Assembly (NCBI RefSeq): GCF_001179945.1
Contig: NZ_CVSG01000068.1
Span: forward strand, 1 to 64,000
Source: Candidatus Pelagibacter communis
GTDB taxonomy: Bacteria; Pseudomonadota; Alphaproteobacteria; Pelagibacterales; Pelagibacteraceae
Direction of reading: 5' to 3'
Length of the DNA: 64,000 nt
Shown: positions 1 to 64,000 of the stretch, in pieces
Position numbering within the stretch: position 1 is the stretch's first letter
How the letters are laid out: each line of letters begins with the position of its first letter
Translations under genes and position numbers: made by a program
Notes under the pieces: generated by a model
Databases searched by the model: none
What the model saw: only the letters and a program-made list of their open reading frames with translations
What the model was told of the DNA's origin: nothing

Positions 1-577
1 GAAAATGGGAAAAAAAATTACAATTGATTCATCAACTCTAATGAATAAAATTTTAGAATTAATTGAAGCTCAAAAACTATTCGATTTACCTAATAATAAA
101 TTGGATATAGTAATTCATCCTAATTCTCTTGTTCACGCAATTATTAAAAAAAGAAATGGATTAACGACATTTATATATCATGATACATCAATGATAATTC
201 CTTTAGCTAATGCAATATTTGATGGAAAGTTAAATATAAAAGAATTTTACAAGACCGAAAAGAAAAAAAATAAATTAGAGAATCTCGTTTTTGATAAAGT
301 GGACAAAAGGATATTCCCTGTAATCAATTTGAAAAATAGAGCTAATGAATATCCATCAACATCCATTATAATAAATGCGGCTAATGAAATATTAGTTGAA
401 CTGTTTCTTGATAAAAAGATACCTTTTTTGAGCATTTCTAAAACCATATTGAAGATACTAAATGATAGAAATTACAAAAAATATGCTATAAGAAAACCTA
501 AAAATATTCATGAAATCACTAAGATTGATAAATGGACAAGAGAAAACATTAAAAAAAAATTGAAAATAGATGACTAA
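1..577 (+). CDS. dxr: 1-deoxy-D-xylulose 5-phosphate reductoisomerase (C-terminal part)
   Basis: This is the C-terminal part of DXP reductoisomerase, which makes 2-C-methyl-D-erythritol 4-phosphate with NADPH in the non-mevalonate isoprenoid pathway. The visible 190 residues begin at the conserved stretch MGKKITIDSSTLMNK followed by ELIEAQKLF, the metal- and substrate-binding region, then HPNSLVHA and the helical C-terminal domain. The NADPH-binding half lies upstream of the window, and the frame is open back to base 2, so the ATG at 5 is internal. The stop overlaps the bamA start by 8 bases, so the two are probably translated together. The same pathway is represented by ispDF at about 27 kb. 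Confidence 0.95.
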   Translation, partial: KMGKKITIDSSTLMNKILELIEAQKLFDLPNNKLDIVIHPNSLVHAIIKKRNGLTTFIYHDTSMIIPLANAIFDGKLNIKEFYKTEKKKNKLENLVFDKVDKRIFPVINLKNRANEYPSTSIIINAANEILVELFLDKKIPFLSISKTILKILNDRNYKKYAIRKPKNIHEITKIDKWTRENIKKKLKIDD

Positions 578-2798
578 AAAAATTATTTTATCCTTTTTTT
601 TATTATTTTTTTCAGCGTTAAAAGCTGAGGTGATTGAAAATGTTATTATTGAGGGTAATAAAAGAATTTCTGATGAAACAATTAAAATTTATGGAGAGGT
701 AGAATTAAATAAAAATTTTACAGAAAGCGAATTAAATAAAGTATTAAGCAATCTAAACTCAACTAATTTTTTTGAGAATATTGAAATTAACTTAAATAAT
801 AAAACTCTTAAAATAGTAGTAAAAGAATATCCTTTTGTAAATCAATTGATTATTTTAGGTGAACCAAAAAAGAGTAATGTTGAAGAAATAAAAAAACTAA
901 TTCAAATAAAATCTAAAAGGCCTTTTATAAAAGCAAATTTAGCAAAAGATATTGATATAATAAAAAAACTTTATTCCTCTTTAGGTTATAATTTTGCAGA
1001 AGTAGATGCAAAAATTAAAGAAATTGATAAAGATAATTTAGATTTACTTATTGAAATTGAAAGAGGAGAACAAACTAAAATTTCTTCTATAAAATTTATT
1101 GGTAATAAAAATATAAGATCTAGAAGATTACGAGATGTCATCGCAAGTTCAGAAGATAAATTTTGGAAAGTACTTTCCAATAACACAAATTTAAGTGAGA
1201 ATTTAATTAATTTAGATAGAAGATTACTTACAAATTATTATAAGTCACTTGGTTACTATGATATAAAAATAACTTCAAATATTGCTGAAATCAATAAAGC
1301 AGGTAATGCAGATTTAGTCTACTCTATTGAGGAAGGAACCAGATACACAATTAATAAAATTTCTACTAATATAGATGAAGTTTTTGACAAAAACCTGTTC
1401 TTTCCATTAAATAAAGAATTTAAAAAATATATTGGTGATTATTACTCACCTTTCAAAATTAAGAAACTTTTAGAAGAGTTAGATAGACTAATTGAATTTA
1501 ATAATTTACAATTTGTTGAGCATAACGTTAAAGAAGATATTAATAACGATTCTATTAATATCACTTTAAATATTTACGAAGGTCCTAGAAATTTAGTTGA
1601 GAGAATTAATATTACCGGCAACAATGTCACAAATGAAGATGTAATTAGGGGAGAACTTATTTTAGATGAAGGTGATCCATTTGTTAATCTAAGTCTAGAA
1701 AAATCAATAGCAAAAATTAAAGCAAGAAATATATTTAACGATGTAACTTATGAAATTAATGATGGAAGTGAAAATAATTTAAAAATAATTGACATCAATG
1801 TTGAGGAGAGACCAACTGGTGAAATAAGTGCGGGTGCAGGTGTAGGTACATCGGGTGGAACTATAGCATTTAATATAAAGGAAAATAATTGGTTAGGACA
1901 AGGAAAGTCAGTCGGTTTAGAGATTCAAGCAGACGAGGAGTCTCTTATAGGAGATTTTCGTTATACTGATCCAAACTATAATTTTTTAGGAAACTCAATT
2001 ACTTACTCTCTTTTAAGCGAAAGAAACGATAAACCTGATTTAGGTTTTGAAAACTCAATTATTGCTGCAGCTGTTGGAACTTCTTTTGAGCAATATAAAG
2101 ATATTAAAGTACGTCTAGGATTGCAAGCAAGTCATGATGATTTACAAACAGAGGACAGTGCCTCAGCTTCATTAAAAAAACAAAACGGTACATACAGTGA
2201 GTTAACAGGAAATTATGGTTTTACTTTTGATAAACGAGATAAGGCTTTTATGCCAACTAGTGGATCGATTTTTTCTTTTGGACAATCAATTCCAATTGCA
2301 GCTGATAAAGCTTTTATAACTAATACTATCAGCTCAAGTTTTTATAAATCTTTAAGTGAAAATATCATTGGTTCAACAAAAATTTATATTGCAAGTATTA
2401 ATGGCTTAGGCGGAGAAGATGTTAGAATAAGTAAACGTAGAGGAATTAGCTCGTCGAGATTAAGAGGTTTCGAAAAAAATAAGGTTGGCCCGGTAGATGG
2501 TAGCGATCATGTTGGCGGAAATTACGTTGCAGCTTTAAATTTTGAAACTAATCTTCCTAATGTTTTGCCAGAAAACTCAAATGCTGATGTAGGTTTATTT
2601 TTAGATTTTGGTAATGTTTGGGGTGTAGACTATGATAGCTCAATTGATGAAAGCAATAAAATACGATCAAGCACTGGAGTTACTGTGAATTGGCTATCTC
2701 CAATCGGACCTTTAAATTTTGTAATTTCACAAAATCTATCAAAAGCAGACACTGATGTTACCGAGAGTTTTACTTTTAATCTAGGAACTACTTTTTAA
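570..2798 (+). CDS. bamA: Outer membrane protein assembly factor BamA
   Basis: BamA is the Omp85-family core of the BAM complex and inserts beta-barrel proteins into the outer membrane. The 742-residue product has an N-terminal signal peptide (about residues 1-19, hydrophobic, ending near KAEV), a run of POTRA-type repeats to about residue 410, and a C-terminal barrel. The barrel carries the Omp85 L6 motif as LRGF (in SSRLRGFEKN, near residue 633) and ends in an aromatic residue (GTTF), as barrel proteins do. It overlaps dxr and is followed two bases later by the skp-like chaperone gene. The site-2 protease gene rseP, often found between dxr and bamA in alphaproteobacteria, is not present here. 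Confidence 0.95.
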   Translation: MTKKIILSFFLLFFSALKAEVIENVIIEGNKRISDETIKIYGEVELNKNFTESELNKVLSNLNSTNFFENIEINLNNKTLKIVVKEYPFVNQLIILGEPKKSNVEEIKKLIQIKSKRPFIKANLAKDIDIIKKLYSSLGYNFAEVDAKIKEIDKDNLDLLIEIERGEQTKISSIKFIGNKNIRSRRLRDVIASSEDKFWKVLSNNTNLSENLINLDRRLLTNYYKSLGYYDIKITSNIAEINKAGNADLVYSIEEGTRYTINKISTNIDEVFDKNLFFPLNKEFKKYIGDYYSPFKIKKLLEELDRLIEFNNLQFVEHNVKEDINNDSINITLNIYEGPRNLVERINITGNNVTNEDVIRGELILDEGDPFVNLSLEKSIAKIKARNIFNDVTYEINDGSENNLKIIDINVEERPTGEISAGAGVGTSGGTIAFNIKENNWLGQGKSVGLEIQADEESLIGDFRYTDPNYNFLGNSITYSLLSERNDKPDLGFENSIIAAAVGTSFEQYKDIKVRLGLQASHDDLQTEDSASASLKKQNGTYSELTGNYGFTFDKRDKAFMPTSGSIFSFGQSIPIAADKAFITNTISSSFYKSLSENIIGSTKIYIASINGLGGEDVRISKRRGISSSRLRGFEKNKVGPVDGSDHVGGNYVAALNFETNLPNVLPENSNADVGLFLDFGNVWGVDYDSSIDESNKIRSSTGVTVNWLSPIGPLNFVISQNLSKADTDVTESFTFNLGTTF

Positions 2799-2800
2799 TA

Positions 2801-3322
2801 ATGAATATAAAAAAAGTATTAATTATTGTTTTATTCTTTTTTTCTCTAAATTTCTCACTATATGCTGAGGCTCCACACTATCTAGATTTCAAATTAATTT
2901 TAAATGAGAGTGATGCTGGGAAAAAAGCTCAAAATTTTTTAAAAAAAAAATTAGAAAGTGGGATAGAAAATATAAAAAAAAAAGAAAAAAGCTTTCAAGA
3001 AGATGAAAAAAAAATTATCCAACAAAAAAAAATTATTTCAGCCGAGGAGTATAAAAAAAAAGTTTCTGAACTAAGAAATAAAGTATCAGAAATCCAAAAA
3101 GAGAGAGGTAAATTATTAGAAAATGTTGCAAAACAAAGAGCCAAAGCAAGGAAAGAAATACTTAATAATTTAAACCCAATAATAAAAAATTACATGAATG
3201 AAAAAAAAATTAGAATGGTAATAGATAAAAAAAATATATTGTTAGCTGATGAGACTTTAGACATCACAAAAGATATAATGGCACTACTTAATAAAAAGCT
3301 TAAATCAATTAATCTCAATTAA
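2801..3322 (+). CDS. skp: OmpH/Skp-family periplasmic chaperone
   Basis: This 173-residue protein fits the Skp (OmpH) family, trimeric periplasmic chaperones that hold unfolded outer-membrane proteins before BamA inserts them. Residues 1-22 form a signal peptide ending near LYAEA. The rest is a very lysine- and glutamate-rich helical segment (about residues 45-125), consistent with the coiled-coil arms of Skp, followed by a short C-terminal region. It sits between bamA and lpxD, the classic position for this gene. Sequence identity in this family is low, so the assignment rests on architecture, length and context. Confidence 0.85.
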   Translation: MNIKKVLIIVLFFFSLNFSLYAEAPHYLDFKLILNESDAGKKAQNFLKKKLESGIENIKKKEKSFQEDEKKIIQQKKIISAEEYKKKVSELRNKVSEIQKERGKLLENVAKQRAKARKEILNNLNPIIKNYMNEKKIRMVIDKKNILLADETLDITKDIMALLNKKLKSINLN

Positions 3323-3328
3323 ATTTGG

Positions 3329-4291
3329 ATGGATTCAAATTTATTCTTCAAAAAAAAAAAATTTAAAGTAAAAAAATTATTTCCAAAAATTAAAATAAAT
3401 AAAGATTTTTATATTAACTCTATTAAACCTTTACACTTAGCTAAAAAAAAGGATATAACTTTTTTCGACTCTATTAAATACAAGCACGACGCATTATCAA
3501 CACAAGGAGGTTTATGCATCACAACTGAACGGCTCAAAAAATATCTACCAAACAACTTACCAAGCCTTATTGTTAAAAATGTACTTTATGAGCTAGCAAT
3601 TGTTTTAAAAAAAATCTATCCTTTTTCTGATATAGACTACCCTGATTTAAGTTTAAAAGCTCCTAAAGTAAATAAATATAAGTTTGTTAAATTTGGTAAT
3701 AATGTTTTAATTGGTCAAAATGTTAAAATAGGTAAAAATTCAATCGTTGGATCTAATTCGATAATTGAAAAAAATGTAATGATAGGAAAAGATTGTGTGA
3801 TTGGATCAGGTGTAATAATTAAAAATTCATTAATAGGTGATAGAGTGATAGTGCAAGATAATTGCAAAATCGGGCAAAAAGGATTTGGATTCATCCCGGT
3901 AAATAAACGTAATATTAAATTTCCGCATATTGGTAAAGTAGTTATAAGCGATGATGTTGAAATGGCTACCTCTTGCACGATCGATCGTGGATCTATTGAT
4001 GATACAGAAATTGGAAAAAATACTTATTTAGATAATCAAGTTCATATTGCTCATAATGTAAAAATTGGATCTGATTGTATGATTGCTGGGCAGGTTGGTT
4101 TTGCGGGAAGCTCAAAAATAGGAAACAACGTTTCTATTGGTGGTCAAGCTGGTGTTTCTGGTCATTTAAAAATTGGTAATAATGTTAAAATTGGTGGTGG
4201 AAGTGGTGTAGTTAAGGATATTGAAGACAATCAAATAGTAATGGGATATCCCGCTGTCCCTTTTAGAGACTTTTTAAAAAATAAAAAATGA
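3329..4291 (+). CDS. lpxD: UDP-3-O-(3-hydroxyacyl)glucosamine N-acyltransferase LpxD
   Basis: LpxD adds the second hydroxyacyl chain to UDP-3-O-acyl-glucosamine in lipid A synthesis, using acyl-ACP. The 320-residue protein has an N-terminal uridine-binding domain (about 1-110) and then a left-handed beta-helix of hexapeptide repeats such as [18 protein letters not shown] and IGGQAG. The conserved segment [13 protein letters not shown] contains the likely catalytic histidine. It overlaps fabZ by four bases (ATGA). The start is close behind skp and the lysine-rich N-terminus is unremarkable for this genome. Confidence 0.95.
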
Positions 4292-4740
4292 GCAAGACTG
4301 AAATAGATAAAAAAACGATTGAAAGTTTATTGCCTCACAGAGAGCCAATGTTATTAATAGATAAATTAATAAATATAGTCCCTTTGAAATCTGCAACTGC
4401 GATCATGTACGTAAAAAAAAATAGTTTTTATGTTCAAGGTCATTTCCCCAATCAACCAGTAATGCCCGGAGTTTTAATTGTTGAAGCTTTTGGTCAAGCT
4501 GCTGCTGCACTCACAGCCCACGGAATTGATAAAAAAGAATATGAAAATAAATTAGTATTTTTGATGGGAGTAGATAAAGCGAGATTTAGAAATCCTGTTA
4601 TACCAGATTGTGAATTACATTTAGATATTGAAGCTATTAGATCTCATGGAAGAGTTTGGAAATATAAAGGAACAGCCAAAGTTAATGGTAAAAGAATGGC
4701 TGATGCCGAGTGGTCAGCAACAATAGTTGAAAGAAAATAA
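4288..4740 (+). CDS. fabZ: 3-hydroxyacyl-ACP dehydratase FabZ
   Basis: FabZ dehydrates 3-hydroxyacyl-ACP in fatty-acid elongation and competes with LpxA and LpxD for the same substrate, hence its place inside the lipid A cluster. The 150-residue hot-dog-fold protein shows [12 protein letters not shown] near the N-terminus, then [20 protein letters not shown] (about residues 50-70), which holds the catalytic His and Glu. It overlaps lpxD by four bases and its last base is the first base of the lpxA start, a fully coupled arrangement. Confidence 0.96.
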
Positions 4741-5519
4741 TGATACATAAAACAAGTGAAATTGATAAAAAAGCAAAGATTTCAAAAAATGTAAAAATTG
4801 GACCTTTTTGTTATGTCGGTCCAGGAGTAGAACTAAATGAAAATGTAGAGCTTATTTCAAATGTGCATATTGAAGGAGAAACAAGGGTTGGCAGCGGAAC
4901 TAAAATTTTTCCATTTGCAAGTATAGGAACCCAGCCTCAGGATTTAAAATATAAAGGAGAAGAAAATAGTCTAACAATTGGAGAGAATAATTTAATAAGA
5001 GAATATGTAACAATAAATCCTGGTACTGAAGGAGGGGGATCAAAAACAGAAATTGGCAATAATTGTTTGTTTATGATTTCATCCCATGTAGCGCACGACT
5101 GTAAAATTGGAAACAATGTAATTATAGCAAATAATGTTCCACTGGGAGGACATGTAACTATCGAAGATTCGGTGGTGATAGGAGGTAATTCAGCTGTACA
5201 ACAATTTACAAGAATAGGAAGACTAGCAATGATAGGTGGAATGACAGGTGTTCTTAAAGATGTAATTCCTTTCGGATTGTCAATAGGAAACAGAAATTAT
5301 TTGCAAGGTTTAAATTTAATTGGTCTAAGAAGACATAAATATGATAATCAAAAAATAATTGGACTTGATAAGGCATATAAGGACATATTCGCATCTAAAA
5401 ATTTACATGATAATTTAAGCAAAATTAATGGTGCGTTTAAAGATAACGAGCTTGTTTCTGAAGTTATAAAATTTATTGAAAAAGATAAAAAAAGACCAAT
5501 TTGTTCACCACAAAACTAA
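4740..5519 (+). CDS. lpxA: UDP-N-acetylglucosamine O-acyltransferase LpxA
   Basis: LpxA catalyses the first step of lipid A synthesis, transferring a 3-hydroxyacyl chain from ACP to UDP-GlcNAc. The 259-residue protein is built of hexapeptide repeats (VKIGPFCYVG, IGENNLIREY, IGNNVIIANN) with the catalytic histidine segment SSHVAHDCKIGNN near residue 120, and a helical C-terminal domain beginning with GLRRHKYD. Its length matches the family. The start overlaps the fabZ stop, and lpxI follows after seven bases. Confidence 0.96.
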   Translation: MIHKTSEIDKKAKISKNVKIGPFCYVGPGVELNENVELISNVHIEGETRVGSGTKIFPFASIGTQPQDLKYKGEENSLTIGENNLIREYVTINPGTEGGGSKTEIGNNCLFMISSHVAHDCKIGNNVIIANNVPLGGHVTIEDSVVIGGNSAVQQFTRIGRLAMIGGMTGVLKDVIPFGLSIGNRNYLQGLNLIGLRRHKYDNQKIIGLDKAYKDIFASKNLHDNLSKINGAFKDNELVSEVIKFIEKDKKRPICSPQN

Positions 5520-5526
5520 GAAATTT

Positions 5527-6318
5527 ATGATTGGGTTAATTTTTGGGGAAACTGAATTTCCAAAATATATTTTAAAAGAAGTCAAAAAAAAACACAATTA
5601 TATTATTATTGATTTAACTAAAAAAAAAATTTTCAAAAAAGATAAAAATTCTTATTCTGTATCAATCGGCCAATTCGGCAAGATAATTTCTATCTTAAAA
5701 TCAAACAATTGCAAAAAAGTATTATTTGCTGGAAAAGTATCAAAACCAAACTTTAAATCAGTAAAATTAGACTTAAAAGGTATTTATTATCTGCCAAAAA
5801 TTATTAAAAGTTCGAAATTAGGAGACGCAGCTATATTAAAAAAGATAATTAAAATTTTAAGACACGAGAATATTCGAACTGTAAGTTCGAATAAGTATAC
5901 TCCAGAAATAAGTTTATCAAAAGGTATTTACTCATCAATAAAACCAAATTTTAAAGATAAAAAAGATATAAGATGTGGTGAGAAAGCTCTTAAAAAATCT
6001 GGAAATTTTTCTTTCGTACAAGGTGTAGTTTGTAGAAATAATAAAGTTATAGCTTTAGAGGGCAGAAGTGGAACAAAGTCTATGATACTTAGTGTTAAAA
6101 AGATTAATAAAATTCAAAGCGGAGTTTTAATAAAATTTCCAAAAAAAAAACAAGACAAAAGAATTGATCTTCCAACAATAGGTCTAGAAACTTTTAAGCA
6201 ATGTAAAAAAGCAGGTCTGAAAGGTATAGTTTTAAAGCATAATTTGAACATTTTTTTAAATAAAATGAAAAGTATTCAATTCGCAAAAAAAAATAAAATG
6301 TTTATTTTAGTTAAATGA
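5527..6318 (+). CDS. lpxI: UDP-2,3-diacylglucosamine pyrophosphatase LpxI
   Basis: LpxI hydrolyses UDP-2,3-diacylglucosamine to lipid X and UMP and replaces LpxH in alphaproteobacteria. The protein belongs to the DUF1009/LpxI family: an N-terminal domain starting IGLIFGETEFP, a central linker and a C-terminal domain with VVCRNNKVIALEG and the conserved segment LPTIGLETF. I chose the ATG at 5527 (263 residues) over an upstream in-frame ATG at 5476, because the family starts directly with the GLI-G motif and the longer form would run 44 bases into lpxA. The gene sits between lpxA and a sugar dehydrogenase, with lpxB following. Confidence 0.9.
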   Translation: MIGLIFGETEFPKYILKEVKKKHNYIIIDLTKKKIFKKDKNSYSVSIGQFGKIISILKSNNCKKVLFAGKVSKPNFKSVKLDLKGIYYLPKIIKSSKLGDAAILKKIIKILRHENIRTVSSNKYTPEISLSKGIYSSIKPNFKDKKDIRCGEKALKKSGNFSFVQGVVCRNNKVIALEGRSGTKSMILSVKKINKIQSGVLIKFPKKKQDKRIDLPTIGLETFKQCKKAGLKGIVLKHNLNIFLNKMKSIQFAKKNKMFILVK

Positions 6319-7370
6319 AAAAAGTTTTAATTATAATCCTATTTCTATGTACAAAACTTCATGCAAATGAATTTAAATTGGAAAGAATTATTAATGGTCT
6401 CGAACGCCCATGGAGTTTATCATTTATTGATAATAAAAATATACTTGTTACGGAAAAACCTGGAACTTTAAAGATAATAAATATATTTGAAGAAAAGGTA
6501 AATAGTATAAATCACAATCTCGATGTTTTAGAGGACGGCCAAGGGGGATTGTTAGATGTATTATATAAAAATGAAGTTGTTTATATTTCTTATTCAGAAA
6601 ATAGATTAAATGGAAATTCAAGCACTTCGGTCGCAAGAGCAAATTTTAATGAATATAAAATGGACTTTAAAAATATTTTTAGAGCAGAGCCTCCAATTAA
6701 TTCAGGATATCATTTCGGCTCTCGATTAGTAATAAAAGATAAACACTTATATATTACAGCCGGAGAGAGAGGCCAAGGTATGATTGCTCAAGATCATACC
6801 AAACATCCTGGAAGTATAATCAGAATAAATTTAGATGGATCTATACCAAAAGATAATCCTAAATTTCTTAATAAAAAAGAATGGCTTCCAGAAATCTACC
6901 AAATCGGTGTAAGAAACCCGCAAGGCATGTCACTTTCACCTTTCGATAACAAGATTTATTTAACTAATCATGGCGCTAGGGGAGGCGACTGGTTTGGCAC
7001 AGCTAACTTTGGAGAAAATTACGGTTGGAAAATTTTAGGATGGGGAGGTACGAATTATTCAGGTACTAAAATTGGTCCAAAATGGAAACCAGGATACACA
7101 AAGCCTATCAAATATTGGGTGCCCTCGATAGCGGTAAGTGCAATGGTAATTTATCAAGGGGAAACATTTAAAGAGTGGAACGGTAACGCTATAATAACCT
7201 CACTTAAGGATCAATCTTTAAGAATATTAAAGTTTGATAAAAAGAGGTTTATTAGTGAGAAAATAGTGTTTAAGGGCGACATTGGGAGAATAAGGGATAT
7301 CAAGATACATGAGACTGGTGATCTTTATCTTTTAACCGATAAGGGTGTACTTTGGAGAATGCATAAATGA
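6315..7370 (+). CDS. PQQ-dependent aldose-sugar dehydrogenase family protein (periplasmic)
   Basis: This is a soluble glucose/sorbosone dehydrogenase-type beta-propeller (YliI/Asd family), whose members oxidise aldose sugars with PQQ in the periplasm. The 351-residue product has a signal peptide (residues 1-17, ending KLHAN) and family motifs: RPWSLSF near the start, DGQGGLLDV, HFGSRLV, QIGVRNPQGMSLSP, LTNHGARGGDW and NYGWK. It overlaps lpxI and lpxB by four bases each, so it is embedded in the lipid A operon. No PQQ synthesis genes are visible in this window, so the real cofactor and substrate are unknown; a role in envelope sugar metabolism is only suggested by position. Confidence 0.85.
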   Translation: MKKVLIIILFLCTKLHANEFKLERIINGLERPWSLSFIDNKNILVTEKPGTLKIINIFEEKVNSINHNLDVLEDGQGGLLDVLYKNEVVYISYSENRLNGNSSTSVARANFNEYKMDFKNIFRAEPPINSGYHFGSRLVIKDKHLYITAGERGQGMIAQDHTKHPGSIIRINLDGSIPKDNPKFLNKKEWLPEIYQIGVRNPQGMSLSPFDNKIYLTNHGARGGDWFGTANFGENYGWKILGWGGTNYSGTKIGPKWKPGYTKPIKYWVPSIAVSAMVIYQGETFKEWNGNAIITSLKDQSLRILKFDKKRFISEKIVFKGDIGRIRDIKIHETGDLYLLTDKGVLWRMHK

Positions 7371-8497
7371 AAAAAATATTCATTTTAACAGGTGAGGCAT
7401 CAGGAGATAAATTAGCATCAAAAGTTATTAGTAAATTAAAAAAAGATAATTTAGATATTGATTATTTAAGTGTTGGTGGCGAAAGCTTGAAAGCTTTGGG
7501 AATTAAATCAATTTATAATTTAAAAGAGATTACATATATCGGATTTACAAATGTAATTTCTAATATATTTAAGATAAATAAAAAGATAAATGAAACCGTT
7601 AAAGCCATAATAGATTTTAATCCAGATATACTATTTACAGTAGATAGCCCAGATTTTACTCTAAGAGTAGCCGAAAAAGTAAAAAAAAAAAATCCCTCAA
7701 TAAAAACTATCCACTATGTTGCGCCACAAGTATGGGTATGGAGAGAAGGTAGAGTAAAAAAGATTAAAAAATTTATAGATCATATCCTTTTATTATTTAG
7801 TTTTGAAAAACCTTATTTTGATAAAGAAAATATTAATAACGACTTTGTAGGTCATCCGCTTCTAGATGAAACAACCGAAAGTAAAATTGATATAAATCAA
7901 ATTATAGATAAGAATAAAGCAATAATTTCGGTCTTTCCTGGAAGCAGAAAGTCTGAAGTAGAAATACTTATGCCAATCTTAATAAAATTCATTGTAATGA
8001 TGAATAAAAAGTATAAAGATTTTTTATATATTTTTCATTCAACTCAAGAACTGTCTCAACTAATAAATTCTTATGTAAAGGACGAAAATATTTCTAATTG
8101 CGAGGTTATTAGCGATGAAAAAATAAAATCACATACTTTAAAAAAATCAGTTTTTGCCGTAGCAAAATCAGGAACTGTGTCTCTAGAAATTTGTAAATTT
8201 AAAATTCCATCCGTAATTATTTATAAAATGAATTTTATTAATTACTTAATAGTAAAATCACTAGTTAAAATAAAATATGCTAATATAATAAATTTTGCGG
8301 CAAAGGAAGAAATAATTCCAGAATTGATTCAAACGAAATGTAATCCTGATAATATATTTAAAACTGTAAGCTTATACATTGATGAACCTAGTAAAATTAA
8401 AAATCAAGTTGAAAAAACTCAATCAATTTTAAATGAATTCAAAAGCACGATCTCCTCTGCAGATCAAGCTAGAGATGTTTTGAAAAAGTATTTATAA
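7367..8497 (+). CDS. lpxB: Lipid-A-disaccharide synthase LpxB
   Basis: LpxB is the GT19 glycosyltransferase that condenses lipid X with UDP-2,3-diacylglucosamine to form the lipid A disaccharide. The 376-residue protein starts with the family motif FILTGEASGDKLASK, and carries DSPDFTLRVA, HYVAPQVWVWREGR (about residues 120-134), FVGHPLLD, FPGSRKSEVE and AKSGTVSLE. Length and motif order match LpxB. It closes the envelope operon; its end overlaps the converging gene on the minus strand by 29 bases. Confidence 0.96.
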   Translation: MKKIFILTGEASGDKLASKVISKLKKDNLDIDYLSVGGESLKALGIKSIYNLKEITYIGFTNVISNIFKINKKINETVKAIIDFNPDILFTVDSPDFTLRVAEKVKKKNPSIKTIHYVAPQVWVWREGRVKKIKKFIDHILLLFSFEKPYFDKENINNDFVGHPLLDETTESKIDINQIIDKNKAIISVFPGSRKSEVEILMPILIKFIVMMNKKYKDFLYIFHSTQELSQLINSYVKDENISNCEVISDEKIKSHTLKKSVFAVAKSGTVSLEICKFKIPSVIIYKMNFINYLIVKSLVKIKYANIINFAAKEEIIPELIQTKCNPDNIFKTVSLYIDEPSKIKNQVEKTQSILNEFKSTISSADQARDVLKKYL

Positions 8498-8873
8498 ACT
8501 TAAAATTATTTTGCCGATAACCCTGCATCATAATTTTAAAGTAATAACCGTTTGGCTTTACTTCTGGTGATTTTTTTTTCATAAAATAAAACATAATTTT
8601 ACTATTTTTATTTTTAAAATATCTTTTAATGTATACTTTTGGATACTCTTCATACTTATCAAGTTTTTTTTCAATATCTCTGTTTATTCTGTAAATCACT
8701 CCAGGAACCTTAGATTTAATTTTTTTTTGTAAATCTGGAATTTTGTATTTAGTTCTAAAAACAACTTTAAAGTTTTTTAAGTTGTATTTTTTAATTAATT
8801 TTGCTTCTTTAAATTTCTTTAAAAATATTTTTTTATTTAGGTTAGTACCATATGCGAAATAATAAATATTCAC
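8469..8873 (-). CDS. Gamma-glutamylcyclotransferase-like (AIG2-like) protein
   Basis: The 134-residue protein begins YYFAYGTNLNKK, the substrate-binding YGxNL loop of the gamma-glutamylcyclotransferase fold, and has GVIYRINRD followed by LDKYEEYP, whose Glu is in the position of the catalytic acid. Family members release 5-oxoproline from gamma-glutamyl compounds or act on related amide-linked glutamates. The protein is small and lysine-rich. It overlaps the 3' end of lpxB in a convergent arrangement, so it is a separate transcript. The exact substrate cannot be told from sequence. Confidence 0.75.
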   Translation of the reverse strand: MNIYYFAYGTNLNKKIFLKKFKEAKLIKKYNLKNFKVVFRTKYKIPDLQKKIKSKVPGVIYRINRDIEKKLDKYEEYPKVYIKRYFKNKNSKIMFYFMKKKSPEVKPNGYYFKIMMQGYRQNNFKFINTFSKHL

Positions 8874-8955
8874 TTTTATTTTTTAATTTAAATAAGATAA
8901 TATTAATATATATTATTTATTTAAACAATTCTTATCAAATGATTTAATTACTATT

Positions 8956-9885
8956 ATGATTGTTTACTCTCATACAGATTGTCTCCTAAAATACAATGGA
9001 AAAAATCACCCAGAAAGAAAAGAGAGAATAGATAGTATAATGAATTCAATTAAGTCATCTGACCTTAATATAAATTTTAAAGATGCGCCAATAGCAGATA
9101 TAGAAACTATATCTTTGGTGCATCCAAAAAAATATATTGAACAAATATTTGAAAAAATACCAAAAGAGGGAATTATAGGAGTTGAAAAAGAGCCATATGC
9201 GGACACAATGCTGTGTCCAAATAGCAAAAATGCAATTTTAAGATCCTGCGGTTCAGGTATTGCTGCCTGTGATGATTTAATGAATAAAAATGAAAGAGTT
9301 TTTTGTGCAATTAGACCACCCGGTCATCACGCTGAGACAATTAGAGCAAATGGTTTTTGTTATATCAATAATGTTGCAGTAGCAGCTAAATATTTACAAA
9401 CAAAATATAAAATCAATAAAATTGCAATAATAGATTTCGATGTTCACCATGGTAATGGTACTCAAGAAATTTTTTATAAAGATGGCTCAGTTGCTTATGC
9501 TTCATCCCATGAATTTCCATTATTTCCAGGGACGGGAACTGAAAATGAAACTGGAGTTGGAAACATTTTTAACGCAACTTTGAAAGCAGGTATAAAAAGT
9601 AAAGAATTTCATGAAATTTTCGAAAAAAAAGTTTTATCACCTATTGAAAAGTTTAAACCGGAAGTAATTTTGATTTCTGCTGGTTTTGATGCACATAAAA
9701 GAGATCCTTTAGCTAACATTAATCTTGAATCTAATGATTTTCTTTTAATCACAAAAAAAATTGTTGATATCGCTAATATTCATTCAAAAGGAAGGGTAAT
9801 ATCTTTTCTAGAAGGTGGTTACGATTTACAAGCTTTATCTGAAAGTATAATTGAACACCTTAAAGCTTTAAAGACCCATATTTGA
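8956..9885 (+). CDS. Histone deacetylase-family / acetylpolyamine amidohydrolase-like protein
   Basis: This 309-residue protein belongs to the arginase-fold deacetylase superfamily (bacterial HDAC-like, AcuC/AphA type), zinc enzymes that remove acyl groups from lysine or polyamines. Diagnostic motifs in order are HPERKERID (about 18-26), RPPGHHAE (charge-relay His pair), DFDVHHGNGTQ (zinc ligands Asp and His), ASSHEFPLFPGTG, SAGFDAHKRDP (third zinc ligand) and FLEGGYDL near the C-terminus. All catalytic residues appear present, so it should be active. It stands alone; its 3' end overlaps a tiny minus-strand ORF. Acetylated small amines, lysine side chains and other amides are all possible substrates. 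Confidence 0.88.
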   Translation: MIVYSHTDCLLKYNGKNHPERKERIDSIMNSIKSSDLNINFKDAPIADIETISLVHPKKYIEQIFEKIPKEGIIGVEKEPYADTMLCPNSKNAILRSCGSGIAACDDLMNKNERVFCAIRPPGHHAETIRANGFCYINNVAVAAKYLQTKYKINKIAIIDFDVHHGNGTQEIFYKDGSVAYASSHEFPLFPGTGTENETGVGNIFNATLKAGIKSKEFHEIFEKKVLSPIEKFKPEVILISAGFDAHKRDPLANINLESNDFLLITKKIVDIANIHSKGRVISFLEGGYDLQALSESIIEHLKALKTHI

Positions 9886-9990
9886 CCAGTTATCAGGATT
9901 TTCAAATTTCTCTATTTCTTTTTTTGTAACAGGCTTGAAGAGGTAATAAATGATATATGCCGTTATAAAAAAAAGAAATATTGAATTCAT
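9868..9990 (-). CDS. Tiny putative membrane protein (40 aa)
   Basis: Reading the minus strand from an ATG at 9990 to a TAA at 9868 gives 40 residues. A hydrophobic segment (FLFFITAYIIYYLF, residues 5-18) is followed by a charged tail (KPVTKKEIEKFENPDNW). The hydrophobic start plus charged cytoplasmic tail looks like a real single-pass miniprotein rather than noise, and it fills a stretch otherwise without genes. It overlaps the end of the deacetylase gene by 18 bases. No function is recognisable, and no strong ribosome binding site is evident, so this is a tentative call. Confidence 0.45.
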   Translation of the reverse strand: MNSIFLFFITAYIIYYLFKPVTKKEIEKFENPDNWSNMGL

Positions 9991-10125
9991 AGTTTATGAT
10001 ATCAAATATTTAGGAACAATTTCCATTAAAAATATCAATATTTATGTATTTTTTTTATTCACACAACGCCCAAATCGTTCACATATAAAGGTGATTTAAT
10101 AAATCAAAAGTTTAGAATCCGACTC

Positions 10126-10755
<630 letters not shown>

Positions 10756-10756
10756 A

Positions 10757-11524
10757 CTAAAATTTTTTTCCACCTTCAAGATAAGCACACTTTTCGCAAG
10801 TTTTTTCAATTTTAGGTGGTTCATCTAAGTTTAGAACATCTTTCATTTCAATTAATTTTTTCTCTATCCAATCTGTATTTACTCGGTATGGAATTAGTGT
10901 AGTTTTAAAATCTATTTTATTATCAAATTTATTATTTGTTTTCTCTCCATTACATACATAAAAAAAAGTTCGGTCTGAAACTTTAAAATTCATTTTTCTT
11001 AAGATATGAACATATATGTCCATTTGCAATTTATAACTAAGATGCCACTCAGTATCGAGATAAGATGATACAGTTACTGGATAAAATGAAGATTGAGCTT
11101 TGTAATCTACAACAACTAATTTTTTTTCGGTTAAATCGAACCAAATATCATCGACTCCTCCATGAATAATAAGGTTTGTATTTTCATCCAAATATGAAAT
11201 GCCACCTTTTAAAGAATTTCTCCACATATCAAAATCTTTATGCTTATAAGGAACAAAGTTGAGCTTGTGTTTAACCATAATGGGATGAGGCTTTTGCTCT
11301 TTTCTATATAAATCAAATTCTTTTTTTAAAAGTTCATCTACAGCAACGTTTAAAGCCCAGCCTGGCATCGAAGGCTCCTTCAAGCCTTTAACACGGTCTA
11401 AATAGAAGCATCTTTTACAACTTAGAAAGTTAAAAAACTTTGATCTACTTATTTTAAAAGGAGAATTCGATTTTTTATCGTAAATAGAAGATTTTCTTGT
11501 TCTGAAAGATACAGCGTCTTTCAT
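10757..11524 (-). CDS. PD-(D/E)XK nuclease-family protein
   Basis: The 255-residue protein shows the PD-(D/E)XK core as found in Cas4/RecB/AddB-type nucleases: HGGVDDIWFD (motif II Asp, about residue 128) followed by KLVVVDYKAQ (motif III, D-x-K, about 142). A CKRCFYLD motif near residue 36 and a CEKCAYLEGG motif at the C-terminus flank the core, reminiscent of the cysteine clusters that hold an iron-sulfur cluster in Cas4/AddB, although the pattern (CxxC plus CxxC) differs from classic Cas4. Its ATG directly abuts the gltX stop, so it is the last gene of a lexA-gltX-nuclease group and may be DNA-damage regulated. A DNA repair role is inference. Confidence 0.8.
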   Translation of the reverse strand: MKDAVSFRTRKSSIYDKKSNSPFKISRSKFFNFLSCKRCFYLDRVKGLKEPSMPGWALNVAVDELLKKEFDLYRKEQKPHPIMVKHKLNFVPYKHKDFDMWRNSLKGGISYLDENTNLIIHGGVDDIWFDLTEKKLVVVDYKAQSSFYPVTVSSYLDTEWHLSYKLQMDIYVHILRKMNFKVSDRTFFYVCNGEKTNNKFDNKIDFKTTLIPYRVNTDWIEKKLIEMKDVLNLDEPPKIEKTCEKCAYLEGGKKF

Positions 11525-12913
11525 TTAAATTTGTTTAAGTCTTTTAATTACTTCTGATTTATCTAAAGACAAAATAACATCATATATACCTGGCCCAAAT
11601 CTTGATCCCACTAATGCTATTCTTATAGGTTGTCCCACACCTTTAAAATTAGTCTTATGTTTATCAATTAAAGATTTAATTATCGGCTCTAAGGCCTCTC
11701 TAGATAAAGTGGATAGTTTTTCATACTCATTAGTAAAGTCTTTAATTACTTTCTTAGATAAATCATCAATAAGTTTTTTGTCATCTGTGCCAATCTCGAT
11801 TTTATCATTAATAATATATTGGGCATTATTCCAAATATCCTCTAGAGTTTTTGCTTTATTCTTTAAGAAGCTCATTGATTTTAAAAGTATATTTTCTTTT
11901 GATTGATCCATAGTTTTTTTGTATTTTGAAACATATTCCTTAAAAAATTCAAAAAGATCTTTTTCATCAATAGATTTTATATACGTTTCATTAATTGAAT
12001 AAATTCTATTAATATCTAATTTTGAAGGAGATTTACCCACACCACTTAAATCAAATAAATCAATGCTTTCTTGCTTAGTAAAAATTTCTTTATCTTTGTA
12101 GGACCATCCCAATCTTAATAAATAATTCCTTAAAGCGTCTGATATAACTCCAATTTTAATGTAATCTTCAAGGGTGGAAGCATTATCTCTTTTTGATAAT
12201 TTTTTTCCATGTTCACTGTGAATTAGAGGTATGTGTGCAAAGTTTGGGACTTCCCAACCCATTGCTTCATAAATTTGTCTCTGTTTAAAAGAATTAATCA
12301 TGTGATCATCCCCTCTAATAACATGGGTTATTTTCATTTCATGATCATCAACCGTGGCCGAGAGCTGGTATGTCGGGGAATTATCTTTTCTTAATATTAC
12401 AAAATCCTCAATAGTTGAATTTGAAATATTTCTATCACCTTGAACTAAATCTTTAATAATTGTATTTCCTGATATTTTACTTTTAAATCTTAATACTGGT
12501 TTTACTCCCTCTGGAATTTTTAAATCTTTGGCATCTCTCCATTTTCTATTATAAAAATATGGTATCCCTTGTTTTTTGCATTTTTCTTTTTGTTCAGTAA
12601 TTTCTTCTTCAGAGCAATAACATTTATATGCAAAACCTTTTTTTAAAAGTTCTTCTGCAACCGCAACGTGTTTAGATATATTTTTAGATTGAATATATTC
12701 ATTCCCATCATGTTCAATTCCAAGCCAAGCTAAAGATGTAATAATCTGTTTTTTGAATTCGTCTTTTGATCTTTCTTTATCAGTATCCTCTATCCTAAGA
12801 AAGTATTTACCCTTATTTTTTTTAGCTAAAAGCCAATTAAACAAGGCTGTTCGAACTCCGCCAATATGAAGAGGCCCAGTAGGAGAGGGCGCAAACCTAC
12901 AATTAAAAGACAT
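11525..12913 (-). CDS. gltX: Glutamyl-tRNA synthetase
   Basis: GltX charges tRNA-Glu (and in many alphaproteobacteria tRNA-Gln, later amidated by GatCAB). The 462-residue class I synthetase opens with RFAPSPTGPLHIGGVRTA, which contains the HIGH-type signature HIGG, and carries the KLSKRDNAS form of KMSKS near residue 240. RGDDHMINSFKQRQIYEAMGW and the anticodon-binding C-terminal domain follow. Length is typical. It lies 19 bases downstream of lexA and abuts the nuclease gene, so it probably shares a transcript with both. Confidence 0.97.
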   Translation of the reverse strand: MSFNCRFAPSPTGPLHIGGVRTALFNWLLAKKNKGKYFLRIEDTDKERSKDEFKKQIITSLAWLGIEHDGNEYIQSKNISKHVAVAEELLKKGFAYKCYCSEEEITEQKEKCKKQGIPYFYNRKWRDAKDLKIPEGVKPVLRFKSKISGNTIIKDLVQGDRNISNSTIEDFVILRKDNSPTYQLSATVDDHEMKITHVIRGDDHMINSFKQRQIYEAMGWEVPNFAHIPLIHSEHGKKLSKRDNASTLEDYIKIGVISDALRNYLLRLGWSYKDKEIFTKQESIDLFDLSGVGKSPSKLDINRIYSINETYIKSIDEKDLFEFFKEYVSKYKKTMDQSKENILLKSMSFLKNKAKTLEDIWNNAQYIINDKIEIGTDDKKLIDDLSKKVIKDFTNEYEKLSTLSREALEPIIKSLIDKHKTNFKGVGQPIRIALVGSRFGPGIYDVILSLDKSEVIKRLKQI

Positions 12914-12932
12914 TAATATTAATTAGACTATT

Positions 12933-13607
12933 TTAATGAAAGTTTCTATATAAAGAAACAAGTTTACCTTGAATTTTTATTCTATTTGCAGCGTAAATTT
13001 TAGTTCCGTAATTTCGATTTGCTGCTTCAAGAGCGATAGTGTTCCCTTTTTTTCTTACTCTTTTTAAAGTAGCTTCTTGGTCGTCTATTAAGACTACTGC
13101 AATTTGACCATTATCTACATTTGAAACTTTTTTTATAATAACTGTATCACCGTCAGCAATACCTGCTTCTATCATTGAGTCACCTTTTACTTTAAGGCCA
13201 TAGTGCTCGCCATTATTTTGAAGATCTTCTGGTAAAGCAACTCTATCAACTTCTTGTTGAATAGCTTCAATTGGTGTACCAGCAGCAATACTTCCTAATA
13301 CTGAAACATCAGTAGATTTATTATCATTTTTATCTAATCCACCTTTGATAACGCTTGGTGTAAATGTATTAAATATGTCATTTGCGCTAGCGTTTTCTGG
13401 TAATTTCACAACTTCTAACGCTCTTGCTTTATGTGCTAATCTCTTAACAAAACCTCTTTCTTCTAACGCAGAAATTAATCTATGTATTCCTGATTTCGAC
13501 TTAAGGTTGAGAGAATTTTTCATTTCTTCGTAAGACGGAGAAATACCTGAAGATCTTATCTTCTTATTGATAAATATTAATAAGTTTTTTTGTTTTTTTG
13601 TAAGCAT
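12933..13607 (-). CDS. lexA: LexA repressor (SOS regulator, self-cleaving)
   Basis: LexA represses DNA-damage genes and cleaves itself when RecA is activated. The N-terminal winged helix starts MLTKKQKNLLIFINKK. The cleavage site Ala-Gly is in GSIAAGTPIEA, the catalytic Ser in GDSMIEAGI, and the catalytic Lys in ATLKRVRKKG. I chose the ATG at 13607 (224 residues) because GAGG lies about eight bases upstream and the N-terminus then matches the family; a start at 13625 adds only MYEVCS. A GTTC-N7-GTTC box lies at 13630-13644, consistent with autorepression. The gene follows trpC on the same strand and precedes gltX. Confidence 0.95.
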   Translation of the reverse strand: MLTKKQKNLLIFINKKIRSSGISPSYEEMKNSLNLKSKSGIHRLISALEERGFVKRLAHKARALEVVKLPENASANDIFNTFTPSVIKGGLDKNDNKSTDVSVLGSIAAGTPIEAIQQEVDRVALPEDLQNNGEHYGLKVKGDSMIEAGIADGDTVIIKKVSNVDNGQIAVVLIDDQEATLKRVRKKGNTIALEAANRNYGTKIYAANRIKIQGKLVSLYRNFH

Positions 13608-13629
13608 AGAACAAACCTCGTACATCTAT

Positions 13630-13644
13630 GTTCTATAAAAGTTC
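13630..13644 (-). promoter_or_regulatory. LexA (SOS) box upstream of lexA
   Basis: The + strand reads GTTCTATAAAAGTTC, an exact GTTC-N7-GTTC direct repeat, the alphaproteobacterial LexA-box consensus. It lies 22 bases before the chosen lexA start. A degenerate second copy, GAAC-N7-GTAC at 13609-13623, overlaps the leader directly before the start codon. Autoregulation of lexA is the expected role. Confidence 0.85.
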
Positions 13645-13677
13645 TTTTTGAATTACAACTTCAAATAAACGGCTAGT

Positions 13678-14469
13678 TTATTGAGTAATTTGAATTATTT
13701 TTTTCATTAATTCATTAGGATTGTCGGATTTCAAAAGTGATTCTCCAATGAGAAAATTTTTAATTCCGGTTTTTTCATAAATATATTTTGCGTCATTTGC
13801 AGTTTTAATTCCGCTTTCAGAAATAATAGGGCCTTTATGTGTTTTAATAACCTCAAAAATTGAAATAGTATTATTTAAAGAAACCTCAAGTGTTTTCAAA
13901 TTCCTATTATTTATTCCAATTATTGCTTGATCGAATTTTAGGGCCATTTCAGCCTCTTCTTGATTATGCACTTCAACTATGACTGATAGATTATGTTTTA
14001 ATGCCTCAGAATAAATCTCATCTGCTTGAGTTCCATTAAGTGCTGCAATTATTATCAAAACACAATCACAGCCATAGCTTTTAGATAAAGCGATTTGATA
14101 AGGATCTATAAAAAAATCTTTAGCTAGAATTGGTATTTTAAAGTGTTTTTTTATATCTTGAATATAATCTAATTTTCCTAAAAAATGTTTTTCTTCAGTC
14201 AATACTGAAAGGCAAACAGCACCATTATCAACATACATTTTTGCAATTTTTAAATGATCAAAATTATTTACAAGAACCCCAGCAGATGGGCTAGCTTTTT
14301 TTATTTCCGCTATCAAAGATACATTATCATTGTGCTGGATAACTTCTTTAAAATTTAAAAAAATTTGTTCTTTAATACTTTTTTCTAAAGCGTCTAAAGT
14401 TTTTTCTTTTTTAATAAATTCTAAAGAGCTTTTTTTATCCGTAATAATTTTTTCCAAAATGTTTTTCAT
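13678..14469 (-). CDS. trpC: Indole-3-glycerol phosphate synthase
   Basis: TrpC closes the indole ring from carboxyphenylamino-deoxyribulose phosphate in tryptophan synthesis. The 263-residue TIM barrel shows LIAEIKKASPSAG (with the catalytic Lys), VLTEEKHFLG, PILAKDFFIDPYQI, GINNRNLKT and SESGIKTANDA with GESLLKS phosphate-binding loop residues. It is separate from trpF. The start codon shares a base with the trpD stop (coordinates 14469), so translation is coupled within trpE-G-D-C. Confidence 0.96.
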   Translation of the reverse strand: MKNILEKIITDKKSSLEFIKKEKTLDALEKSIKEQIFLNFKEVIQHNDNVSLIAEIKKASPSAGVLVNNFDHLKIAKMYVDNGAVCLSVLTEEKHFLGKLDYIQDIKKHFKIPILAKDFFIDPYQIALSKSYGCDCVLIIIAALNGTQADEIYSEALKHNLSVIVEVHNQEEAEMALKFDQAIIGINNRNLKTLEVSLNNTISIFEVIKTHKGPIISESGIKTANDAKYIYEKTGIKNFLIGESLLKSDNPNELMKKIIQITQ

Positions 14470-15464
14470 TAATTTGATTGAATTTTTATTAAATGTTGAA
14501 ACACATTTCCTGAATTTAAATGTTCTGTAGCCTTTTCAAAAGACAATTTAAAATCATTTTCTTTTCCTGAAACAATCAATCCTGCTGCAACATTAAGAGC
14601 GACGGATTGAGAGAACTCATTTTTTTGTCCTTTAAATATTTCTATTATTTTTTCCGCATTATATTTGGCATTTTTTCCTTTTAAATTCTCCTTATTTGAG
14701 CAGGTAATTCCTAAAGTTTTTGGATCAATTTTAAACTCTTTAATAATATTATCTTTAAGTTCTACTACATTTGTTTTTGCGAATGGTGATATTTCATCCA
14801 TCCCATCTTCACTATGAACAATAAAAGCGTGAACAACTCCATTTTCTTTAAGTGCTTCAGCGAAAGGTTTCATCCATTTCTTATCAAATAATCCTATTAC
14901 TTGTCTTTTTACTTGCGCAGGACTACTTAAAGGGCCGATCAGATTAAAGATTGTTTTCTTACCCATTTTTTTTCTAGCAGGTCCCACATATTTCATTGCT
15001 GAATGATAGTTAGGTGCAAACATAAAAGCGAAATTAAAGTTTTTTATACTTTCTTCAACTTCATTTGGTTTTAGATTAATATTAATTTTTAAAGCTTCTA
15101 ATACGTCTGCAGATCCACAGTTTGAAGAAACTGCTTTATTGCCATGCTTAGCAACTTTTACTTTCATACTTGCTAAAACTATAGCTGATGCAGTAGAAAT
15201 ATTTAAAGAGTTTTGCCCGTCTCCTCCTGTTCCGCATGTATCTATAGTATTTTGATCAGTTTTAACTTTAGTGGCTTTTTCCCTTAAAACAAAAATTCCT
15301 CCAGCTAGCTCATCTTTAGTTTCACCTTTTTTTGCAAGAGTCTCTAAAATTTCTATAATCGAACGTTCATCGTATTTTCCCTCCATAAGTTCGTTAAATA
15401 GAGCTTTGCTTTCTTCAAAAGATAAATTTTGGCCTTTTTTTAAACTTTCTACAAAATTAGACAT
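14469..15464 (-). CDS. trpD: Anthranilate phosphoribosyltransferase
   Basis: TrpD transfers a phosphoribosyl group from PRPP to anthranilate. The 331-residue protein carries the PRPP-binding motif DTCGTGGDGQNSLNIST (about residues 79-95), KHGNKAVSSNCGSADVLEAL, FAPNYHSAMKYVGPARK and FNLIGPLSSPA, all characteristic of the family. Its start is contiguous with the trpG stop. It is the third gene of the trp segment. Confidence 0.97.
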   Translation of the reverse strand: MSNFVESLKKGQNLSFEESKALFNELMEGKYDERSIIEILETLAKKGETKDELAGGIFVLREKATKVKTDQNTIDTCGTGGDGQNSLNISTASAIVLASMKVKVAKHGNKAVSSNCGSADVLEALKININLKPNEVEESIKNFNFAFMFAPNYHSAMKYVGPARKKMGKKTIFNLIGPLSSPAQVKRQVIGLFDKKWMKPFAEALKENGVVHAFIVHSEDGMDEISPFAKTNVVELKDNIIKEFKIDPKTLGITCSNKENLKGKNAKYNAEKIIEIFKGQKNEFSQSVALNVAAGLIVSGKENDFKLSFEKATEHLNSGNVFQHLIKIQSN

Positions 15465-16031
15465 TTAATAAGTTATAAAGTTTTTAATTAATTTCATACC
15501 TACCTTAGTACTTATACTCTCAGGATGAAATTGAAATCCATGAATATCATAATCTTTATGCATTAATCCCATTATTGTCTTATTTTTAGTTTCAGCTGTA
15601 ATTATTAGTTTTTTTGGGAATTTATTACGATCGACTACTAGACTGTGATACCTAGTTGCTTCAAAGTTATTATGAATATTCTTAAATAAACCCTTTTTTA
15701 TATGCTTGATTTTACTTGTTTTACCGTGCATTAGATTATTTGCATTGACAATTCTTCCACCAAAAACTTGACCAATAATTTGATGCCCTAAACAAACTCC
15801 AAGAATAGGGATTTTTTTATAAACTTCTTTTACAATTTTAAGGCAATTTCCAGCTTGATTAGGATTTCCAGGTCCAGGGGATATTACAATTTTATCATAT
15901 TTTTTTCTTAAAACCGTTTTTCCATCAATCTTGTCATTTCTTATTACCTCAACATTTTTTTTTATTTTGGAAATATAATGAAATAAATTATACGTAAAGC
16001 TATCATAATTATCTATTAACAAAATTTTCAT
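15465..16031 (-). CDS. trpG: Anthranilate synthase component II (glutamine amidotransferase)
   Basis: TrpG supplies ammonia from glutamine to TrpE. The 188-residue class I glutamine amidotransferase starts ILLIDNYDSFTYNL, has SPGPGNPNQAG, the nucleophile elbow LGVCLGHQIIGQ with the catalytic Cys, and the His/Glu pair in GFQFHPES. The same subunit may also serve p-aminobenzoate synthesis (PabA role), which is common when only one copy exists. It directly abuts trpE and trpD. Confidence 0.95.
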   Translation of the reverse strand: MKILLIDNYDSFTYNLFHYISKIKKNVEVIRNDKIDGKTVLRKKYDKIVISPGPGNPNQAGNCLKIVKEVYKKIPILGVCLGHQIIGQVFGGRIVNANNLMHGKTSKIKHIKKGLFKNIHNNFEATRYHSLVVDRNKFPKKLIITAETKNKTIMGLMHKDYDIHGFQFHPESISTKVGMKLIKNFITY

Positions 16032-17492
16032 TTAATCTACCGCTTTCATTAAAGCTTTAGCTTTATTTACTGTTTCTGCATACTCTTTATCTGGCTTACT
16101 ATCAGCAACAATTCCCGCCCCAGCTTGAACATAAAATTTATTATCTTTAATAAGAGCTGTTCTTAGAGCAATACAAGTGTCAAATTCATTATTTGGTGTA
16201 AAATAGCCAATACCACCAGCGTATAATTTTCTTTTATTTTTTTCAAGTTCGTCGATAATTTCCATCGCTCTAATTTTTGGCGCTCCACTTACTGTTCCTG
16301 CGGGAAAACCTGAGAGCAACGTTTCAAAAATTGAAGATTGATTATTAAACTTTCCAACTACATTCGACACAATATGCATAACATGGGAATATTTCTCTAC
16401 TTTAAATCTCTCAGTTACTTTTACAGTATTTATTTTTGAAACTTTTCCAACATCATTTCTTCCAAGATCTAGAAGCATAAGATGTTCTGCTAACTCCTTT
16501 TTGTCTTTAAGAAGATCAGAAACGTGCTTCTTATCTTCTTTTATTGTTCTGCCTCTAGGTCTGGTCCCTGCAATAGGCCTAACAGTAACCTCACCTTTTC
16601 TCAGTCTTACTAATATCTCTGGACTACTTCCAAGAACATTAAAATCTTTATAATTAAAATAAAACATAAAAGGAGATGGGTTTGATTTTCTTAAATAATT
16701 ATAGATTTCAATAGGTCTTTTATTTATTTTTCGCTCAAATCTTTGACTAAGAACTACCTGAAAAATATCACCTTTTTTTATGTAGGACTTAGCTTTCCGA
16801 ACAAGAAATTTAAATTTATTTTTAGAGGTATTTGATTTGATAACATTTTTATTAGATTTAAAAGTAAATTGATTAGGAAGTTTTATATTTTCAAAACTTT
16901 CATAAAGTTCAAATTTTTTAAGTATCTCATTATATGTTTTATTATAATCTTTAATTTTTGTGTCAGCATAAACATTTTCGATATAATAAATTTTTTTCTT
17001 TAAGTTGTCATAAATGACTAAATTCTTTGGTCGAGAAAGTCTTACGTCTGGAATTTTTAAATCATCCTTGCATTTATTTGGAATTTTCTCAATATATCGA
17101 ATTATATCGTAAGAAAAGTAGCCAACTAGCATTGAAGCCATAGATGGAAGTTTTCTTGGAATTTCTATTTTAAATTCATTAATAAGTTTGTTTAGATATT
17201 TTAAAGGATTAGTTTTTATCTTATTTATTTTTCCATTATTATCTAAATTTACTACGTTATTACGGATATCCCAGATCTTATCTGGGTTGAGACCTATAAT
17301 TGTATACCTTCCTCTCGTAGTTCCTTTTTCCACAGACTCAAAAATAAAACTATTTTTTTCTGCTAAAAGAAACTTATAAAGATTTTCAACTTTGTAATAG
17401 TTTTTGCAATCGAGAGATCTAAATATTACTTGATTTTTTTTTCTTAAATGGTTTTTTTTAAATTTGTTTAAACTTGTATTCAATCGCATCAA
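16032..17492 (-). CDS. trpE: Anthranilate synthase component I
   Basis: TrpE converts chorismate to anthranilate with ammonia from TrpG. The 486-residue protein has the chorismate-binding core: [70 protein letters not shown] and [18 protein letters not shown]. The N-terminal domain contains a FIFESVEKG segment; the feedback-site LLES motif of many TrpE proteins appears here as FESV. The start overlaps the ppiD stop by four bases, so the trp genes begin directly behind a chaperone gene. Confidence 0.96.
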
Positions 17493-18943
17493 AATGAATT
17501 TTTAACTCGTTCTATTGTTCTTTGGTTAAATTTTACTTTATATTTTTCATTAAGATTATTATCATGAGATTGGTAAATTTTATTAACTAAATTTAATCGA
17601 GCTTTTGCTTCATACTGCTCATATTCATTACTTCCTTTTTTTAGATTTTTGTATTTAGTCTTAGATGCCAAGACTAAAAAGCTTTTAGTTAAAGTATTAT
17701 TAGTAATTAGATTAATTTCTCCATCTTTTTGTTTGAATATTTGTTTCAATACGTCTTCAGAAAAAATTTCATTTTGTTTCAAATTATTTATTTTATAATC
17801 TTTGATTTCCAATTTATTTACTGATGCAAATTTAACAAAACTTGATTTATCAAAGGCTCCCATACTGATTTCTTTAATTATTGAATTATTATTTTCGATT
17901 TTTTTTTCGAAACTTAATTGTGCATTTAATGCCCTCTGAACTTCAGGATCATTAATTGATCTATTTTCTTTTTCAATATTTAATACCTCGGCTAGGTAAT
18001 ATTTATTACCTAAATTAATAATTTCAGGTGTTTGAGAATTGTTCATACTATATATTTTTTTGAAAAGAGTATCTGAGATATTTTCAATTTTTTTTTTATT
18101 TTTATCCTCTTTATTAGCTGTAACTTTATTAATTAAAATAACATCAAGATTAGAATTTTGTGCAGCTTCATTGAAAGATTGACCATCTAAAATATTATTT
18201 TCAAGAGCGTCTAATTTTTTAAAAAAAATTTCATCGTATTCTTTATTACCGCCGAATTTTTCAGGTGTAATCTCAGCATACTTAAGACTTTTAAATTCAG
18301 TAAAAAAAACGTTTTTATTTCTCTCATAAAGTTCACGTTTACTTTTTTCTGTGGGTTTATCTTTGGAATGGTATTTTTCTAAGTCGATATATTGGATTGA
18401 TTTGATTTGATTTTCTTTTTTAAATTCATTGATGATCAATATTTCAGGAACGACCGTGCCACCTGAAATAGAACTTAAAAATTGCCTTCTTTTTTCTTGC
18501 TCTGCTATATTTGCCTCAAACAACGGAGCGGTAACACCGCTTGTTAGTAAGAATTTTTCGTATTCAGTTCTGGAGAATTTTTCATCTTTAAAAAAAGATT
18601 TATCATTTTTAATTATATCTCTCAAAGAATCATCATTAACAACTATCCCTAGTCTTTCAATTTCTAAAGACATAACTTTTTTCCCAATATATTCAGATAA
18701 AATTTTTTCAATAAGATTCGTATTTGGTAAATTTTTAATTTGTTCTTTGTTAAGATTAAGTCTTTGTAGGTATTTAACAAACTCTTGCGTGCTTATTTTT
18801 TCCGAGTCTATTGAAGCAATTACATTTTGGCTTCCACCTCTAAATACATCGCCCATTCCCCAAAAAACAAATGGAAGAATAATTATTCCAACCAAAAGTT
18901 TAATAAAAAACGACTTAGAAAATTTTCCTATTGAAGTCAACAT
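17489..18943 (-). CDS. ppiD: PpiD/SurA-type membrane-anchored peptidyl-prolyl isomerase-like chaperone
   Basis: The 484-residue protein has one N-terminal transmembrane helix (about residues 13-31, FIKLLVGIIILPFVFWGMGDVF), then a SurA-N-like helical chaperone region (IDSEKISTQEFVKYL through EFKKENQIKS) and a C-terminal part in the position of parvulin domains. This is the architecture of PpiD, which assists proteins leaving the Sec translocon. The parvulin region is not obviously well conserved, so isomerase activity is uncertain. It is the first gene of the minus-strand cluster, starting 64 bases from divergent tpiA; ppiD-trpE linkage is typical of alphaproteobacteria. Confidence 0.88.
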   Translation of the reverse strand: MLTSIGKFSKSFFIKLLVGIIILPFVFWGMGDVFRGGSQNVIASIDSEKISTQEFVKYLQRLNLNKEQIKNLPNTNLIEKILSEYIGKKVMSLEIERLGIVVNDDSLRDIIKNDKSFFKDEKFSRTEYEKFLLTSGVTAPLFEANIAEQEKRRQFLSSISGGTVVPEILIINEFKKENQIKSIQYIDLEKYHSKDKPTEKSKRELYERNKNVFFTEFKSLKYAEITPEKFGGNKEYDEIFFKKLDALENNILDGQSFNEAAQNSNLDVILINKVTANKEDKNKKKIENISDTLFKKIYSMNNSQTPEIINLGNKYYLAEVLNIEKENRSINDPEVQRALNAQLSFEKKIENNNSIIKEISMGAFDKSSFVKFASVNKLEIKDYKINNLKQNEIFSEDVLKQIFKQKDGEINLITNNTLTKSFLVLASKTKYKNLKKGSNEYEQYEAKARLNLVNKIYQSHDNNLNEKYKVKFNQRTIERVKNSF

Positions 18944-19007
18944 TATAATAATTTATTAAGTTTTAAAATTATACACCTATAAATTAAATTTTAGATTAAG
19001 GCAAATA

Positions 19008-19751
19008 ATGAAATATTTTATTGGAAATTGGAAAATGTTTGGTGTCCCAAAATCTATAAATATACTCAAAAAAATTAATTTTTTTCACCTGAAAGATAGA
19101 AATCGTAATAAATATAAAATAATTATAACTCCACCATATACCTTATTAGAGACTTTTTCTAAGTACTTTAAAAACAAGAAGATTTTGGTTGGTTCCCAGA
19201 ATTGTTATCAAAAGGATCACTTTTCATCTAATACAGCTGCAGTAAGCGCTTATATGATTAAAAGTGTTGGAGCAAAATATACGTTAGTCGGTCATTCAGA
19301 CAACAGAAGTGAAGGTGACACAAATGAGATGCTTAAAAATAAAGTAATTTTTGCTCTAAAAAATAATTTAAAAGTTATTTTTTGTATTGGCGAAAATAAA
19401 ATTGAAAAAAGAAGTAAAAAAACTTTCAGTGTTTTAAAAAATCAAATAATAAAAGTTTTAGAAAAAAAATTTAACAAAGATAATATTATAGTAGCATATG
19501 AACCAATTTGGTCTATTGGAACAGGTAAAATTCCAACAAAAAATGAGCTTAAAAAAACAATCCTTCGTATAAAAAAAATATTAAAACAAATTTATAAAAA
19601 AAAAAGCCCTGCAGTTCTTTATGGAGGTTCTGTAGATGGGAACAGTGTTAAAATATTCAAAGATATAAGAGAAATTGATGGATTTTTAATAGGCGGTGCT
19701 TCAAAATCCTCAAAAAAATTCATTGATATAATAAAGAATTACTATAGATAA
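19008..19751 (+). CDS. tpiA: Triosephosphate isomerase
   Basis: TpiA interconverts DHAP and glyceraldehyde 3-phosphate. The 247-residue protein begins FIGNWKMFG with the active-site Asn and Lys, then LVGHSDNRS (the usual electrophile motif GHSERR is here GHSDNRS), the catalytic Glu in VAYEPIWSIGTGK, the flexible loop after it, and the phosphate-binding YGGSVDG and IGGAS segments. It heads the tpiA-secG-pyrG-kdsA-eno series. It would receive DHAP from glycerol catabolism encoded at 34-42 kb. Confidence 0.96.
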   Translation: MKYFIGNWKMFGVPKSINILKKINFFHLKDRNRNKYKIIITPPYTLLETFSKYFKNKKILVGSQNCYQKDHFSSNTAAVSAYMIKSVGAKYTLVGHSDNRSEGDTNEMLKNKVIFALKNNLKVIFCIGENKIEKRSKKTFSVLKNQIIKVLEKKFNKDNIIVAYEPIWSIGTGKIPTKNELKKTILRIKKILKQIYKKKSPAVLYGGSVDGNSVKIFKDIREIDGFLIGGASKSSKKFIDIIKNYYR

Positions 19752-19756
19752 ACATT

Positions 19757-20056
19757 ATGGAAAGCTTGCTTGTTTTAATAAACGTCTTACTTGCAATTAT
19801 TTTAATTATTGCGATTCTTTTACAGAGGTCTGAAGGTGGAGCACTAGGTTTAGGTGTTTCACAAGATAATTTCACGTCTGCAAGGTCAGTAGGAAACTTT
19901 CTTACAAAATTTACCTCTATAATTGCCACTTTATTTATAATTTGTAGTATTGCAATTGTTGCTATCTCTAGAGATGAGTTTCGTGAAACACAATCAGTTT
20001 TAGAGAAAGAAGAAGAGGAAAATTCGAACCTTCCACAAATACCCCAATCAAAGTAA
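19757..20056 (+). CDS. secG: Preprotein translocase subunit SecG
   Basis: SecG is the small accessory subunit of the SecYEG channel. The 99-residue protein has two transmembrane helices (about 4-21 and 54-72) flanking the conserved cytoplasmic loop LLQRSEGGALGLG, which is diagnostic. The C-terminus is acidic. It starts six bases after tpiA, the usual alphaproteobacterial neighbourhood. Confidence 0.95.
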   Translation: MESLLVLINVLLAIILIIAILLQRSEGGALGLGVSQDNFTSARSVGNFLTKFTSIIATLFIICSIAIVAISRDEFRETQSVLEKEEEENSNLPQIPQSK

Positions 20057-20082
20057 TTAAGGCTTTGTAATTATAAATTAAT

Positions 20083-20099
20083 GAAGTATAACATACTTC
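20083..20099. promoter_or_regulatory. Perfect inverted repeat abutting the pyrG start
   Basis: GAAGTAT-AAC-ATACTTC is a perfect 7-base inverted repeat with a 3-base spacer, ending one base before the pyrG start codon. No Shine-Dalgarno sequence is visible in front of pyrG, so the element occupies the ribosome-binding region. It could be an operator or an RNA hairpin; the T-run of a terminator is absent. Confidence 0.5.
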
Positions 20100-20100
20100 C

Positions 20101-21723
20101 ATGGCGCGATACATTTTCGTTACTGGCGGCGTGGTCTCTTCTTTAGGAAAAGGATTATCATCTGCATCTTTGGCTTACTTGCTTCAATCTCGAGGTTATA
20201 AAGTAAGAATAAGAAAATTAGACCCTTACTTAAATGTTGATCCTGGAACAATGAGTCCTTTTCAACATGGTGAGGTTTTCGTAACAGATGATGGTGCAGA
20301 AACCGACTTAGATCTAGGGCACTATGAAAGATTTTCAGGAATTTCAGCAAAAAAATCGGACAACATTACTACAGGTAAAATTTATAATGACGTTTTAAAA
20401 AGAGAACGACAAGGTAAATATCTAGGTAAAACTGTTCAAGTAATTCCTCACATTACAAATAGAATTAAAGAATTTATAAAAAATGATGCAAATAAAGAAG
20501 ATTTTGTAATTTGTGAAATAGGAGGCACAGTTGGAGACATTGAAAGCTTGCCTTTTTTAGAAGCTATTAGACAATACTCCAATGAGGTTGGAAAAAAAAA
20601 TACTTTGTTTATCCATCTCACTTTAGTCCCATATATGAAAGCTTCTGATGAGATAAAAACAAAACCAACTCAACATTCAGTTAAAGAACTTAGAAGCATA
20701 GGTATTCAGCCTGATATTATCATTTGCAGGTCAGAAAGGACTATTCCACTAGACCAAAGAAAGAAAATTTCTTTATTTTGTAACGTCTCGATTGAAGATG
20801 TAATAGAAACAGTGGATGTAAAAACAATATATGAGGCTCCTATTAGCTTTAATAAAGAGAAATTAGACGAAAGAGTTTTAAAATTTTTCAATATAAAGTC
20901 TAGAAAAAAAGTTAATCTACTACCTTGGAAAAAAATTACACAATTAGTTCTTAATACAAAAAAGAAAGTTAATATTGCTATCATCGGTAAGTATGTTGAA
21001 CTTAAAGATGCATATAAATCATTGGATGAGGCTCTTACACATGGAGGCATCGCAAACAATTTGAAGGTAAATTTGATAAGAATAGAATCAGAATTTTTGA
21101 AACCAAGTGAAATAAAAACCAGACTTAGAGACGTTTCTGGAATTTTGATACCTGGCGGATTTGGTAAAAGAGGAACAGAGGGAAAAATCGCAGCAATAAA
21201 TTATGCAAGAACTAATAAGATCCCATTTTTTGGAATCTGCTTTGGTATGCAAATGGCAGTAATTGAATTTGCTAGAAATAAATTAAGTATAAAAAATGCA
21301 ACTTCAAGTGAATTTGGACCGTCAAAAGCTTCAGTTGTTGGACTAATGAGTGAATGGACAAAAGATGGTAAATTAATGAAAGGTACTGATAAAGATTTAG
21401 GTGGAACAATGCGTTTAGGCAGTTATGAAGCTAGACTTAAAAAAGACACAAAAATAAGCAATATATACAAATCACAGAGAATAAATGAAAGACATCGTCA
21501 CAGATATGAAGTTAACATTAATTATAGAGAGGATTTTGAAAAAAAAGGAATGATTTTTTCAGGCTTTTCCCCGGACCACAAATTGCCGGAAACTGTAGAG
21601 CTAAATGATCATCCTTGGTTTATTGGAGTTCAATTTCATCCTGAATTTAAATCTAGACCTTTAGCACCACATCCTTTATTCTCCTCATTTATTAAAGCCG
21701 CAAAAATCAATTCTAAAAAATGA
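20101..21723 (+). CDS. pyrG: CTP synthase
   Basis: PyrG aminates UTP to CTP using glutamine and ATP. The 540-residue protein has the N-terminal synthetase domain ([51 protein letters not shown]) and the C-terminal glutamine amidotransferase domain ([23 protein letters not shown] with the nucleophilic Cys, and [12 protein letters not shown] with the His/Glu). The canonical N-terminus fixes the ATG at 20101 although there is no ribosome binding site; a 7-base inverted repeat directly precedes it. The stop overlaps the kdsA start by four bases. Confidence 0.97.
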
Positions 21724-22541
21724 ATAACCTTAAAGTAAAATGTTCTAATTTTGAGATTGCTAATGACAAGCCATTTACTTTAATAGCTGGACCATGCCAG
21801 CTTGAAAATGAAGAGCATGCTATGAAAATGTCATTAGAGTTGAAGAAGATAACTAGCGACTTAGGAATTAATCTTATTTATAAAACATCCTTCGATAAAG
21901 CTAATAGAACGAGTTTAAAAGGGCAAAGAGGTTTAGGGTTAGAAAAATCACTTCCAATTTTTGATAAAATAAGAAAAGAGATTGCGGTACCAGTCTTAAC
22001 CGACGTTCACACAGCAGAACAATGCTCAATTGTTGCTAATCATGTAGACGTATTACAAATACCTGCTTTCTTGTGCAGACAAACCGACTTATTAATTGCT
22101 GCAGCTAAAACAGGTAAAATTATAAATGTAAAGAAAGGACAATTTTTAGCTCCTTGGGATATGGCAAATGTAATAAAAAAAATTGAAGAATCTGGTAATA
22201 AAAATATTTTAATTACAGAAAGAGGAGCAAGTTTTGGTTATAATACTCTAGTTTCAGACATGAGAGCTTTACCTATAATGTCTAAATTTGGATTTCCAAT
22301 AGTCTTTGACGCAACTCATTCAGTTCAACAACCAGGCGGAATGGGGGAGAAAAGTGGTGGACAAAGAGAGTTTGTGCCTTATCTGGCTCGTGCAGCAATA
22401 GCAGTTGGTGTGGGAGCAATCTTTATGGAAACTCATGAGGATCCAGATAATGCTCCATCTGATGGACCTAATATGGTTCCGTTAAGTGAAGTAAAAACTT
22501 TGTTAAAAAAACTAACTGAGATAGACAAAATAGTTAAATAA
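21720..22541 (+). CDS. kdsA: 3-deoxy-8-phosphooctulonate synthase (KDO 8-phosphate synthase)
   Basis: KdsA condenses phosphoenolpyruvate and arabinose 5-phosphate to KDO 8-phosphate for the LPS inner core. The 273-residue TIM barrel shows [26 protein letters not shown] (PEP and phosphate contacts), [67 protein letters not shown] and FMETHEDPD. Together with the lpx cluster it shows the organism makes LPS. It overlaps pyrG and is followed one base later by eno. Confidence 0.97.
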
Positions 22542-22542
22542 A

Positions 22543-23799
22543 ATGGCAAAAATTCAAAGCATAAAAGGCAGACAAGTCTTTGACAGTAGAGGAAATCCAA
22601 CAGTAGAAGCAGAAGTTTTTTTAGAAAATAATATTTCTGCTACTGCTATCTCTCCATCTGGAGCATCCACAGGTGCATTTGAGGCGCATGAACTAAGAGA
22701 TCAGGATAAAAATAAATTTCTAGGAAAGAGTGTAAATATTGCGGTAGAAAATATTAATAAAAAAATTTCAAATAAATTAAAAGGTCTGGAGTCAGAAGAT
22801 CAAAAAAATATTGATAAAGTTTTAATAAATTTGGATGGAAGTGAAAATAAATCAAATTTAGGTGCAAATGCTACACTTGCAGTTTCTCTTGCTAATTCAA
22901 AATGTTCAGCTTTATCAAATAAAAAATCTTTATTTAGACACTTAGGAAATAGCTTCACGTTACCAATTCCATTAATGAATATTATTAATGGGGGAGCTCA
23001 TGCAGATAATGACTTAAATATTCAAGAGTTTATGATCAGACCTGATTCTGCCAAGACATTTTTAGATGCAATTGAAAAATGCTTTGTAGTTATTCAAAAT
23101 TTAAAAAAACTATTAAAATCAAAAAAAATGCTTACCAATGTTGGAGATGAAGGAGGATTTGCCCCGTCTATCAATACAAATGAACAAGCTTTAGATTTTA
23201 TTGTTAAAGCTATCGAACAATCAAAATTAGAGCCAGGTAAAGATATAACTATTTGTTTAGACGTGGCTGCAAATGAATTAATTAATGAAAATGGCGATTA
23301 TGCAATACAATCCAAAAATTTTACATCGGTAGAAGATAATATTGATTACTATAAAAAATTAATTTCAAATTATCCAATTAAATCTATAGAAGATCCTTTT
23401 GCAGAGGAAGATTGGAATTCATGGAAAAAAATAACTAACGAGATAGGTAACAATGTCCAAATTGTTGGTGACGATTTATTTGTGACTAACTCGAAACGAC
23501 TAAGTAAAGGAATAAAAGAAAAGTCTGCAAACTGTATTTTAGTCAAACCGAACCAAATAGGTACCTTGACTGAGACTTTAGAGGTTATATCTATGGCTAA
23601 AGATGCTAATTTAAACACTATAATCTCACATAGATCAGGAGATACTGAAGACACATTTATTGCTGATTTGGCTTCGGCGACTATGTCATCTCAAATTAAA
23701 ACGGGATCTTTAGCTAGATCAGAAAGAGTGGCTAAATACAACAGATTATTGCGTATCGAGGAAGAACTTGGAAATCAGGCTAAAATGGCTAGAATCTAG
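22543..23799 (+). CDS. eno: Enolase
   Basis: Enolase converts 2-phosphoglycerate to phosphoenolpyruvate. The 418-residue protein carries GRQVFDSRGNPTVEAEV at the N-terminus, the loop SPSGASTGAFEAHELRD, NIINGGAHADNDLNIQEFM, GDEGGFAP, the metal ligands in ICLDVAANE, SIEDPFAEEDW and VGDDLFVTN, then LVKPNQIGTLTET and SHRSGDTED. It supplies PEP both to KdsA, encoded just upstream, and to pyruvate kinase. Confidence 0.97.
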   Translation: MAKIQSIKGRQVFDSRGNPTVEAEVFLENNISATAISPSGASTGAFEAHELRDQDKNKFLGKSVNIAVENINKKISNKLKGLESEDQKNIDKVLINLDGSENKSNLGANATLAVSLANSKCSALSNKKSLFRHLGNSFTLPIPLMNIINGGAHADNDLNIQEFMIRPDSAKTFLDAIEKCFVVIQNLKKLLKSKKMLTNVGDEGGFAPSINTNEQALDFIVKAIEQSKLEPGKDITICLDVAANELINENGDYAIQSKNFTSVEDNIDYYKKLISNYPIKSIEDPFAEEDWNSWKKITNEIGNNVQIVGDDLFVTNSKRLSKGIKEKSANCILVKPNQIGTLTETLEVISMAKDANLNTIISHRSGDTEDTFIADLASATMSSQIKTGSLARSERVAKYNRLLRIEEELGNQAKMARI

Positions 23800-23800
23800 T

Positions 23801-24094
23801 ATGCGACTTATTGAGAGTTTTAAAAAAAAAAAATTTATATTATTTAATATTTTTTTTACACTTTATATTGGAATAAATCTTATAGGTGGTGAGAGGGGTT
23901 TAATATCCTATTTTGATAAAAAAAAAATTTATGAAGAACTTATGAATAAAGAAAAAATATTATCATTAAAATTAGAAGAATTAGATCACAAAATATCTTT
24001 AGTAAAAAAAAACGATCCGGACTATTTAGACATGATTTATAGGGAAAAATTTAGATATGGAACAAAAGATGAAATTATTATTAAATTAAAATGA
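23801..24094 (+). CDS. ftsB: FtsB/DivIC-family septum formation initiator
   Basis: The 97-residue protein has one transmembrane helix (about 12-31, [20 protein letters not shown]), the GERGLISYF segment that matches the FtsB 'G..G' hinge, and a coiled coil (about 45-80) ending in the family's [13 protein letters not shown] motif. FtsB bridges FtsL and FtsQ in the divisome. I chose the ATG at 23801, one base after the eno stop, because the longer form from 23768 overlaps eno and adds residues that are not FtsB-like. It overlaps lipA by four bases. Confidence 0.88.
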
Positions 24095-25035
24095 GCCAGA
24101 AACCAAGACATCCAGAAAAAATTAATAAACCCTTCAGTCCTATCAAAAAAAAACCAGAGTGGATTAGGTCAAAAATAGTTGATTCAAAAATTTTTTTTCA
24201 AACCAAACAAGTTGTTAATCAAAATAATTTAGTAACTGTGTGCCAGGAAGCTAATTGTCCAAATATAACAGAATGTTGGAGCAAAAAGCATGCAACATTT
24301 ATGATCATGGGGGATACTTGTACAAGAGCATGTGCATTTTGTGATGTTAAAACTGGAAAACCTTCAGACTTAGATATTTTTGAGCCTACTAAAATTGCAA
24401 AAGCAGTTCAAAATTTAAATTTGAAACACGTGGTAATTACATCTGTAGACAGAGATGACTTAGTTGATGGTGGATCGGAACATTTCTACAAAGTTGTTAA
24501 AGCTACAAGAGAAAAAAATCCAGAAACATCTATAGAAGTTTTAACTCCTGACTTTTTAAGAAAAGGGGATGCTTACAAAAAAATTTTAAAAGCTGATTTA
24601 GACGTTTTTAACCATAATATAGAGACTGTACCGAGGCTTTATACAACTGTAAGGCCAGGAGCACGTTATTTCGCTTCTTTAGAACTTTTAAAAAATGCAA
24701 AAAAATCTAACAAAAAAATATTTACAAAATCTGGAATAATGGTTGGATTAGGTGAAAATAAAGAGGAGATAATTCAAGTAATGGATGATCTAAGATCTGC
24801 GGAAGTAGATTTTATTACAATAGGCCAATATTTGCAGCCATCTCCTAAGCATCACCCGCTTAATCGTTATTATCATCCTGATGAGTTTAAAGAGTTCGAG
24901 CAAATCGCAAAGACAAAAGGGTTTTTACTTGTTTCTTCATCACCTTTAACAAGATCTTCTTATCATGCTGACGAAGATTTTAGGAAATTACAGGATGCAA
25001 GAAATAAACAGCTTGAATGTCATCAGCCTCAATAA
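24091..25035 (+). CDS. lipA: Lipoyl synthase
   Basis: LipA is a radical-SAM enzyme that inserts two sulfurs into octanoyl groups on lipoyl domains. The 314-residue protein has the auxiliary-cluster motif [14 protein letters not shown] (C-x4-C-x5-C), the radical-SAM triad in [13 protein letters not shown] (C-x3-C-x2-C), [24 protein letters not shown] and the C-terminal [15 protein letters not shown]. In many relatives the pyruvate dehydrogenase genes precede lipA; here ftsB is directly upstream. Its end overlaps the next gene by 19 bases. Confidence 0.97.
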
Positions 25036-25460
25036 AAAAGATTATTCCTTGTAAAAAAGAACAATTAGTCGAAATGGTTCTTGATATCGAAAAATACCCA
25101 GAGTTTGTTCCTTGGTGTATTGAGGGGAAAATTTATGATAAAACTGAGAGTACAGATTTAATTACTTTTAATGGTGATTTAAAAGTTGGGAAAAGTATTT
25201 TAAATGAAACTTTTTCAAGCCATGTAACTTATTATAAAGAAAAAGATAAAATAATCGTAACTAATCTTGATGGTCCATTAAAACACCTTAAAAACGAATG
25301 GGAATTTAAAGAAATAAATAACTCAACACAATTAAAATTTTTTATAGATTTTGAATTGAAAAATCCAATTTTGAATGGGATAATGAAAAAATCTTTTGAG
25401 CTTGGTTTAAATAAAATAGCCGAAGCTTTTGAAGAAAGGGCAATTAAATTATATAAATAA
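25017..25460 (+). CDS. COQ10/RatA-type START-domain protein (ubiquinone-binding)
   Basis: The 147-residue protein is a polyketide cyclase/START-like domain of the COQ10 (RatA) family: [24 protein letters not shown] near the N-terminus is the signature region (VxDVExYPxFxPWC), with [14 protein letters not shown] and a C-terminal helix [10 protein letters not shown]. In eukaryotes COQ10 binds ubiquinone for respiration; the E. coli homologue RatA was named a toxin affecting ribosome assembly. The position after lipA is typical in alphaproteobacteria. It shares its last base with the next start. Confidence 0.88.
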
Positions 25461-25771
25461 TGTTTACAATATCATTTTTATTAATCTTATTTATTTTAAG
25501 TTTTAAATTCTTATCTTCATATATTAAAACAATAAGAACAGGTGATCCTAACGAAACTGACCTAACTTATTGGATGTTTTCCTATGATTTTAAGTCTAAA
25601 AGTAAAGAATGGGTACCCGAAGACAAACAGTTATTGCAAAAAAAAAGGGCTAGAAATTTTTTAGTTTTTATACTTTATTTAATTGCTTTTGGAATCTTTT
25701 TATTGCTTAACAGTTTTACTGCACATCTTTTAGATGTAATTGTTAATCCAGAGTTCAGCTATCCGGTTTAA
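25460..25771 (+). CDS. Small membrane protein of unknown function (two TM helices)
   Basis: The 103-residue protein has a hydrophobic helix at about 2-20 (FTISFLLILFILSFKFL), a polar loop with DPNETDLTYWMFSYDF, and a second helix at about 70-92 (FLVFILYLIAFGIFLLL). The start overlaps the stop of the START-domain gene, so it is translated with it. I recognise no family. It ends the plus-strand operon, three bases from the converging pncC. Confidence 0.7.
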   Translation: MFTISFLLILFILSFKFLSSYIKTIRTGDPNETDLTYWMFSYDFKSKSKEWVPEDKQLLQKKRARNFLVFILYLIAFGIFLLLNSFTAHLLDVIVNPEFSYPV

Positions 25772-25773
25772 AA

Positions 25774-26250
25774 TTAATTAGCACTAATCAACTTAGATAA
25801 TAAATTGAGTGATTTTTTTACTGTTTGTCTTTGAATATAAACTCTAGATTTATCTTTAAAATTACATTTATTAACTATAACTTTTTTTCCAACTCTAATT
25901 CCGATGTAAACCAAGCCTACTGGTTTTTGTTTAGATCCACCTTTTGGACCAGCTATTCCTGTTATTGAAACACAAATTTTTGATTTACTAATTTTACTTA
26001 AGTTATTAACCATAGCCAAACAACATTGAACACTTACAGCGCCATATTTATTTATTATCTTTTGAGGAACTTTTAAAATGACTGTTTTAGCTTGATTTGA
26101 GTAGGTAACTAATCCCATAGTAAATACTTTTGATGAACCGCTCACAGAGGTAATAGCGCTAGACAACATTCCTCCGGTGCAAGACTCCGCAATTGCAAGT
26201 TTCATCTTTTTTTTTTTAATTAATAAAATTATCTTTTTATTTAATTTCAT
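25774..26250 (-). CDS. pncC: CinA C-terminal-type nicotinamide-nucleotide amidohydrolase (PncC-like)
   Basis: The 158-residue protein is a stand-alone CinA C-terminal domain, with LAIAESCTGGMLSSAIT (Ser-Cys active-site segment), GLVTYSNQAK and CVSITGIAGPKGGSKQKPVG. This domain deamidates nicotinamide mononucleotide to nicotinic acid mononucleotide, recycling the NMN released by DNA ligase. The N-terminal molybdopterin-binding-like CinA domain is absent. It shares a base with the pgpA stop in the ispDF-pgpA-pncC operon. Confidence 0.9.
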   Translation of the reverse strand: MKLNKKIILLIKKKKMKLAIAESCTGGMLSSAITSVSGSSKVFTMGLVTYSNQAKTVILKVPQKIINKYGAVSVQCCLAMVNNLSKISKSKICVSITGIAGPKGGSKQKPVGLVYIGIRVGKKVIVNKCNFKDKSRVYIQRQTVKKSLNLLSKLISAN

Positions 26251-26753
26251 TAGAAAAACTTTGATTTAATTACCATAAAGATTATCAGCGTAAGGACAAC
26301 ATATAGACCTGCAACTACATCGTCTATAATTACACCAAAACTATTTTTAAATTTTCTATCAAAAAAACTGACTGGAAACGGTTTTTTGATATCAAAAAAT
26401 CTAAATAAAATAAAAATATATAAATAATATAAAATTGATTCCTGAGGGTCTTTCATAGTTCCATGTGCGATTTCATAAAGATAAATTGGAATAGATTGGC
26501 CAATAAACTCATCTACAACAACTTCTTTAGGGTCTTTGTTTTCGTTATATCTTATATATTCGGATACTGCATAAAATGAATAAATAAAAACTAAAAATAA
26601 AATTAGTAATATAATACTGCTAGATAGATTAACTATATGAAATAAGCTATATAAAAAAATTGTTGTAAATAAAGAAGTTATAGTACCTGGAGCAAATCTA
26701 AAAGATCCAATGCCAAAACATGTAACAAATAAATAATTTATGGTTTTAATCAT
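26250..26753 (-). CDS. pgpA: Phosphatidylglycerophosphatase A
   Basis: PgpA removes phosphate from phosphatidylglycerophosphate to give phosphatidylglycerol in the inner membrane. The 167-residue protein has GIGSFRFAPGTITSL near the N-terminus, VVVDEFIGQSIPIYL (acidic metal-binding motif), FRFFDIKKPFPV and GVIIDDVVAGLY, with several hydrophobic helices. All are family hallmarks. It overlaps the end of ispF by 8 bases. Confidence 0.93.
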   Translation of the reverse strand: MIKTINYLFVTCFGIGSFRFAPGTITSLFTTIFLYSLFHIVNLSSSIILLILFLVFIYSFYAVSEYIRYNENKDPKEVVVDEFIGQSIPIYLYEIAHGTMKDPQESILYYLYIFILFRFFDIKKPFPVSFFDRKFKNSFGVIIDDVVAGLYVVLTLIIFMVIKSKFF

Positions 26754-27892
26754 ATTTAATGACTGAACATATAACTTCGCACGCTATTGCTTTTTCTTTT
26801 CCTATAATACCTAATTTTTCAGTTGTTTTTCCTTTAATATTAATTTGAGTCTTAGAAACATCACAGAGTTTAGCAATATTATCTATCATTTTATTTTTTA
26901 AATTTTTAATTTTTGGAGTTTGGGTAATAATATTTAGATCAATATTATTTATAAAAAAGCCTCTAGATTTAATTTTTTCTACTACTTGTTTAAGTAAAAT
27001 TGTAGATCTAATATTTTTAAATCTTTTACTTTTATCAGAAAACATTTGACCAATATCTCCCAAATTACAAGCCCCTAAAATTGCATCTGTTATTGAGTGG
27101 AGAACAGGATCTCCATCAGAATGACCTAATGTTCCTAGCTTAGATTTAATTTTTTAAACCTGCCAAGTAAAGTTTTCTCTTTGGAGCTAATCTATGAACA
27201 TCGAAACCTATTCCAACACTTTGCTTTGATTTAAAAATGTTTTTTAGATTTTCAAAATCTGATTGATCTGTAATTTTTAAATTATTTTTCTCTCCATCAA
27301 TAAACTTAACTTTATTTAGATCCATATATAAGGAGATATCATCATCTTTATATTTATCAGAGATAGTTTTATGTAAGTGATATATTTCTTTTAAATTGAA
27401 AGCCTGAGGTGTTTGTGTCAAAAATAAATTATCTCTTTTTCTCCCCACAACGTACTCTTCATTACTAGAGTCTATAATTTGTTTTACTGCATCCTGTATT
27501 TTTATTTTTGGCACAACCGCTCTAGCATTTTTCATATTTCGCAATACAGAGCTTAAGAGTTTTATTGTGAAATTTGGTCTTGCCACATCATGGATTAAAA
27601 CTTTGGTTATACCATTCTGACTAATTAAATACTTTAAAGCATTTAAAGTAGATTTTTGTCTATTTTTCCCCCCTACTATTAATTTCACATTTTTAAGTTT
27701 TAGCGATTTGACTCTTTTAGAGTCTTTTATGTTGTAAACTAAAATTATCTTTTTAATTTCTTTAAATTGACGAGCTTTGAGGAGGTTAATTTCAATTAAT
27801 GATTTGCCGCCTATTTTTTGGTATGGTTTACCAATTTTAGACCTAAATCTATGACTATTTCCTCCAGCAAGAATAATTAAACAGAAACTCAT
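26746..27892 (-). pseudogene. ispDF: Bifunctional IspD-IspF (MEP pathway), frameshifted by one extra A
   Basis: As read, this fused gene is split into 27146-27892 and a second open frame ending at 26746. The IspD part (CDP-ME synthesis) starts LIILAGGNSHRF and has VLIHDVARP and FLTQTPQAFNL. The IspF part (cyclic MEcPP synthesis) begins GIGFDVHRLAP with Asp and His metal ligands, then the frame stops after LYLAGLKN. Removing one A from the A6 tract (27150-27155, T6 on +) restores LAGLKIKSKLGTLGHSDGDP, with the third ligand His, through LGACNLGDIGQM to the end VICSVIKYD. Everything else is intact, so it is either a sequencing indel, a very young mutation or rescued by slippage. It overlaps pgpA by 8 bases. 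Confidence 0.88.
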
Positions 27893-27940
27893 GGTATAAG
27901 CTTATAATATATTTATATAAATATTTAATGGTTATTTAAG

Positions 27941-29722
27941 ATGTTTAAAATTATTAAAAATTTCAACTGGATTATTTTTTCCTCATTTTTGTGCATTTTT
28001 ATGGGTATTGTTACCTTCTTGACCTTTATAAATGAAGGCTTCGTCCCTTTAACAGACAAAAATCTACAGACATTATTAATAATAGATATTTTTTTACTTG
28101 TAATTTTTTTCAGCCTTATTTTTAAAAATTTTTACAGATTTTATTATGCCGGTAAAAAAAATAAAAAAGGTTCACAAACTAATTTAAAATATATATCTGT
28201 TTTTTCACTTTTCACAGTAATACCATCTTTAATTGTTGCTATTTTTTCATTATTTATTTTTAATTTTGGAGTTCAAAATTATTTTGATAAACAAATTACC
28301 AATGCAGTAAATAACTCTTATGATGTTGCAAAAAATTATTTAGATGAAAGTAAAGAAAATGTTTTATCCGATGTAATTTTAATGAGTGTCGGATTAAATA
28401 GAGCATCAAATTTATATTACTCCAACCCCTCAAATTTCAAAAAAATACTAAGATCTGAAAAATTTTTAAGAAAAATTGATGATGTTTATTTAATTGACAG
28501 TTTGGGAAATATATTAATTTCAGATGTAAGAGATATAACTGAGGAATTTGTAATTCCCTCCGATGAAGATTACGATTTAGTTTTAGAGGGAAAGCCAGTG
28601 TTTGTCTCTAACAATTTAGAAAATAAAACTACAGTTATGACTAAATTAAATTCTTTGGTAGACACTTATTTGTATATTTCAAGAAATATTGATCCTGAAA
28701 TACTTAGGTATCTAAACGAGACAGAAGAGGCTGTAAGCTTTTATTATTCTGTAGAAAATAGTCAAACAGGTATAAAAGTTACCTTTGCAATAATTTATAT
28801 CATTGTAGTTACGTTACTTCTTTTTTTATCTACATCAATAGCAATTACTTTTGCATCAAGATTAACAAAACCGATAGTAAATTTAATTAGCGCGTCTGAC
28901 TCAATCAGTAAAGGCGCTTTAGATGTTCAAGTTCCCGATTTAGATACTGATGAGGAATTTAAACAATTAAATGAAAATTTTAATTTGATGATAGAAAGAT
29001 TGAAAGAACAACAAAATAAACTTCTAATAACAGAGAGATACGAGGCTTGGGAAACTGTAGCTAGAAAGTTGGCTCATGAAATTAAAAATCCTTTAACTCC
29101 CATTCAACTATCAATCGATAGTTTGAGAGAAAAATATAAAAATAAATTAAGTAATAACAGTTATGAATTCGAAAAATATTTAGAAACGATTAATAGACAA
29201 ATAAAAGATATTGAAAAATTAGTTAATGAATTTTCGAATTTTGCAAGAATGCCAAGACCTATTTTAAAAAAAATTGATTTTTCAAAAGTAATTAATAACT
29301 CACTAGATTTTATGAAAATGACATCAAAAACATCAGTGAATTTGAATTTAAAAGAAAAAAAGGCATTTATAAATGGAGATGAGGATCAACTTAACAGAGT
29401 GTTTATAAATTTAATGAAGAATTCCGAGGAAGCTTTTGAAGAAATATCAAAAAAAGACCCTAAATTTCAAGGTAATATTGACATAGAAATCAACAGTAAT
29501 AATGATTATATAACTTGTAGGTTGACAGATAATGGACCAGGTATTACAGACGCTAAAAAAGCTATGACACCCTATTTTACAACAAAGAAAAAAGGCACTG
29601 GACTTGGTTTACCAATTGTAACCAAAATTATAAATGAACACTCTGGAGTCTTTTCAATAAAAAACAAAAAAAAAGGAAGAGGCACTATAATTAATCTTTC
29701 TTTGCCAAAATCCAATGCATAA
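27941..29722 (+). CDS. ntrY: NtrY-type sensor histidine kinase
   Basis: The 593-residue protein has three transmembrane helices near the N-terminus and another at about 280-305 around a periplasmic sensor region, a HAMP domain (ASRLTKPIVNLISASDSISKG), then HisKA with HEIKNPLTPIQLS (phospho-acceptor His) and a HATPase domain (N box NLMKNSEEAF, DNGPGI, GTGLGLPIV). It matches NtrY, the partner of NtrX, linked to nitrogen and redox or envelope signalling. NtrY often carries a PAS domain between HAMP and HisKA; the linker here is short, with no obvious room for one. The stop overlaps ntrX by eight bases. Confidence 0.92.
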   Translation: MFKIIKNFNWIIFSSFLCIFMGIVTFLTFINEGFVPLTDKNLQTLLIIDIFLLVIFFSLIFKNFYRFYYAGKKNKKGSQTNLKYISVFSLFTVIPSLIVAIFSLFIFNFGVQNYFDKQITNAVNNSYDVAKNYLDESKENVLSDVILMSVGLNRASNLYYSNPSNFKKILRSEKFLRKIDDVYLIDSLGNILISDVRDITEEFVIPSDEDYDLVLEGKPVFVSNNLENKTTVMTKLNSLVDTYLYISRNIDPEILRYLNETEEAVSFYYSVENSQTGIKVTFAIIYIIVVTLLLFLSTSIAITFASRLTKPIVNLISASDSISKGALDVQVPDLDTDEEFKQLNENFNLMIERLKEQQNKLLITERYEAWETVARKLAHEIKNPLTPIQLSIDSLREKYKNKLSNNSYEFEKYLETINRQIKDIEKLVNEFSNFARMPRPILKKIDFSKVINNSLDFMKMTSKTSVNLNLKEKKAFINGDEDQLNRVFINLMKNSEEAFEEISKKDPKFQGNIDIEINSNNDYITCRLTDNGPGITDAKKAMTPYFTTKKKGTGLGLPIVTKIINEHSGVFSIKNKKKGRGTIINLSLPKSNA

Positions 29723-31082
29723 AGAAATTTTAGTAATTGATGATAATCCAGATATTCGTTCTATTGTAAGCAATATTTTGATTGAACAGAATTATGTAGT
29801 ACGAACAGCTGCAAATTATGATCAAGCAGTTTTTGAAATTAATAAAAAACTTCCAGATCTTGCTGTTATAGATATTAAACTTGATAAGATTGAAAAGGAC
29901 GGTATTGATTTATTAAAGTTAGTTACAACTAAAGATAAATTAATACCAGTAATTATGATTTCCGGTCACGCGACGGTTCAAATGGCAGTTGAAGCAACTC
30001 GACTCGGGGCATATGAATTCATTGAAAAACCTTTTTCCAAAGAGAAAATTCTCAATTATGTAAATAGAGCGCTAGAGTCATATGAGCTTAAAAAAGAAAA
30101 AAATATAATAGAAAATAAACTTTTCCATTCGTTTGAACTAATTGGAAAAAGTCCGTCAATAATGAAAGTAAAAAAAATTATTGAAAAACTATCAACTTCC
30201 GAAAGCAGAGTATTGATTTCAGGGCCAACTGGAACAGGCAAAGAATTAGTTGCAAGAAAAATACACAAAAATTCCATTAGATCTCAAGAACCATTTGTAA
30301 TATTAAATGCTGCCCTTCTTAAAGAAACCACCTATGAGAAAGAATTATTTGGTGAGGAATTCGAAGACGGTAGTATATCTTTTGGGGCACTCGAGAGAGC
30401 TAATAAAGGAACTTTGTTAATTGATGAAGTTTCTGAAATACCTTACCAGACTCAGGCAAATATACTTAGGGTTCTTATTGATCAAAAGTTTAAAAGATTA
30501 AATGGTTCTAAAGACGTAAATGTTAATATAAGGCTTATATCTTCAACTTCTAAAAACTTAAATGATTTAGTAAAAATAAACAAATTTAGAGAAGACCTTT
30601 ATCATCGATTGAATGTGATTCCTATTGAACTCAACTCACTCAATTCTAGAACAGAAGACATACCATTATTGATAAATTATTTTAAAAAAAAACTTTCAGA
30701 AATTAATGGTGTTCAGGTGCATAATTTAGAAATTAATAATGACAATTTATATACTTACAACTGGCCAGGGAATGTAAGAGAACTTAGAAATCTAATTGAG
30801 AGAATAACAATTTTATCAGCTAATGAACCTCAATCAAATATCAATCAATTAATTAACGATATTTTAAACCCAGCTTCTTCAAATTATTCTAGTAAAGATA
30901 TTTTAGAAAAATCTTTCACTTACTCATTAAAAGAAGCGCGAAGAAGTTTTGAAAAAGAATACTTAACAACTCAGTTAAAGAAAAATCATGGAAATATCTC
31001 TAAAACTGCTGACTTTATTGGAATGGAAAGATCAGCTCTCCACAGAAAACTTAAAGAACTAGGGATTAAAGGAATAAACTAA
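29715..31082 (+). CDS. ntrX: NtrX-type response regulator with AAA+ domain, lacking GAFTGA
   Basis: The 455-residue protein has a receiver domain (VIDDNPDIR, phospho-acceptor Asp53 in AVIDIKL, SGHATVQMAVEA), an AAA+ domain with Walker A GPTGTGKE and Walker B GTLLIDEVSEIP, and a Fis-type helix-turn-helix (GNISKTADFIGMERSALHRKL). The sigma-54-contacting GAFTGA loop is absent: the segment after ELFGEE reads FEDGSISFGALE. It therefore probably works with the housekeeping polymerase or as a repressor. NtrX is the partner of NtrY just upstream, and trkA follows after one base, as in many alphaproteobacteria. Confidence 0.92.
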   Translation: MHKEILVIDDNPDIRSIVSNILIEQNYVVRTAANYDQAVFEINKKLPDLAVIDIKLDKIEKDGIDLLKLVTTKDKLIPVIMISGHATVQMAVEATRLGAYEFIEKPFSKEKILNYVNRALESYELKKEKNIIENKLFHSFELIGKSPSIMKVKKIIEKLSTSESRVLISGPTGTGKELVARKIHKNSIRSQEPFVILNAALLKETTYEKELFGEEFEDGSISFGALERANKGTLLIDEVSEIPYQTQANILRVLIDQKFKRLNGSKDVNVNIRLISSTSKNLNDLVKINKFREDLYHRLNVIPIELNSLNSRTEDIPLLINYFKKKLSEINGVQVHNLEINNDNLYTYNWPGNVRELRNLIERITILSANEPQSNINQLINDILNPASSNYSSKDILEKSFTYSLKEARRSFEKEYLTTQLKKNHGNISKTADFIGMERSALHRKLKELGIKGIN

Positions 31083-31083
31083 A

Positions 31084-32457
31084 ATGAATATTATAATATG
31101 TGGAGCTGGCAAAGTCGGCTTTTCAATAAGTAAACAATTATCCGCTCAAGGACATTCAGTAACAGTAATAGATCAATCTTCTGATGACATAAAAAAAATT
31201 AATGAAACACAAGATGTCAAGGGTATTGTCGGAAGAGCTTCATTACCAAGTGTTTTGGAAAACGCAGGGGCTGAAAAAGCAGATATGATTATAGCTGTTA
31301 CAAGAAATGACGAAACAAATATGATTGTATGTCAGCTTGCTAGCTCATTATTTAATGTATCAAAAAAAATTGCGAGAATCAGAACTAAAGATTTTTTAGA
31401 GGGTAAATGGGGAAAGCTTTACAATAAATCAAATATACCAATAGATGTAATTATTTCACCAGAATTAGAGGTAGCTAAATCTTTATATAGGAGACTTGAG
31501 GCGCCAGGTGCATTAGATAATGTTCCTTTTGGAAACGGTAAAGTAAAAATGTTAGAGATTTCTATAGAAAAAAATTGTCCTATAAAAAATATACCATTAA
31601 AAAAACTAACAGAAAAATTTCCAGATTTTAAAGCAAATATAATCGGAGCTTTAAGAAAAGATAAATTTATATATCTTAAAAAGAACGATCAAATGTTAGA
31701 AGATGATAATGTCTATGTTGTTGTAAATAGTGATCAACTTAATCAAATTTTAAAATCATTTGGCCATGACGAAAAAATCTCTAAAAATGTACTAATCATA
31801 GGTGGAGGCAATATAGGATTAAACCTAGCTAAAATGTTAGAGGAAAATTTTGAGGATTTAAGAGTAAAAATAATTGAAAAGGATAAAAAAAGAGCAGAAG
31901 AGATAGCTAATGAACTCTCATCATCTATTGTAATTAATGGTGATGCATTAGATGAGGAAATCCTCAAGGAAGCAAATCTTGAAGGTTCAGAAACTGTTTT
32001 AGCTTTAACTAATGATGATGAGAACAATATGATGGCCTGCGTTTTAGCTGAAAAAAGTGGGATGAAAAAAAGAACTATAGCAATAGTTAACAAATCAAAT
32101 TATAATTTGTTACAAGACTCGCTTAATATAGACGATCTGGTTGATCCAAGGTTGACAACTGTATCTAGAATTATGGAACATGTGCATAGAGGAACTATTG
32201 GTTCAGTTTATTCACTGCTGGATGGTGAATACGAATTTATGGAAGCCAAAATCTTAGATAATTCTGAATTATTAAACAAAAAAATAAGAGACTCAAATCT
32301 TCCTGAAGATATAAGAATTGGTGCGATTGTAAGAAAAGATAAAGTAGTAATCCCAAGATCTAATTTTATTTTCGAAAAAGACGATTTAGTTGTATTTCTT
32401 GCAAAAAGAGAACAATTAAAAGATGTTGAGAGTATTTTTAGCGTTAGTTCTATTTAG
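31084..32457 (+). CDS. trkA: Trk potassium uptake regulatory protein TrkA
   Basis: TrkA is the cytosolic NAD(H)/ATP-binding ring that gates the TrkH potassium channel. The 457-residue protein has two RCK repeats: the first begins NIIICGAGKVGFSI and the second (about residue 235) VLIIGGGNIGLNLAKML, each a Rossmann nucleotide-binding motif, and each is followed by a TrkA-C domain (for example DNSELLNKKIRDSNLP). The duplication and length match TrkA. It is followed by its membrane partner trkH, six bases downstream. Confidence 0.95.
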   Translation: MNIIICGAGKVGFSISKQLSAQGHSVTVIDQSSDDIKKINETQDVKGIVGRASLPSVLENAGAEKADMIIAVTRNDETNMIVCQLASSLFNVSKKIARIRTKDFLEGKWGKLYNKSNIPIDVIISPELEVAKSLYRRLEAPGALDNVPFGNGKVKMLEISIEKNCPIKNIPLKKLTEKFPDFKANIIGALRKDKFIYLKKNDQMLEDDNVYVVVNSDQLNQILKSFGHDEKISKNVLIIGGGNIGLNLAKMLEENFEDLRVKIIEKDKKRAEEIANELSSSIVINGDALDEEILKEANLEGSETVLALTNDDENNMMACVLAEKSGMKKRTIAIVNKSNYNLLQDSLNIDDLVDPRLTTVSRIMEHVHRGTIGSVYSLLDGEYEFMEAKILDNSELLNKKIRDSNLPEDIRIGAIVRKDKVVIPRSNFIFEKDDLVVFLAKREQLKDVESIFSVSSI

Positions 32458-32462
32458 TAAAA

Positions 32463-33875
32463 ATGAATTTTAAAAGCATAAGTTTTTACTTAAGTTTATT
32501 TTGCTTTCCAATAAGCTTATTAGCCTTCATAAATATTTTATATTCATCTTATTTCGATTATTTTCTCAACATAGAATCGTATTTGTTAACACTAGTATTT
32601 TCAACTTTGTTAGGCAGTGGATTTTATTTTTTTGGAAAAAAATCTAATAAAAAGATAGATTTTATCGATCAATTAATTTTAATAATACTTGTATATTTAA
32701 TTGTAGGATTGTTAATTTCTACTCCCTTTTATTTGAGTAATTCTAAAGTAACATTTATGAGTGCTTATTTTGAATCAATTTCTGGTTTAACAGGTACAGG
32801 CTTTTCAACTTTTGATAATATAAAATATTTAGATCCAACTTTAATTTTGTGGAGATCATCTTCTCAGTGGATAGGCGGACTATTTTTTTTATTTTTTCTA
32901 ATCCTGATTTTTTCAAATAAATCGTTCAACTTTAAAATGACGAATCTAACTTATACAGGTGAAAATATTCTAAAATCTGAACAAAATATTAGAGATAATA
33001 TTTTAAAAATATTTATTTATTATTCGGTATTAAGCCTCATCTATCTCACATTATTGAATATTTCAGGTGTAAGACTTTTTAATTCCCTAAATCTTTCAAT
33101 GACTTTAGTTTCTGGAGGAGGTTTTTTACCATCTAATAACCTATCCGAAATAATTTCTACTAATTCACAAAAGTTAGTTATAATATTAACCTTAACTCTA
33201 TCAATGTTGAATTTTTATTTCTTATTTAATCTTTTAAATAAAAGAATTTTATTTAGAGAACATAAAGAAGATTTTTATTTATTAGCCATTGCAATAGTTT
33301 TTATATTATTGATTTATTTATATAATTTAAATGGTTTAGATATAATTATAAGTATAATAAGTAGTTTAGCTAATTCAGGAATTTCTCTAATAAAATCTGA
33401 TAATAATTTAAGCTTATATTTTCTGCTTATTACTATTGTTGGCGGCTCATTAATTTCAAATTCATCGGGAATTAAATTAAGTAGATTTTATATATTATTA
33501 AAAATAACCTCAGGTGAAATAATTAAATTAATAAGTCCTAATAGTGTAATTAAAAAAACCATTTTTAATTCTAATAATAAAATCACAGATGAAAATATTA
33601 AGTTTTCATTTTTGATATTTATTTCTTTTTTTATAAGCTTGTTTATTTTATCTACTTTTTTAGTTTTTGATGACATAGGTTTTGAAAAGTCATTTAAAAT
33701 CGCCATTCTTGCATTGACTAATACTGTAAATTCTGAAATGTACAATTTGCAAAATCTTAATTTTGCAGATTTGTTAATATCCTCTAAAATAGCTTTAATT
33801 ATTTTTATGATTATAGGAAAAATTGAGCTAATATCAGTTTTTTTGATTTGCAAAAAAATTTTATTTAAGGATTAA
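32463..33875 (+). CDS. trkH: Trk potassium transporter membrane subunit TrkH
   Basis: TrkH is the potassium-conducting membrane subunit. The 470-residue protein has about ten hydrophobic segments and the repeated pore-loop motifs of the family: SGLTGTGFSTFDN (about 106-118) with WRSSSQWIGGLFFLFF following, and SGGGFLPSNNLSE (about 217-229). These are Trk selectivity-filter-like regions. It is lysine- and isoleucine-rich as expected in this AT-rich genome. It abuts gpsA with no gap. Confidence 0.92.
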   Translation: MNFKSISFYLSLFCFPISLLAFINILYSSYFDYFLNIESYLLTLVFSTLLGSGFYFFGKKSNKKIDFIDQLILIILVYLIVGLLISTPFYLSNSKVTFMSAYFESISGLTGTGFSTFDNIKYLDPTLILWRSSSQWIGGLFFLFFLILIFSNKSFNFKMTNLTYTGENILKSEQNIRDNILKIFIYYSVLSLIYLTLLNISGVRLFNSLNLSMTLVSGGGFLPSNNLSEIISTNSQKLVIILTLTLSMLNFYFLFNLLNKRILFREHKEDFYLLAIAIVFILLIYLYNLNGLDIIISIISSLANSGISLIKSDNNLSLYFLLITIVGGSLISNSSGIKLSRFYILLKITSGEIIKLISPNSVIKKTIFNSNNKITDENIKFSFLIFISFFISLFILSTFLVFDDIGFEKSFKIAILALTNTVNSEMYNLQNLNFADLLISSKIALIIFMIIGKIELISVFLICKKILFKD

Positions 33876-34922
33876 ATGTCAAAAATAGTTATTATTGGGG
33901 CAGGCGCAATGGGAACAGCTTTTGCCTTACCATGTCATGATAATAATCACGATATTAATATAGTTGGAACTCATCTAGAAGACGGTTTTATAGAAAAATT
34001 TAAAAAGAATAAAAATATACATCCAGGTTTAAATACAGAGATTCCAGATCAAATAAAGATTTTCAAATTTGAAAAATTTGACGAACTTTTAAATTCTAAT
34101 ATAGATTTAATAGTATTAGGAATTAGTTCAAAAGGTATCGAGTGGGTTGCTGATCAATTAAGTAGGCTTTTTAAGGGAAAAAATTTGCCAAATTTATTAA
34201 TGTTAACTAAAGGTTTAAGTATTCATAAAAATAACTATGAATTATTAGTTGATAAACTAGAAAGATTGTTAGTTGATAAGGGAATTACAAAAACTAATAT
34301 CTCAGCAGTAGGTGGACCTTGTTTAGCAGCTGGCTTAGCTAATAGAGTTCATAGTAGCGTTGTTATAGCAAACAAAGATATTAATACCGCAAAAAAAATA
34401 GCTAACATGCTAAATACTAATTATTATCACACTTCATATTCAGATGATTTAAATGGTGTAGAGGTATCAGCTGCGATAAAAAATATTTTTTCTATGGCTG
34501 TAGGCGCGGCTAAAGGTTTATGTAGCAAAAATATTTCTGATGAAGTTAGAGAAAAGAATTATTTAAATACAGCCTCAGCACTTATTAAACAATCAATTTT
34601 TGAAATGGAGATTTTTGTGGAACATCTTAAAGGAAAAAAAGAGACTGTAAAAGGACTTGCAGGGTTAGGTGACTTGTACGTGAGCTCAGGTGGAGGAAGA
34701 AATGCAAAAATGGGAGCCTATATCGGAGAGGGACTAACATTTACTGAAGCAAAAAAAACAAAAATGGAAAAAGTTACTGTTGAGGGTGCTGACTTAGCTA
34801 AAGAGATCGCAAAGAAAGTAAATGAAGATTTTAATGAAAAACAATTACCTTTAATGCTGGGTATGATTAATGCTATTGTTGAAGACAAAAAACTTGAATT
34901 AAATTGGGAGGCTTTTAGATGA
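33876..34922 (+). CDS. gpsA: NAD(P)-dependent glycerol-3-phosphate dehydrogenase
   Basis: The 348-residue protein has the Rossmann motif VIIGAGAMGTAFALP, then LTKGLS, SAVGGPCLAAGLA, VEVSAAIKNIFSMAVGAAKG (with the catalytic Lys) and GLAGLGDLYVSSGGGRNAKMG, all GpsA hallmarks. GpsA normally makes sn-glycerol 3-phosphate from DHAP for lipids. Here its stop overlaps the glycerol kinase start and a glycerol ABC transporter follows, while no glpD is visible, so it may run in the oxidising direction to make DHAP. Direction is inference from context. Whether a second gpsA exists elsewhere cannot be seen. Confidence 0.9.
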   Translation: MSKIVIIGAGAMGTAFALPCHDNNHDINIVGTHLEDGFIEKFKKNKNIHPGLNTEIPDQIKIFKFEKFDELLNSNIDLIVLGISSKGIEWVADQLSRLFKGKNLPNLLMLTKGLSIHKNNYELLVDKLERLLVDKGITKTNISAVGGPCLAAGLANRVHSSVVIANKDINTAKKIANMLNTNYYHTSYSDDLNGVEVSAAIKNIFSMAVGAAKGLCSKNISDEVREKNYLNTASALIKQSIFEMEIFVEHLKGKKETVKGLAGLGDLYVSSGGGRNAKMGAYIGEGLTFTEAKKTKMEKVTVEGADLAKEIAKKVNEDFNEKQLPLMLGMINAIVEDKKLELNWEAFR

Positions 34923-36400
34923 AAAAATTTATCATTTCAATTGATGCTGGGACAACGTCCAATAGATCAATTTTATTTGATTTAAAAGGAAAACCAATTT
35001 TTTCTTCGCAAAAAGAATTTACACAATATTTTCCAAAAAGTGGATGGGTTGAGCATAATCCAGATGAAATTTGGAAAACGACAATAAAAACTTTAAAAGA
35101 TGTAATACAAAAAGCTAAACGCTTAAAAGGTAAAATTTTAAGCATCGGAATCACCAACCAAAGAGAAACTACTGTTCTATGGGATAAAAAAACAGGAAAA
35201 CCTGTTTATAAAGCTATTGTTTGGCAAGACAGAAGGACCGAAGAATTTTGTAAAAAGCTGAGAAAGCAAAACAAGGATACGATGATTTTTAATAAAACTG
35301 GCCTTTTGATTGACTCTTATTTTTCTGGAACAAAAATTAAATGGATTTTAGACAATGTCCCTAATGCACGGCAGTTAATGAGTAAGAAAGAGTTGTTATT
35401 TGGAACAATTGACAGCTTTTTAATTTGGAGACTTACAAAGGGAAAGGTTCATGCAACAGATGCAACAAATGCAAGTAGAACAATGATATATAATATTTCT
35501 TCAAATAAATGGGATGATACAATATTAAATCTCCTTAAAATTAAAAAGCATATTTTACCAGAAGTGAAAGATTGTGCTGATGATTATGGCCAAACCCATC
35601 CTTCTGTAACTGGCAAACCAATTCCAATCAATGGAGTAGTAGGTGATCAACAATCAGCAACCATTGGCCAATGTTGTTTTGAACCTGGCTCATTAAAAAG
35701 CACTTACGGAACTGGAGCTTTTGTATTATTAAATACAGGTTCTAAAAAAATTTACTCAAAAAATAGACTATTAACAACTATTGCTTACAGAATTAATGGA
35801 AAGACAACATACGCAATGGAGGGATCTATTTTTATAGCTGGCGCCGGTGTTCAATGGTTAAGAGATCGAATGAAATTTTTTAAGAAAGCACCTGAAACAG
35901 AAAGAATAGTTAAATCACTTCAAAACAACAATGATATTTATTTAGTTCCAGCATTCACTGGATTAGGAGCTCCGTACTGGGACGCTAACGCTAGAGGAGT
36001 TTTAAGCGGCATTACTAGAGATACAAGTCCTAAAGAAATAGTCAGAGCTACAATCGAAGCAGTTGCTTATCAAACTTACGATCTTTTTGAAGCTATGAAA
36101 CATGACGGTTTAAGACCTAAAATTGTAAAAGTTGATGGTGGGATGGTAATGAATAATTGGTTTTCACAATTTTTATCTGACATAGTGAATGTAAAAGTAT
36201 TAAGACCTAAAGTTCAAGAAACTACTGCTCTAGGCGCAGCTTTCATGGCTGGTTTACACTTAGGGATATACAAATCATTAAAAGATATCTCTAAAAATTG
36301 GAACTTAGATAAAAGATTTTCCCCAAAAATGAAAAGCAAATCTAGAACAATTCTAATTAACGGCTGGGAGAAGGCCGTCAAGAGAGCCTTAATAAATTAA
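34919..36400 (+). CDS. glpK: Glycerol kinase
   Basis: GlpK phosphorylates glycerol to sn-glycerol 3-phosphate. The 493-residue FGGY-family kinase begins IISIDAGTTSNRSILFD, with GWVEHNPDEIW, GITNQRETTVLWD, VWQDRRTEEFC, GVVGDQQSATIGQCCF, STYGTGAFVLLNTG, FTGLGAPYWDANARG and VDGGMVMNNWFSQF: the order and length are those of GlpK rather than other FGGY kinases. It overlaps gpsA by four bases. A gap of 105 bases separates it from the transporter genes. Confidence 0.96.
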   Translation: MKKFIISIDAGTTSNRSILFDLKGKPIFSSQKEFTQYFPKSGWVEHNPDEIWKTTIKTLKDVIQKAKRLKGKILSIGITNQRETTVLWDKKTGKPVYKAIVWQDRRTEEFCKKLRKQNKDTMIFNKTGLLIDSYFSGTKIKWILDNVPNARQLMSKKELLFGTIDSFLIWRLTKGKVHATDATNASRTMIYNISSNKWDDTILNLLKIKKHILPEVKDCADDYGQTHPSVTGKPIPINGVVGDQQSATIGQCCFEPGSLKSTYGTGAFVLLNTGSKKIYSKNRLLTTIAYRINGKTTYAMEGSIFIAGAGVQWLRDRMKFFKKAPETERIVKSLQNNNDIYLVPAFTGLGAPYWDANARGVLSGITRDTSPKEIVRATIEAVAYQTYDLFEAMKHDGLRPKIVKVDGGMVMNNWFSQFLSDIVNVKVLRPKVQETTALGAAFMAGLHLGIYKSLKDISKNWNLDKRFSPKMKSKSRTILINGWEKAVKRALIN

Positions 36401-36505
36401 TACACACCTAAGAGTTGTAATTTTAAAATTTTTCTAGGCTGTACTTTCCAGTCTTATTTTGGTTCAATATAACTACTTAAACAACAACAACGAGGGAAAT
36501 AATCT

Positions 36506-38239
36506 ATGTTTAAAACATTGAAAAGTATTTTAGCTGTTGCTGTTTCAATTTCTCTATTAACTATTTCAAACGCTGTAGCTGACGGACACGGAGCTGCAAT
36601 TAAGAAATGGTCAAATGGTGAGTTTAGTCTTTCAACAATTTCTGCAAAAGAAAGAGAGAAAGAACTTAATTGGTTCCATGATGCTGCAAAGCCATTCAAA
36701 GGAATGGAAATAAATGTATTATCAGAAACAATTCCAACTCACGAATATGAGTCAAAAGTTTTAACAAAAGCTTTTGAAGAGATAACTGGAATCAAAGTTA
36801 ATCACCAGTTACTTGGAGAAGGAGAAGTGGTACAAGCTGTACAAACTCAAATGCAAACTGGGAGAAACTTGTATGATGCATACATCAATGACTCAGATTT
36901 GATCGGTACGCACTCAAGACTTCAGTTAGCAGTAAACTTAACAAAGTGGATGAAAGGTGAAGGTAAAGATGTAACTTTACCAACATTAGATATCGATGAT
37001 TTCATCGGTAAATCATTTACTACAGGTCCAGATGGTGATTTATATCAATTACCTGACCAACAATTTGCTAACCTTTACTGGTTTCGAAAAGATTGGTTTG
37101 ACAGACCTGAAATCAAAAAAGGTTTCAAAGCTAAATACGGATACGATCTAGGTGTGCCAGTAAACTGGTCTGCTTACGAAGATATCGCTGAATACTTTAC
37201 TAAAGACGTAAAGAATATTGACGGTGTTAGAGTATACGGTCACATGGACTACGGTAAGAGAGCTCCAGACTTAGGATGGAGAATGACTGATGCGTGGTTA
37301 TCTATGGCTGGCGCAGGTTCAGTTGGTAAACCTAACGGGGTACCAGTAGATGAGTGGGGAATAAGAATGGAAAAAGGTTCTTGTAACCCAGTTGGTGCTG
37401 ACGTAGCAAGAGGTGGGGCTGCAAATGGTCCTGCTGCCGTATATGCAATCAGAAAATGGGACGAGTGGTTAAGAGCTTATGCACCTCCAGGTGCTGCAGC
37501 GATGGACTTCTATCAGTCTCTGCCAGCTTTATCATCAGGAAACGTTGCACAGCAAATTTTCTGGTATACAGCATTCACGGCATCAATGGTTGCTCCAAAG
37601 AGTACTGGAAACAAAACAGTTGATGATAACGGCAATCCTTTATGGAGAATGGGACCATCACCAAAAGGTCCTTACTGGGATGAAGGTATGAAGCTTGGTT
37701 ATCAAGATGCTGGATCATGGACTTTATTTAAGTCTACTCCAGTTGATAGAAGAAAAGCTGCATGGTTATACGCTCAGTTTGTAGTATCAAAAACTGTTGA
37801 TCTTAAGAAAAGTGACGTTGGTTTAACTATCATTAGAGATAGTACAATTAATCACAAACACTTTACTAAGAGAGCTCCAAAACTCGGTGGACTTGTAGAA
37901 TTCTACAGATCTAAAAACAGAGTATTGTGGTCACCGACAGGTATCAATGTTCCGGACTACCCGAAACTTGCACAAATCTGGTGGCAACAAATTGGAGATG
38001 TAAACTCGGGTGCGTTTACTCCACAACAAGCTATGGATCGTCTTGCAGAAGAGATGAACTTAGTTATGTCTCGTATGGAAGCTGCTGATAAAGCAAACAA
38101 TACATACGGTGGATGTGGTCCAAGATTAGCTAAGCCGAAAGGCGCTGATTATTGGTTGAAACAACCAGGATCACCAAAAGCTAAACGTGATGAGAAACCT
38201 AAAGGCAAAACAGTTCCATTCGAAAGAGCTTGGAAGTAA
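36506..38239 (+). CDS. glpV: Glycerol ABC transporter substrate-binding protein (GlpV-like)
   Basis: The 577-residue periplasmic binding protein has a signal peptide (about 1-25, ending NAVADG) and an extracellular solute-binding fold. Its large size, Trp/Tyr/Gly-rich sequence and the neighbouring glpS-T-P-Q-U order match the GlpV component of the glycerol ABC system described in Rhizobium leguminosarum. The codon use is visibly richer in G+C and more biased than in neighbours, as expected for a very abundant protein. A GAGGGAAA ribosome binding site lies ahead of the ATG. A terminator-like hairpin follows, probably giving excess binding protein over transporter. Glycerol as ligand is inferred from glpK next door. 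Confidence 0.88.
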   Translation: MFKTLKSILAVAVSISLLTISNAVADGHGAAIKKWSNGEFSLSTISAKEREKELNWFHDAAKPFKGMEINVLSETIPTHEYESKVLTKAFEEITGIKVNHQLLGEGEVVQAVQTQMQTGRNLYDAYINDSDLIGTHSRLQLAVNLTKWMKGEGKDVTLPTLDIDDFIGKSFTTGPDGDLYQLPDQQFANLYWFRKDWFDRPEIKKGFKAKYGYDLGVPVNWSAYEDIAEYFTKDVKNIDGVRVYGHMDYGKRAPDLGWRMTDAWLSMAGAGSVGKPNGVPVDEWGIRMEKGSCNPVGADVARGGAANGPAAVYAIRKWDEWLRAYAPPGAAAMDFYQSLPALSSGNVAQQIFWYTAFTASMVAPKSTGNKTVDDNGNPLWRMGPSPKGPYWDEGMKLGYQDAGSWTLFKSTPVDRRKAAWLYAQFVVSKTVDLKKSDVGLTIIRDSTINHKHFTKRAPKLGGLVEFYRSKNRVLWSPTGINVPDYPKLAQIWWQQIGDVNSGAFTPQQAMDRLAEEMNLVMSRMEAADKANNTYGGCGPRLAKPKGADYWLKQPGSPKAKRDEKPKGKTVPFERAWK

Positions 38240-38262
38240 TTTAGGTTTAATCTAAATTTAAA

Positions 38263-38287
38263 GGGGGCTTAACGGCCCCCTTTTTTT
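38263..38287 (+). terminator. Rho-independent terminator / attenuator after glpV
   Basis: GGGGGC (38263-38268), a 6-base loop, and GCCCCC (38275-38280) form a strong GC stem followed by seven T residues. It is one of the few G+C-rich hairpins in the window. It lies between the binding-protein gene and the ATPase gene, so partial read-through probably sets the ratio of binding protein to transporter. Confidence 0.9.
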
Positions 38288-38307
38288 AAAACGGAATTCA
38301 AAAAAAT

Positions 38308-39372
38308 ATGAGCTTAGAATTAAAAAATGTAGAAAAAAAAATAGGATTAGATACTCATATTTATTCAACAAATTTAAAATTAGAAAAAAATACAATTAAT
38401 ATTCTTTTAGGTTCTACTTTAGCCGGAAAAACCACTTTGATGCAGATTATGGCAGGCTTAGATAAACCAACATCAGGCGAAATTTGGTTTAATAATAAAA
38501 ATGTTACTGGAATGAAAGTACAAAAAAGAAATGTATCAATGGTTTATCAGCAATTTATTAATTATCCCAATTTCACGGTTTATGACAACATTGCATCTCC
38601 TCTCAAAATTACTGGAGTAAGCTCAGATGAGATAAAACAAAGAGTTGGGAAAGTTGCAGAATTATTAAAATTATCTGGAATGTTGAATAAAAAACCAAAT
38701 GAGCTTTCCGGAGGACAACAACAAAGAACTGCTTTAGCAAGAGCACTTGTAAAAGACTCAGACTTAATTCTTTTAGATGAACCACTTGCAAACTTAGATT
38801 TTAAATTAAGAGAAGAATTAAGAGAAGAATTACCAAAATTATTTGAAAATAGAGATTGTATTGTAGTTTACGCAACCACAGAACCCTCAGAAGCTCTACT
38901 CTTAGGCGGTAATACTGCAACGTTACAGGAAGGTAAGATTATTCAATATGGAAAAACTTTAGATACTTATAATAAACCTAACTCTTTAGTTTCAGCCCAG
39001 GTCTTTAGTGATCCACCAATGAATATTGCTAAAATAAAAAAATCAGGAGACCAGTGCTCATTTTTACAAAATGACATTCAATGGAAAACTAGATTAAATA
39101 TCAAAGATGGTGAGTATAAAGTAGGTATTCGACCCCACAATATTACCACGTATAAAGAGGGCAAGAATACACTTGAGATAAAAGGTAAAGTTTTAATTTC
39201 TGAAATTAGTGGCTCTGAGAGCTTAATCCACTTTACAAACGGAAATTTGAATTGGGTTTCTTTATCTAACGGAGTTTTTCAAAAAAACGTTGGCGATGAG
39301 ATGAATTTGTACATGAATACAGATGAGTTTGTTTATTTTGATCAAAATGAGAGGTTAGTATCTAATGGCTAA
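38308..39372 (+). CDS. glpS: Glycerol ABC transporter ATPase 1 (GlpS-like)
   Basis: One of two nonidentical ATPases of the glycerol importer. The 354-residue protein has a variant Walker A, GSTLAGKTT (residues 35-43), an intact signature NELSGGQQQR, Walker B LILLDEPLANLD, and an unusual switch region YATTEPSEALL where VTHDQ-EA is expected, so the switch His is missing. A C-terminal TOBE-like domain follows (VGIRPHNITTY). The complementary defects in GlpT suggest a heterodimer with one working ATP site. It overlaps glpT by eight bases. Confidence 0.9.
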   Translation: MSLELKNVEKKIGLDTHIYSTNLKLEKNTINILLGSTLAGKTTLMQIMAGLDKPTSGEIWFNNKNVTGMKVQKRNVSMVYQQFINYPNFTVYDNIASPLKITGVSSDEIKQRVGKVAELLKLSGMLNKKPNELSGGQQQRTALARALVKDSDLILLDEPLANLDFKLREELREELPKLFENRDCIVVYATTEPSEALLLGGNTATLQEGKIIQYGKTLDTYNKPNSLVSAQVFSDPPMNIAKIKKSGDQCSFLQNDIQWKTRLNIKDGEYKVGIRPHNITTYKEGKNTLEIKGKVLISEISGSESLIHFTNGNLNWVSLSNGVFQKNVGDEMNLYMNTDEFVYFDQNERLVSNG

Positions 39373-40429
39373 AGTTACATTGAAAGGTTTAAGCCATAGT
39401 TATTTAAAAACTCAGTCTTCAGATGCTGACTGGGCAATCAGAGGAGTAGACATTGATTGGAATGATGGTGGCGCTTACGCTTTATTAGGCCCTTCAGGTT
39501 GTGGAAAGACAACATTGTTAAATATTATTTCTGGATTAATTACACCAACCAAAGGCGATATATTATTTGATGATAAAGTTATTTCAGGGCTGAATCCTGT
39601 AGAGAGAAATATTGCACAGATTTTTCAATTCCCGGTTATTTATGACACGATGACAGTGTATGATAATTTAGCTTTTCCTTTAAGAAATAGAAAAATTCCA
39701 GAGGAAGAAATCAAAGTAAAAGTTCATGAGATAGCTGAAATGTTAGAATTATCTTCAACATTAAATAATAGAGCTTCTGGTCTTACTGCAGATGGTAAAC
39801 AAAAAATTTCACTAGGGCGTGGATTGGTAAGATCAGATGTAAATGCTATTATGTTTGATGAACCATTAACAGTAATCGATCCACATTTGAAATGGATTTT
39901 AAGATCTAAACTTAAAGAACTTCATCAAAAGATTAATAGAACAATGATTTATGTTACACACGATCAAACAGAGGCTTTAACATTTGCTGATCAGGTAGTT
40001 GTAATGCATGAAGGTCAAATTGTTCAAACAGGAACACCAGTAGATTTGTTTGAAAAACCAAAGCATACATTTGTTGGATATTTTATTGGTTCACCAGGCA
40101 TGAATGTTTTACCTTGTCAAATTAAAGGAAATGATGTGATCGTTAATGGAAAAAAAATAGAAACTCACCAACAAATTAAAAAAAGTAATTTTAACAAGAC
40201 AGAGGTTGGTGTGAGACCTGAATTTATATCTTTTAGTAATGAAGGAATTCCAGTTAAAGTTTTATCGGTAAGCAATACTGGAAGGCATAAAATTGTAGAT
40301 ACTGAAAGTGAAACCGGAAAAATTAAAATTATTGCAAAATCTAATGAAGATATACCTTCAGGATCTGCATTTTTAAAATTTAAAAAAGAATATACTTACA
40401 CATATGGAGATAGTTGGATAATTGAATGA
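39365..40429 (+). CDS. glpT: Glycerol ABC transporter ATPase 2 (GlpT-like)
   Basis: The second ATPase of the glycerol importer, 354 residues. It has a canonical Walker A, GPSGCGKTT, Walker B AIMFDEPLTVID and an intact switch VTHDQTEAL, but the signature motif is degenerate, reading SGLTADGKQKISLGR in place of LSGGQQQR. A C-terminal TOBE-like region includes VGVRPEFISF. This is not the unrelated E. coli GlpT antiporter of the same symbol. Together with GlpS it should form one consensus ATP site, from its own Walker A and the GlpS signature. It overlaps glpP by four bases. Confidence 0.9.
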   Translation: MAKVTLKGLSHSYLKTQSSDADWAIRGVDIDWNDGGAYALLGPSGCGKTTLLNIISGLITPTKGDILFDDKVISGLNPVERNIAQIFQFPVIYDTMTVYDNLAFPLRNRKIPEEEIKVKVHEIAEMLELSSTLNNRASGLTADGKQKISLGRGLVRSDVNAIMFDEPLTVIDPHLKWILRSKLKELHQKINRTMIYVTHDQTEALTFADQVVVMHEGQIVQTGTPVDLFEKPKHTFVGYFIGSPGMNVLPCQIKGNDVIVNGKKIETHQQIKKSNFNKTEVGVRPEFISFSNEGIPVKVLSVSNTGRHKIVDTESETGKIKIIAKSNEDIPSGSAFLKFKKEYTYTYGDSWIIE

Positions 40430-41292
40430 ATAAAACAGTAAATCAAAAAGCATGGTTCTTTGTAATACCAGTATTTGTACTGGTAGCTTTCAATGCCATT
40501 ATCCCACTTATGACAGTAGTAAACTATGCTTTCCAAGAAACTTTTGGGAATAATGTTTTTATGTGGGAAGGCACAAGATGGTTTAAACAAATCATGTTAT
40601 CTGAAAGATTTCACGCATCACTTGGCAGACAATTTTTATTTACATTTATTATTTTATTTATTCAAATTCCATTAGGAATAGCTATTGCTCTTACTATGCC
40701 TAAAGAGGGAATAGGAGTTCCCGTTTGTTTAGTTTTAATGTCCATGCCACTTTTAATTCCATGGAACGTTGTAGGAGCTATGTGGAATATTTTTGCGTTA
40801 CCAGATATTGGTTTCTTAGGTCATTCACTTAATGCATTGGGATTTGATTATAACTTTACTCAACAAATTGGTGATGCTTGGTTCACAACTATACTAATGG
40901 ATGTATGGCATTGGACATCGTTAGTGGTTTTACTGTCTTATGCAGGGTTAAGATCTATCCAACCTGCTTACTATCAAGCAGCAGAAATTGATGGGGCTAG
41001 TCGTTGGGCAATTTTTACGAAAATTGAATTACCTAAAATGAAAAAAGTATTAACGATAGCAATACTTTTAAGATTTATGGACAGTTTCATGATTTATACA
41101 GAGCCATTTGTTTTAACTGGAGGCGGTCCAGGCAATGCTACTGCATTTTTATCTATAGACTTAGTTAAAATGGCATTAGGACAGTTTGATTTAGGACCAG
41201 CTGCAGCAATGTCGTTGATATATTTCTTTATAGTACTTTTAGTTTGTTGGGTATTCTACACATTAATGATGAGAAATGAGGAGAAATCATGA
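40426..41292 (+). CDS. glpP: Glycerol ABC transporter permease (GlpP-like)
   Basis: The 288-residue inner-membrane permease has about six transmembrane helices and the EAA loop motif YYQAAEIDGASRWAIFTKIELPKMK (about 184-208), which docks on the ATPases. It belongs to the MalF/UgpA-type permease family. A TEPFVLTGGGPGNAT segment, typical of carbohydrate permeases, lies near the C-terminus. Overlaps of four bases on both sides couple it to glpT and glpQ. Confidence 0.92.
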   Translation: MNKTVNQKAWFFVIPVFVLVAFNAIIPLMTVVNYAFQETFGNNVFMWEGTRWFKQIMLSERFHASLGRQFLFTFIILFIQIPLGIAIALTMPKEGIGVPVCLVLMSMPLLIPWNVVGAMWNIFALPDIGFLGHSLNALGFDYNFTQQIGDAWFTTILMDVWHWTSLVVLLSYAGLRSIQPAYYQAAEIDGASRWAIFTKIELPKMKKVLTIAILLRFMDSFMIYTEPFVLTGGGPGNATAFLSIDLVKMALGQFDLGPAAAMSLIYFFIVLLVCWVFYTLMMRNEEKS

Positions 41293-42089
41293 AGAAAGCT
41301 AAGTGGGTAGTTCCTACAATTTATATTATCTTCTTGATGCTTCCAATTTATTGGTTGCTTAACATGTCATTTAAAACAACAACTGAAATTATAAACACTT
41401 ACACATTATGGCCTCAAGAATTTACATTAGATAATTATAAGAAAATTTTTACCGACAGTACTTGGTATACTGGGTATCTTAATTCTATTTATTACGTAGT
41501 GATGAACACCGTGATCTCAGTGGCAGCTGCACTACCTGCAGCTTACGCTTTTTCTAGATATAAATTTTTAGGGGATAAACATTTATTTTTTTGGTTATTG
41601 ACTAACAGAATGGCCCCTCCAGCAGTATTTGCCTTGCCATTTTTTCAATTTTATTCATCAGTAAACTTGTTTGATACACATGTGGCTGTAGCTTTATCAC
41701 ATTGTTTGTTTAATATTCCTTTAGCAGTTTGGATTTTAGAGGGATTTATGTCTTCTGTGCCAAAAGAGTTAGATGAAACAGCTTATGTTGACGGTTATTC
41801 GTTTTGGAGATTTTTCTTTAAAATATTCATACCCACTATTACTGCAGGCATAGGTATTACTATGTTTTTCTGTTTTATGTTCTCTTGGGTAGAATTATTA
41901 TTAGCTAAAACACTTACAGCTGTAGCAGCCAAACCTATAGCCGCAACAATGACAAGAACCGCCAGTACATCAGGATATGAATTAGGACTACTTGCAGCCG
42001 CAGGAAGTTTGACAATTATACCTGGTGCAATAGTAATTTACTTTGTAAGAAACTATATAGCGAAAGGATTTGCTTTAGGAAGGGTATGA
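41289..42089 (+). CDS. glpQ: Glycerol ABC transporter permease (GlpQ-like)
   Basis: The 266-residue permease resembles MalG/UgpE: N-terminal helix, LPIYWLLNMSFK, and the EAA loop PKELDETAYVDGYSFWRFFFKIFIP (about 157-181). About six helices are visible. It pairs with GlpP to form the channel. It is not the E. coli periplasmic phosphodiesterase GlpQ. It overlaps the small membrane gene downstream by four bases. Confidence 0.92.
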   Translation: MKKAKWVVPTIYIIFLMLPIYWLLNMSFKTTTEIINTYTLWPQEFTLDNYKKIFTDSTWYTGYLNSIYYVVMNTVISVAAALPAAYAFSRYKFLGDKHLFFWLLTNRMAPPAVFALPFFQFYSSVNLFDTHVAVALSHCLFNIPLAVWILEGFMSSVPKELDETAYVDGYSFWRFFFKIFIPTITAGIGITMFFCFMFSWVELLLAKTLTAVAAKPIAATMTRTASTSGYELGLLAAAGSLTIIPGAIVIYFVRNYIAKGFALGRV

Positions 42090-42445
42090 TGATGTTTAAT
42101 ATGTTAAACGCCGCCACATGGGGTGATATGGCTAAAAAAAAAGAAAAGGGTTTCTTTGATTTTGAATTTATTACTTGGATGGCATGGACATGGCAAACTG
42201 CAGCATTTTTTATTTTTATCGTATTATGTTTAACAGCTATGATCATTTGGGAAAAAAAATCACCTGGTGGCGGCCCAAGAAAAGGAATTTTAGGTCTAGA
42301 CACTACAAGAGGCGATAGACTATTTATATCATTACTTGGCAGTGCTTTTATTCACTTATTCTGGTTAGCATTGATTGGAACAGTTCTATGGCTAGCTACA
42401 ATTTTTTGTGTTTTTTATGCAATTTTTGTTTTCAGATATGTTTAA
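42086..42445 (+). CDS. glpU: Small membrane component of glycerol transporter (GlpU-like, DUF2160)
   Basis: The 119-residue protein has two or three transmembrane helices (about 35-52 and 82-112) and the WEKKSPGGGPRKGILGLDTTRGDRLF loop typical of the small DUF2160 protein that accompanies glycerol ABC transporters in Rhizobium. Its exact role is unknown; an assembly or coupling role is possible. It overlaps glpQ by four bases and ends the operon, one base from the converging methyltransferase gene. A start at an internal Met (residue 14) is also possible. Confidence 0.88.
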   Translation: MMMFNMLNAATWGDMAKKKEKGFFDFEFITWMAWTWQTAAFFIFIVLCLTAMIIWEKKSPGGGPRKGILGLDTTRGDRLFISLLGSAFIHLFWLALIGTVLWLATIFCVFYAIFVFRYV

Positions 42446-42446
42446 A

Positions 42447-43217
42447 CTAAGGTTTGATTATTAAATTAAGTTTAAAATTTAAAAATTTATCAATTTTTAA
42501 AAAACTAAAAATTTTGTAAAAAATATTTTCAAATAATATTAGAATACCAAATAATAATCGACTATCAGGCAAAAACTTCACTCTACCATAATCACCTGTA
42601 AAAATTATTAAAATTAAAGAAGTATACCATTTACGATGTATCTTTAAATTAGCTTTTTTAACTGACTTTGAAATTTTACTAAAATTATATTGTCCATAAG
42701 GCGAATCTTCTAAATTTTTTTTGAAAAAAAATTCTAAAAACCATTTCAAAAAATTTCCAATTAAACTCGATAAATTTGGTTCACTTATTATTATAATACC
42801 GTTTGGTCTTAATATATCTTTTAATTTTAGAAGAATTTTTTCAGGGTTTTTTGTATGATGCAAAACACCTTTTAAAACAATAATATCATATTTTTTTTTA
42901 CCTACAATTTTTTTTTCTAAATCTATAATTTTATAAATTGGTCTGTTGTCATTTTTTTTTGCTGCATTAAGTATTTTTTTTGATGTATCAGTTGCTATAT
43001 AACTCTTTGGCATTAATTCATTATTTAAACCTATACACGATGGGAAAACACCACATCCAAATTCTATCAAATCTTTCCCGTTTAGATTCACAGAATTAAA
43101 AAAAAGTCTATTTTCATATTCAATGCATTTAGCTATCCCACCATTTTTTAAAAAAATTTTTTTTTGAAATATTAATGTATTTTCTGTTTTGATATTTAAA
43201 TTATAATTTTTTTTCAT
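42447..43217 (-). CDS. SAM-dependent methyltransferase (class I)
   Basis: The 256-residue protein has a SAM-binding motif I, LIEFGCGVFPSCIGL (about residues 52-66), a motif II acidic residue in SYIATDTS, and VLKGVLHHTKNPEKIL, the 'LHH' region common in UbiE/glycan methyltransferases. It then has a long hydrophobic C-terminal half, including LILIIFTGDYG and LFGILILFENIFY, suggesting membrane association. It overlaps the upstream glycosyltransferase by 17 bases and probably modifies the same lipid-linked sugar. The substrate is not known. Confidence 0.8.
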   Translation of the reverse strand: MKKNYNLNIKTENTLIFQKKIFLKNGGIAKCIEYENRLFFNSVNLNGKDLIEFGCGVFPSCIGLNNELMPKSYIATDTSKKILNAAKKNDNRPIYKIIDLEKKIVGKKKYDIIVLKGVLHHTKNPEKILLKLKDILRPNGIIIISEPNLSSLIGNFLKWFLEFFFKKNLEDSPYGQYNFSKISKSVKKANLKIHRKWYTSLILIIFTGDYGRVKFLPDSRLLFGILILFENIFYKIFSFLKIDKFLNFKLNLIIKP

Positions 43218-43911
43218 ATCTAAAATATTTAATTATTAAAAACAAAACTAGTTGAATTAAAATTTTTAACCTCATCTTACTGTAACCTTTATCTCTAATT
43301 CTAAAATTAATGAAGACTTCTTTTATGTCTAATTTTTTAGTAGAACTTAATACTATATCTATTAGAATTTTATATCCTAAGAGTATTAGTTTTTTTTCAA
43401 CAGATTTGAACACCTTTTTTTTAATTAGAAAAAATCCTGACATAGGGTCTTTAATTTCTTTTCTAAATAATAAATTAAATAAATGATTTAAAAGTTTTGA
43501 AAAAACAAACCTTATAGGATTCAAATTAGCTTCCTTATAATTGATAAGCTTTCTTGAACCAATCACAATATCACAGTTCGTCTTTTTAAACTTAGCTATT
43601 AGCTTACGTAAATCTCTCGGATTGTGTTGTAAATCCCCATCCATTACTATCAAATTATCATTTTTAGATCTATTGAAACCATAAACAACAGATTTTGATA
43701 AATCTCTTGGTTTTTCTTTTCTGATCAATAATCTAATTTTTTTACTTTTAATATTTTTAAAAATTTTATCAGAACCATCATTTGAGTCATCATCAACAAA
43801 AATGATTTCATATTTATTTTTATAATCAACAAGAGCTTTTTTTAAAGACGAAATTAATTTAGATAAGTTTTTTTTTTCTTTATAAATTGGAATTACAATT
43901 GAAAACTTCAT
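43201..43911 (-). CDS. Family 2 glycosyltransferase (polyprenyl-phosphate sugar transferase-like)
   Basis: The 236-residue GT-A protein begins FSIVIPIYKEKKNL and has the nucleotide-sugar motifs EIIFVDDDSNDGS and LIVMDGDLQHNPRD (metal-binding DxD-like D-G-D), then VIGSRK and DPMSGFFLIKK. This pattern is that of dolichol-phosphate mannose synthase-type enzymes, which load a sugar on a polyprenyl phosphate carrier. That makes biochemical sense beside a GT-C membrane transferase that uses such carriers, encoded divergently. No membrane anchor pair is obvious apart from a C-terminal hydrophobic stretch. Confidence 0.85.
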   Translation of the reverse strand: MKFSIVIPIYKEKKNLSKLISSLKKALVDYKNKYEIIFVDDDSNDGSDKIFKNIKSKKIRLLIRKEKPRDLSKSVVYGFNRSKNDNLIVMDGDLQHNPRDLRKLIAKFKKTNCDIVIGSRKLINYKEANLNPIRFVFSKLLNHLFNLLFRKEIKDPMSGFFLIKKKVFKSVEKKLILLGYKILIDIVLSSTKKLDIKEVFINFRIRDKGYSKMRLKILIQLVLFLIIKYFRYEKKL

Positions 43912-43957
43912 TTAATTTGCAGTACTTAATAATTCATTATATTATATCATATATTTA

Positions 43958-45601
43958 ATGAAAAAATTCTATTCAAAAAACAATTATATATACATATTAT
44001 TATTTTTTATTTCATTAATAGGTTTATTCACTTATAAACATTATGGGATAGGGATAGAGGAGCACTTTCATAGAAAGTCCGGATTTTACTGGCTAAATTA
44101 TATTTTAAGTTTAGGTGAATTTGAAAATTTAAAAAAAGTTGTAGATTTAAAATTAGACGAAATAAAAACTTTTACTCCTAGATTATTTCCAATAGAAAAA
44201 TTTGGCTATTATGGAGTTTTGTTTGATTTACCACTAGCATTTGTAGAAACTTTTTTTCACATTAATGAACCTAAAAAATATTTTTTACTAAGGCATATTT
44301 CTATTTTTTTCTTTTTTTTAACTAGCGCATATTGTTTTTATAAAATTATCGAACTTAGGTATAAAAATACGTTTTTAGCCTTATTTGGATTTTTAATTTA
44401 TATTTTCTCTCCAAGAATATACGGGAATATTTTTTTTGATAATAAAGATATATTTTATCTTTCAATGATAACTATAAATATGTTTTTCTATTTCAAATAT
44501 TTAAAAAAAGATAACAATTTAAATTTAATTTTTTTTTCTATTTTTTGTGCATTTTCAACCTCATCAAGAATCATAGGACTATTAATACCTATTTCCTTTA
44601 TATTTTTAATTTTTTTTGAATTTTTATCCAATAAAAGCAAAAAAGAAATTCTCAAAAAAATTTTTATTTTTTTAATCACATATTTAATAGCATTATTTGT
44701 TCATTGGCCTTACTTGTGGACTTTAGACTTAAGTCAAATAATAAACTTTTTTGATCCATTTTTCTCTGTTATGAATCCAATAGTTTATTTCAATGGTGAG
44801 TTTTATCAATCTAAATACCTACCTGCTTCTTATCTTCCTATTTGGATAGCGATAAGCACACCAGTTTATATATTTCTTTTTTTTTTAATTGGTTATTTTA
44901 AGCATTTTAAAAGAGTATTTAATAGGTTCATTAATATTAATGAAAAAAATTCAAATTTTTTTACTGATATGTGGAGTTCTAAAAATGAAAACTTTGATTT
45001 ATTTTTATTTATAAATTTTCTATTAGTTATCATTACATATTTTGCGTTAAATCCAGCATTATTAAGTGGATGGCGACATTTTTATTTTTTAAACTTTTTT
45101 ATAGTTTATTATGCATGTTATTGCGTAAATAATATTTTTTTAAACTTTAGAAAAACAAAATATAAAATAATATTTATAATTATATTGTTTATTATGAGCT
45201 GTTCTACTGTTTATGATATTTACAAATACCATCCGTTTCAAAGTGTTTATTTTAATAATTTAATTTCAAACAAGATGAAAAAAAATTTTGAGGTAGATAC
45301 GCAATCATTATCTCGAGTTCATGCAGTTCAAGAGTTATTAAAAGAGGACGGAATTCTTAATATCGCTACAGCATCATGGACACCACTAGAAGATGCTCGC
45401 TCTTTAATATCAAAAAATGATTGGAATAGGCTTAATTTTGTGGGGACAGAATTTGATAAAGCTGACTTTATATATTCAAATTTTTATTATGAGGTAAATA
45501 CCACTTATAACGAAAAATATAAAATACCTAAAAATTTTTCCATATATAAAACATTAATAATTGATGGTACAAGAATATATTCAATATATAAAAAAATATA
45601 A
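43958..45601 (+). CDS. Multi-pass membrane glycosyltransferase (GT-C / GT39-like)
   Basis: The 547-residue protein has about ten or more hydrophobic helices, a first extracytoplasmic loop with acidic residues in GIGIEEHFHRKSG (the GT-C catalytic-acid position), DNKDIFYLSM near residue 168 and WRHFYFLNFF near 370, and a soluble C-terminal domain. It fits the ArnT/PMT-type GT-C superfamily, which transfers sugars from polyprenyl-phosphate donors on the periplasmic side. The neighbouring GT2 probably makes the donor. A small membrane protein gene follows. Substrate unknown. Confidence 0.8.
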   Translation: MKKFYSKNNYIYILLFFISLIGLFTYKHYGIGIEEHFHRKSGFYWLNYILSLGEFENLKKVVDLKLDEIKTFTPRLFPIEKFGYYGVLFDLPLAFVETFFHINEPKKYFLLRHISIFFFFLTSAYCFYKIIELRYKNTFLALFGFLIYIFSPRIYGNIFFDNKDIFYLSMITINMFFYFKYLKKDNNLNLIFFSIFCAFSTSSRIIGLLIPISFIFLIFFEFLSNKSKKEILKKIFIFLITYLIALFVHWPYLWTLDLSQIINFFDPFFSVMNPIVYFNGEFYQSKYLPASYLPIWIAISTPVYIFLFFLIGYFKHFKRVFNRFININEKNSNFFTDMWSSKNENFDLFLFINFLLVIITYFALNPALLSGWRHFYFLNFFIVYYACYCVNNIFLNFRKTKYKIIFIIILFIMSCSTVYDIYKYHPFQSVYFNNLISNKMKKNFEVDTQSLSRVHAVQELLKEDGILNIATASWTPLEDARSLISKNDWNRLNFVGTEFDKADFIYSNFYYEVNTTYNEKYKIPKNFSIYKTLIIDGTRIYSIYKKI

Positions 45602-45602
45602 T

Positions 45603-45866
45603 ATGAAATTATTTGTTTATAAATCTTTATTTACTTGTCTATTAATATTTATTCTTTTTCACTTAACTATTGGCTACATAGCTAGAAGTTACGAAGCTAA
45701 GATATACAATACTTTTTCAAAAGATAAAATAAATTTTATCAAAGAAAAAATAAGATCTGAAATAAAAGCGGGTATAGAAAAAGATCAAATTTTATCAGAT
45801 GAAGACACTCTTCTAATTAATCAATTTTTAGAAAAAATTTCTAAAGAGTTAAATAAAAAAAAATAA
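45603..45866 (+). CDS. Small single-TM protein in glycan island
   Basis: The ATG at 45603 gives 87 residues; a longer frame starts at 45561 inside the upstream gene and is less likely. A single transmembrane helix (about 6-24, KSLFTCLLIFILFHLTIGYI) is followed by a charged, probably helical periplasmic segment with KDKINFIKEKIRSEIKAGIEK. I recognise no family. It lies one base after the membrane transferase and before the aminotransferase, so it may be an accessory subunit. It is only an inference that it acts with them. Confidence 0.7.
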   Translation: MKLFVYKSLFTCLLIFILFHLTIGYIARSYEAKIYNTFSKDKINFIKEKIRSEIKAGIEKDQILSDEDTLLINQFLEKISKELNKKK

Positions 45867-45871
45867 TTTTT

Positions 45872-47083
45872 ATGTTTTCAAAACGGACAAGGCTATACAC
45901 AAATTTTAATTTATTGAATTTTTTTCACATTATTAAATCTTTTTTTTTAAGAAAAAAAAATTTTCAGAATGAACTACAAAATTACTTAGGGACTAATAAT
46001 ATTTCATTAACATCCCAAGGAAGATCTGCCCTGTATGAAATTATAAAAATCATAATTAAGAAAAAAAATAAAAGAATATTTTTTATAGCTCCTTACACTA
46101 TTCCAGCTGTAATACATGCGATTAAATATGCAGGAGGTGAAGTTGTTTATATTGATCTAGATAAATCTACTGGCTTAATAGATGAAGACAAATTAGAAAC
46201 AAAAATAGACAAAAACTCTGCAGGAGTAATAATTACTCATTTATATTCAAGCTCGATTCACATAGAGAAATTTTTAGAGAGATTCAAAAATAAAATATCA
46301 ATCATAGAGGATGCTGCAATTAATTTTGGAGCCAAATCTAATGATAAATATCTTGGAACTTTGGCTGATTATGGTTTTTTTAGCTTTAATATTGTTAAAA
46401 ATTTGAATACTTTAAATGGGGGAGCAATATACATAAAAGATAATCAAACATTTCATGAATATGTTACTAAAAAAAAACACGATAAATTTCCCGCTCTAAA
46501 TACTATCAACCTACTTATTACAATAATAATTTTAAAATTATTTTTTAATAATACAATTTATCAATTATTTCATTATTTTTTAGTAATAGTTTATAAAAAA
46601 AAAATCAATTTTATCTTAAAAAAAATATATCCGATCCTTTTCCATAATTATGAGGAGGAAATTCCAAAAACTTATTCTTATGATTTTAATTGGATAATGA
46701 ATGATGTAGGGATTTATAATTTAAAAAAAATTGAAAAAGATTTTCATGAAAGACGAAATAAAGCAATGATTTATTCAAAACTAATCAATAATCAAGTAGC
46801 AATCAAATACGATCGTTTTTCAAATGATAATGCTTTATTAGAATATACAATTATTTTAAAAAATATAGATAATCAAAAAGCACATGTAAAGCTTATGGAA
46901 GAAGGTTACGATATTAGGCATACATGGTACATTAATAATTATTCAAAAGAAAAAAACGAAAAAAATGAAAACTTTAATGACACTTATTTAGTTGAAAATA
47001 AAATATTTTGTCTCCCATTGCATAATAATATTAGTGAAAAAGATATTCATAAGATTTCTTCTATAATAAATAGTTTTGTTTAA
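45872..47083 (+). CDS. DegT/DnrJ/EryC1/StrS-family PLP aminotransferase-like protein
   Basis: The 403-residue protein has the fold-type I sugar aminotransferase pattern: LTSQGRSALYEIIK at the N-terminus, FFIAPYTIPAVIHAIKYAGGEVVYID, IIEDAAINFGAKS, and SFNIVKNLNTLNGG, where the Lys (about residue 181) is the likely PLP-binding residue. Family members make amino sugars on nucleotide-sugar precursors, and some act as dehydratases. A hydrophobic insert of about 50 residues (NLLITIIILKLFF onwards) is unusual and suggests membrane attachment. It belongs to the surface-glycan island. Confidence 0.82.
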   Translation: MFSKRTRLYTNFNLLNFFHIIKSFFLRKKNFQNELQNYLGTNNISLTSQGRSALYEIIKIIIKKKNKRIFFIAPYTIPAVIHAIKYAGGEVVYIDLDKSTGLIDEDKLETKIDKNSAGVIITHLYSSSIHIEKFLERFKNKISIIEDAAINFGAKSNDKYLGTLADYGFFSFNIVKNLNTLNGGAIYIKDNQTFHEYVTKKKHDKFPALNTINLLITIIILKLFFNNTIYQLFHYFLVIVYKKKINFILKKIYPILFHNYEEEIPKTYSYDFNWIMNDVGIYNLKKIEKDFHERRNKAMIYSKLINNQVAIKYDRFSNDNALLEYTIILKNIDNQKAHVKLMEEGYDIRHTWYINNYSKEKNEKNENFNDTYLVENKIFCLPLHNNISEKDIHKISSIINSFV

Positions 47084-47084
47084 A

Positions 47085-47648
47085 ATGTCTTTTAAGTTAA
47101 AAAAAAATAATAAAAATTTAGTTAAAATTTTCAGCATAATAGAAGAAAAACTCCCAGATAGTATTTTTAAAAAATTAGGACTAAGTTTTTTTATTTATAT
47201 GACTACAAATAAAATAATTCATGTCTATACTATTGAAAAAAACAATGATATTTCAGCTATAATTACTGTAATTGATTATAAAAATTATATTTCAATGAAT
47301 AAAAAAATTATAAAATATTTTATTCAACATCCATTAAAAATTTTGATTAATTTTATTTCAATACTAGGCTCAACGTCAAAAAAATCTTTAATTAAAATTA
47401 ATGAAGATTATCTTCATTTATTACATTTAATAATAATAAAAAAAAAATTTACTGATATTTCAATTAAAAGAAAAGATAGTATTTTAAACAATTTTTATAA
47501 AAAAATACTTAAGAAACACAGTTCAAAAGTATTATTTCTTTGTTTTGACGAAAAAAATAAAAAAGCACAAAGCTATTATAAAAGAAATAAATTTAATTTT
47601 TTTTATAAAATTAAAAACTTTATATATCTAAAAAAGAGATATCTTTAA
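47085..47648 (+). CDS. Putative GNAT-like acyltransferase
   Basis: Starting at the ATG at 47085 (187 residues) rather than a TTG at 47076, the protein ends with the GNAT-like pattern CFDEKNKKAQSYYKRNKFNF, resembling the acetyl-CoA site helix (A-x-x-YxKxGF) of N-acetyltransferases. The N-terminal half is poorly conserved. It lies between the aminotransferase and a flavoprotein-like gene; an acetylation of the amino sugar made by the former would make sense. Its stop shares a base with the next start. The family call is tentative. Confidence 0.6.
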   Translation: MSFKLKKNNKNLVKIFSIIEEKLPDSIFKKLGLSFFIYMTTNKIIHVYTIEKNNDISAIITVIDYKNYISMNKKIIKYFIQHPLKILINFISILGSTSKKSLIKINEDYLHLLHLIIIKKKFTDISIKRKDSILNNFYKKILKKHSSKVLFLCFDEKNKKAQSYYKRNKFNFFYKIKNFIYLKKRYL

Positions 47649-48568
47649 TGACATATTATAAGAATATTTTGTTAGGTTCTGGCATGAGTTCTATAGTGTA
47701 TTTCAATTTAAAAAATGAAAAATTAAAAGTAATAACTGGAGATGAAAAAAAAATTTTAAAAAGTAAAAATTTCTATGAGTACCAAGCCTTTGGTGGAAAT
47801 AGTAACATTTGGGGTGGTTACATAAATTTTGATAGACATAAAAAATTTTTAAAAAATAAAAATTATAATGAATTATTTCAAAAAAAATTATTTCAAACAA
47901 AAAAAATATTTAGTGAAAAATCTTATTTTACAAACACTTATAGTCTCGTTGATCAAAATAAAGATATTTTTAGAGTTAAGAGGCAATATTTAAAAAAAAA
48001 AGTTTTGTTTAACAAGATTAACAAAATTATTATTAAAAAAAGATTGATAGAACTTATATCTAATAAAAAAAAATATTCTACTAATAAATTGACCCTTTGT
48101 ATTGGAAATCTTAATTTGATAAAACTTTTGTATAAATCTGAAATTATAAATTCAAATGATATAATTTCTTTCGAGGATGGAGATTGTACATATGTTTTAA
48201 ATTTTTTAATAGATAAAAAAAAAAATTTTTATATACCCATGCCTCTTTTTTATATTTTTGAAAAACTTTTTTTGAAAAAATCTAAAAATTATAGACTAAT
48301 AAAATCAAGCTTAATACTACAAAAATTTTCCTCAAAAATTCAAAACATAAAAATTTCATGTAAAGAATTGATGAAAATGGATGATAATAGACTTAGATTT
48401 TTTCTATCTAATCATATAGCGAATTTAAGAATTAATAATATACCTGTGAGAAAATTTATTTTTAAAAAATCAAAAAAAATTAATATTTTTTGTACTGGCA
48501 CAGTAAAAAAATATGTTCCAGGTCCAGTGATTCAAGATTTAATTTTTGATATTAGTTCAAACTGCTGA
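47648..48568 (+). CDS. Compact GMC-like FAD-binding protein of unknown function
   Basis: The 306-residue protein starts YYKNILLGSGMSSIVYF, a variant dinucleotide-binding loop (GSGMSS), and carries FGGNSNIWGGYINF at about 55-68, which resembles the FAD-contact motif GGTSNHWGG of GMC-type oxidoreductases from polysaccharide loci. The C-terminal region has FFLSNHIANLRINNIPV and FCTGTVKKYVPGPVIQD. It is about 200 residues shorter than usual GMC enzymes, so parts of the substrate domain are missing. It ends the glycan island. An oxidase acting on a sugar or lipid is possible, but function is not known. Confidence 0.6.
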   Translation: MTYYKNILLGSGMSSIVYFNLKNEKLKVITGDEKKILKSKNFYEYQAFGGNSNIWGGYINFDRHKKFLKNKNYNELFQKKLFQTKKIFSEKSYFTNTYSLVDQNKDIFRVKRQYLKKKVLFNKINKIIIKKRLIELISNKKKYSTNKLTLCIGNLNLIKLLYKSEIINSNDIISFEDGDCTYVLNFLIDKKKNFYIPMPLFYIFEKLFLKKSKNYRLIKSSLILQKFSSKIQNIKISCKELMKMDDNRLRFFLSNHIANLRINNIPVRKFIFKKSKKINIFCTGTVKKYVPGPVIQDLIFDISSNC

Positions 48569-48627
48569 CATAGATTTTATTTGCTTATATCGATAAAATA
48601 GAATATTAGATATTAAAATTTAATTAA

Positions 48628-49632
48628 ATGATAAACATAGGTATTAACGGTTTCGGAAGAATAGGCAGACTAATTCTTAGAGCTATTCTGGAAAACTACA
48701 GAAACAAAATAAATGTAGTTGCTATCAATGATTTAGGCTCTATAGAAACTAATGCACATTTAATTAAATACGACAGTACTCATGGCATTATGAAAGATGA
48801 AATTACTACTTTAAAAGACGGTTTTAAAGTAGGTGAACAAAATATAAAAGTATTTGCTGAGAGAGATCCAATCAATATACCTTGGGGAAAAATAGGTGCA
48901 GATGTTGTATTAGAATGTACAGGTATTTTTTTGGATAAATCATCTGCAGAGAAACATATTAAAGCGGGAGCAAAAAAAGTAATAATCTCAGCTCCAGGTA
49001 AAGAAGTAGATTTTACAATAGTTCAAGGTGTCAATAGCAAAGAGTTAAAAAAAAATCATAATATTATTTCTAATGGTTCTTGCACTACGAATTGTTTAGC
49101 TCCGGTCGCTATGGTTTTAGAAAAGAGTTTTGGGATAAGTTATGGTTATATGACCACAATACACAGCTATACAGGTGATCAAAAACTTTTAGATACATTA
49201 CATAAAGATTTAAGGAGAGCTAGATCTACAGAGGGTGCAATGATACCTACCTCAACTGGCGCAGCTAAAGCTATGAGTTTAGTTTTACCTAGTCTTAAAG
49301 GTAAATTAGACGGTACAGCTATAAGGGTTCCAACACCAAATGTTTCCTTAATTGATTTCACTCTGGTAACTGAAAAAAATGTAACACCTGAAGAAATTAA
49401 TCAAGCCATGACAGAGGCTGCAAATGGTGAATTAAAGGGAATATTAGATGTAAATCAAAAACCCTTAGTATCAAAAGATTTCAATCATAATCCACACAGT
49501 TCAATATTTGATGTCACCCAAACACAAGTAATTAAAGGAAAATTTATTAGAGTACTTTCTTGGTATGATAATGAATGGGGTTTCTCAAATAGAATGTGTG
49601 ATACAGCTATTCAGATTGCTGATTTAGTTTAA
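48628..49632 (+). CDS. gap: Glyceraldehyde-3-phosphate dehydrogenase
   Basis: GAPDH oxidises glyceraldehyde 3-phosphate with NAD and phosphate. The 334-residue enzyme begins INIGINGFGRIGRLILRA, has the catalytic Cys in SNGSCTTNCLAP, then TTIHSYTGDQ, RRARSTEGAMIPTSTGAAKA, GTAIRVPTPNVSLIDF and WYDNEWGFSNRM. The Asp in AINDLGS after the second strand suggests NAD preference. It is next to pyk and pfkA, giving a small glycolysis group on opposite strands. Its 3' end overlaps a small minus-strand ORF by four bases. Confidence 0.97.
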   Translation: MINIGINGFGRIGRLILRAILENYRNKINVVAINDLGSIETNAHLIKYDSTHGIMKDEITTLKDGFKVGEQNIKVFAERDPINIPWGKIGADVVLECTGIFLDKSSAEKHIKAGAKKVIISAPGKEVDFTIVQGVNSKELKKNHNIISNGSCTTNCLAPVAMVLEKSFGISYGYMTTIHSYTGDQKLLDTLHKDLRRARSTEGAMIPTSTGAAKAMSLVLPSLKGKLDGTAIRVPTPNVSLIDFTLVTEKNVTPEEINQAMTEAANGELKGILDVNQKPLVSKDFNHNPHSSIFDVTQTQVIKGKFIRVLSWYDNEWGFSNRMCDTAIQIADLV

Positions 49633-49799
49633 TTTTTAGATTTTTCGGCTTCTTCAATTAACTTAAGAGTATTTTTTGGGATATCTGAATTATCGAATTT
49701 AGATTTAGAAACGTTTGAAAATTTGTCCTTCTTTTTTTTCAAATTTTGAAGGTCACTAACAGCTGATAATATCTCTTCTATACTAAAGTTTTCTTCCAT
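49629..49799 (-). CDS. Small acidic/basic protein of 56 aa downstream of pyk
   Basis: An ATG at 49799 overlaps the pyk stop (TAATG) and opens a 56-residue frame ending at a TAA at 49629, beside the end of gap. The product begins EENFSIEEILSAVSDLQNLKK and ends with PKNTLKLIEEAEKSKN, a charged, likely helical protein with no signal or membrane segment. Start/stop coupling and the precise fit between two genes argue that it is real. I recognise no family; the function is unknown. Confidence 0.6.
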   Translation of the reverse strand: MEENFSIEEILSAVSDLQNLKKKKDKFSNVSKSKFDNSDIPKNTLKLIEEAEKSKN

Positions 49800-51211
49800 T
49801 AAGATCCAACTTTATATAGCCTGACCATATTAGTCATGCCTGCTTTACCGAAGGGTAAACCAGCAGTTATAACAACAAAATCGTTATTTTTTATAAACTT
49901 AAGTTTTTTAATAATTTCTTTAGAAATAGACATCATATCTTTCCATCCTTTTGCATCTCTACTATTTATTGATTGAACACCCCAAAGCAATGATACTTGT
50001 CTACTCACATTAATATTAGGTGAAATAGTTACTATTTTCGCAGCTGGACGCATTGAAGAAACAAGCTTTGCTGACTTACCCGAGTTAGAAAAAACAATTA
50101 TAGCCTTTACATCTGGATTATAAGCTATGTCCTTAACAGAGAGAAGAATTGATTTAACAGGATCCTTATTTGTAATAATTGAATTTTTGAAATCTTCAAT
50201 GTGATCTCTTTTGTATTTTTCAGTAGATATAATTGTTTTAGACATTGTAGACACAGCCTGTAATGGAAATTTACCAACAGCTGCTTCAGCAGATAGCATA
50301 ACTGTATCAGCACCTTGAAAAATAGCTGTAGCAATATCATTAATTTCTGCTCTAGTTGCAGTATTATTTTCAATCATACTTTCAAGCATTTGAGTTGCAA
50401 CAATAACTGATTTAGAGTTTTCAGAGCATTTTTTAATTAAACTTAATTGAACTTTTGGAACTTCACTATGTCCAATGTCAATTGCTAAATCACCTCTTGC
50501 TACCATGATAGCGTCTGTAGCTTTTATAATTTTATCGATATTTTTTAATGCAGATTTGTTTTCAATTTTTGAAATAATTCCAATATCTTTTTTAATTAAT
50601 TTTCTTGCTTCAAGAATAAGTTTTTCATTTTGTAAAAAAGATAATGCAATCCAATTACAACCAAGTTTAGTTGCAGTTTTGATATCTTTTTTATCCTTTG
50701 CCGTAAGATTATTAAATGACATATTTAAATTAGGTATATGAATACCTTTATTGCTTCGTAAAATACAATTGTGGCTTTTGCATTTTATAATTACAGAATT
50801 TTTAGATTTTCCAATTACAGAAAATAAAAACTTCCCATCATCAATTAAAATTTTGTTACCTTTTCTTAATTTTTTAAGTATTTTAGAATATGGAAAGCTA
50901 ACTCTAAAATCATTACCTGTTTTTACTTGGTTATCTAAAATAAATTTTTGATTATATTTTATTTTTTGATTTCCATTTTTTACTTTTCCGATTCTTAACT
51001 TTATTCCTTGTAAATCAGCTATAAGAGAAATCTTTTTACCTTTTCTTTTCTCAATTTTTCTTATTTTAGATATAATTTTCTTTATTCCACTAGTGTCATG
51101 ACTAAAGTTTATCCTAAATGCATCAACTCCTAGTTCTACCAGCTTATTTAACTTAGATTCACTATAAATTGATGGACCAAGAGTAGCTAAAATTTTTGCT
51201 TTTTTTTCCAT
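49799..51211 (-). CDS. pyk: Pyruvate kinase
   Basis: Pyruvate kinase makes pyruvate and ATP from phosphoenolpyruvate. The 470-residue protein starts KAKILATLGPSIYSESKL, and has FRINFSHD, IADLQGIKLRIG, LSFLQNEKLI, IISKIENKSALKNID (catalytic Lys), IMVARGDLAIDIG, VIVATQMLESMI and the C-terminal domain. The last motif of the active site, TRAEINDIATAIFQGADTVMLSAE, is intact. It diverges from pfkA with a 64-base gap and is followed by a coupled small ORF. Confidence 0.96.
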   Translation of the reverse strand: MEKKAKILATLGPSIYSESKLNKLVELGVDAFRINFSHDTSGIKKIISKIRKIEKRKGKKISLIADLQGIKLRIGKVKNGNQKIKYNQKFILDNQVKTGNDFRVSFPYSKILKKLRKGNKILIDDGKFLFSVIGKSKNSVIIKCKSHNCILRSNKGIHIPNLNMSFNNLTAKDKKDIKTATKLGCNWIALSFLQNEKLILEARKLIKKDIGIISKIENKSALKNIDKIIKATDAIMVARGDLAIDIGHSEVPKVQLSLIKKCSENSKSVIVATQMLESMIENNTATRAEINDIATAIFQGADTVMLSAEAAVGKFPLQAVSTMSKTIISTEKYKRDHIEDFKNSIITNKDPVKSILLSVKDIAYNPDVKAIIVFSNSGKSAKLVSSMRPAAKIVTISPNINVSRQVSLLWGVQSINSRDAKGWKDMMSISKEIIKKLKFIKNNDFVVITAGLPFGKAGMTNMVRLYKVGS

Positions 51212-51275
51212 TAAGAGTTTTTTATGTTATAACACCTCTTCCCTTAAAAAAAAATATTAAAGAAGAATTAATTTA

Positions 51276-52364
51276 ATGAGTAATAAAAAGATTGGAATTT
51301 TAACAAGTGGAGGAGATTGCGGTGGTTTAAATGCTGCTATTAGATCAATTTTTTATAGAGCAAAAAATAAATACGATATGCAGGTATTCGGAATAAGAGA
51401 TGGTACAGCGGGATTAATTAAACGACCAGTGGATGCAATTCAACTAAATCATAAGACTTTTGGAGGGTACTTGTTAAGGCAAGGTGGAACTTTCCTAGGA
51501 TCTACAAACAAAGGAAATCCTTTTAAAATTCCAACTGGAGATGGAAAACATGTTGATAAATCAAAAGAAATAATTGAAGGGTATCACTCAATGAAACTTG
51601 ACGGTTTAATAATAATAGGTGGAGACGGGAGTATGCAAATACTAAAAAAATTAGCAAAAGATGGCAATATGAAAATAGTAGCTATTCCAAAAACAATTGA
51701 CAATGATGTTGGAGCTACAGAAAGTTCAATAGGTTTTCATACTGCAGTAGATGTTGCTACTCAAGCATTAGATAACCTACAATCAACTGCTGCTAGCCAC
51801 AGAAGGTCTATGATACTCGAAGTGATGGGACGAGATGCTGGACACATAGCTTTAAATGCTGGCATTGCAGGGGGCGCAGATATTATCTTAATACCAGAAA
51901 TAAAATATTCAATCAGAGGGATAATTAATAAACTTAATCTTATGAAAAAAAATGATATTCAACATTCATTAATTATAGTTGCAGAGGCAGTAAAAAAAGA
52001 GGATGGATCTAGAGTAGTTCACAAGTATATGGACGGAGAACAAAGACTTGGCGGTATTGGAGATTACATAGCTCAAGAATTAATGAGACAAACAGATGTT
52101 GAATGTAGAGTAACATCGCTTGGCCATGTTCAAAGAGGTGCACCTCCAACAGCAAGTGATAGAATATTAGCGAGTGCATTTGGAGTTTATGCTGTTGACT
52201 TATTAAATCAAAAAAAATTTGATCGAATGGTTGCTTGGAGAGACAGAAGAGTAGTAGATGTACCTATTGATGAAGGAATTAAAACATATAAAAATGTTGA
52301 AAGAAAAGACTCATTAGTTGAAACAGCTCTATCTTTAGGGATTTATTTAGGAGATGATATTTAA
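51276..52364 (+). CDS. pfkA: 6-phosphofructokinase (PfkA-type, ATP- or PPi-dependent)
   Basis: The 362-residue protein has the phosphofructokinase motifs ILTSGGDCGGLNAAIR, GLIIIGGDGSMQ (residues 110-121), IPKTIDNDVGATESSIGF, EVMGRDAGHIALNA and LGHVQRGAPPTASDR. Gly118 in GGDGS is the ATP-type residue (PPi enzymes have Asp), while Lys139 in PKTIDND is the residue seen in PPi-type and some ATP-type long-branch enzymes. The donor is therefore likely ATP but not certain. It faces away from pyk and shares a base with the downstream hydratase-like gene. Many SAR11 strains lack this enzyme, so its presence is worth noting. Confidence 0.92.
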   Translation: MSNKKIGILTSGGDCGGLNAAIRSIFYRAKNKYDMQVFGIRDGTAGLIKRPVDAIQLNHKTFGGYLLRQGGTFLGSTNKGNPFKIPTGDGKHVDKSKEIIEGYHSMKLDGLIIIGGDGSMQILKKLAKDGNMKIVAIPKTIDNDVGATESSIGFHTAVDVATQALDNLQSTAASHRRSMILEVMGRDAGHIALNAGIAGGADIILIPEIKYSIRGIINKLNLMKKNDIQHSLIIVAEAVKKEDGSRVVHKYMDGEQRLGGIGDYIAQELMRQTDVECRVTSLGHVQRGAPPTASDRILASAFGVYAVDLLNQKKFDRMVAWRDRRVVDVPIDEGIKTYKNVERKDSLVETALSLGIYLGDDI

Positions 52365-53140
52365 TGAGGAACAAGAATCTAAATTTAATTGCAAATAGAC
52401 TTGTAAATGCTTTTTTAAAAAATAAAATAATAAGTCCAATTCCGAACATATATACAAAAAAGCTTTCAAATGCTCAAGAACTTAGAAAATTGTGTGAAAG
52501 TAAAATAAAAAAACCAATTATAGGATTTAAGGCGGCAGGGACTGGTATTCCTGTTATTAAAAAACTAAAGGAAAAAGAACCTTTCTATGCCTCTGTGTAC
52601 AAACACAACGTATTAAAAAATAATAAATCTATTAAAATAAATAAATATACATTGGGTATAGAATTAGAAGTATGTTACTTTTTGAAAAAAAGTTTTTTCG
52701 ATTTTAAACAAAAAATTTCAAAAAATAATATGAAAAAATTTATTGATAAAATTGCTCCATGTATTGAAGTAGTTGGATATAGACAGAGAAAAAACGGGAT
52801 AAAGAGCTTTGGAGACTTATGTTCTGATTTTGGAGCTAATGTGAAATTCATCATAGGGCCAAGAAAGAAATTCAAAAACAATAATGTAAAAAACTTGAAA
52901 ACAAATATTTCAAATTTTAAGATTAAGCAATCTGTTAATGGAAACACAAATACTGTTTATATTAATCCTATGAATTCATTATTATTTGTTTTAAAAAAAC
53001 TTCAAAAAGACAAAATAAAACATAATAAAGATTTTTATGTTTTTACTGGGTCTTCAGTTGGAGTTGTGCCGATCCTGGGAAAGGGAACCTATAAGGGTAA
53101 AATTGATAAATTAGGTTCAGTTAAGGCTAAAATTAGTTAG
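52364..53140 (+). CDS. 2-keto-4-pentenoate hydratase/FAH-family protein
   Basis: The 258-residue protein resembles MhpD/DmpE-type 2-oxopent-4-enoate hydratases of the fumarylacetoacetate hydrolase superfamily. It has an N-terminal LIANRLVNAFL helix, FKAAGTGIPVIKKL, the metal-binding GIELEVCYFLKK segment with paired glutamates, IAPCIEVVGYRQR and FYVFTGSSVGVVPILGKG. Related enzymes hydrate or decarboxylate keto acids with Mg. The context (directly after pfkA) does not point to aromatic degradation, so the substrate is open. Confidence 0.78.
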   Translation: MRNKNLNLIANRLVNAFLKNKIISPIPNIYTKKLSNAQELRKLCESKIKKPIIGFKAAGTGIPVIKKLKEKEPFYASVYKHNVLKNNKSIKINKYTLGIELEVCYFLKKSFFDFKQKISKNNMKKFIDKIAPCIEVVGYRQRKNGIKSFGDLCSDFGANVKFIIGPRKKFKNNNVKNLKTNISNFKIKQSVNGNTNTVYINPMNSLLFVLKKLQKDKIKHNKDFYVFTGSSVGVVPILGKGTYKGKIDKLGSVKAKIS

Positions 53141-53348
53141 ATAAATAATAACCGATAATAACAATTACTAAAATAGAAATAAAAAATTTTAGGTTTTTTA
53201 TTAAAGATGCTTTTTTCTCACCTTGAAATTTTCTTTTCGATAAAAAATAAATATTTGTTTCAGATTTATTTCTAAATTTTGGTCTTAAAGGAGAGGGAAT
53301 TGTTTTGTTTTGTATACTCTTAAATTTTTTAGGATTAATTTGTAGCAT
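53133..53348 (-). CDS. Small basic tail-anchored protein (71 aa)
   Basis: The 71-residue product is strongly basic in its first 50 residues (KKFKSIQNKTIPSPLRPKF and KSETNIYFLSKRKFQGEKK) and ends in one hydrophobic helix (about 51-69, NLKFFISILVIVIIGYYLSN), the layout of a C-tail-anchored membrane protein. It converges with the hydratase-like gene, overlapping by eight bases, and starts beyond the iron operon promoter. No family is recognised and no clear ribosome binding site is visible, so the call is moderate. Confidence 0.5.
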   Translation of the reverse strand: MLQINPKKFKSIQNKTIPSPLRPKFRNKSETNIYFLSKRKFQGEKKASLIKNLKFFISILVIVIIGYYLSN

Positions 53349-53414
53349 AGTTCTATTAACTTCATTTTTATTAAGTTATCAACAGTTTATACAACATCTA
53401 GGTGCGTCAATATT

Positions 53415-53433
53415 GCAAATGATAATCATTATC
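53415..53433 (+). promoter_or_regulatory. Fur box 1 upstream of iron transporter operon
   Basis: The 19-base element GCAAATGATAATCATTATC matches the classic Fur consensus GATAATGATAATCATTATC at 17 of 19 positions. A second copy follows 27 bases later. It lies about 42 bases before the start of the iron-binding protein gene. A possible -35 (TTGCAA, 53414-53419) overlaps it and a weak -10 (TATTGT, 53438-53443) follows, so binding would block polymerase. Confidence 0.9.
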
Positions 53434-53441
53434 AAATTATT

Positions 53442-53460
53442 GTAAATGATAATCATTATC
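53442..53460 (+). promoter_or_regulatory. Fur box 2 upstream of iron transporter operon
   Basis: GTAAATGATAATCATTATC is a second Fur box, again 17 of 19 to consensus and sharing an identical 17-base core with box 1, 27 bases downstream of it. Two boxes side by side usually give tight repression by cooperating Fur dimers. Identity of the repressor (Fur or another family member) is inferred from the motif only. Confidence 0.9.
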
Positions 53461-53463
53461 AAT

Positions 53464-53471
53464 AAAGGGGG
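53464..53471 (+). promoter_or_regulatory. Strong ribosome binding site of the iron-binding protein gene
   Basis: AAAGGGGG lies three bases upstream of the ATG at 53475. It is one of the most purine-rich, G-rich leaders in the window, matching the anti-Shine-Dalgarno end, and suggests high expression when the Fur block is lifted. Confidence 0.7.
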
Positions 53472-53474
53472 AAA

Positions 53475-54495
53475 ATGAGAATAATAACAATAGTTACTTA
53501 TTTATTTTTACTTTCATTTGCAGGCAGTTTATTTGCAAATGAAGTAAATATATTTAGTGCAAGGCATTACGACTCTGATGTACAGCTTTATGAAAAATTT
53601 ACTGCTAAAACAGGAATTAAAGTAAATGTTGTTTCTGGAAAATCTGGTGCTTTAGAAAAAAGAATAATCGAAGAGGGTGAAGACAGCAAAGCGGATCTTT
53701 ACATCACAGCAGATGCTGGAAGATTAGGCGCTTTCGAAGCCAATCTTCAAGGTGGTCTTACAAGTGCAGCTATTAAATCAGCTGTACCTAGTAATTTCAG
53801 AACATCGAAATGGACTGGAATAGCAAAAAGAGCAAGAATTGTATATTTTGCTCCAGAAAGAGTGAGTGGTGCAGAATTAGCTGGCTTAACTTATGAGAGT
53901 TTAGCTGACCCTAAATGGAAAGGCAGATTAGTAATTAGAGCTTCTAATAATATCTACAATCAATCACTCGTAGCTTCACTTATCAAAAATAACGGAAAAG
54001 GCAAAGTAGCAGATTGGTCAAAAGGTATGGTTGCTAATATGGCAAGATCTCCAAAAGGTAACGATAGGGCACAAATCCTTGCTGTAGCTGCAGGAGAAGC
54101 AGATATAGCAGTAGCTAATACTTACTATTTAGCATTAATGCTTTCAGGAAAAAAAGGTGCAGAACAGCAAGCAGCTGCTAAAAAAGTAAAACCTTTCTTT
54201 CCAAATCAAGATGGAAGAGGAACTCATATGAACATTAGTGGCGCAGGTCTTGTTAAAGGAGCACCTAACAAAAAAAAATGCAATAAAATTAGTTGAGTTT
54301 TTATTGAGTGAGGAAGCTCAAAATCATATTGTAAATAATACTTTTGAGTATCCAATGATAAAAGGTGTATCTCCACATCCACTTGTTGTAAATATGGGAT
54401 TAGATTTTAAACAAGATCTAAAAACAAAAGTTGTTAATTACGGAAAAAGACAAGCAGATGCTTTAGCAGTAATGACAGCAGCGGGTTGGAAATAG
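53475..54495 (+). pseudogene. afuA: Iron(III) ABC transporter binding protein, frameshifted in an A9 tract
   Basis: This FbpA/AfuA-type periplasmic Fe(III)-binding protein starts with a signal peptide (1-21, ending LFANEV) and has NIFSARHYDSDVQLYEKF, ADLYITADAGRL, GDSKADLY-type loops, IVYFAPERVSG and VANTYYLAL, a family motif with Tyr ligands. The open frame runs into the A9 tract at 54270-54278 and stops at 54296 after the residues KKKCNKIS. Removing one A restores PNKKNAIKLVEFLLSEEAQ and a full C-terminus ending AVMTAAGWK at 54495, of normal family length (about 339 residues). The rest is intact. An assembly indel, a recent mutation, or transcriptional slippage on A9 are all possible. It heads the operon with the permease and ATPase behind. 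Confidence 0.88.
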
Positions 54496-54509
54496 TTATA
54501 AATAAATAT

Positions 54510-54683
54510 ATGGAGCGAACAATAAAAAAAAAAATTAACTTGAATAAGTTAAATACAGGTTGTTCGCCTTGTATGTCAGAAGCTAAAAAAATGGAAAAAA
54601 AAATTTCACATAGGAAAGTTTCTGAAATCAAAATTGAGGAGGTTAAAAATATTATTTCCTCAATGTTTGATAAAAAGTATTAA
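54510..54683 (+). CDS. Small CxxC protein inside the iron transporter operon
   Basis: The ATG at 54510 opens a 57-residue frame: MERTIKKKINLNKLN, then TGCSPCMSEAKKMEKKIS and a lysine-rich tail. The GCSPCM motif (CxxC) is typical of small metal-, cluster- or thiol-binding proteins. The alternative start upstream (TTG at 54486) overlaps the binding-protein frame and is less likely. It sits between the iron-binding protein and permease genes, under the same Fur boxes, so a role in iron handling or regulation is plausible. I do not recognise a family. Confidence 0.6.
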   Translation: MERTIKKKINLNKLNTGCSPCMSEAKKMEKKISHRKVSEIKIEEVKNIISSMFDKKY

Positions 54684-54701
54684 GAGTTTGACGTTAATAT
54701 C

Positions 54702-54751
54702 TCTGGCTTTAAATGCTAGCTAAATTTCACACTCAAGCCGCTTTAGCCAGA
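54702..54751 (+). other. Possible structured RNA element upstream of the iron permease gene
   Basis: TCTGGCT (54702-54708) can pair with AGCCAGA (54745-54751), and GCTAAA (54719-54724) can pair with TTTAGC (54742-54747). Because the two pairings use overlapping bases they exclude each other, as in a switch. The following permease start has no visible ribosome binding site. Stems are short and this could be chance in a 97-base gap. Confidence 0.3.
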
Positions 54752-54779
54752 AAACTTTATGTGATAACAAAACTTATTA

Positions 54780-56396
54780 ATGACAAAATATAATATATGG
54801 TTTTTTGGATCACTGATTGTAGCCGCAGTTGTAGCTATGCCAATTATTACCGTTTTTTCAAGTTTTTTTACCGAAACAAGCAGTTATATTTTCATATTAA
54901 AAGAAACTTTTTTAATTGATTATATTTTTAATTCTATAACAGTCTTATTTTTTGTTGTGCTTTTAACTTTAATTCTCGGAATTTTTTCCGCATATTTTGT
55001 ATCTTTTTATGATTTTCCTCTATCTAAATTTTTTAGTTGGGCGTTAATCTTATCTTTCGCAGTTCCTGGATATATTTATGCATTTTCAATAATAGCTTTT
55101 TTTGAAAATTACGGTACAGCCTTTTCATTATTAACATTTTTTCTTGGTGAAAATAATTATAATCCAATTATACCTAAAATAGATGGGTTAATCGGAGCTA
55201 TATTATCTATATCATTTTCCCTATTTCCATATGTTTATGTTTTGACAAGAGCATCATTTTATTATCAATCGAATAATTATATTGAAGTAGGAAAAAATCT
55301 AGGTCTTTCATCTAGAGAAACTTTTTTTAGAATAATTTTACCTTCTGCAAGACCAGCAATAATTGCGGGATTAGCTTTAGTATCAATGGAATGTTTGTCA
55401 GATTTTGGCACTGTATCATTTTTTAGTGTTAATACATTGACTACTGGAATTTATAACTCATGGCTTTCTTTTGATGATTTAAACACCGCTAATCAGATAT
55501 CTTTTATTTTACTAATTTTTATTCTCTTACTGTTTTCGATAGAAATTTATTCAAGGAAAGAAGCAAGGTATCATCAACCAGGTAGAGGATTTAAGCCAAT
55601 TACTAAAATTAAGTTAACTGGAAAAAAGTCTATAATTCCAATTTTTATTTGCTCATTGATTTTTCTATTAAGTTTTATTTTTCCAGTTTCTCAAATGATT
55701 TATTGGACCATTAAATTTCCAAAATATATCCAAGATATTGATATAATCAAAATTAATTTAAATACTTTAATTTTAGTTGGAATAGCCAGTGCATTTATTG
55801 TGATTATTTCATTATTTATTAATTATGGGAGCAGAATATCGAAAAGTAAAATTCTGGACTATTTAACCAATTTTTCTATTTCAGGATACGCAATACCTGG
55901 AGTAATTTTAGCAGTTGCTTTTATTACTTTTTTTTCTAATTTGAGCGATTTTTTATCTCACTTTTTTAATTTTAAAAGTATTAAAGGTTTATTCATAGGG
56001 TCTATCTTTGGACTTATTTTAGCTTATTTTATAAGATTTTTTTCTTTATCTTTTAATGGAATTAGATCTAGCTATGAGAAAATAAATAACTCGATAGATG
56101 AAAGTGCATATCTTCTTGGTTACTCTAAATTTAATACTTTTTTTAAGATACACGTCCCATACTTAAGTACAAATGTTATATTGATCGTTTTATTAATTTC
56201 TTTAGAGGTGATTAAAGAATTGCCTATGACGATGATTTTAAGACCTTTTAATTTTGAAACTTTCGCTACTCAAGCATATATTTATGCATCTCAAGATTTG
56301 CTTGAAGCAGCTGCTTTGCCATCTCTTTTTCTAATTTTTTGGGCGACTATTTTAATTCTATTGTCATCTAGATATATACTTTCAAAAAAAAATTAA
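54780..56396 (+). CDS. afuB: Iron(III) ABC transporter permease (fused two-domain)
   Basis: The 538-residue permease has two homologous halves, each with about six helices and an EAA loop: SYIEVGKNLGLSSRETFFRIILPSAR in the first (about 172-197) and SIDESAYLLGYSKFNTFFKIHVPYL in the second (about 435-460). This duplicated layout is typical of FbpB/AfuB ferric permeases and differs from heterodimeric permeases. It follows the small CxxC gene after 96 bases and precedes the ATPase by 12 bases, in the Fur-box operon. Confidence 0.93.
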   Translation: MTKYNIWFFGSLIVAAVVAMPIITVFSSFFTETSSYIFILKETFLIDYIFNSITVLFFVVLLTLILGIFSAYFVSFYDFPLSKFFSWALILSFAVPGYIYAFSIIAFFENYGTAFSLLTFFLGENNYNPIIPKIDGLIGAILSISFSLFPYVYVLTRASFYYQSNNYIEVGKNLGLSSRETFFRIILPSARPAIIAGLALVSMECLSDFGTVSFFSVNTLTTGIYNSWLSFDDLNTANQISFILLIFILLLFSIEIYSRKEARYHQPGRGFKPITKIKLTGKKSIIPIFICSLIFLLSFIFPVSQMIYWTIKFPKYIQDIDIIKINLNTLILVGIASAFIVIISLFINYGSRISKSKILDYLTNFSISGYAIPGVILAVAFITFFSNLSDFLSHFFNFKSIKGLFIGSIFGLILAYFIRFFSLSFNGIRSSYEKINNSIDESAYLLGYSKFNTFFKIHVPYLSTNVILIVLLISLEVIKELPMTMILRPFNFETFATQAYIYASQDLLEAAALPSLFLIFWATILILLSSRYILSKKN

Positions 56397-56408
56397 TATA
56401 ATCTAAAA

Positions 56409-57479
56409 ATGAGTAAGAATTTTTTTGAAATTCAAAACGGGTATTTCACTGCAAGTGAAACAAATAAAGTTAATAACGTAAATTTTACAATTAAAAAACA
56501 AGGTGAAATAGTTTCTTTGTTAGGTCCTTCAGGAATAGGAAAAACTACAATTTTAAGAACAATAGCTGGATTACAAAAACTCAGTGCTGGAAAAATAAAA
56601 CTTAGAGATACAATCTTAGCTTCAGATGAAATTAATATTGAACCAGAAAATAGAAATATTGCTCTTTCATTCCAAGATAATTCATTATTCCCAAACTATA
56701 AGGTAATTGATAACATTAATTTTGGAGAAAAAAGATTAAACGGTAACAACTCTAAAATAGACGTTAAAGAAATAATTAAACTATTAAGAATTGAACCAAT
56801 ATTAGAAAAATTTCCTCATCAAATAAGTGCTGGAGAGGCACAAAGAGTCTCTTTAGCGAGATCTTTAATGTCTAAACCTGATTTATTATTATTAGATGAG
56901 CCTTTTTCTAATATTGATCAAAGCTTAAAGGAAGAAATTCAAGTTTCTGTAAAAAAATTATTAAAAAGAATAAACCTGACAACGATTATTGTCACTCATG
57001 ACTCTTACGAAGCATTCTCGATGGCGGACAAATGTGGAATAATATTAGACCAGGAATTAAAACAATTTGATGTGCCATATAATGTTCATCACGAACCAAA
57101 TTCAATTGATGTTGCCAATTTTTTGAACAAAGGAATATTTATAGACGTTCAAGTAGTTGACAGTGAGTGTGCAGTTCATAGATTAAGACATGAGGAACTA
57201 GGCGAGATAAGAGGAAAATTATCTAATAGTTTTCCATCAGGATCTAAAGTTAAACTTCTTTTGCAACCCGAAGACCTAATCCATGACGATCAAAGTAAAT
57301 TAAAACTTGAAGTAGTAGATAGAAAGTTTAGAGGCACAAATTTCATTTACACATTAAAGACAAAAAAAGGTGAGCATTTACCTGTATTTGTTCATTCTCA
57401 CCATATACACCAACATGAAAAATCAGAACAATTCGGTGTCAAATCTCCGATTTATATTGACCACTTAGTATGTTTTTAA
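56409..57479 (+). CDS. afuC: Iron(III) ABC transporter ATPase
   Basis: The 356-residue ATPase has Walker A GPSGIGKT (near residue 39), the signature ISAGEAQRVSLAR (LSGGQ variant SAGEAQ), Walker B LLLLDEPFSNID, and a switch VTHDSYEAFSM. A C-terminal regulatory region (LLLQPEDLIHDDQSK) of the TOBE type follows, as in FbpC/AfuC. It completes the transporter with the permease just upstream and the frameshifted binding protein. It is followed by a tRNA gene 17 bases later. Confidence 0.93.
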   Translation: MSKNFFEIQNGYFTASETNKVNNVNFTIKKQGEIVSLLGPSGIGKTTILRTIAGLQKLSAGKIKLRDTILASDEINIEPENRNIALSFQDNSLFPNYKVIDNINFGEKRLNGNNSKIDVKEIIKLLRIEPILEKFPHQISAGEAQRVSLARSLMSKPDLLLLDEPFSNIDQSLKEEIQVSVKKLLKRINLTTIIVTHDSYEAFSMADKCGIILDQELKQFDVPYNVHHEPNSIDVANFLNKGIFIDVQVVDSECAVHRLRHEELGEIRGKLSNSFPSGSKVKLLLQPEDLIHDDQSKLKLEVVDRKFRGTNFIYTLKTKKGEHLPVFVHSHHIHQHEKSEQFGVKSPIYIDHLVCF

Positions 57480-57496
57480 GTAAATATATTAATTTA

Positions 57497-57573
57497 GCGC
57501 CCTTAGCTCAGCTGGATAGAGCATCGGTTTTCTAAACCGAGGGTCGTAGGTTCGAATCCTTCAGGGCGCGCCA
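57497..57573 (+). tRNA. tRNA-Arg (anticodon TCT)
   Basis: The 77-base sequence folds as a cloverleaf: acceptor stem GCGCCCT pairs with AGGGCGC (57563-57569), D arm with AGCTCAGCTGGATAGAGC, anticodon stem TCGGT/ACCGA with loop TTTCTAA giving anticodon TCT (57531-57533) for AGA and AGG codons, and T arm TAGGTTCGAATCCT. The discriminator base G and a genomically encoded CCA end it. It lies between the iron transporter and galE. AGA is the favoured Arg codon in this AT-rich genome. Confidence 0.97.
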
Positions 57574-57585
57574 ATCAATTAAACT

Positions 57586-58557
57586 ATGATCAAAAATATT
57601 CTTATTACTGGTGGAGCAGGTTATATAGGATCACATATTTCTGAAATATTAGTAAAGAATAAAAAAAAAATTTACATAGTAGATAACTTATCAACGGGCT
57701 ACCGTTCTCTTATAAATAAAAAAGCTAAGTTTTTTAAACTAAATATTCATAACAATAAAAATATAAAAAAAATTATTAAAGAAAATAAAATTGACTCCGT
57801 AATTCACCTAGCAGCAAATTTAATAATAAGCGAAGGTGAAAAATATCCAAAAAAATACTATTGGAATAACGTTATTGGAACACAAAATTTGTTAAAAGCT
57901 TGCAGTAATAATACTATTAAAAATTTCATATTCTCCTCGACTGCAGCAATTTATAAGGATGGTCAGTTTAAAGTTTCAGAAAATTCAATTATTAAACCCA
58001 AAAGTGTTTATGGTAGAACAAAAGTAAAATGCGAAAAGATTATTCAATCTTTTTGCAAAAAAAACAATATTAATTACGGTATACTTAGATATTTCAACAT
58101 CGCTGGGTCTAGCCCGTCTGGAAAAATTGGATTGATAAATAAAAGTGATCATTTATTTAAAAATTTTTCAAGAGAAGTTATGAAAAAAAGGCCTATTTTC
58201 AAAATCTATGGGAATGATTATAAAACAAAAGATGGGTCGTGTATAAGGGATTTTATTCATGTAAGTGATATTGCAGAGATTCATTTCAAAGTCTTAGAAA
58301 AAATTGATAAAACAAATAAATCTAAAATACTCAATTGTGGTTACAATAAAGGGACATCAGTTTTAGAGGTTGCCAAAGAGTTCAAAAAACAAACTTCGAA
58401 AAAAGTAAAAATATTGATTACAAAAAGGAGAAAAGCTGACCTAGTCAAAATTATCGCATCAAATAATAAATTAATGCGTTTTATTCGTTGGAAGCCAAAA
58501 TTTAATAATTTAAGAAAAATTGTTAAAAGTTGCTTAATATGGGAAAAAAGACAATAA
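57586..58557 (+). CDS. galE: UDP-glucose 4-epimerase-like SDR protein
   Basis: The 323-residue extended SDR protein begins ILITGGAGYIGSHISE (NAD-binding GGxGxxG), has YIVDNLSTGYRSL, IHLAANLIISEGEKYP, FSSTAAIYKDG, and the catalytic pair in SVYGRTKVKCEKI (Y-x3-K). Then comes RYFNIAGSSPSG and DGSCIRDFIHVSD, all GalE features. It epimerises UDP-glucose and UDP-galactose for surface glycans. It starts 12 bases after the tRNA gene. Confidence 0.92.
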   Translation: MIKNILITGGAGYIGSHISEILVKNKKKIYIVDNLSTGYRSLINKKAKFFKLNIHNNKNIKKIIKENKIDSVIHLAANLIISEGEKYPKKYYWNNVIGTQNLLKACSNNTIKNFIFSSTAAIYKDGQFKVSENSIIKPKSVYGRTKVKCEKIIQSFCKKNNINYGILRYFNIAGSSPSGKIGLINKSDHLFKNFSREVMKKRPIFKIYGNDYKTKDGSCIRDFIHVSDIAEIHFKVLEKIDKTNKSKILNCGYNKGTSVLEVAKEFKKQTSKKVKILITKRRKADLVKIIASNNKLMRFIRWKPKFNNLRKIVKSCLIWEKRQ

Positions 58558-58564
58558 TACTATT

Positions 58565-59629
58565 ATGAAGAATTATAAAATAGCAACAATAGCTGGCGAT
58601 GGGATAGGTAAGGAAGTAATGCCAGAAGGTATTAAAGTATTAAAAGAAACTGCAAAAAAACATCAATTCAACATACAGTTTGATGAATTTGATTTTGCTT
58701 CATGCGATTATTATGAAAAAAATGGAAAAATGCTTCCTGATGATTGGAAAGAAAAAATTTCAGGTCATGACGCGATATATTTTGGTGCAGTAGGAGATCC
58801 CTCAAAAGTTCCAGATCATATAAGCCTTTGGGGTTCTCTACTAAAATTTAGAAGAGAATTTGATCAATATATAAATTTAAGACCAGTAAAATTATTTAAT
58901 GGTGTTCCTTGTCCTTTAGCAAATAAAAATCCAGGTGATATAGATATGTTCATCGTAAGAGAAAATACCGAGGGAGAATATTCATCAGTAGGAGGGAAAA
59001 TGTTTCAAGGCTCGGAGAGGGAAATTGCTATTCAAGAAACTATTATGTCAAGACATGGAATTGATAGAGTTCAAAAATTTGCTTTTGAATTAGCTAAATC
59101 AAGAGGTAGAAAAAAAGTGACGAATGCAACAAAGTCAAATGGGATTTCAATCACTATGCCATATTGGGATGAAAGATTTAATTTAATGAAAAAAAATTAT
59201 CCTAATATTAAAACTGATCAATATCATATTGATATACTCACTGCACGATTTGTCTTAACACCTGAATGGTTTGACGTTGTAGTTGCCTCAAATTTATTTG
59301 GAGATATTTTATCAGATTTAGGGCCAGCATGTACTGGAACAATTGGAATAGCTCCATCAGGAAACATAAATCCTGATAAAAAATTTCCATCACTGTTTGA
59401 ACCAGTTCACGGTTCTGCACCCGATATAGCAGGTAAAGGAATAGCAAATCCTATTGGCCAAATTTGGTCTGGAGCGATGATGCTAGATTTTTTAGGAGAG
59501 CATGAAGCATCTAAAAGCATAGAAAATTCAATTGAGAAAACGTTGGCAAAAAAAGAGAGTAGAACAAAGGACCTTCAAGGTAATAGCGATACAGTAAAAT
59601 GCGCTAGAGCTGTATTTAATAACATATAA
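58565..59629 (+). CDS. Tartrate/D-malate dehydrogenase-type decarboxylating dehydrogenase
   Basis: The 354-residue protein belongs to the isocitrate/isopropylmalate dehydrogenase superfamily: ATIAGDGIGKEVMPEG at the N-terminus, GSLLKFRREFDQYINLRPVK (substrate Arg cluster), MFIVRENTEGEYSSVGG, then the metal site NLFGDILSDLGPACTGTIG and EPVHGSAPDIAGKG. The loop and the VPDHISLWGSLLK segment resemble D-malate/tartrate dehydrogenase rather than LeuB. It would oxidise and decarboxylate a 2-hydroxyacid such as D-malate with NAD and Mn. The substrate remains uncertain. Confidence 0.85.
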   Translation: MKNYKIATIAGDGIGKEVMPEGIKVLKETAKKHQFNIQFDEFDFASCDYYEKNGKMLPDDWKEKISGHDAIYFGAVGDPSKVPDHISLWGSLLKFRREFDQYINLRPVKLFNGVPCPLANKNPGDIDMFIVRENTEGEYSSVGGKMFQGSEREIAIQETIMSRHGIDRVQKFAFELAKSRGRKKVTNATKSNGISITMPYWDERFNLMKKNYPNIKTDQYHIDILTARFVLTPEWFDVVVASNLFGDILSDLGPACTGTIGIAPSGNINPDKKFPSLFEPVHGSAPDIAGKGIANPIGQIWSGAMMLDFLGEHEASKSIENSIEKTLAKKESRTKDLQGNSDTVKCARAVFNNI

Positions 59630-59632
59630 TTA

Positions 59633-60679
59633 ATGTTTAAAAATTCTTTACAAAATTCTTTTATAGAATTTTGCCATAGTAATAAATTTGAAATTAATAA
59701 CAAACAAATAGAAATAGTGAATTCTTTAGAGGATTTTTTAAATACAAAAAAGAAATTACTTAATTTCTTTACGCAGACAGATAAATATTGTTTTTATCTA
59801 TACGGCGGTGTTGGTGTTGGAAAGACAATGATAGTGAATCAAGTATATCAGCAAGTTAAGGCTAATAAAATGAAGGTTCATTTTAATGAATTTATGATTA
59901 ATTTTCATGATTTCAGACACGAAGAAAATGAAGAAAATTCAATTAAAAAATTCGTTAAAAACTTAAAAAAAAAATTCGATCTTATTTTTTTAGATGAATT
60001 TCAAGTTACAAATATTGTTGATGCAATGATTCTTGGAAAATTATTTGAAAAAATATTTGAAGAAAACATTAAAATCATTTTGACAACTAATACTAAAATT
60101 ACTGATCTTTACAAAGATGGATTACAAAGGGAGCAATTCATACCTTTTCTTGAGTTAATCAATAAAAAATCAGTGCAAAAAGAACTGTTTTTAGAAGATG
60201 ATTACAGAACACAGAGACAAGATAAATATCAAAGAATTTTTTATCCCTTAAATGAAAAAACTTTGTTTAATGTAAATCAAAAATTTAGAATATTGACAAA
60301 AAATTTAAAAAAAGAAAAAAAGTCAATAAACACAAAAGGAAGAGTTTTTAATTTAAATAATTTTTATGATGGTGTAGCTAGATTTAATTTTAGAGAATTA
60401 TGTGATAAAAATTTGGGAGCAGAGGATTATTTAAATTTATCTAGAATTTGTAATCATATCTTTATTGAAGAAGTACCTATCTTTAATGACTATAACTCTA
60501 ACCAGCAACTTAGATTTATTACCTTAATTGATATTTTTTATGAAAAAAAAGTTGGTTTGACAATTTCAATGGAGACAGAAATTATGAGGTTAGGAACATC
60601 AAAGAAACACGCTGAAGTTTTCAAAAGGACAATTAGCAGAGTTTATGAAATGACTGCATCAAATAATCTTTTAGTTTAG
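59633..60679 (+). CDS. zapE: AFG1/ZapE-family ATPase
   Basis: The 348-residue P-loop ATPase has Walker A GGVGVGKTM (about 59-67), Walker B DLIFLDEFQVTNIVDAM, a sensor-1 ILTTNTK, and RISRVYEMTA near the end, all of the AFG1/ZapE family. ZapE is linked to Z-ring behaviour in E. coli and to mitochondrial protein quality control in eukaryotes. A conserved FYDGVARFNFRELCDKNLGAEDY region confirms it. It starts four bases after the preceding dehydrogenase gene. Confidence 0.93.
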   Translation: MFKNSLQNSFIEFCHSNKFEINNKQIEIVNSLEDFLNTKKKLLNFFTQTDKYCFYLYGGVGVGKTMIVNQVYQQVKANKMKVHFNEFMINFHDFRHEENEENSIKKFVKNLKKKFDLIFLDEFQVTNIVDAMILGKLFEKIFEENIKIILTTNTKITDLYKDGLQREQFIPFLELINKKSVQKELFLEDDYRTQRQDKYQRIFYPLNEKTLFNVNQKFRILTKNLKKEKKSINTKGRVFNLNNFYDGVARFNFRELCDKNLGAEDYLNLSRICNHIFIEEVPIFNDYNSNQQLRFITLIDIFYEKKVGLTISMETEIMRLGTSKKHAEVFKRTISRVYEMTASNNLLV

Positions 60680-60837
60680 GTTGTAAATAAACACATTTAG
60701 TTAAAATAAATAGATTTACTTCTACATATTGACCCGTTTAAAATTGAAATTGAAAAAAAAATAAATCATAATTCGTTTAATCATTTTGAATACATAATTC
60801 AAAATATTGTTAACAATAAAAAAAAGGAAATCATAAT

Positions 60838-61878
60838 ATGATTAAATCTATAAAAAATTGGATTTTAGTTGGTTTTGCATCTCTACTTTTAGCTGCTTGC
60901 GGTCAAGATGGTGCAGGGTCTAAAAAATCCAAAACTTTAGAAAACACGAAAAAAGCTGGTTTTGTAAAGTGTGGAGTTTCTGAAGGAGTTCCTGGATTTT
61001 CAAATGCTGATGCATCAGGAAATTGGTCTGGGATCGATGTGGATGTGTGTAGAGCTGTAGCAGCAGCTGTTTTAGGTGATGCTGATAAAGTTAAATATAC
61101 TCCATTAAACGCTGCAGAGAGATTTACAGCATTAAATTCTGGTGAAATAGATATTTTATCACGAAATACAACTTGGACATTATCAAGAGACGCTGACATT
61201 GGACTAACTTTTGTTGGTGTAAACTTTTACGATGGTCAAGGTTTTATGGTGAGAAAAAGTTCTGGAATTAATTCTGTGAATGAATTCAAAGATGGTATAG
61301 TTGCATGTACGAATATTGGTACTACTACTGAACTTAATATGAGAGATTTTTTCAACTCAAAAAATATTAAGTATGAACCTCTTGGTTTCAAAAGTGCAGA
61401 TGAAGTTGTTCAAGCTTATGACGCAGGAAGATGTGATACTTATACAACTGATAAATCTGGTCTAGCTGCGCAAAGAACAAAAATGAAAGATCCTTCTGAA
61501 CATAAAGTATTACCAGAAACAATCTCAAAAGAGCCATTAGGTCCTGTTGTGAGACAAGGAGATAATGTTTGGGAAGATATAGTAAGATGGTCTTTAAATA
61601 CATTTATTGAAGCAGAGGAATACGGTGTTAATTCAGCTAATGCATCTAGTCTGAAAGAATCTGATAATCCTGCTATTAAGAGATTAGTAGGAGCAGAGGG
61701 TGAATTAGGTGCTGCATTCGGTCTGGATAATGAATGGAGCTTAAGAATTATAGAGCAAGTTGGAAACTATGGTGAAAGCTACAAAAAACACCTTGCTGAT
61801 ACAGGAATTATGCCTAATAGAGGTCCAAATCAACTTTGGACTAAGGGCGGAATTCTTTATGTTCCACCTGCAAGATAA
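60838..61878 (+). CDS. aapJ: General L-amino-acid ABC transporter binding protein (AapJ-like)
   Basis: The 346-residue solute-binding protein starts with a lipoprotein signal peptide: hydrophobic core then LLLAAC, with Cys21 as the lipidation site. The mature part has GFVKCGVSEGVPGFSN, GIDVDVCRAVAAAVLGD, AERFTALNSGEIDILSRNTTWT and a C-terminus IMPNRGPNQLWTKGG, the pattern of AapJ/YhdW polar-amino-acid binding proteins. An AAAAGGAAA leader lies before the ATG. A terminator follows, and permeases AapQ and AapM are next, so the binding protein should be made in excess. Confidence 0.93.
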   Translation: MIKSIKNWILVGFASLLLAACGQDGAGSKKSKTLENTKKAGFVKCGVSEGVPGFSNADASGNWSGIDVDVCRAVAAAVLGDADKVKYTPLNAAERFTALNSGEIDILSRNTTWTLSRDADIGLTFVGVNFYDGQGFMVRKSSGINSVNEFKDGIVACTNIGTTTELNMRDFFNSKNIKYEPLGFKSADEVVQAYDAGRCDTYTTDKSGLAAQRTKMKDPSEHKVLPETISKEPLGPVVRQGDNVWEDIVRWSLNTFIEAEEYGVNSANASSLKESDNPAIKRLVGAEGELGAAFGLDNEWSLRIIEQVGNYGESYKKHLADTGIMPNRGPNQLWTKGGILYVPPAR

Positions 61879-61897
61879 TTCATAAATTAATTAAAAA

Positions 61898-61925
61898 GGG
61901 CTGGATTTATTCAGCCCTTTTTTTT
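61898..61925 (+). terminator. Rho-independent terminator after aapJ
   Basis: GGGCTG (61898-61903), an 8-base loop and CAGCCC (61912-61917) form a stem followed by eight T residues; flanking A residues extend the stem. It lies between aapJ and the permease genes, the same layout as after glpV, so it likely acts as a partial terminator. Confidence 0.9.
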
Positions 61926-61942
61926 ATTCTCTAAACATTCTC

Positions 61943-63118
61943 ATGAACTTTAAAAATATAAGCTTTCAAAGCAAAAAAATAAGAAATTTAATACCTCAAA
62001 TCTTAATACTTACCGTATTATTTTCTGTAATAATTTATTTTGTTACCAATGTTCAAACTAACATGGGCAATCGGGGGATTGCTTTTGGATTTGGTTTTTT
62101 AAACCAAGAATCTTCATTTGATATAACTTTTTCACTTATAGATTATAATGGTTCATACTCATACGCTAGAGCTTTTCTTGTTGGTTTATTAAACACTCTT
62201 TTAGTTTCAGTAATAGGAATTTTTTTTGCTACTATCCTTGGTGTTATTGTTGGTGTCTCAAGGTTGTCTGATAATTATTTGATTTCTAAGGTAGCAGAAT
62301 GGTATGTAGAGATCTTTAGAAATATTCCTCTTATTTTACAAATATTCTTTTGGTATTTTGCAGCACTTAGGGCCCTCCCACTACCAAATGAAGCAATTAA
62401 TTTTTATGATATTTCATTTTTAACAGTGAAAGGCTTTTATGTTCCAAAGTTCATATGGAATAATTTTAACTTCTTTATAATTGCGATAATAATTTCAATA
62501 ACAGCAATTTATTTTTTAAGAAACTATGCTAGAAAGCAGAGAGAACAGTATGGTAGACAAGTTCCAGTATTTATATTTTCACTTTTAATTTTATTAACTT
62601 TTCCATTAATCTCATTTTTTTTATTTGATGTAAACCTTTCATTTGAATATCCAGTTTTAAAGCAGCTTTCACCTTCAATTTTTACTTTTGATGGTGGAGT
62701 AAACATCATTCCTGAACTGCTTGCATTGGCATTATCTTTATCAATGTACACAGCTACATTTATTGCTGAGAATGTTAGGGCGGGAATATTAGGAGTCGGC
62801 AAGGGACAAAAAGAAGCCGCATTAAGTATAGGATTAAATAAAAATCAAGTTTTGAAATTAGTGGTAATGCCTCAAGCTCTTAGAATTATAATTCCACCAA
62901 CTACAAATCAGTACTTAAACTTAACAAAAAATTCGTCTTTGGCAGCTGCAATAGCTTATCCAGATATAGTGTTAGTTTTTGCAGGCACTGCTTTAATGCA
63001 AACAGGTAGAGCTATCGAAATAATTTCAATTACGATGCTAACTTATCTAAGTTTAAGTGTAGCTATCTCTGTATTTATGAATTGGTATAACAAAAAAATG
63101 GCAATAAAAGAAAAATGA
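61943..63118 (+). CDS. aapQ: General L-amino-acid ABC transporter permease (AapQ-like)
   Basis: The 391-residue permease has an N-terminal helix, then a long insert and several membrane segments typical of the His/Glu/Gln/Arg permease family. A GLLNTLLVSVIGIFFATILGVIVG stretch begins the core, and the EAA loop GVGKGQKEAALSIGLNKNQVLKLVVMPQAL (about 288-317) is intact. It corresponds to AapQ/YhdX, the first of two permease subunits. It overlaps aapM by one base. Confidence 0.93.
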   Translation: MNFKNISFQSKKIRNLIPQILILTVLFSVIIYFVTNVQTNMGNRGIAFGFGFLNQESSFDITFSLIDYNGSYSYARAFLVGLLNTLLVSVIGIFFATILGVIVGVSRLSDNYLISKVAEWYVEIFRNIPLILQIFFWYFAALRALPLPNEAINFYDISFLTVKGFYVPKFIWNNFNFFIIAIIISITAIYFLRNYARKQREQYGRQVPVFIFSLLILLTFPLISFFLFDVNLSFEYPVLKQLSPSIFTFDGGVNIIPELLALALSLSMYTATFIAENVRAGILGVGKGQKEAALSIGLNKNQVLKLVVMPQALRIIIPPTTNQYLNLTKNSSLAAAIAYPDIVLVFAGTALMQTGRAIEIISITMLTYLSLSVAISVFMNWYNKKMAIKEK

Positions 63119-64000
63119 TGAATATTTTAAAACCTTCAAAGCAGAATCTCAAAACTTATTTACCTATTGGTATTACCTTTATTTTTTTAAGTTTTTTAAA
63201 TGTAATTCTAAATTCATTTTTTCAGTTTGATTTTGTAGGTTTCTTTCCAAAAGGCATAAGTTATTTTTTTCCATTAATATTTGGTTTTATTGGTTTTTTT
63301 CTTATTAGAGTGGAGTTTAGTGGATTAAGAACATTAGATTTATTAAACAAAAATATTAATTCAAGTAACTTTAATGCTATTTTAACTCTTTTAACTTTAT
63401 TTATAATTATAAAGTCAATTTCACCTTTAATTAATTGGTTTTTTTTAGATGCAAATTTTATTGGAAGTTCAAAAGACGATTGTACTGGTCAAGGCGCTTG
63501 CTGGGTATTTATAAAAGTTTGGTTTAGAAGATTGATTTATGGTATGTACCCTGATCCTGAACAATGGAGAATCAATACTGCTTTTTTATCTCTTTTTGCT
63601 CTGGTAGGAATTGCTTTTTTTTCACCAAGAAAAATTAAAAAATATTTTATCTTTTTTCTTATATTTATTTATCCTTTTATAGGAATCAAGCTAATTTCTG
63701 GAGGTGACTTTGGTCTTAAATATGTAGAGACTGCAGCTTGGGGTGGTTTGTCACTTACATTTATAATTTCTGCTTTTGCAATAATTTTTTGTTTTCCTAT
63801 TGGAGTCTTTTTAGCATTAGGCAGAAGATCTGATCTTCCTGCAATAAAATATATTTCTATTGGCTTTATTGAACTTTGGAGGGGTGTTCCATTAATAACA
63901 GTACTATTTATGGCGTCAGTAATGTTTCCAATGTTTTTGCCTGACGGTACGTTCATTGATAAATTAATTCGAGTATTGTTTGCTATTACTTTATTCGAGG
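63118..64000 (+). CDS. aapM: General L-amino-acid ABC transporter permease (AapM-like), cut by window end
   Basis: An ATG at 63118 overlapping the aapQ stop opens a frame that runs off the window (294 codons visible). It encodes MNILKPSKQNLKTYL followed by several hydrophobic segments and, from about 210, GGLSLTFIISAFAIIFCFPIG with a conserved IELWRGVPLITVLFMASVMFPMFLP motif, typical of AapM/YhdY permeases. The EAA loop lies beyond the window. The ATPase aapP is expected downstream. Confidence 0.92.
   Translation, partial: MNILKPSKQNLKTYLPIGITFIFLSFLNVILNSFFQFDFVGFFPKGISYFFPLIFGFIGFFLIRVEFSGLRTLDLLNKNINSSNFNAILTLLTLFIIIKSISPLINWFFLDANFIGSSKDDCTGQGACWVFIKVWFRRLIYGMYPDPEQWRINTAFLSLFALVGIAFFSPRKIKKYFIFFLIFIYPFIGIKLISGGDFGLKYVETAAWGGLSLTFIISAFAIIFCFPIGVFLALGRRSDLPAIKYISIGFIELWRGVPLITVLFMASVMFPMFLPDGTFIDKLIRVLFAITLFE

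Follow-up and report, generated by a model that had tools for sequence, protein, structure and literature searches.

What kind of surface chemistry could be encoded by seven genes, several of them without a clear family, that lie together between ordinary housekeeping loci is the question raised by positions 42447–48568 of the window, that is, the whole 64,000-nucleotide stretch that was analysed of a contig from Candidatus Pelagibacter communis, a member of SAR11 (Pelagibacteraceae). The initial annotation proposed a polyprenyl-linked, N-acylated amino sugar, oxidised and methylated, which is added to a surface glycan or protein. The reading preferred here, to which we give a probability of about 0.55, is an exchangeable island for the decoration of surface glycans, whose products would carry out oxidation, transamination and N-acylation of a sugar and its GT2/GT-C-mediated attachment to lipopolysaccharide (LPS) or protein; the identity of the sugar, the acceptor and the lipid linkage of the chemistry are what we infer.

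Gene content and composition of the island

All seven reading frames were verified by an ORF check exactly where they had been placed. The features (A–G, flanks included) are as follows:

42086–42445: upstream flank, a 119-aa gene, last of an ABC operon (from a reading of the flank)
42447–43217, minus strand: A, SAM-dependent methyltransferase, 256 aa (Pfam PF13489, 3e-13)
43201–43911, minus strand: B, GT2 resembling DPM synthases, 236 aa (Pfam PF00535 Glycos_transf_2, 1.1e-31)
43958–45601, plus strand: C, GT-C (PMT_2-like) membrane glycosyltransferase, 547 aa (PMT_2, 25.0 bits)
45603–45866, plus strand: D, single-pass membrane protein, 87 aa, putative partner of C (one hydrophobic segment)
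45872–47083, plus strand: E, DegT aminotransferase with an insert, 403 aa (PF01041, 2.9e-34)
47085–47648, plus strand: F, diverged GNAT-like N-acyltransferase, 187 aa (hhalign to a GNAT family)
47648–48568, plus strand: G, reduced GMC-related flavoprotein, 306 aa (GSGMSS and GGNSNIWGG motifs, hhalign)
48569–48627, no strand: gap upstream region, arriving with the island (gap spacing in 36 empty sites)
from 48628: downstream flank, gap (name from the initial annotation and a reading of the flank)

The upstream operon is presumably glp, and its last gene is taken to be DUF2160. For D and F, the ATG codons at 45603 and 47085 are likely better starts than the TTG codons of the listed frames (45561 and 47076, respectively). 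The methyltransferase, GT2 and DegT assignments made at the outset are borne out by Pfam, and the remark that several proteins lack a clear family holds for D, F and G, for none of which a credible Pfam match was obtained. A role in defence was considered and dropped, the sole PADLOC match being a methyltransferase domain.

The island is also lower in G+C than its neighbours, as had been suspected: its genes range from 15.4 to 22.8%, compared with a mean of 29.7% and a minimum of 21.9% in 50 non-overlapping window ORFs of at least 150 aa outside the island, chosen mechanically (Mann–Whitney p = 2.7e-5), and third-position G+C is likewise below that of the other ORFs (p = 4.6e-4). This is not evidence of recent foreign origin because SAR11 glycan clusters are usually low in G+C, with about 23.8% in O-chain clusters against 29.4% in genomes according to the parts of PMC11898729 consulted. 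The dN/dS values of B–G, the genes compared, are well below 1 (two D pairs yielded no dS), and are rough figures because dS is near or above 1 in most pairs.

A slot between glp and gap with exchangeable content

The initial annotation suggested comparing gene content between glp and gap across related genomes, with identical content in all relatives and a known pathway as the contrary case; what the relatives show is a variable island absent from most of them, the site being empty in 40 of 55 same-genus genomes. At four empty sites (L083, L084, L088 and L089), the last glp gene was masked by an antisense frame in the ORF calls, and emptiness was confirmed by tblastn and spacing. In 36 empty sites, the distance between the stop codon of the upstream gene and the start of gap is −38 to 26 bases; since gap directly follows the operon there, the island also parts gap from it. 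Islands of the present kind (type 1) occur in five genomes scattered across the tree of the flanking genes, on which the five instances need five changes, four of them forced by well-supported branches. Ten of the eleven C proteins from this slot form one clade (support 97/94), and the eleventh (G055, L121) falls far outside it on a long branch. Given islands scattered on the flank tree and slot C proteins united in one clade, the island appears to be exchanged at a fixed slot.

C is also encoded in a second slot, between mdh and sucC, and never in both (counts 0/9/11/17, p = 0.036; weak evidence from incomplete genomes, with the slot-1 genomes G017 and G011 left out as their slot 2 state is missing). 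Hopping of a C–D unit between the slots was considered and dropped, as the C tree groups slot-wise (glp–gap in one group, two changes for mdh–sucC). The SAR11 O-chain cluster, or HVR2, likewise consists of hypervariable glycan genes of low G+C set in conserved surroundings; it lies between the 23S and 5S rRNA genes, whereas the islands occupy the small slots glp–gap and mdh–sucC, which go without mention in the parts of PMC11898729 and PMC2217521 consulted. Within the window, no rRNA was found at Rfam gathering scores.

An aminotransferase with an insert and its flavoprotein partner

In E, K176 is invariant in nine sequences and, from the family, is taken to be the PLP lysine. An insert of about 50 residues, hydrophobic in part as initially described, lies after the PLP-lysine stretch and before the next conserved motif, its most hydrophobic 19-mer beginning at residue 207; 95 residues separate the two motifs, compared with 43–46 in ordinary DegT proteins (the motif pattern gave no value for four insert-type E proteins). 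Each of the 22 distinct insert-type DegT genes has a flavoprotein gene, for G or a longer form, within two ORFs, in contrast to none of five ordinary DegT genes (Fisher p = 1.2e-5; a DegT fragment of 108 aa was excluded). Of the loci that a pattern derived from E located in named genomes, 23 of 23 have the flavoprotein, E running off the contig end in two. Some pairing counts come from loci fetched via one partner (C or E), for which D-derived loci and the contrast with ordinary DegT serve as partial controls. Because gene orders differ (E–F–G, long form–E, and convergent), the pair is not one inherited operon. No description of such a pairing was met in the literature searched, and the coupling looks new. 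In phage records, DegT gave remote matches alone (two records, ~31% identity), and viral contigs yielded no confirmed relative of either G or the long form.

G carries the FAD-binding motifs GSGMSS, GGNSNIWGG and KL.LC.GN in this order. Its one link to the long form is a profile–profile comparison over 40 columns, with an hhalign probability of 86.5%, compared with at most 7.9% for 11 other families and at most 1.0 for 30 column shuffles. HMMER with the long-form profile did not recognise G (negative scores) and found no match in the window's own genome, and the G profile met three PDB entries at E 0.71–1.0, all clearly unrelated molecules. No fold is claimed for G itself because its AlphaFold model, built from six sequences, reached a pLDDT of 38. 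The long form was modelled at pLDDT 84 and pTM 0.89 and resembles GMC enzymes at fold Z 23.6–26.1, including fructose dehydrogenase (26.1), bacterial pyranose 2-oxidase (25.6) and C-glycoside oxidase (24.5); sugar-oxidising enzymes rank first, but cholesterol oxidase (Z 24.7), almost tied with them, and choline oxidase (Z 24.0) come within 1–2 Z, so that the fold does not decide for a sugar substrate. PF05199, which represents the C-terminal domain of GMC enzymes, matches 14 of 16 long-form members at E ≤ 0.1, one scanned member scoring 23.0, just under the cut-off of 24.6, and within the limits set, the long-form profile retrieved no relative of solved structure. G and the long form stand in for one another: among 121 genomes, G occurs in five, the long form in nine, and both together in none; the count for G sets aside weak matches in G033 and G053, regarded as chance, at loci without any island gene.

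A GT-C transferase with a small membrane partner

The score of C against PMT_2 is just under the cut-off of 26.1, and PMT_2 is matched by 13 of 16 members of the C family at E ≤ 0.01, the strongest at 1.4e-10, in agreement with the GT-C assignment made earlier; no PDB sequence was matched at E ≤ 1. In members with a complete start, an acidic pair follows the first hydrophobic stretch, presumably with catalytic meaning. D has one hydrophobic segment in a hydropathy scan, was not found outside the genus in the sequences searched, and belongs to a type of membrane protein of which no description was met in the literature searched. C lies within two ORFs of all 51 distinct D genes, adjacent in 47, and D lies near 54 of 57 C genes, in three arrangements. 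Of the loci drawn from 63 D matches, 19 of 19 pair D with C; for a few of these, a weak match to C in the vicinity had been noted beforehand. D therefore pairs with C as a new family and would be its dedicated subunit, and this coupling, too, looks new.

A candidate pathway and its alternatives

The best solved-structure match of B is a dolichol-phosphate mannose synthase (5mlz, 2e-33), and a simple hydropathy scan gives it no TM segment; at family level, B is a predicted polyprenyl-phosphate-sugar synthase. F aligns with a Pfam-confirmed SAR11 GNAT family over 155 columns (hhalign E 6e-5, probability 65%), the aligned stretch lacking Q/RxxGxG/A, the usual CoA-binding loop motif of GNAT proteins. 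One relative encodes a sugar-type N-formyltransferase in place of the GNAT protein (L009:8800–9516), which makes the acylated amino sugar of the initial annotation probable. Methylation is optional: of the five type-1 islands visible from edge to edge, three contain A (the window, G054 and G044) and two lack it (G057 and AH-287-K14). No flippase gene lies within the island.

On the preferred reading, G would oxidise a sugar hydroxyl to a ketone, judging from its full-length counterpart, E, whose family is established, would turn the ketone into an amine with PLP, and F would acylate the amine, a job that the formyltransferase seems to take in the one relative. A may methylate the product, B would load the sugar onto polyprenyl phosphate, and C, with D as a small membrane subunit, would be responsible for its periplasmic transfer to LPS or protein. 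The oxidation first proposed is thus retained and placed earlier: because the flavoprotein travels with the aminotransferase, it more likely acts before transamination than in late decoration. An aminotransferase, a formyltransferase, a DPM-like GT2 and a GT-C also share one pathway in the ArnA/ArnB/ArnC/ArnT route for 4-amino-4-deoxy-arabinose, in which ArnB acts on a UDP-keto sugar from ArnA; unlike the island, this route has neither a flavoprotein nor a D. The dehydrogenase–aminotransferase pairs of aminoglycoside antibiotics, KanQ/KanB and GenQ/GenB1 (AprQ is FAD-dependent), first oxidise a sugar hydroxyl and then transaminate it, acting on the assembled glycoside, according to the parts of PMC5461906 consulted; the island is set apart from these by its insert-type DegT, its cell-surface setting and an oxidase of a branch that this analysis met in SAR11.

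Hydrophobic stretches in both E and F point to the membrane as the site of amination and acylation, perhaps on a lipid-linked sugar. As a tentative version, the amino sugar could be built in place on the lipid, with B loading a plain hexose, the GMC flavoprotein oxidising it, membrane-bound E aminating it, a membrane-bound GNAT acylating it, and C with D transferring it. The hydrophobic segment of F is no proof of such lipid-linked chemistry because F occurs beside an ordinary DegT, without a flavoprotein, in three islands (L078, L095 and L119). This type-2 arrangement, together with a GDP-mannose-dehydratase-like protein in G037, fits a route that we hold doubtful. In this route, E aminates an ordinary NDP-keto sugar made elsewhere in the genome, the amine is acylated by F and passed on to B and C, G serves as a redox accessory or acts on the completed glycan, and the hydrophobic inserts only keep the enzymes close to the transferase. 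The solved DegT enzymes nearest E, which include 3frk and 7b0d (presumably QdtB and scyllo-inositol transaminase, with the substrates that these names imply), point the same way, but no dehydratase or ketoisomerase gene was seen in the five edge-to-edge type-1 islands, and the flavoprotein keeps to the insert-type DegT. For one type-2 island, the reading of a 141-aa protein as a ketoisomerase was dropped because the protein is closest, below cut-off, to WbuC-family cupins.

That periplasmic or outer-membrane proteins are the acceptor instead of LPS would accord with the kinship of C to the protein O-mannosyltransferase family PMT_2 and is unlikely, as this family also includes transferases that act on lipid A or other glycans, and no feature of the island indicates a protein acceptor. 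Clearly less probable is an ordinary O-antigen seroconversion (Gtr-type) cluster, with B as GtrB, C as Gtr(type) and D as a poor GtrA: the GT2, GT-C and small membrane protein do adjoin one another, but GtrA (PF04138) is found in one of 73 same-genus genomes (G015), in four of 121 overall and not in the window's own genome (59% complete), and we know of no oxidase–aminotransferase pair in Gtr clusters. GtrA proteins, moreover, have three to four hydrophobic segments where D has one, according to the parts of PMC8035078 consulted. The multi-component transmembrane glycosylation systems treated there (Gtr/GtcA–CsbB–YfhO) resemble the island in combining a GT-A polyprenyl-phosphate-sugar synthase with a GT-C for modular decoration of surface polymers and differ from it in lacking a one-TM partner such as D and the oxidase–aminotransferase–acyltransferase set.

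Equally hard to credit is a decaying, catalytically dead G in a type-1 pathway without oxidation: the C-terminal catalytic His/Asn region of GMC enzymes is not recognisable in the G alignment, G is ~150–180 residues shorter than the long form, and HMMER fails to link the two, but the length of G varies by no more than 305–307 aa among the six islands that were compared, 107 of the 308 columns of their alignment are invariant, and dN/dS is 0.14–0.38 (0.20 in the closest pair). The flavoprotein is thus short, as first noted, and not by an accident of truncation; it is a reduced and diverged GMC relative under purifying selection, whose oxidase activity is putative given that its catalytic region is not recognisable.

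Implications for SAR11

Little is known of the surface chemistry of SAR11, one of the most abundant groups of bacteria in the ocean, and the range of phages that can infect a cell often depends on its surface glycans. The island offers two testable protein pairs, an insert-type DegT with a GMC flavoprotein and a GT-C with an 87-residue membrane subunit, and it reveals slots for the exchange of glycan genes outside HVR2, with a clean empty site for strain comparison. If synthesis in place on the lipid is true, the cassette would encode a lipid-linked amino-sugar pathway without a nucleotide amino sugar, in exchangeable form.

The glp–gap slot: content and exchange

In the window's genome, an incomplete SAR11 genome (681 kb, 59% complete), seven genes are inserted between the end of an ABC transporter operon (glp) and gap, at 42447-48568 of the window:

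A, methyltransferase, minus strand
B, DPM-like GT2, minus strand
C, GT-C, plus strand
D, small membrane protein, plus strand
E, DegT aminotransferase, plus strand
F, GNAT-like protein, plus strand
G, flavoprotein, plus strand

The G+C content of these genes is lower than that of the rest of the window, both overall and at third positions, as is likewise reported for SAR11 O-chain clusters (PMC11898729).

With the gap protein as probe, the site was located in 120 relatives, of which 72 belong to the window's genus and 48 to its order, and 55 same-genus genomes, window included, were placed on a tree of the flanks. The initial annotation had proposed comparing gene content at this position across relatives; the content does vary, and most sites are empty (40 of 55). 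The remainder carry the window's kind of island (type-1) in five genomes (the window, G057, G054, G052, and G044), a second kind (type-2) in four, a partial island with C in one (G015), and other genes in four, including G055, whose C and D are remote; in one the slot is cut off. A sixth type-1 copy lies in the named genome AH-287-K14 (L150). At 36 empty sites the distance from the stop codon of the preceding gene to the start of gap was measured; it ranges from −38 to 26 bases, so gap normally lies directly behind the upstream operon.

The five type-1 islands require five changes on the gap+glpQ+glpP tree, and well-supported branches force four of these. The tree is poorly resolved in places, and its bootstrap is not settled. 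Ten C proteins from the slot (types 1 and 2, and G015) fall on one side of a branch with support of 97/94, and the eleventh, from G055, sits far outside this group on a long branch. On the simplest reading, the slot would have been colonised once in the main, and recombination within the conserved flanks would then have exchanged its contents.

The slot can also hold a single gene, encoding membrane proteins of 396–398 aa (L092:1866-3056 and L123:12782-13978; no Pfam match for the one in L092) or a 229-aa protein that reads as methyltransferase-like (L085:13227-13916). In several islands, a membrane-anchored glucose/sorbosone-dehydrogenase-like protein of ~427 aa adjoins the last glp gene (L008:14315-15598, L009:2824-4104, and L095:6760-8043, the last with a PF07995 match), and a remote relative starts at window position 6315. 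The bases preceding gap (window 48569-48627) look alike in five of the six type-1 copies and contain a TTGCTT-like box, 17 bases, a TA..A box, and 11–21 bases to ATG, a pattern picked out by eye, post hoc and without a control, as if the type-1 island carried along a candidate promoter for gap.

Gene content also varies within islands. Of the five islands whose two edges are visible, three have A. In G054, F is replaced by a formyltransferase whose relatives are those of ArnA and dTDP-4-amino-4,6-dideoxyglucose, a swap which argues that F acylates the amine product of E. The three whole type-2 islands (G011, G037, and G072) encode C, D, F, a GT2, an ordinary DegT, and a protein of 132–141 aa, cupin-like in the single member scanned; G037 additionally has a GDP-mannose-dehydratase-like protein. 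Compared with the canonical GNAT family of islands between mdh and sucC, F aligns over 155 columns with a probability of 65% and lacks the CoA loop motif. The two share a hydrophobic middle segment, which is no proof of lipid-linked chemistry, because F is also present in the flavoprotein-free type-2 islands.

An aminotransferase with an insert and its flavoprotein neighbour

Compared with ordinary DegT proteins of the genus, E has ~50 extra, partly hydrophobic residues in the stretch that leads from the PLP lysine to the next conserved motif; this stretch spans 95 residues in the five type-1 E proteins and 43–46 in four ordinary ones. A single pattern derived from E retrieved 23 loci in named genomes, all titled Pelagibacteraceae or Pelagibacterales, and a flavoprotein of the G kind stands beside E in every one, fragmented in L157 and L167, with E running off the contig in L167 and L168. 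Counting distinct proteins over all loci, such a flavoprotein occurs within two ORFs of 22/22 insert-type and 0/5 ordinary DegT proteins (p = 1.2e-5). At 18 of the 23 loci E adjoins a longer form (454–485 residues in the complete copies); a second slot, adjoining mdh in the mdh–sucC region, accounts for 12 of the 18. In one genome (L167) the long form is spread over neighbouring frames of 252 and 256 aa, possibly through a frameshift or an assembly error.

The GMC C-terminal domain is matched, weakly, by 14 of 16 long-form members. A model of the long form (pLDDT 84) aligns over almost its full length with the GMC enzymes fructose dehydrogenase (Z 26.1), bacterial pyranose 2-oxidase (25.6), cholesterol oxidase (24.7), C-glycoside oxidase (24.5), FAD glucose dehydrogenase (24.1), and choline oxidase (24.0). 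The long form is present in 9 of 121 relatives, and none of these 121 genomes has both it and G. The sole match in 384 other alphaproteobacterial genomes covers 62 C-terminal residues (E 2e-7) of a 530-aa frame that probably encodes an ordinary GMC enzyme.

On sequence grounds, the best reading of the window's G is that of a reduced relative of the long form. Both have, in the same order, a glycine-rich FAD motif, GG.SN.WG, and a later KL.L..G stretch, and in a profile–profile comparison the two match at 86.5% over 40 columns. The same comparison reaches no more than 7.9% for 11 other SAR11 families, of which two look like FAD enzymes, and no more than 1.0% for 30 column shuffles. Against the link, plain HMMER fails to recognise G when run with the profile of the long form. 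In six islands G measures 305–307 residues, with 107 of 308 columns invariant, and its dN/dS is 0.14–0.38. The GMC catalytic region is not recognisable in G by sequence comparison, so catalysis by G is an inference.

The C–D pair

D has 87 residues, a single hydrophobic segment in its N-terminal part, and a charged tail. It occurs in 52 of 121 genomes including the window, all within the window's genus (52/73), and was found in none of 48 genomes of the sister family and none of 384 further alphaproteobacterial genomes. A C-type GT-C lies within two ORFs of all 51 distinct D proteins, adjacent in 47, and D lies within two ORFs of 54 of 57 C-type GT-Cs. When 19 of the weaker hits among 63 for D were followed to their loci, a C-type GT-C was present in 19/19, a weak C match nearby being known beforehand for a few. 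The order varies (C–D 33, D–C 5, convergent 9), and this favours a functional partnership over descent as a single operon. The N-terminus of D is positively charged, which suggests a periplasmic location for the tail, close to the active site of the GT-C. A review speculates that small GT-C enzymes may rely on another protein to bind the acceptor (PMC8035078), and D is a candidate for such a role. GtrA flippases are nearly absent. Three GT-C genes between mdh and sucC (L131, L134, and L146) lack D within two ORFs; in these genomes D lies elsewhere (G070 and G060) or is a fragment at a contig edge (G027).

Other glycan slots

The second glycan slot lies between mdh and sucC (L130 2821-12616, L174–L207). 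It holds another GT-C of 512–540 aa and changing cassettes in 43 of 45 same-genus genomes read from mdh on (exceptions, G025 and G069), and mdh abuts sucC in both sister-family genomes checked. In a further recurrent slot (L208–L219 and L222), a divergent D faces a 525–533 aa GT-C of the C superfamily.

Known ground and a proposed route

The O-chain cluster that SAR11 carries in HVR2 is well documented (PMC11898729, PMC2217521, PMC7318151, PMC7542561), and the portions of these papers covered here do not mention the glp–gap and mdh–sucC slots. Among the matches listed from the open-licence literature, none looked relevant to a GMC–aminotransferase glycan route, to a lipid-linked amino-sugar flavoprotein route, or to genes of this kind in SAR11. 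Dehydrogenase–aminotransferase pairs are known from aminoglycoside pathways, where they work on assembled sugars (PMC5461906). Gene content, couplings, slot exchange, selection, and family memberships are observed, and we infer every chemical step, the point at which each falls with respect to lipid loading, and the acceptor. Most likely, G would oxidise the sugar, E aminate it, and F acylate the amine, with A as an optional methylating enzyme, while B would load the lipid and C, together with D, would carry out the transfer.
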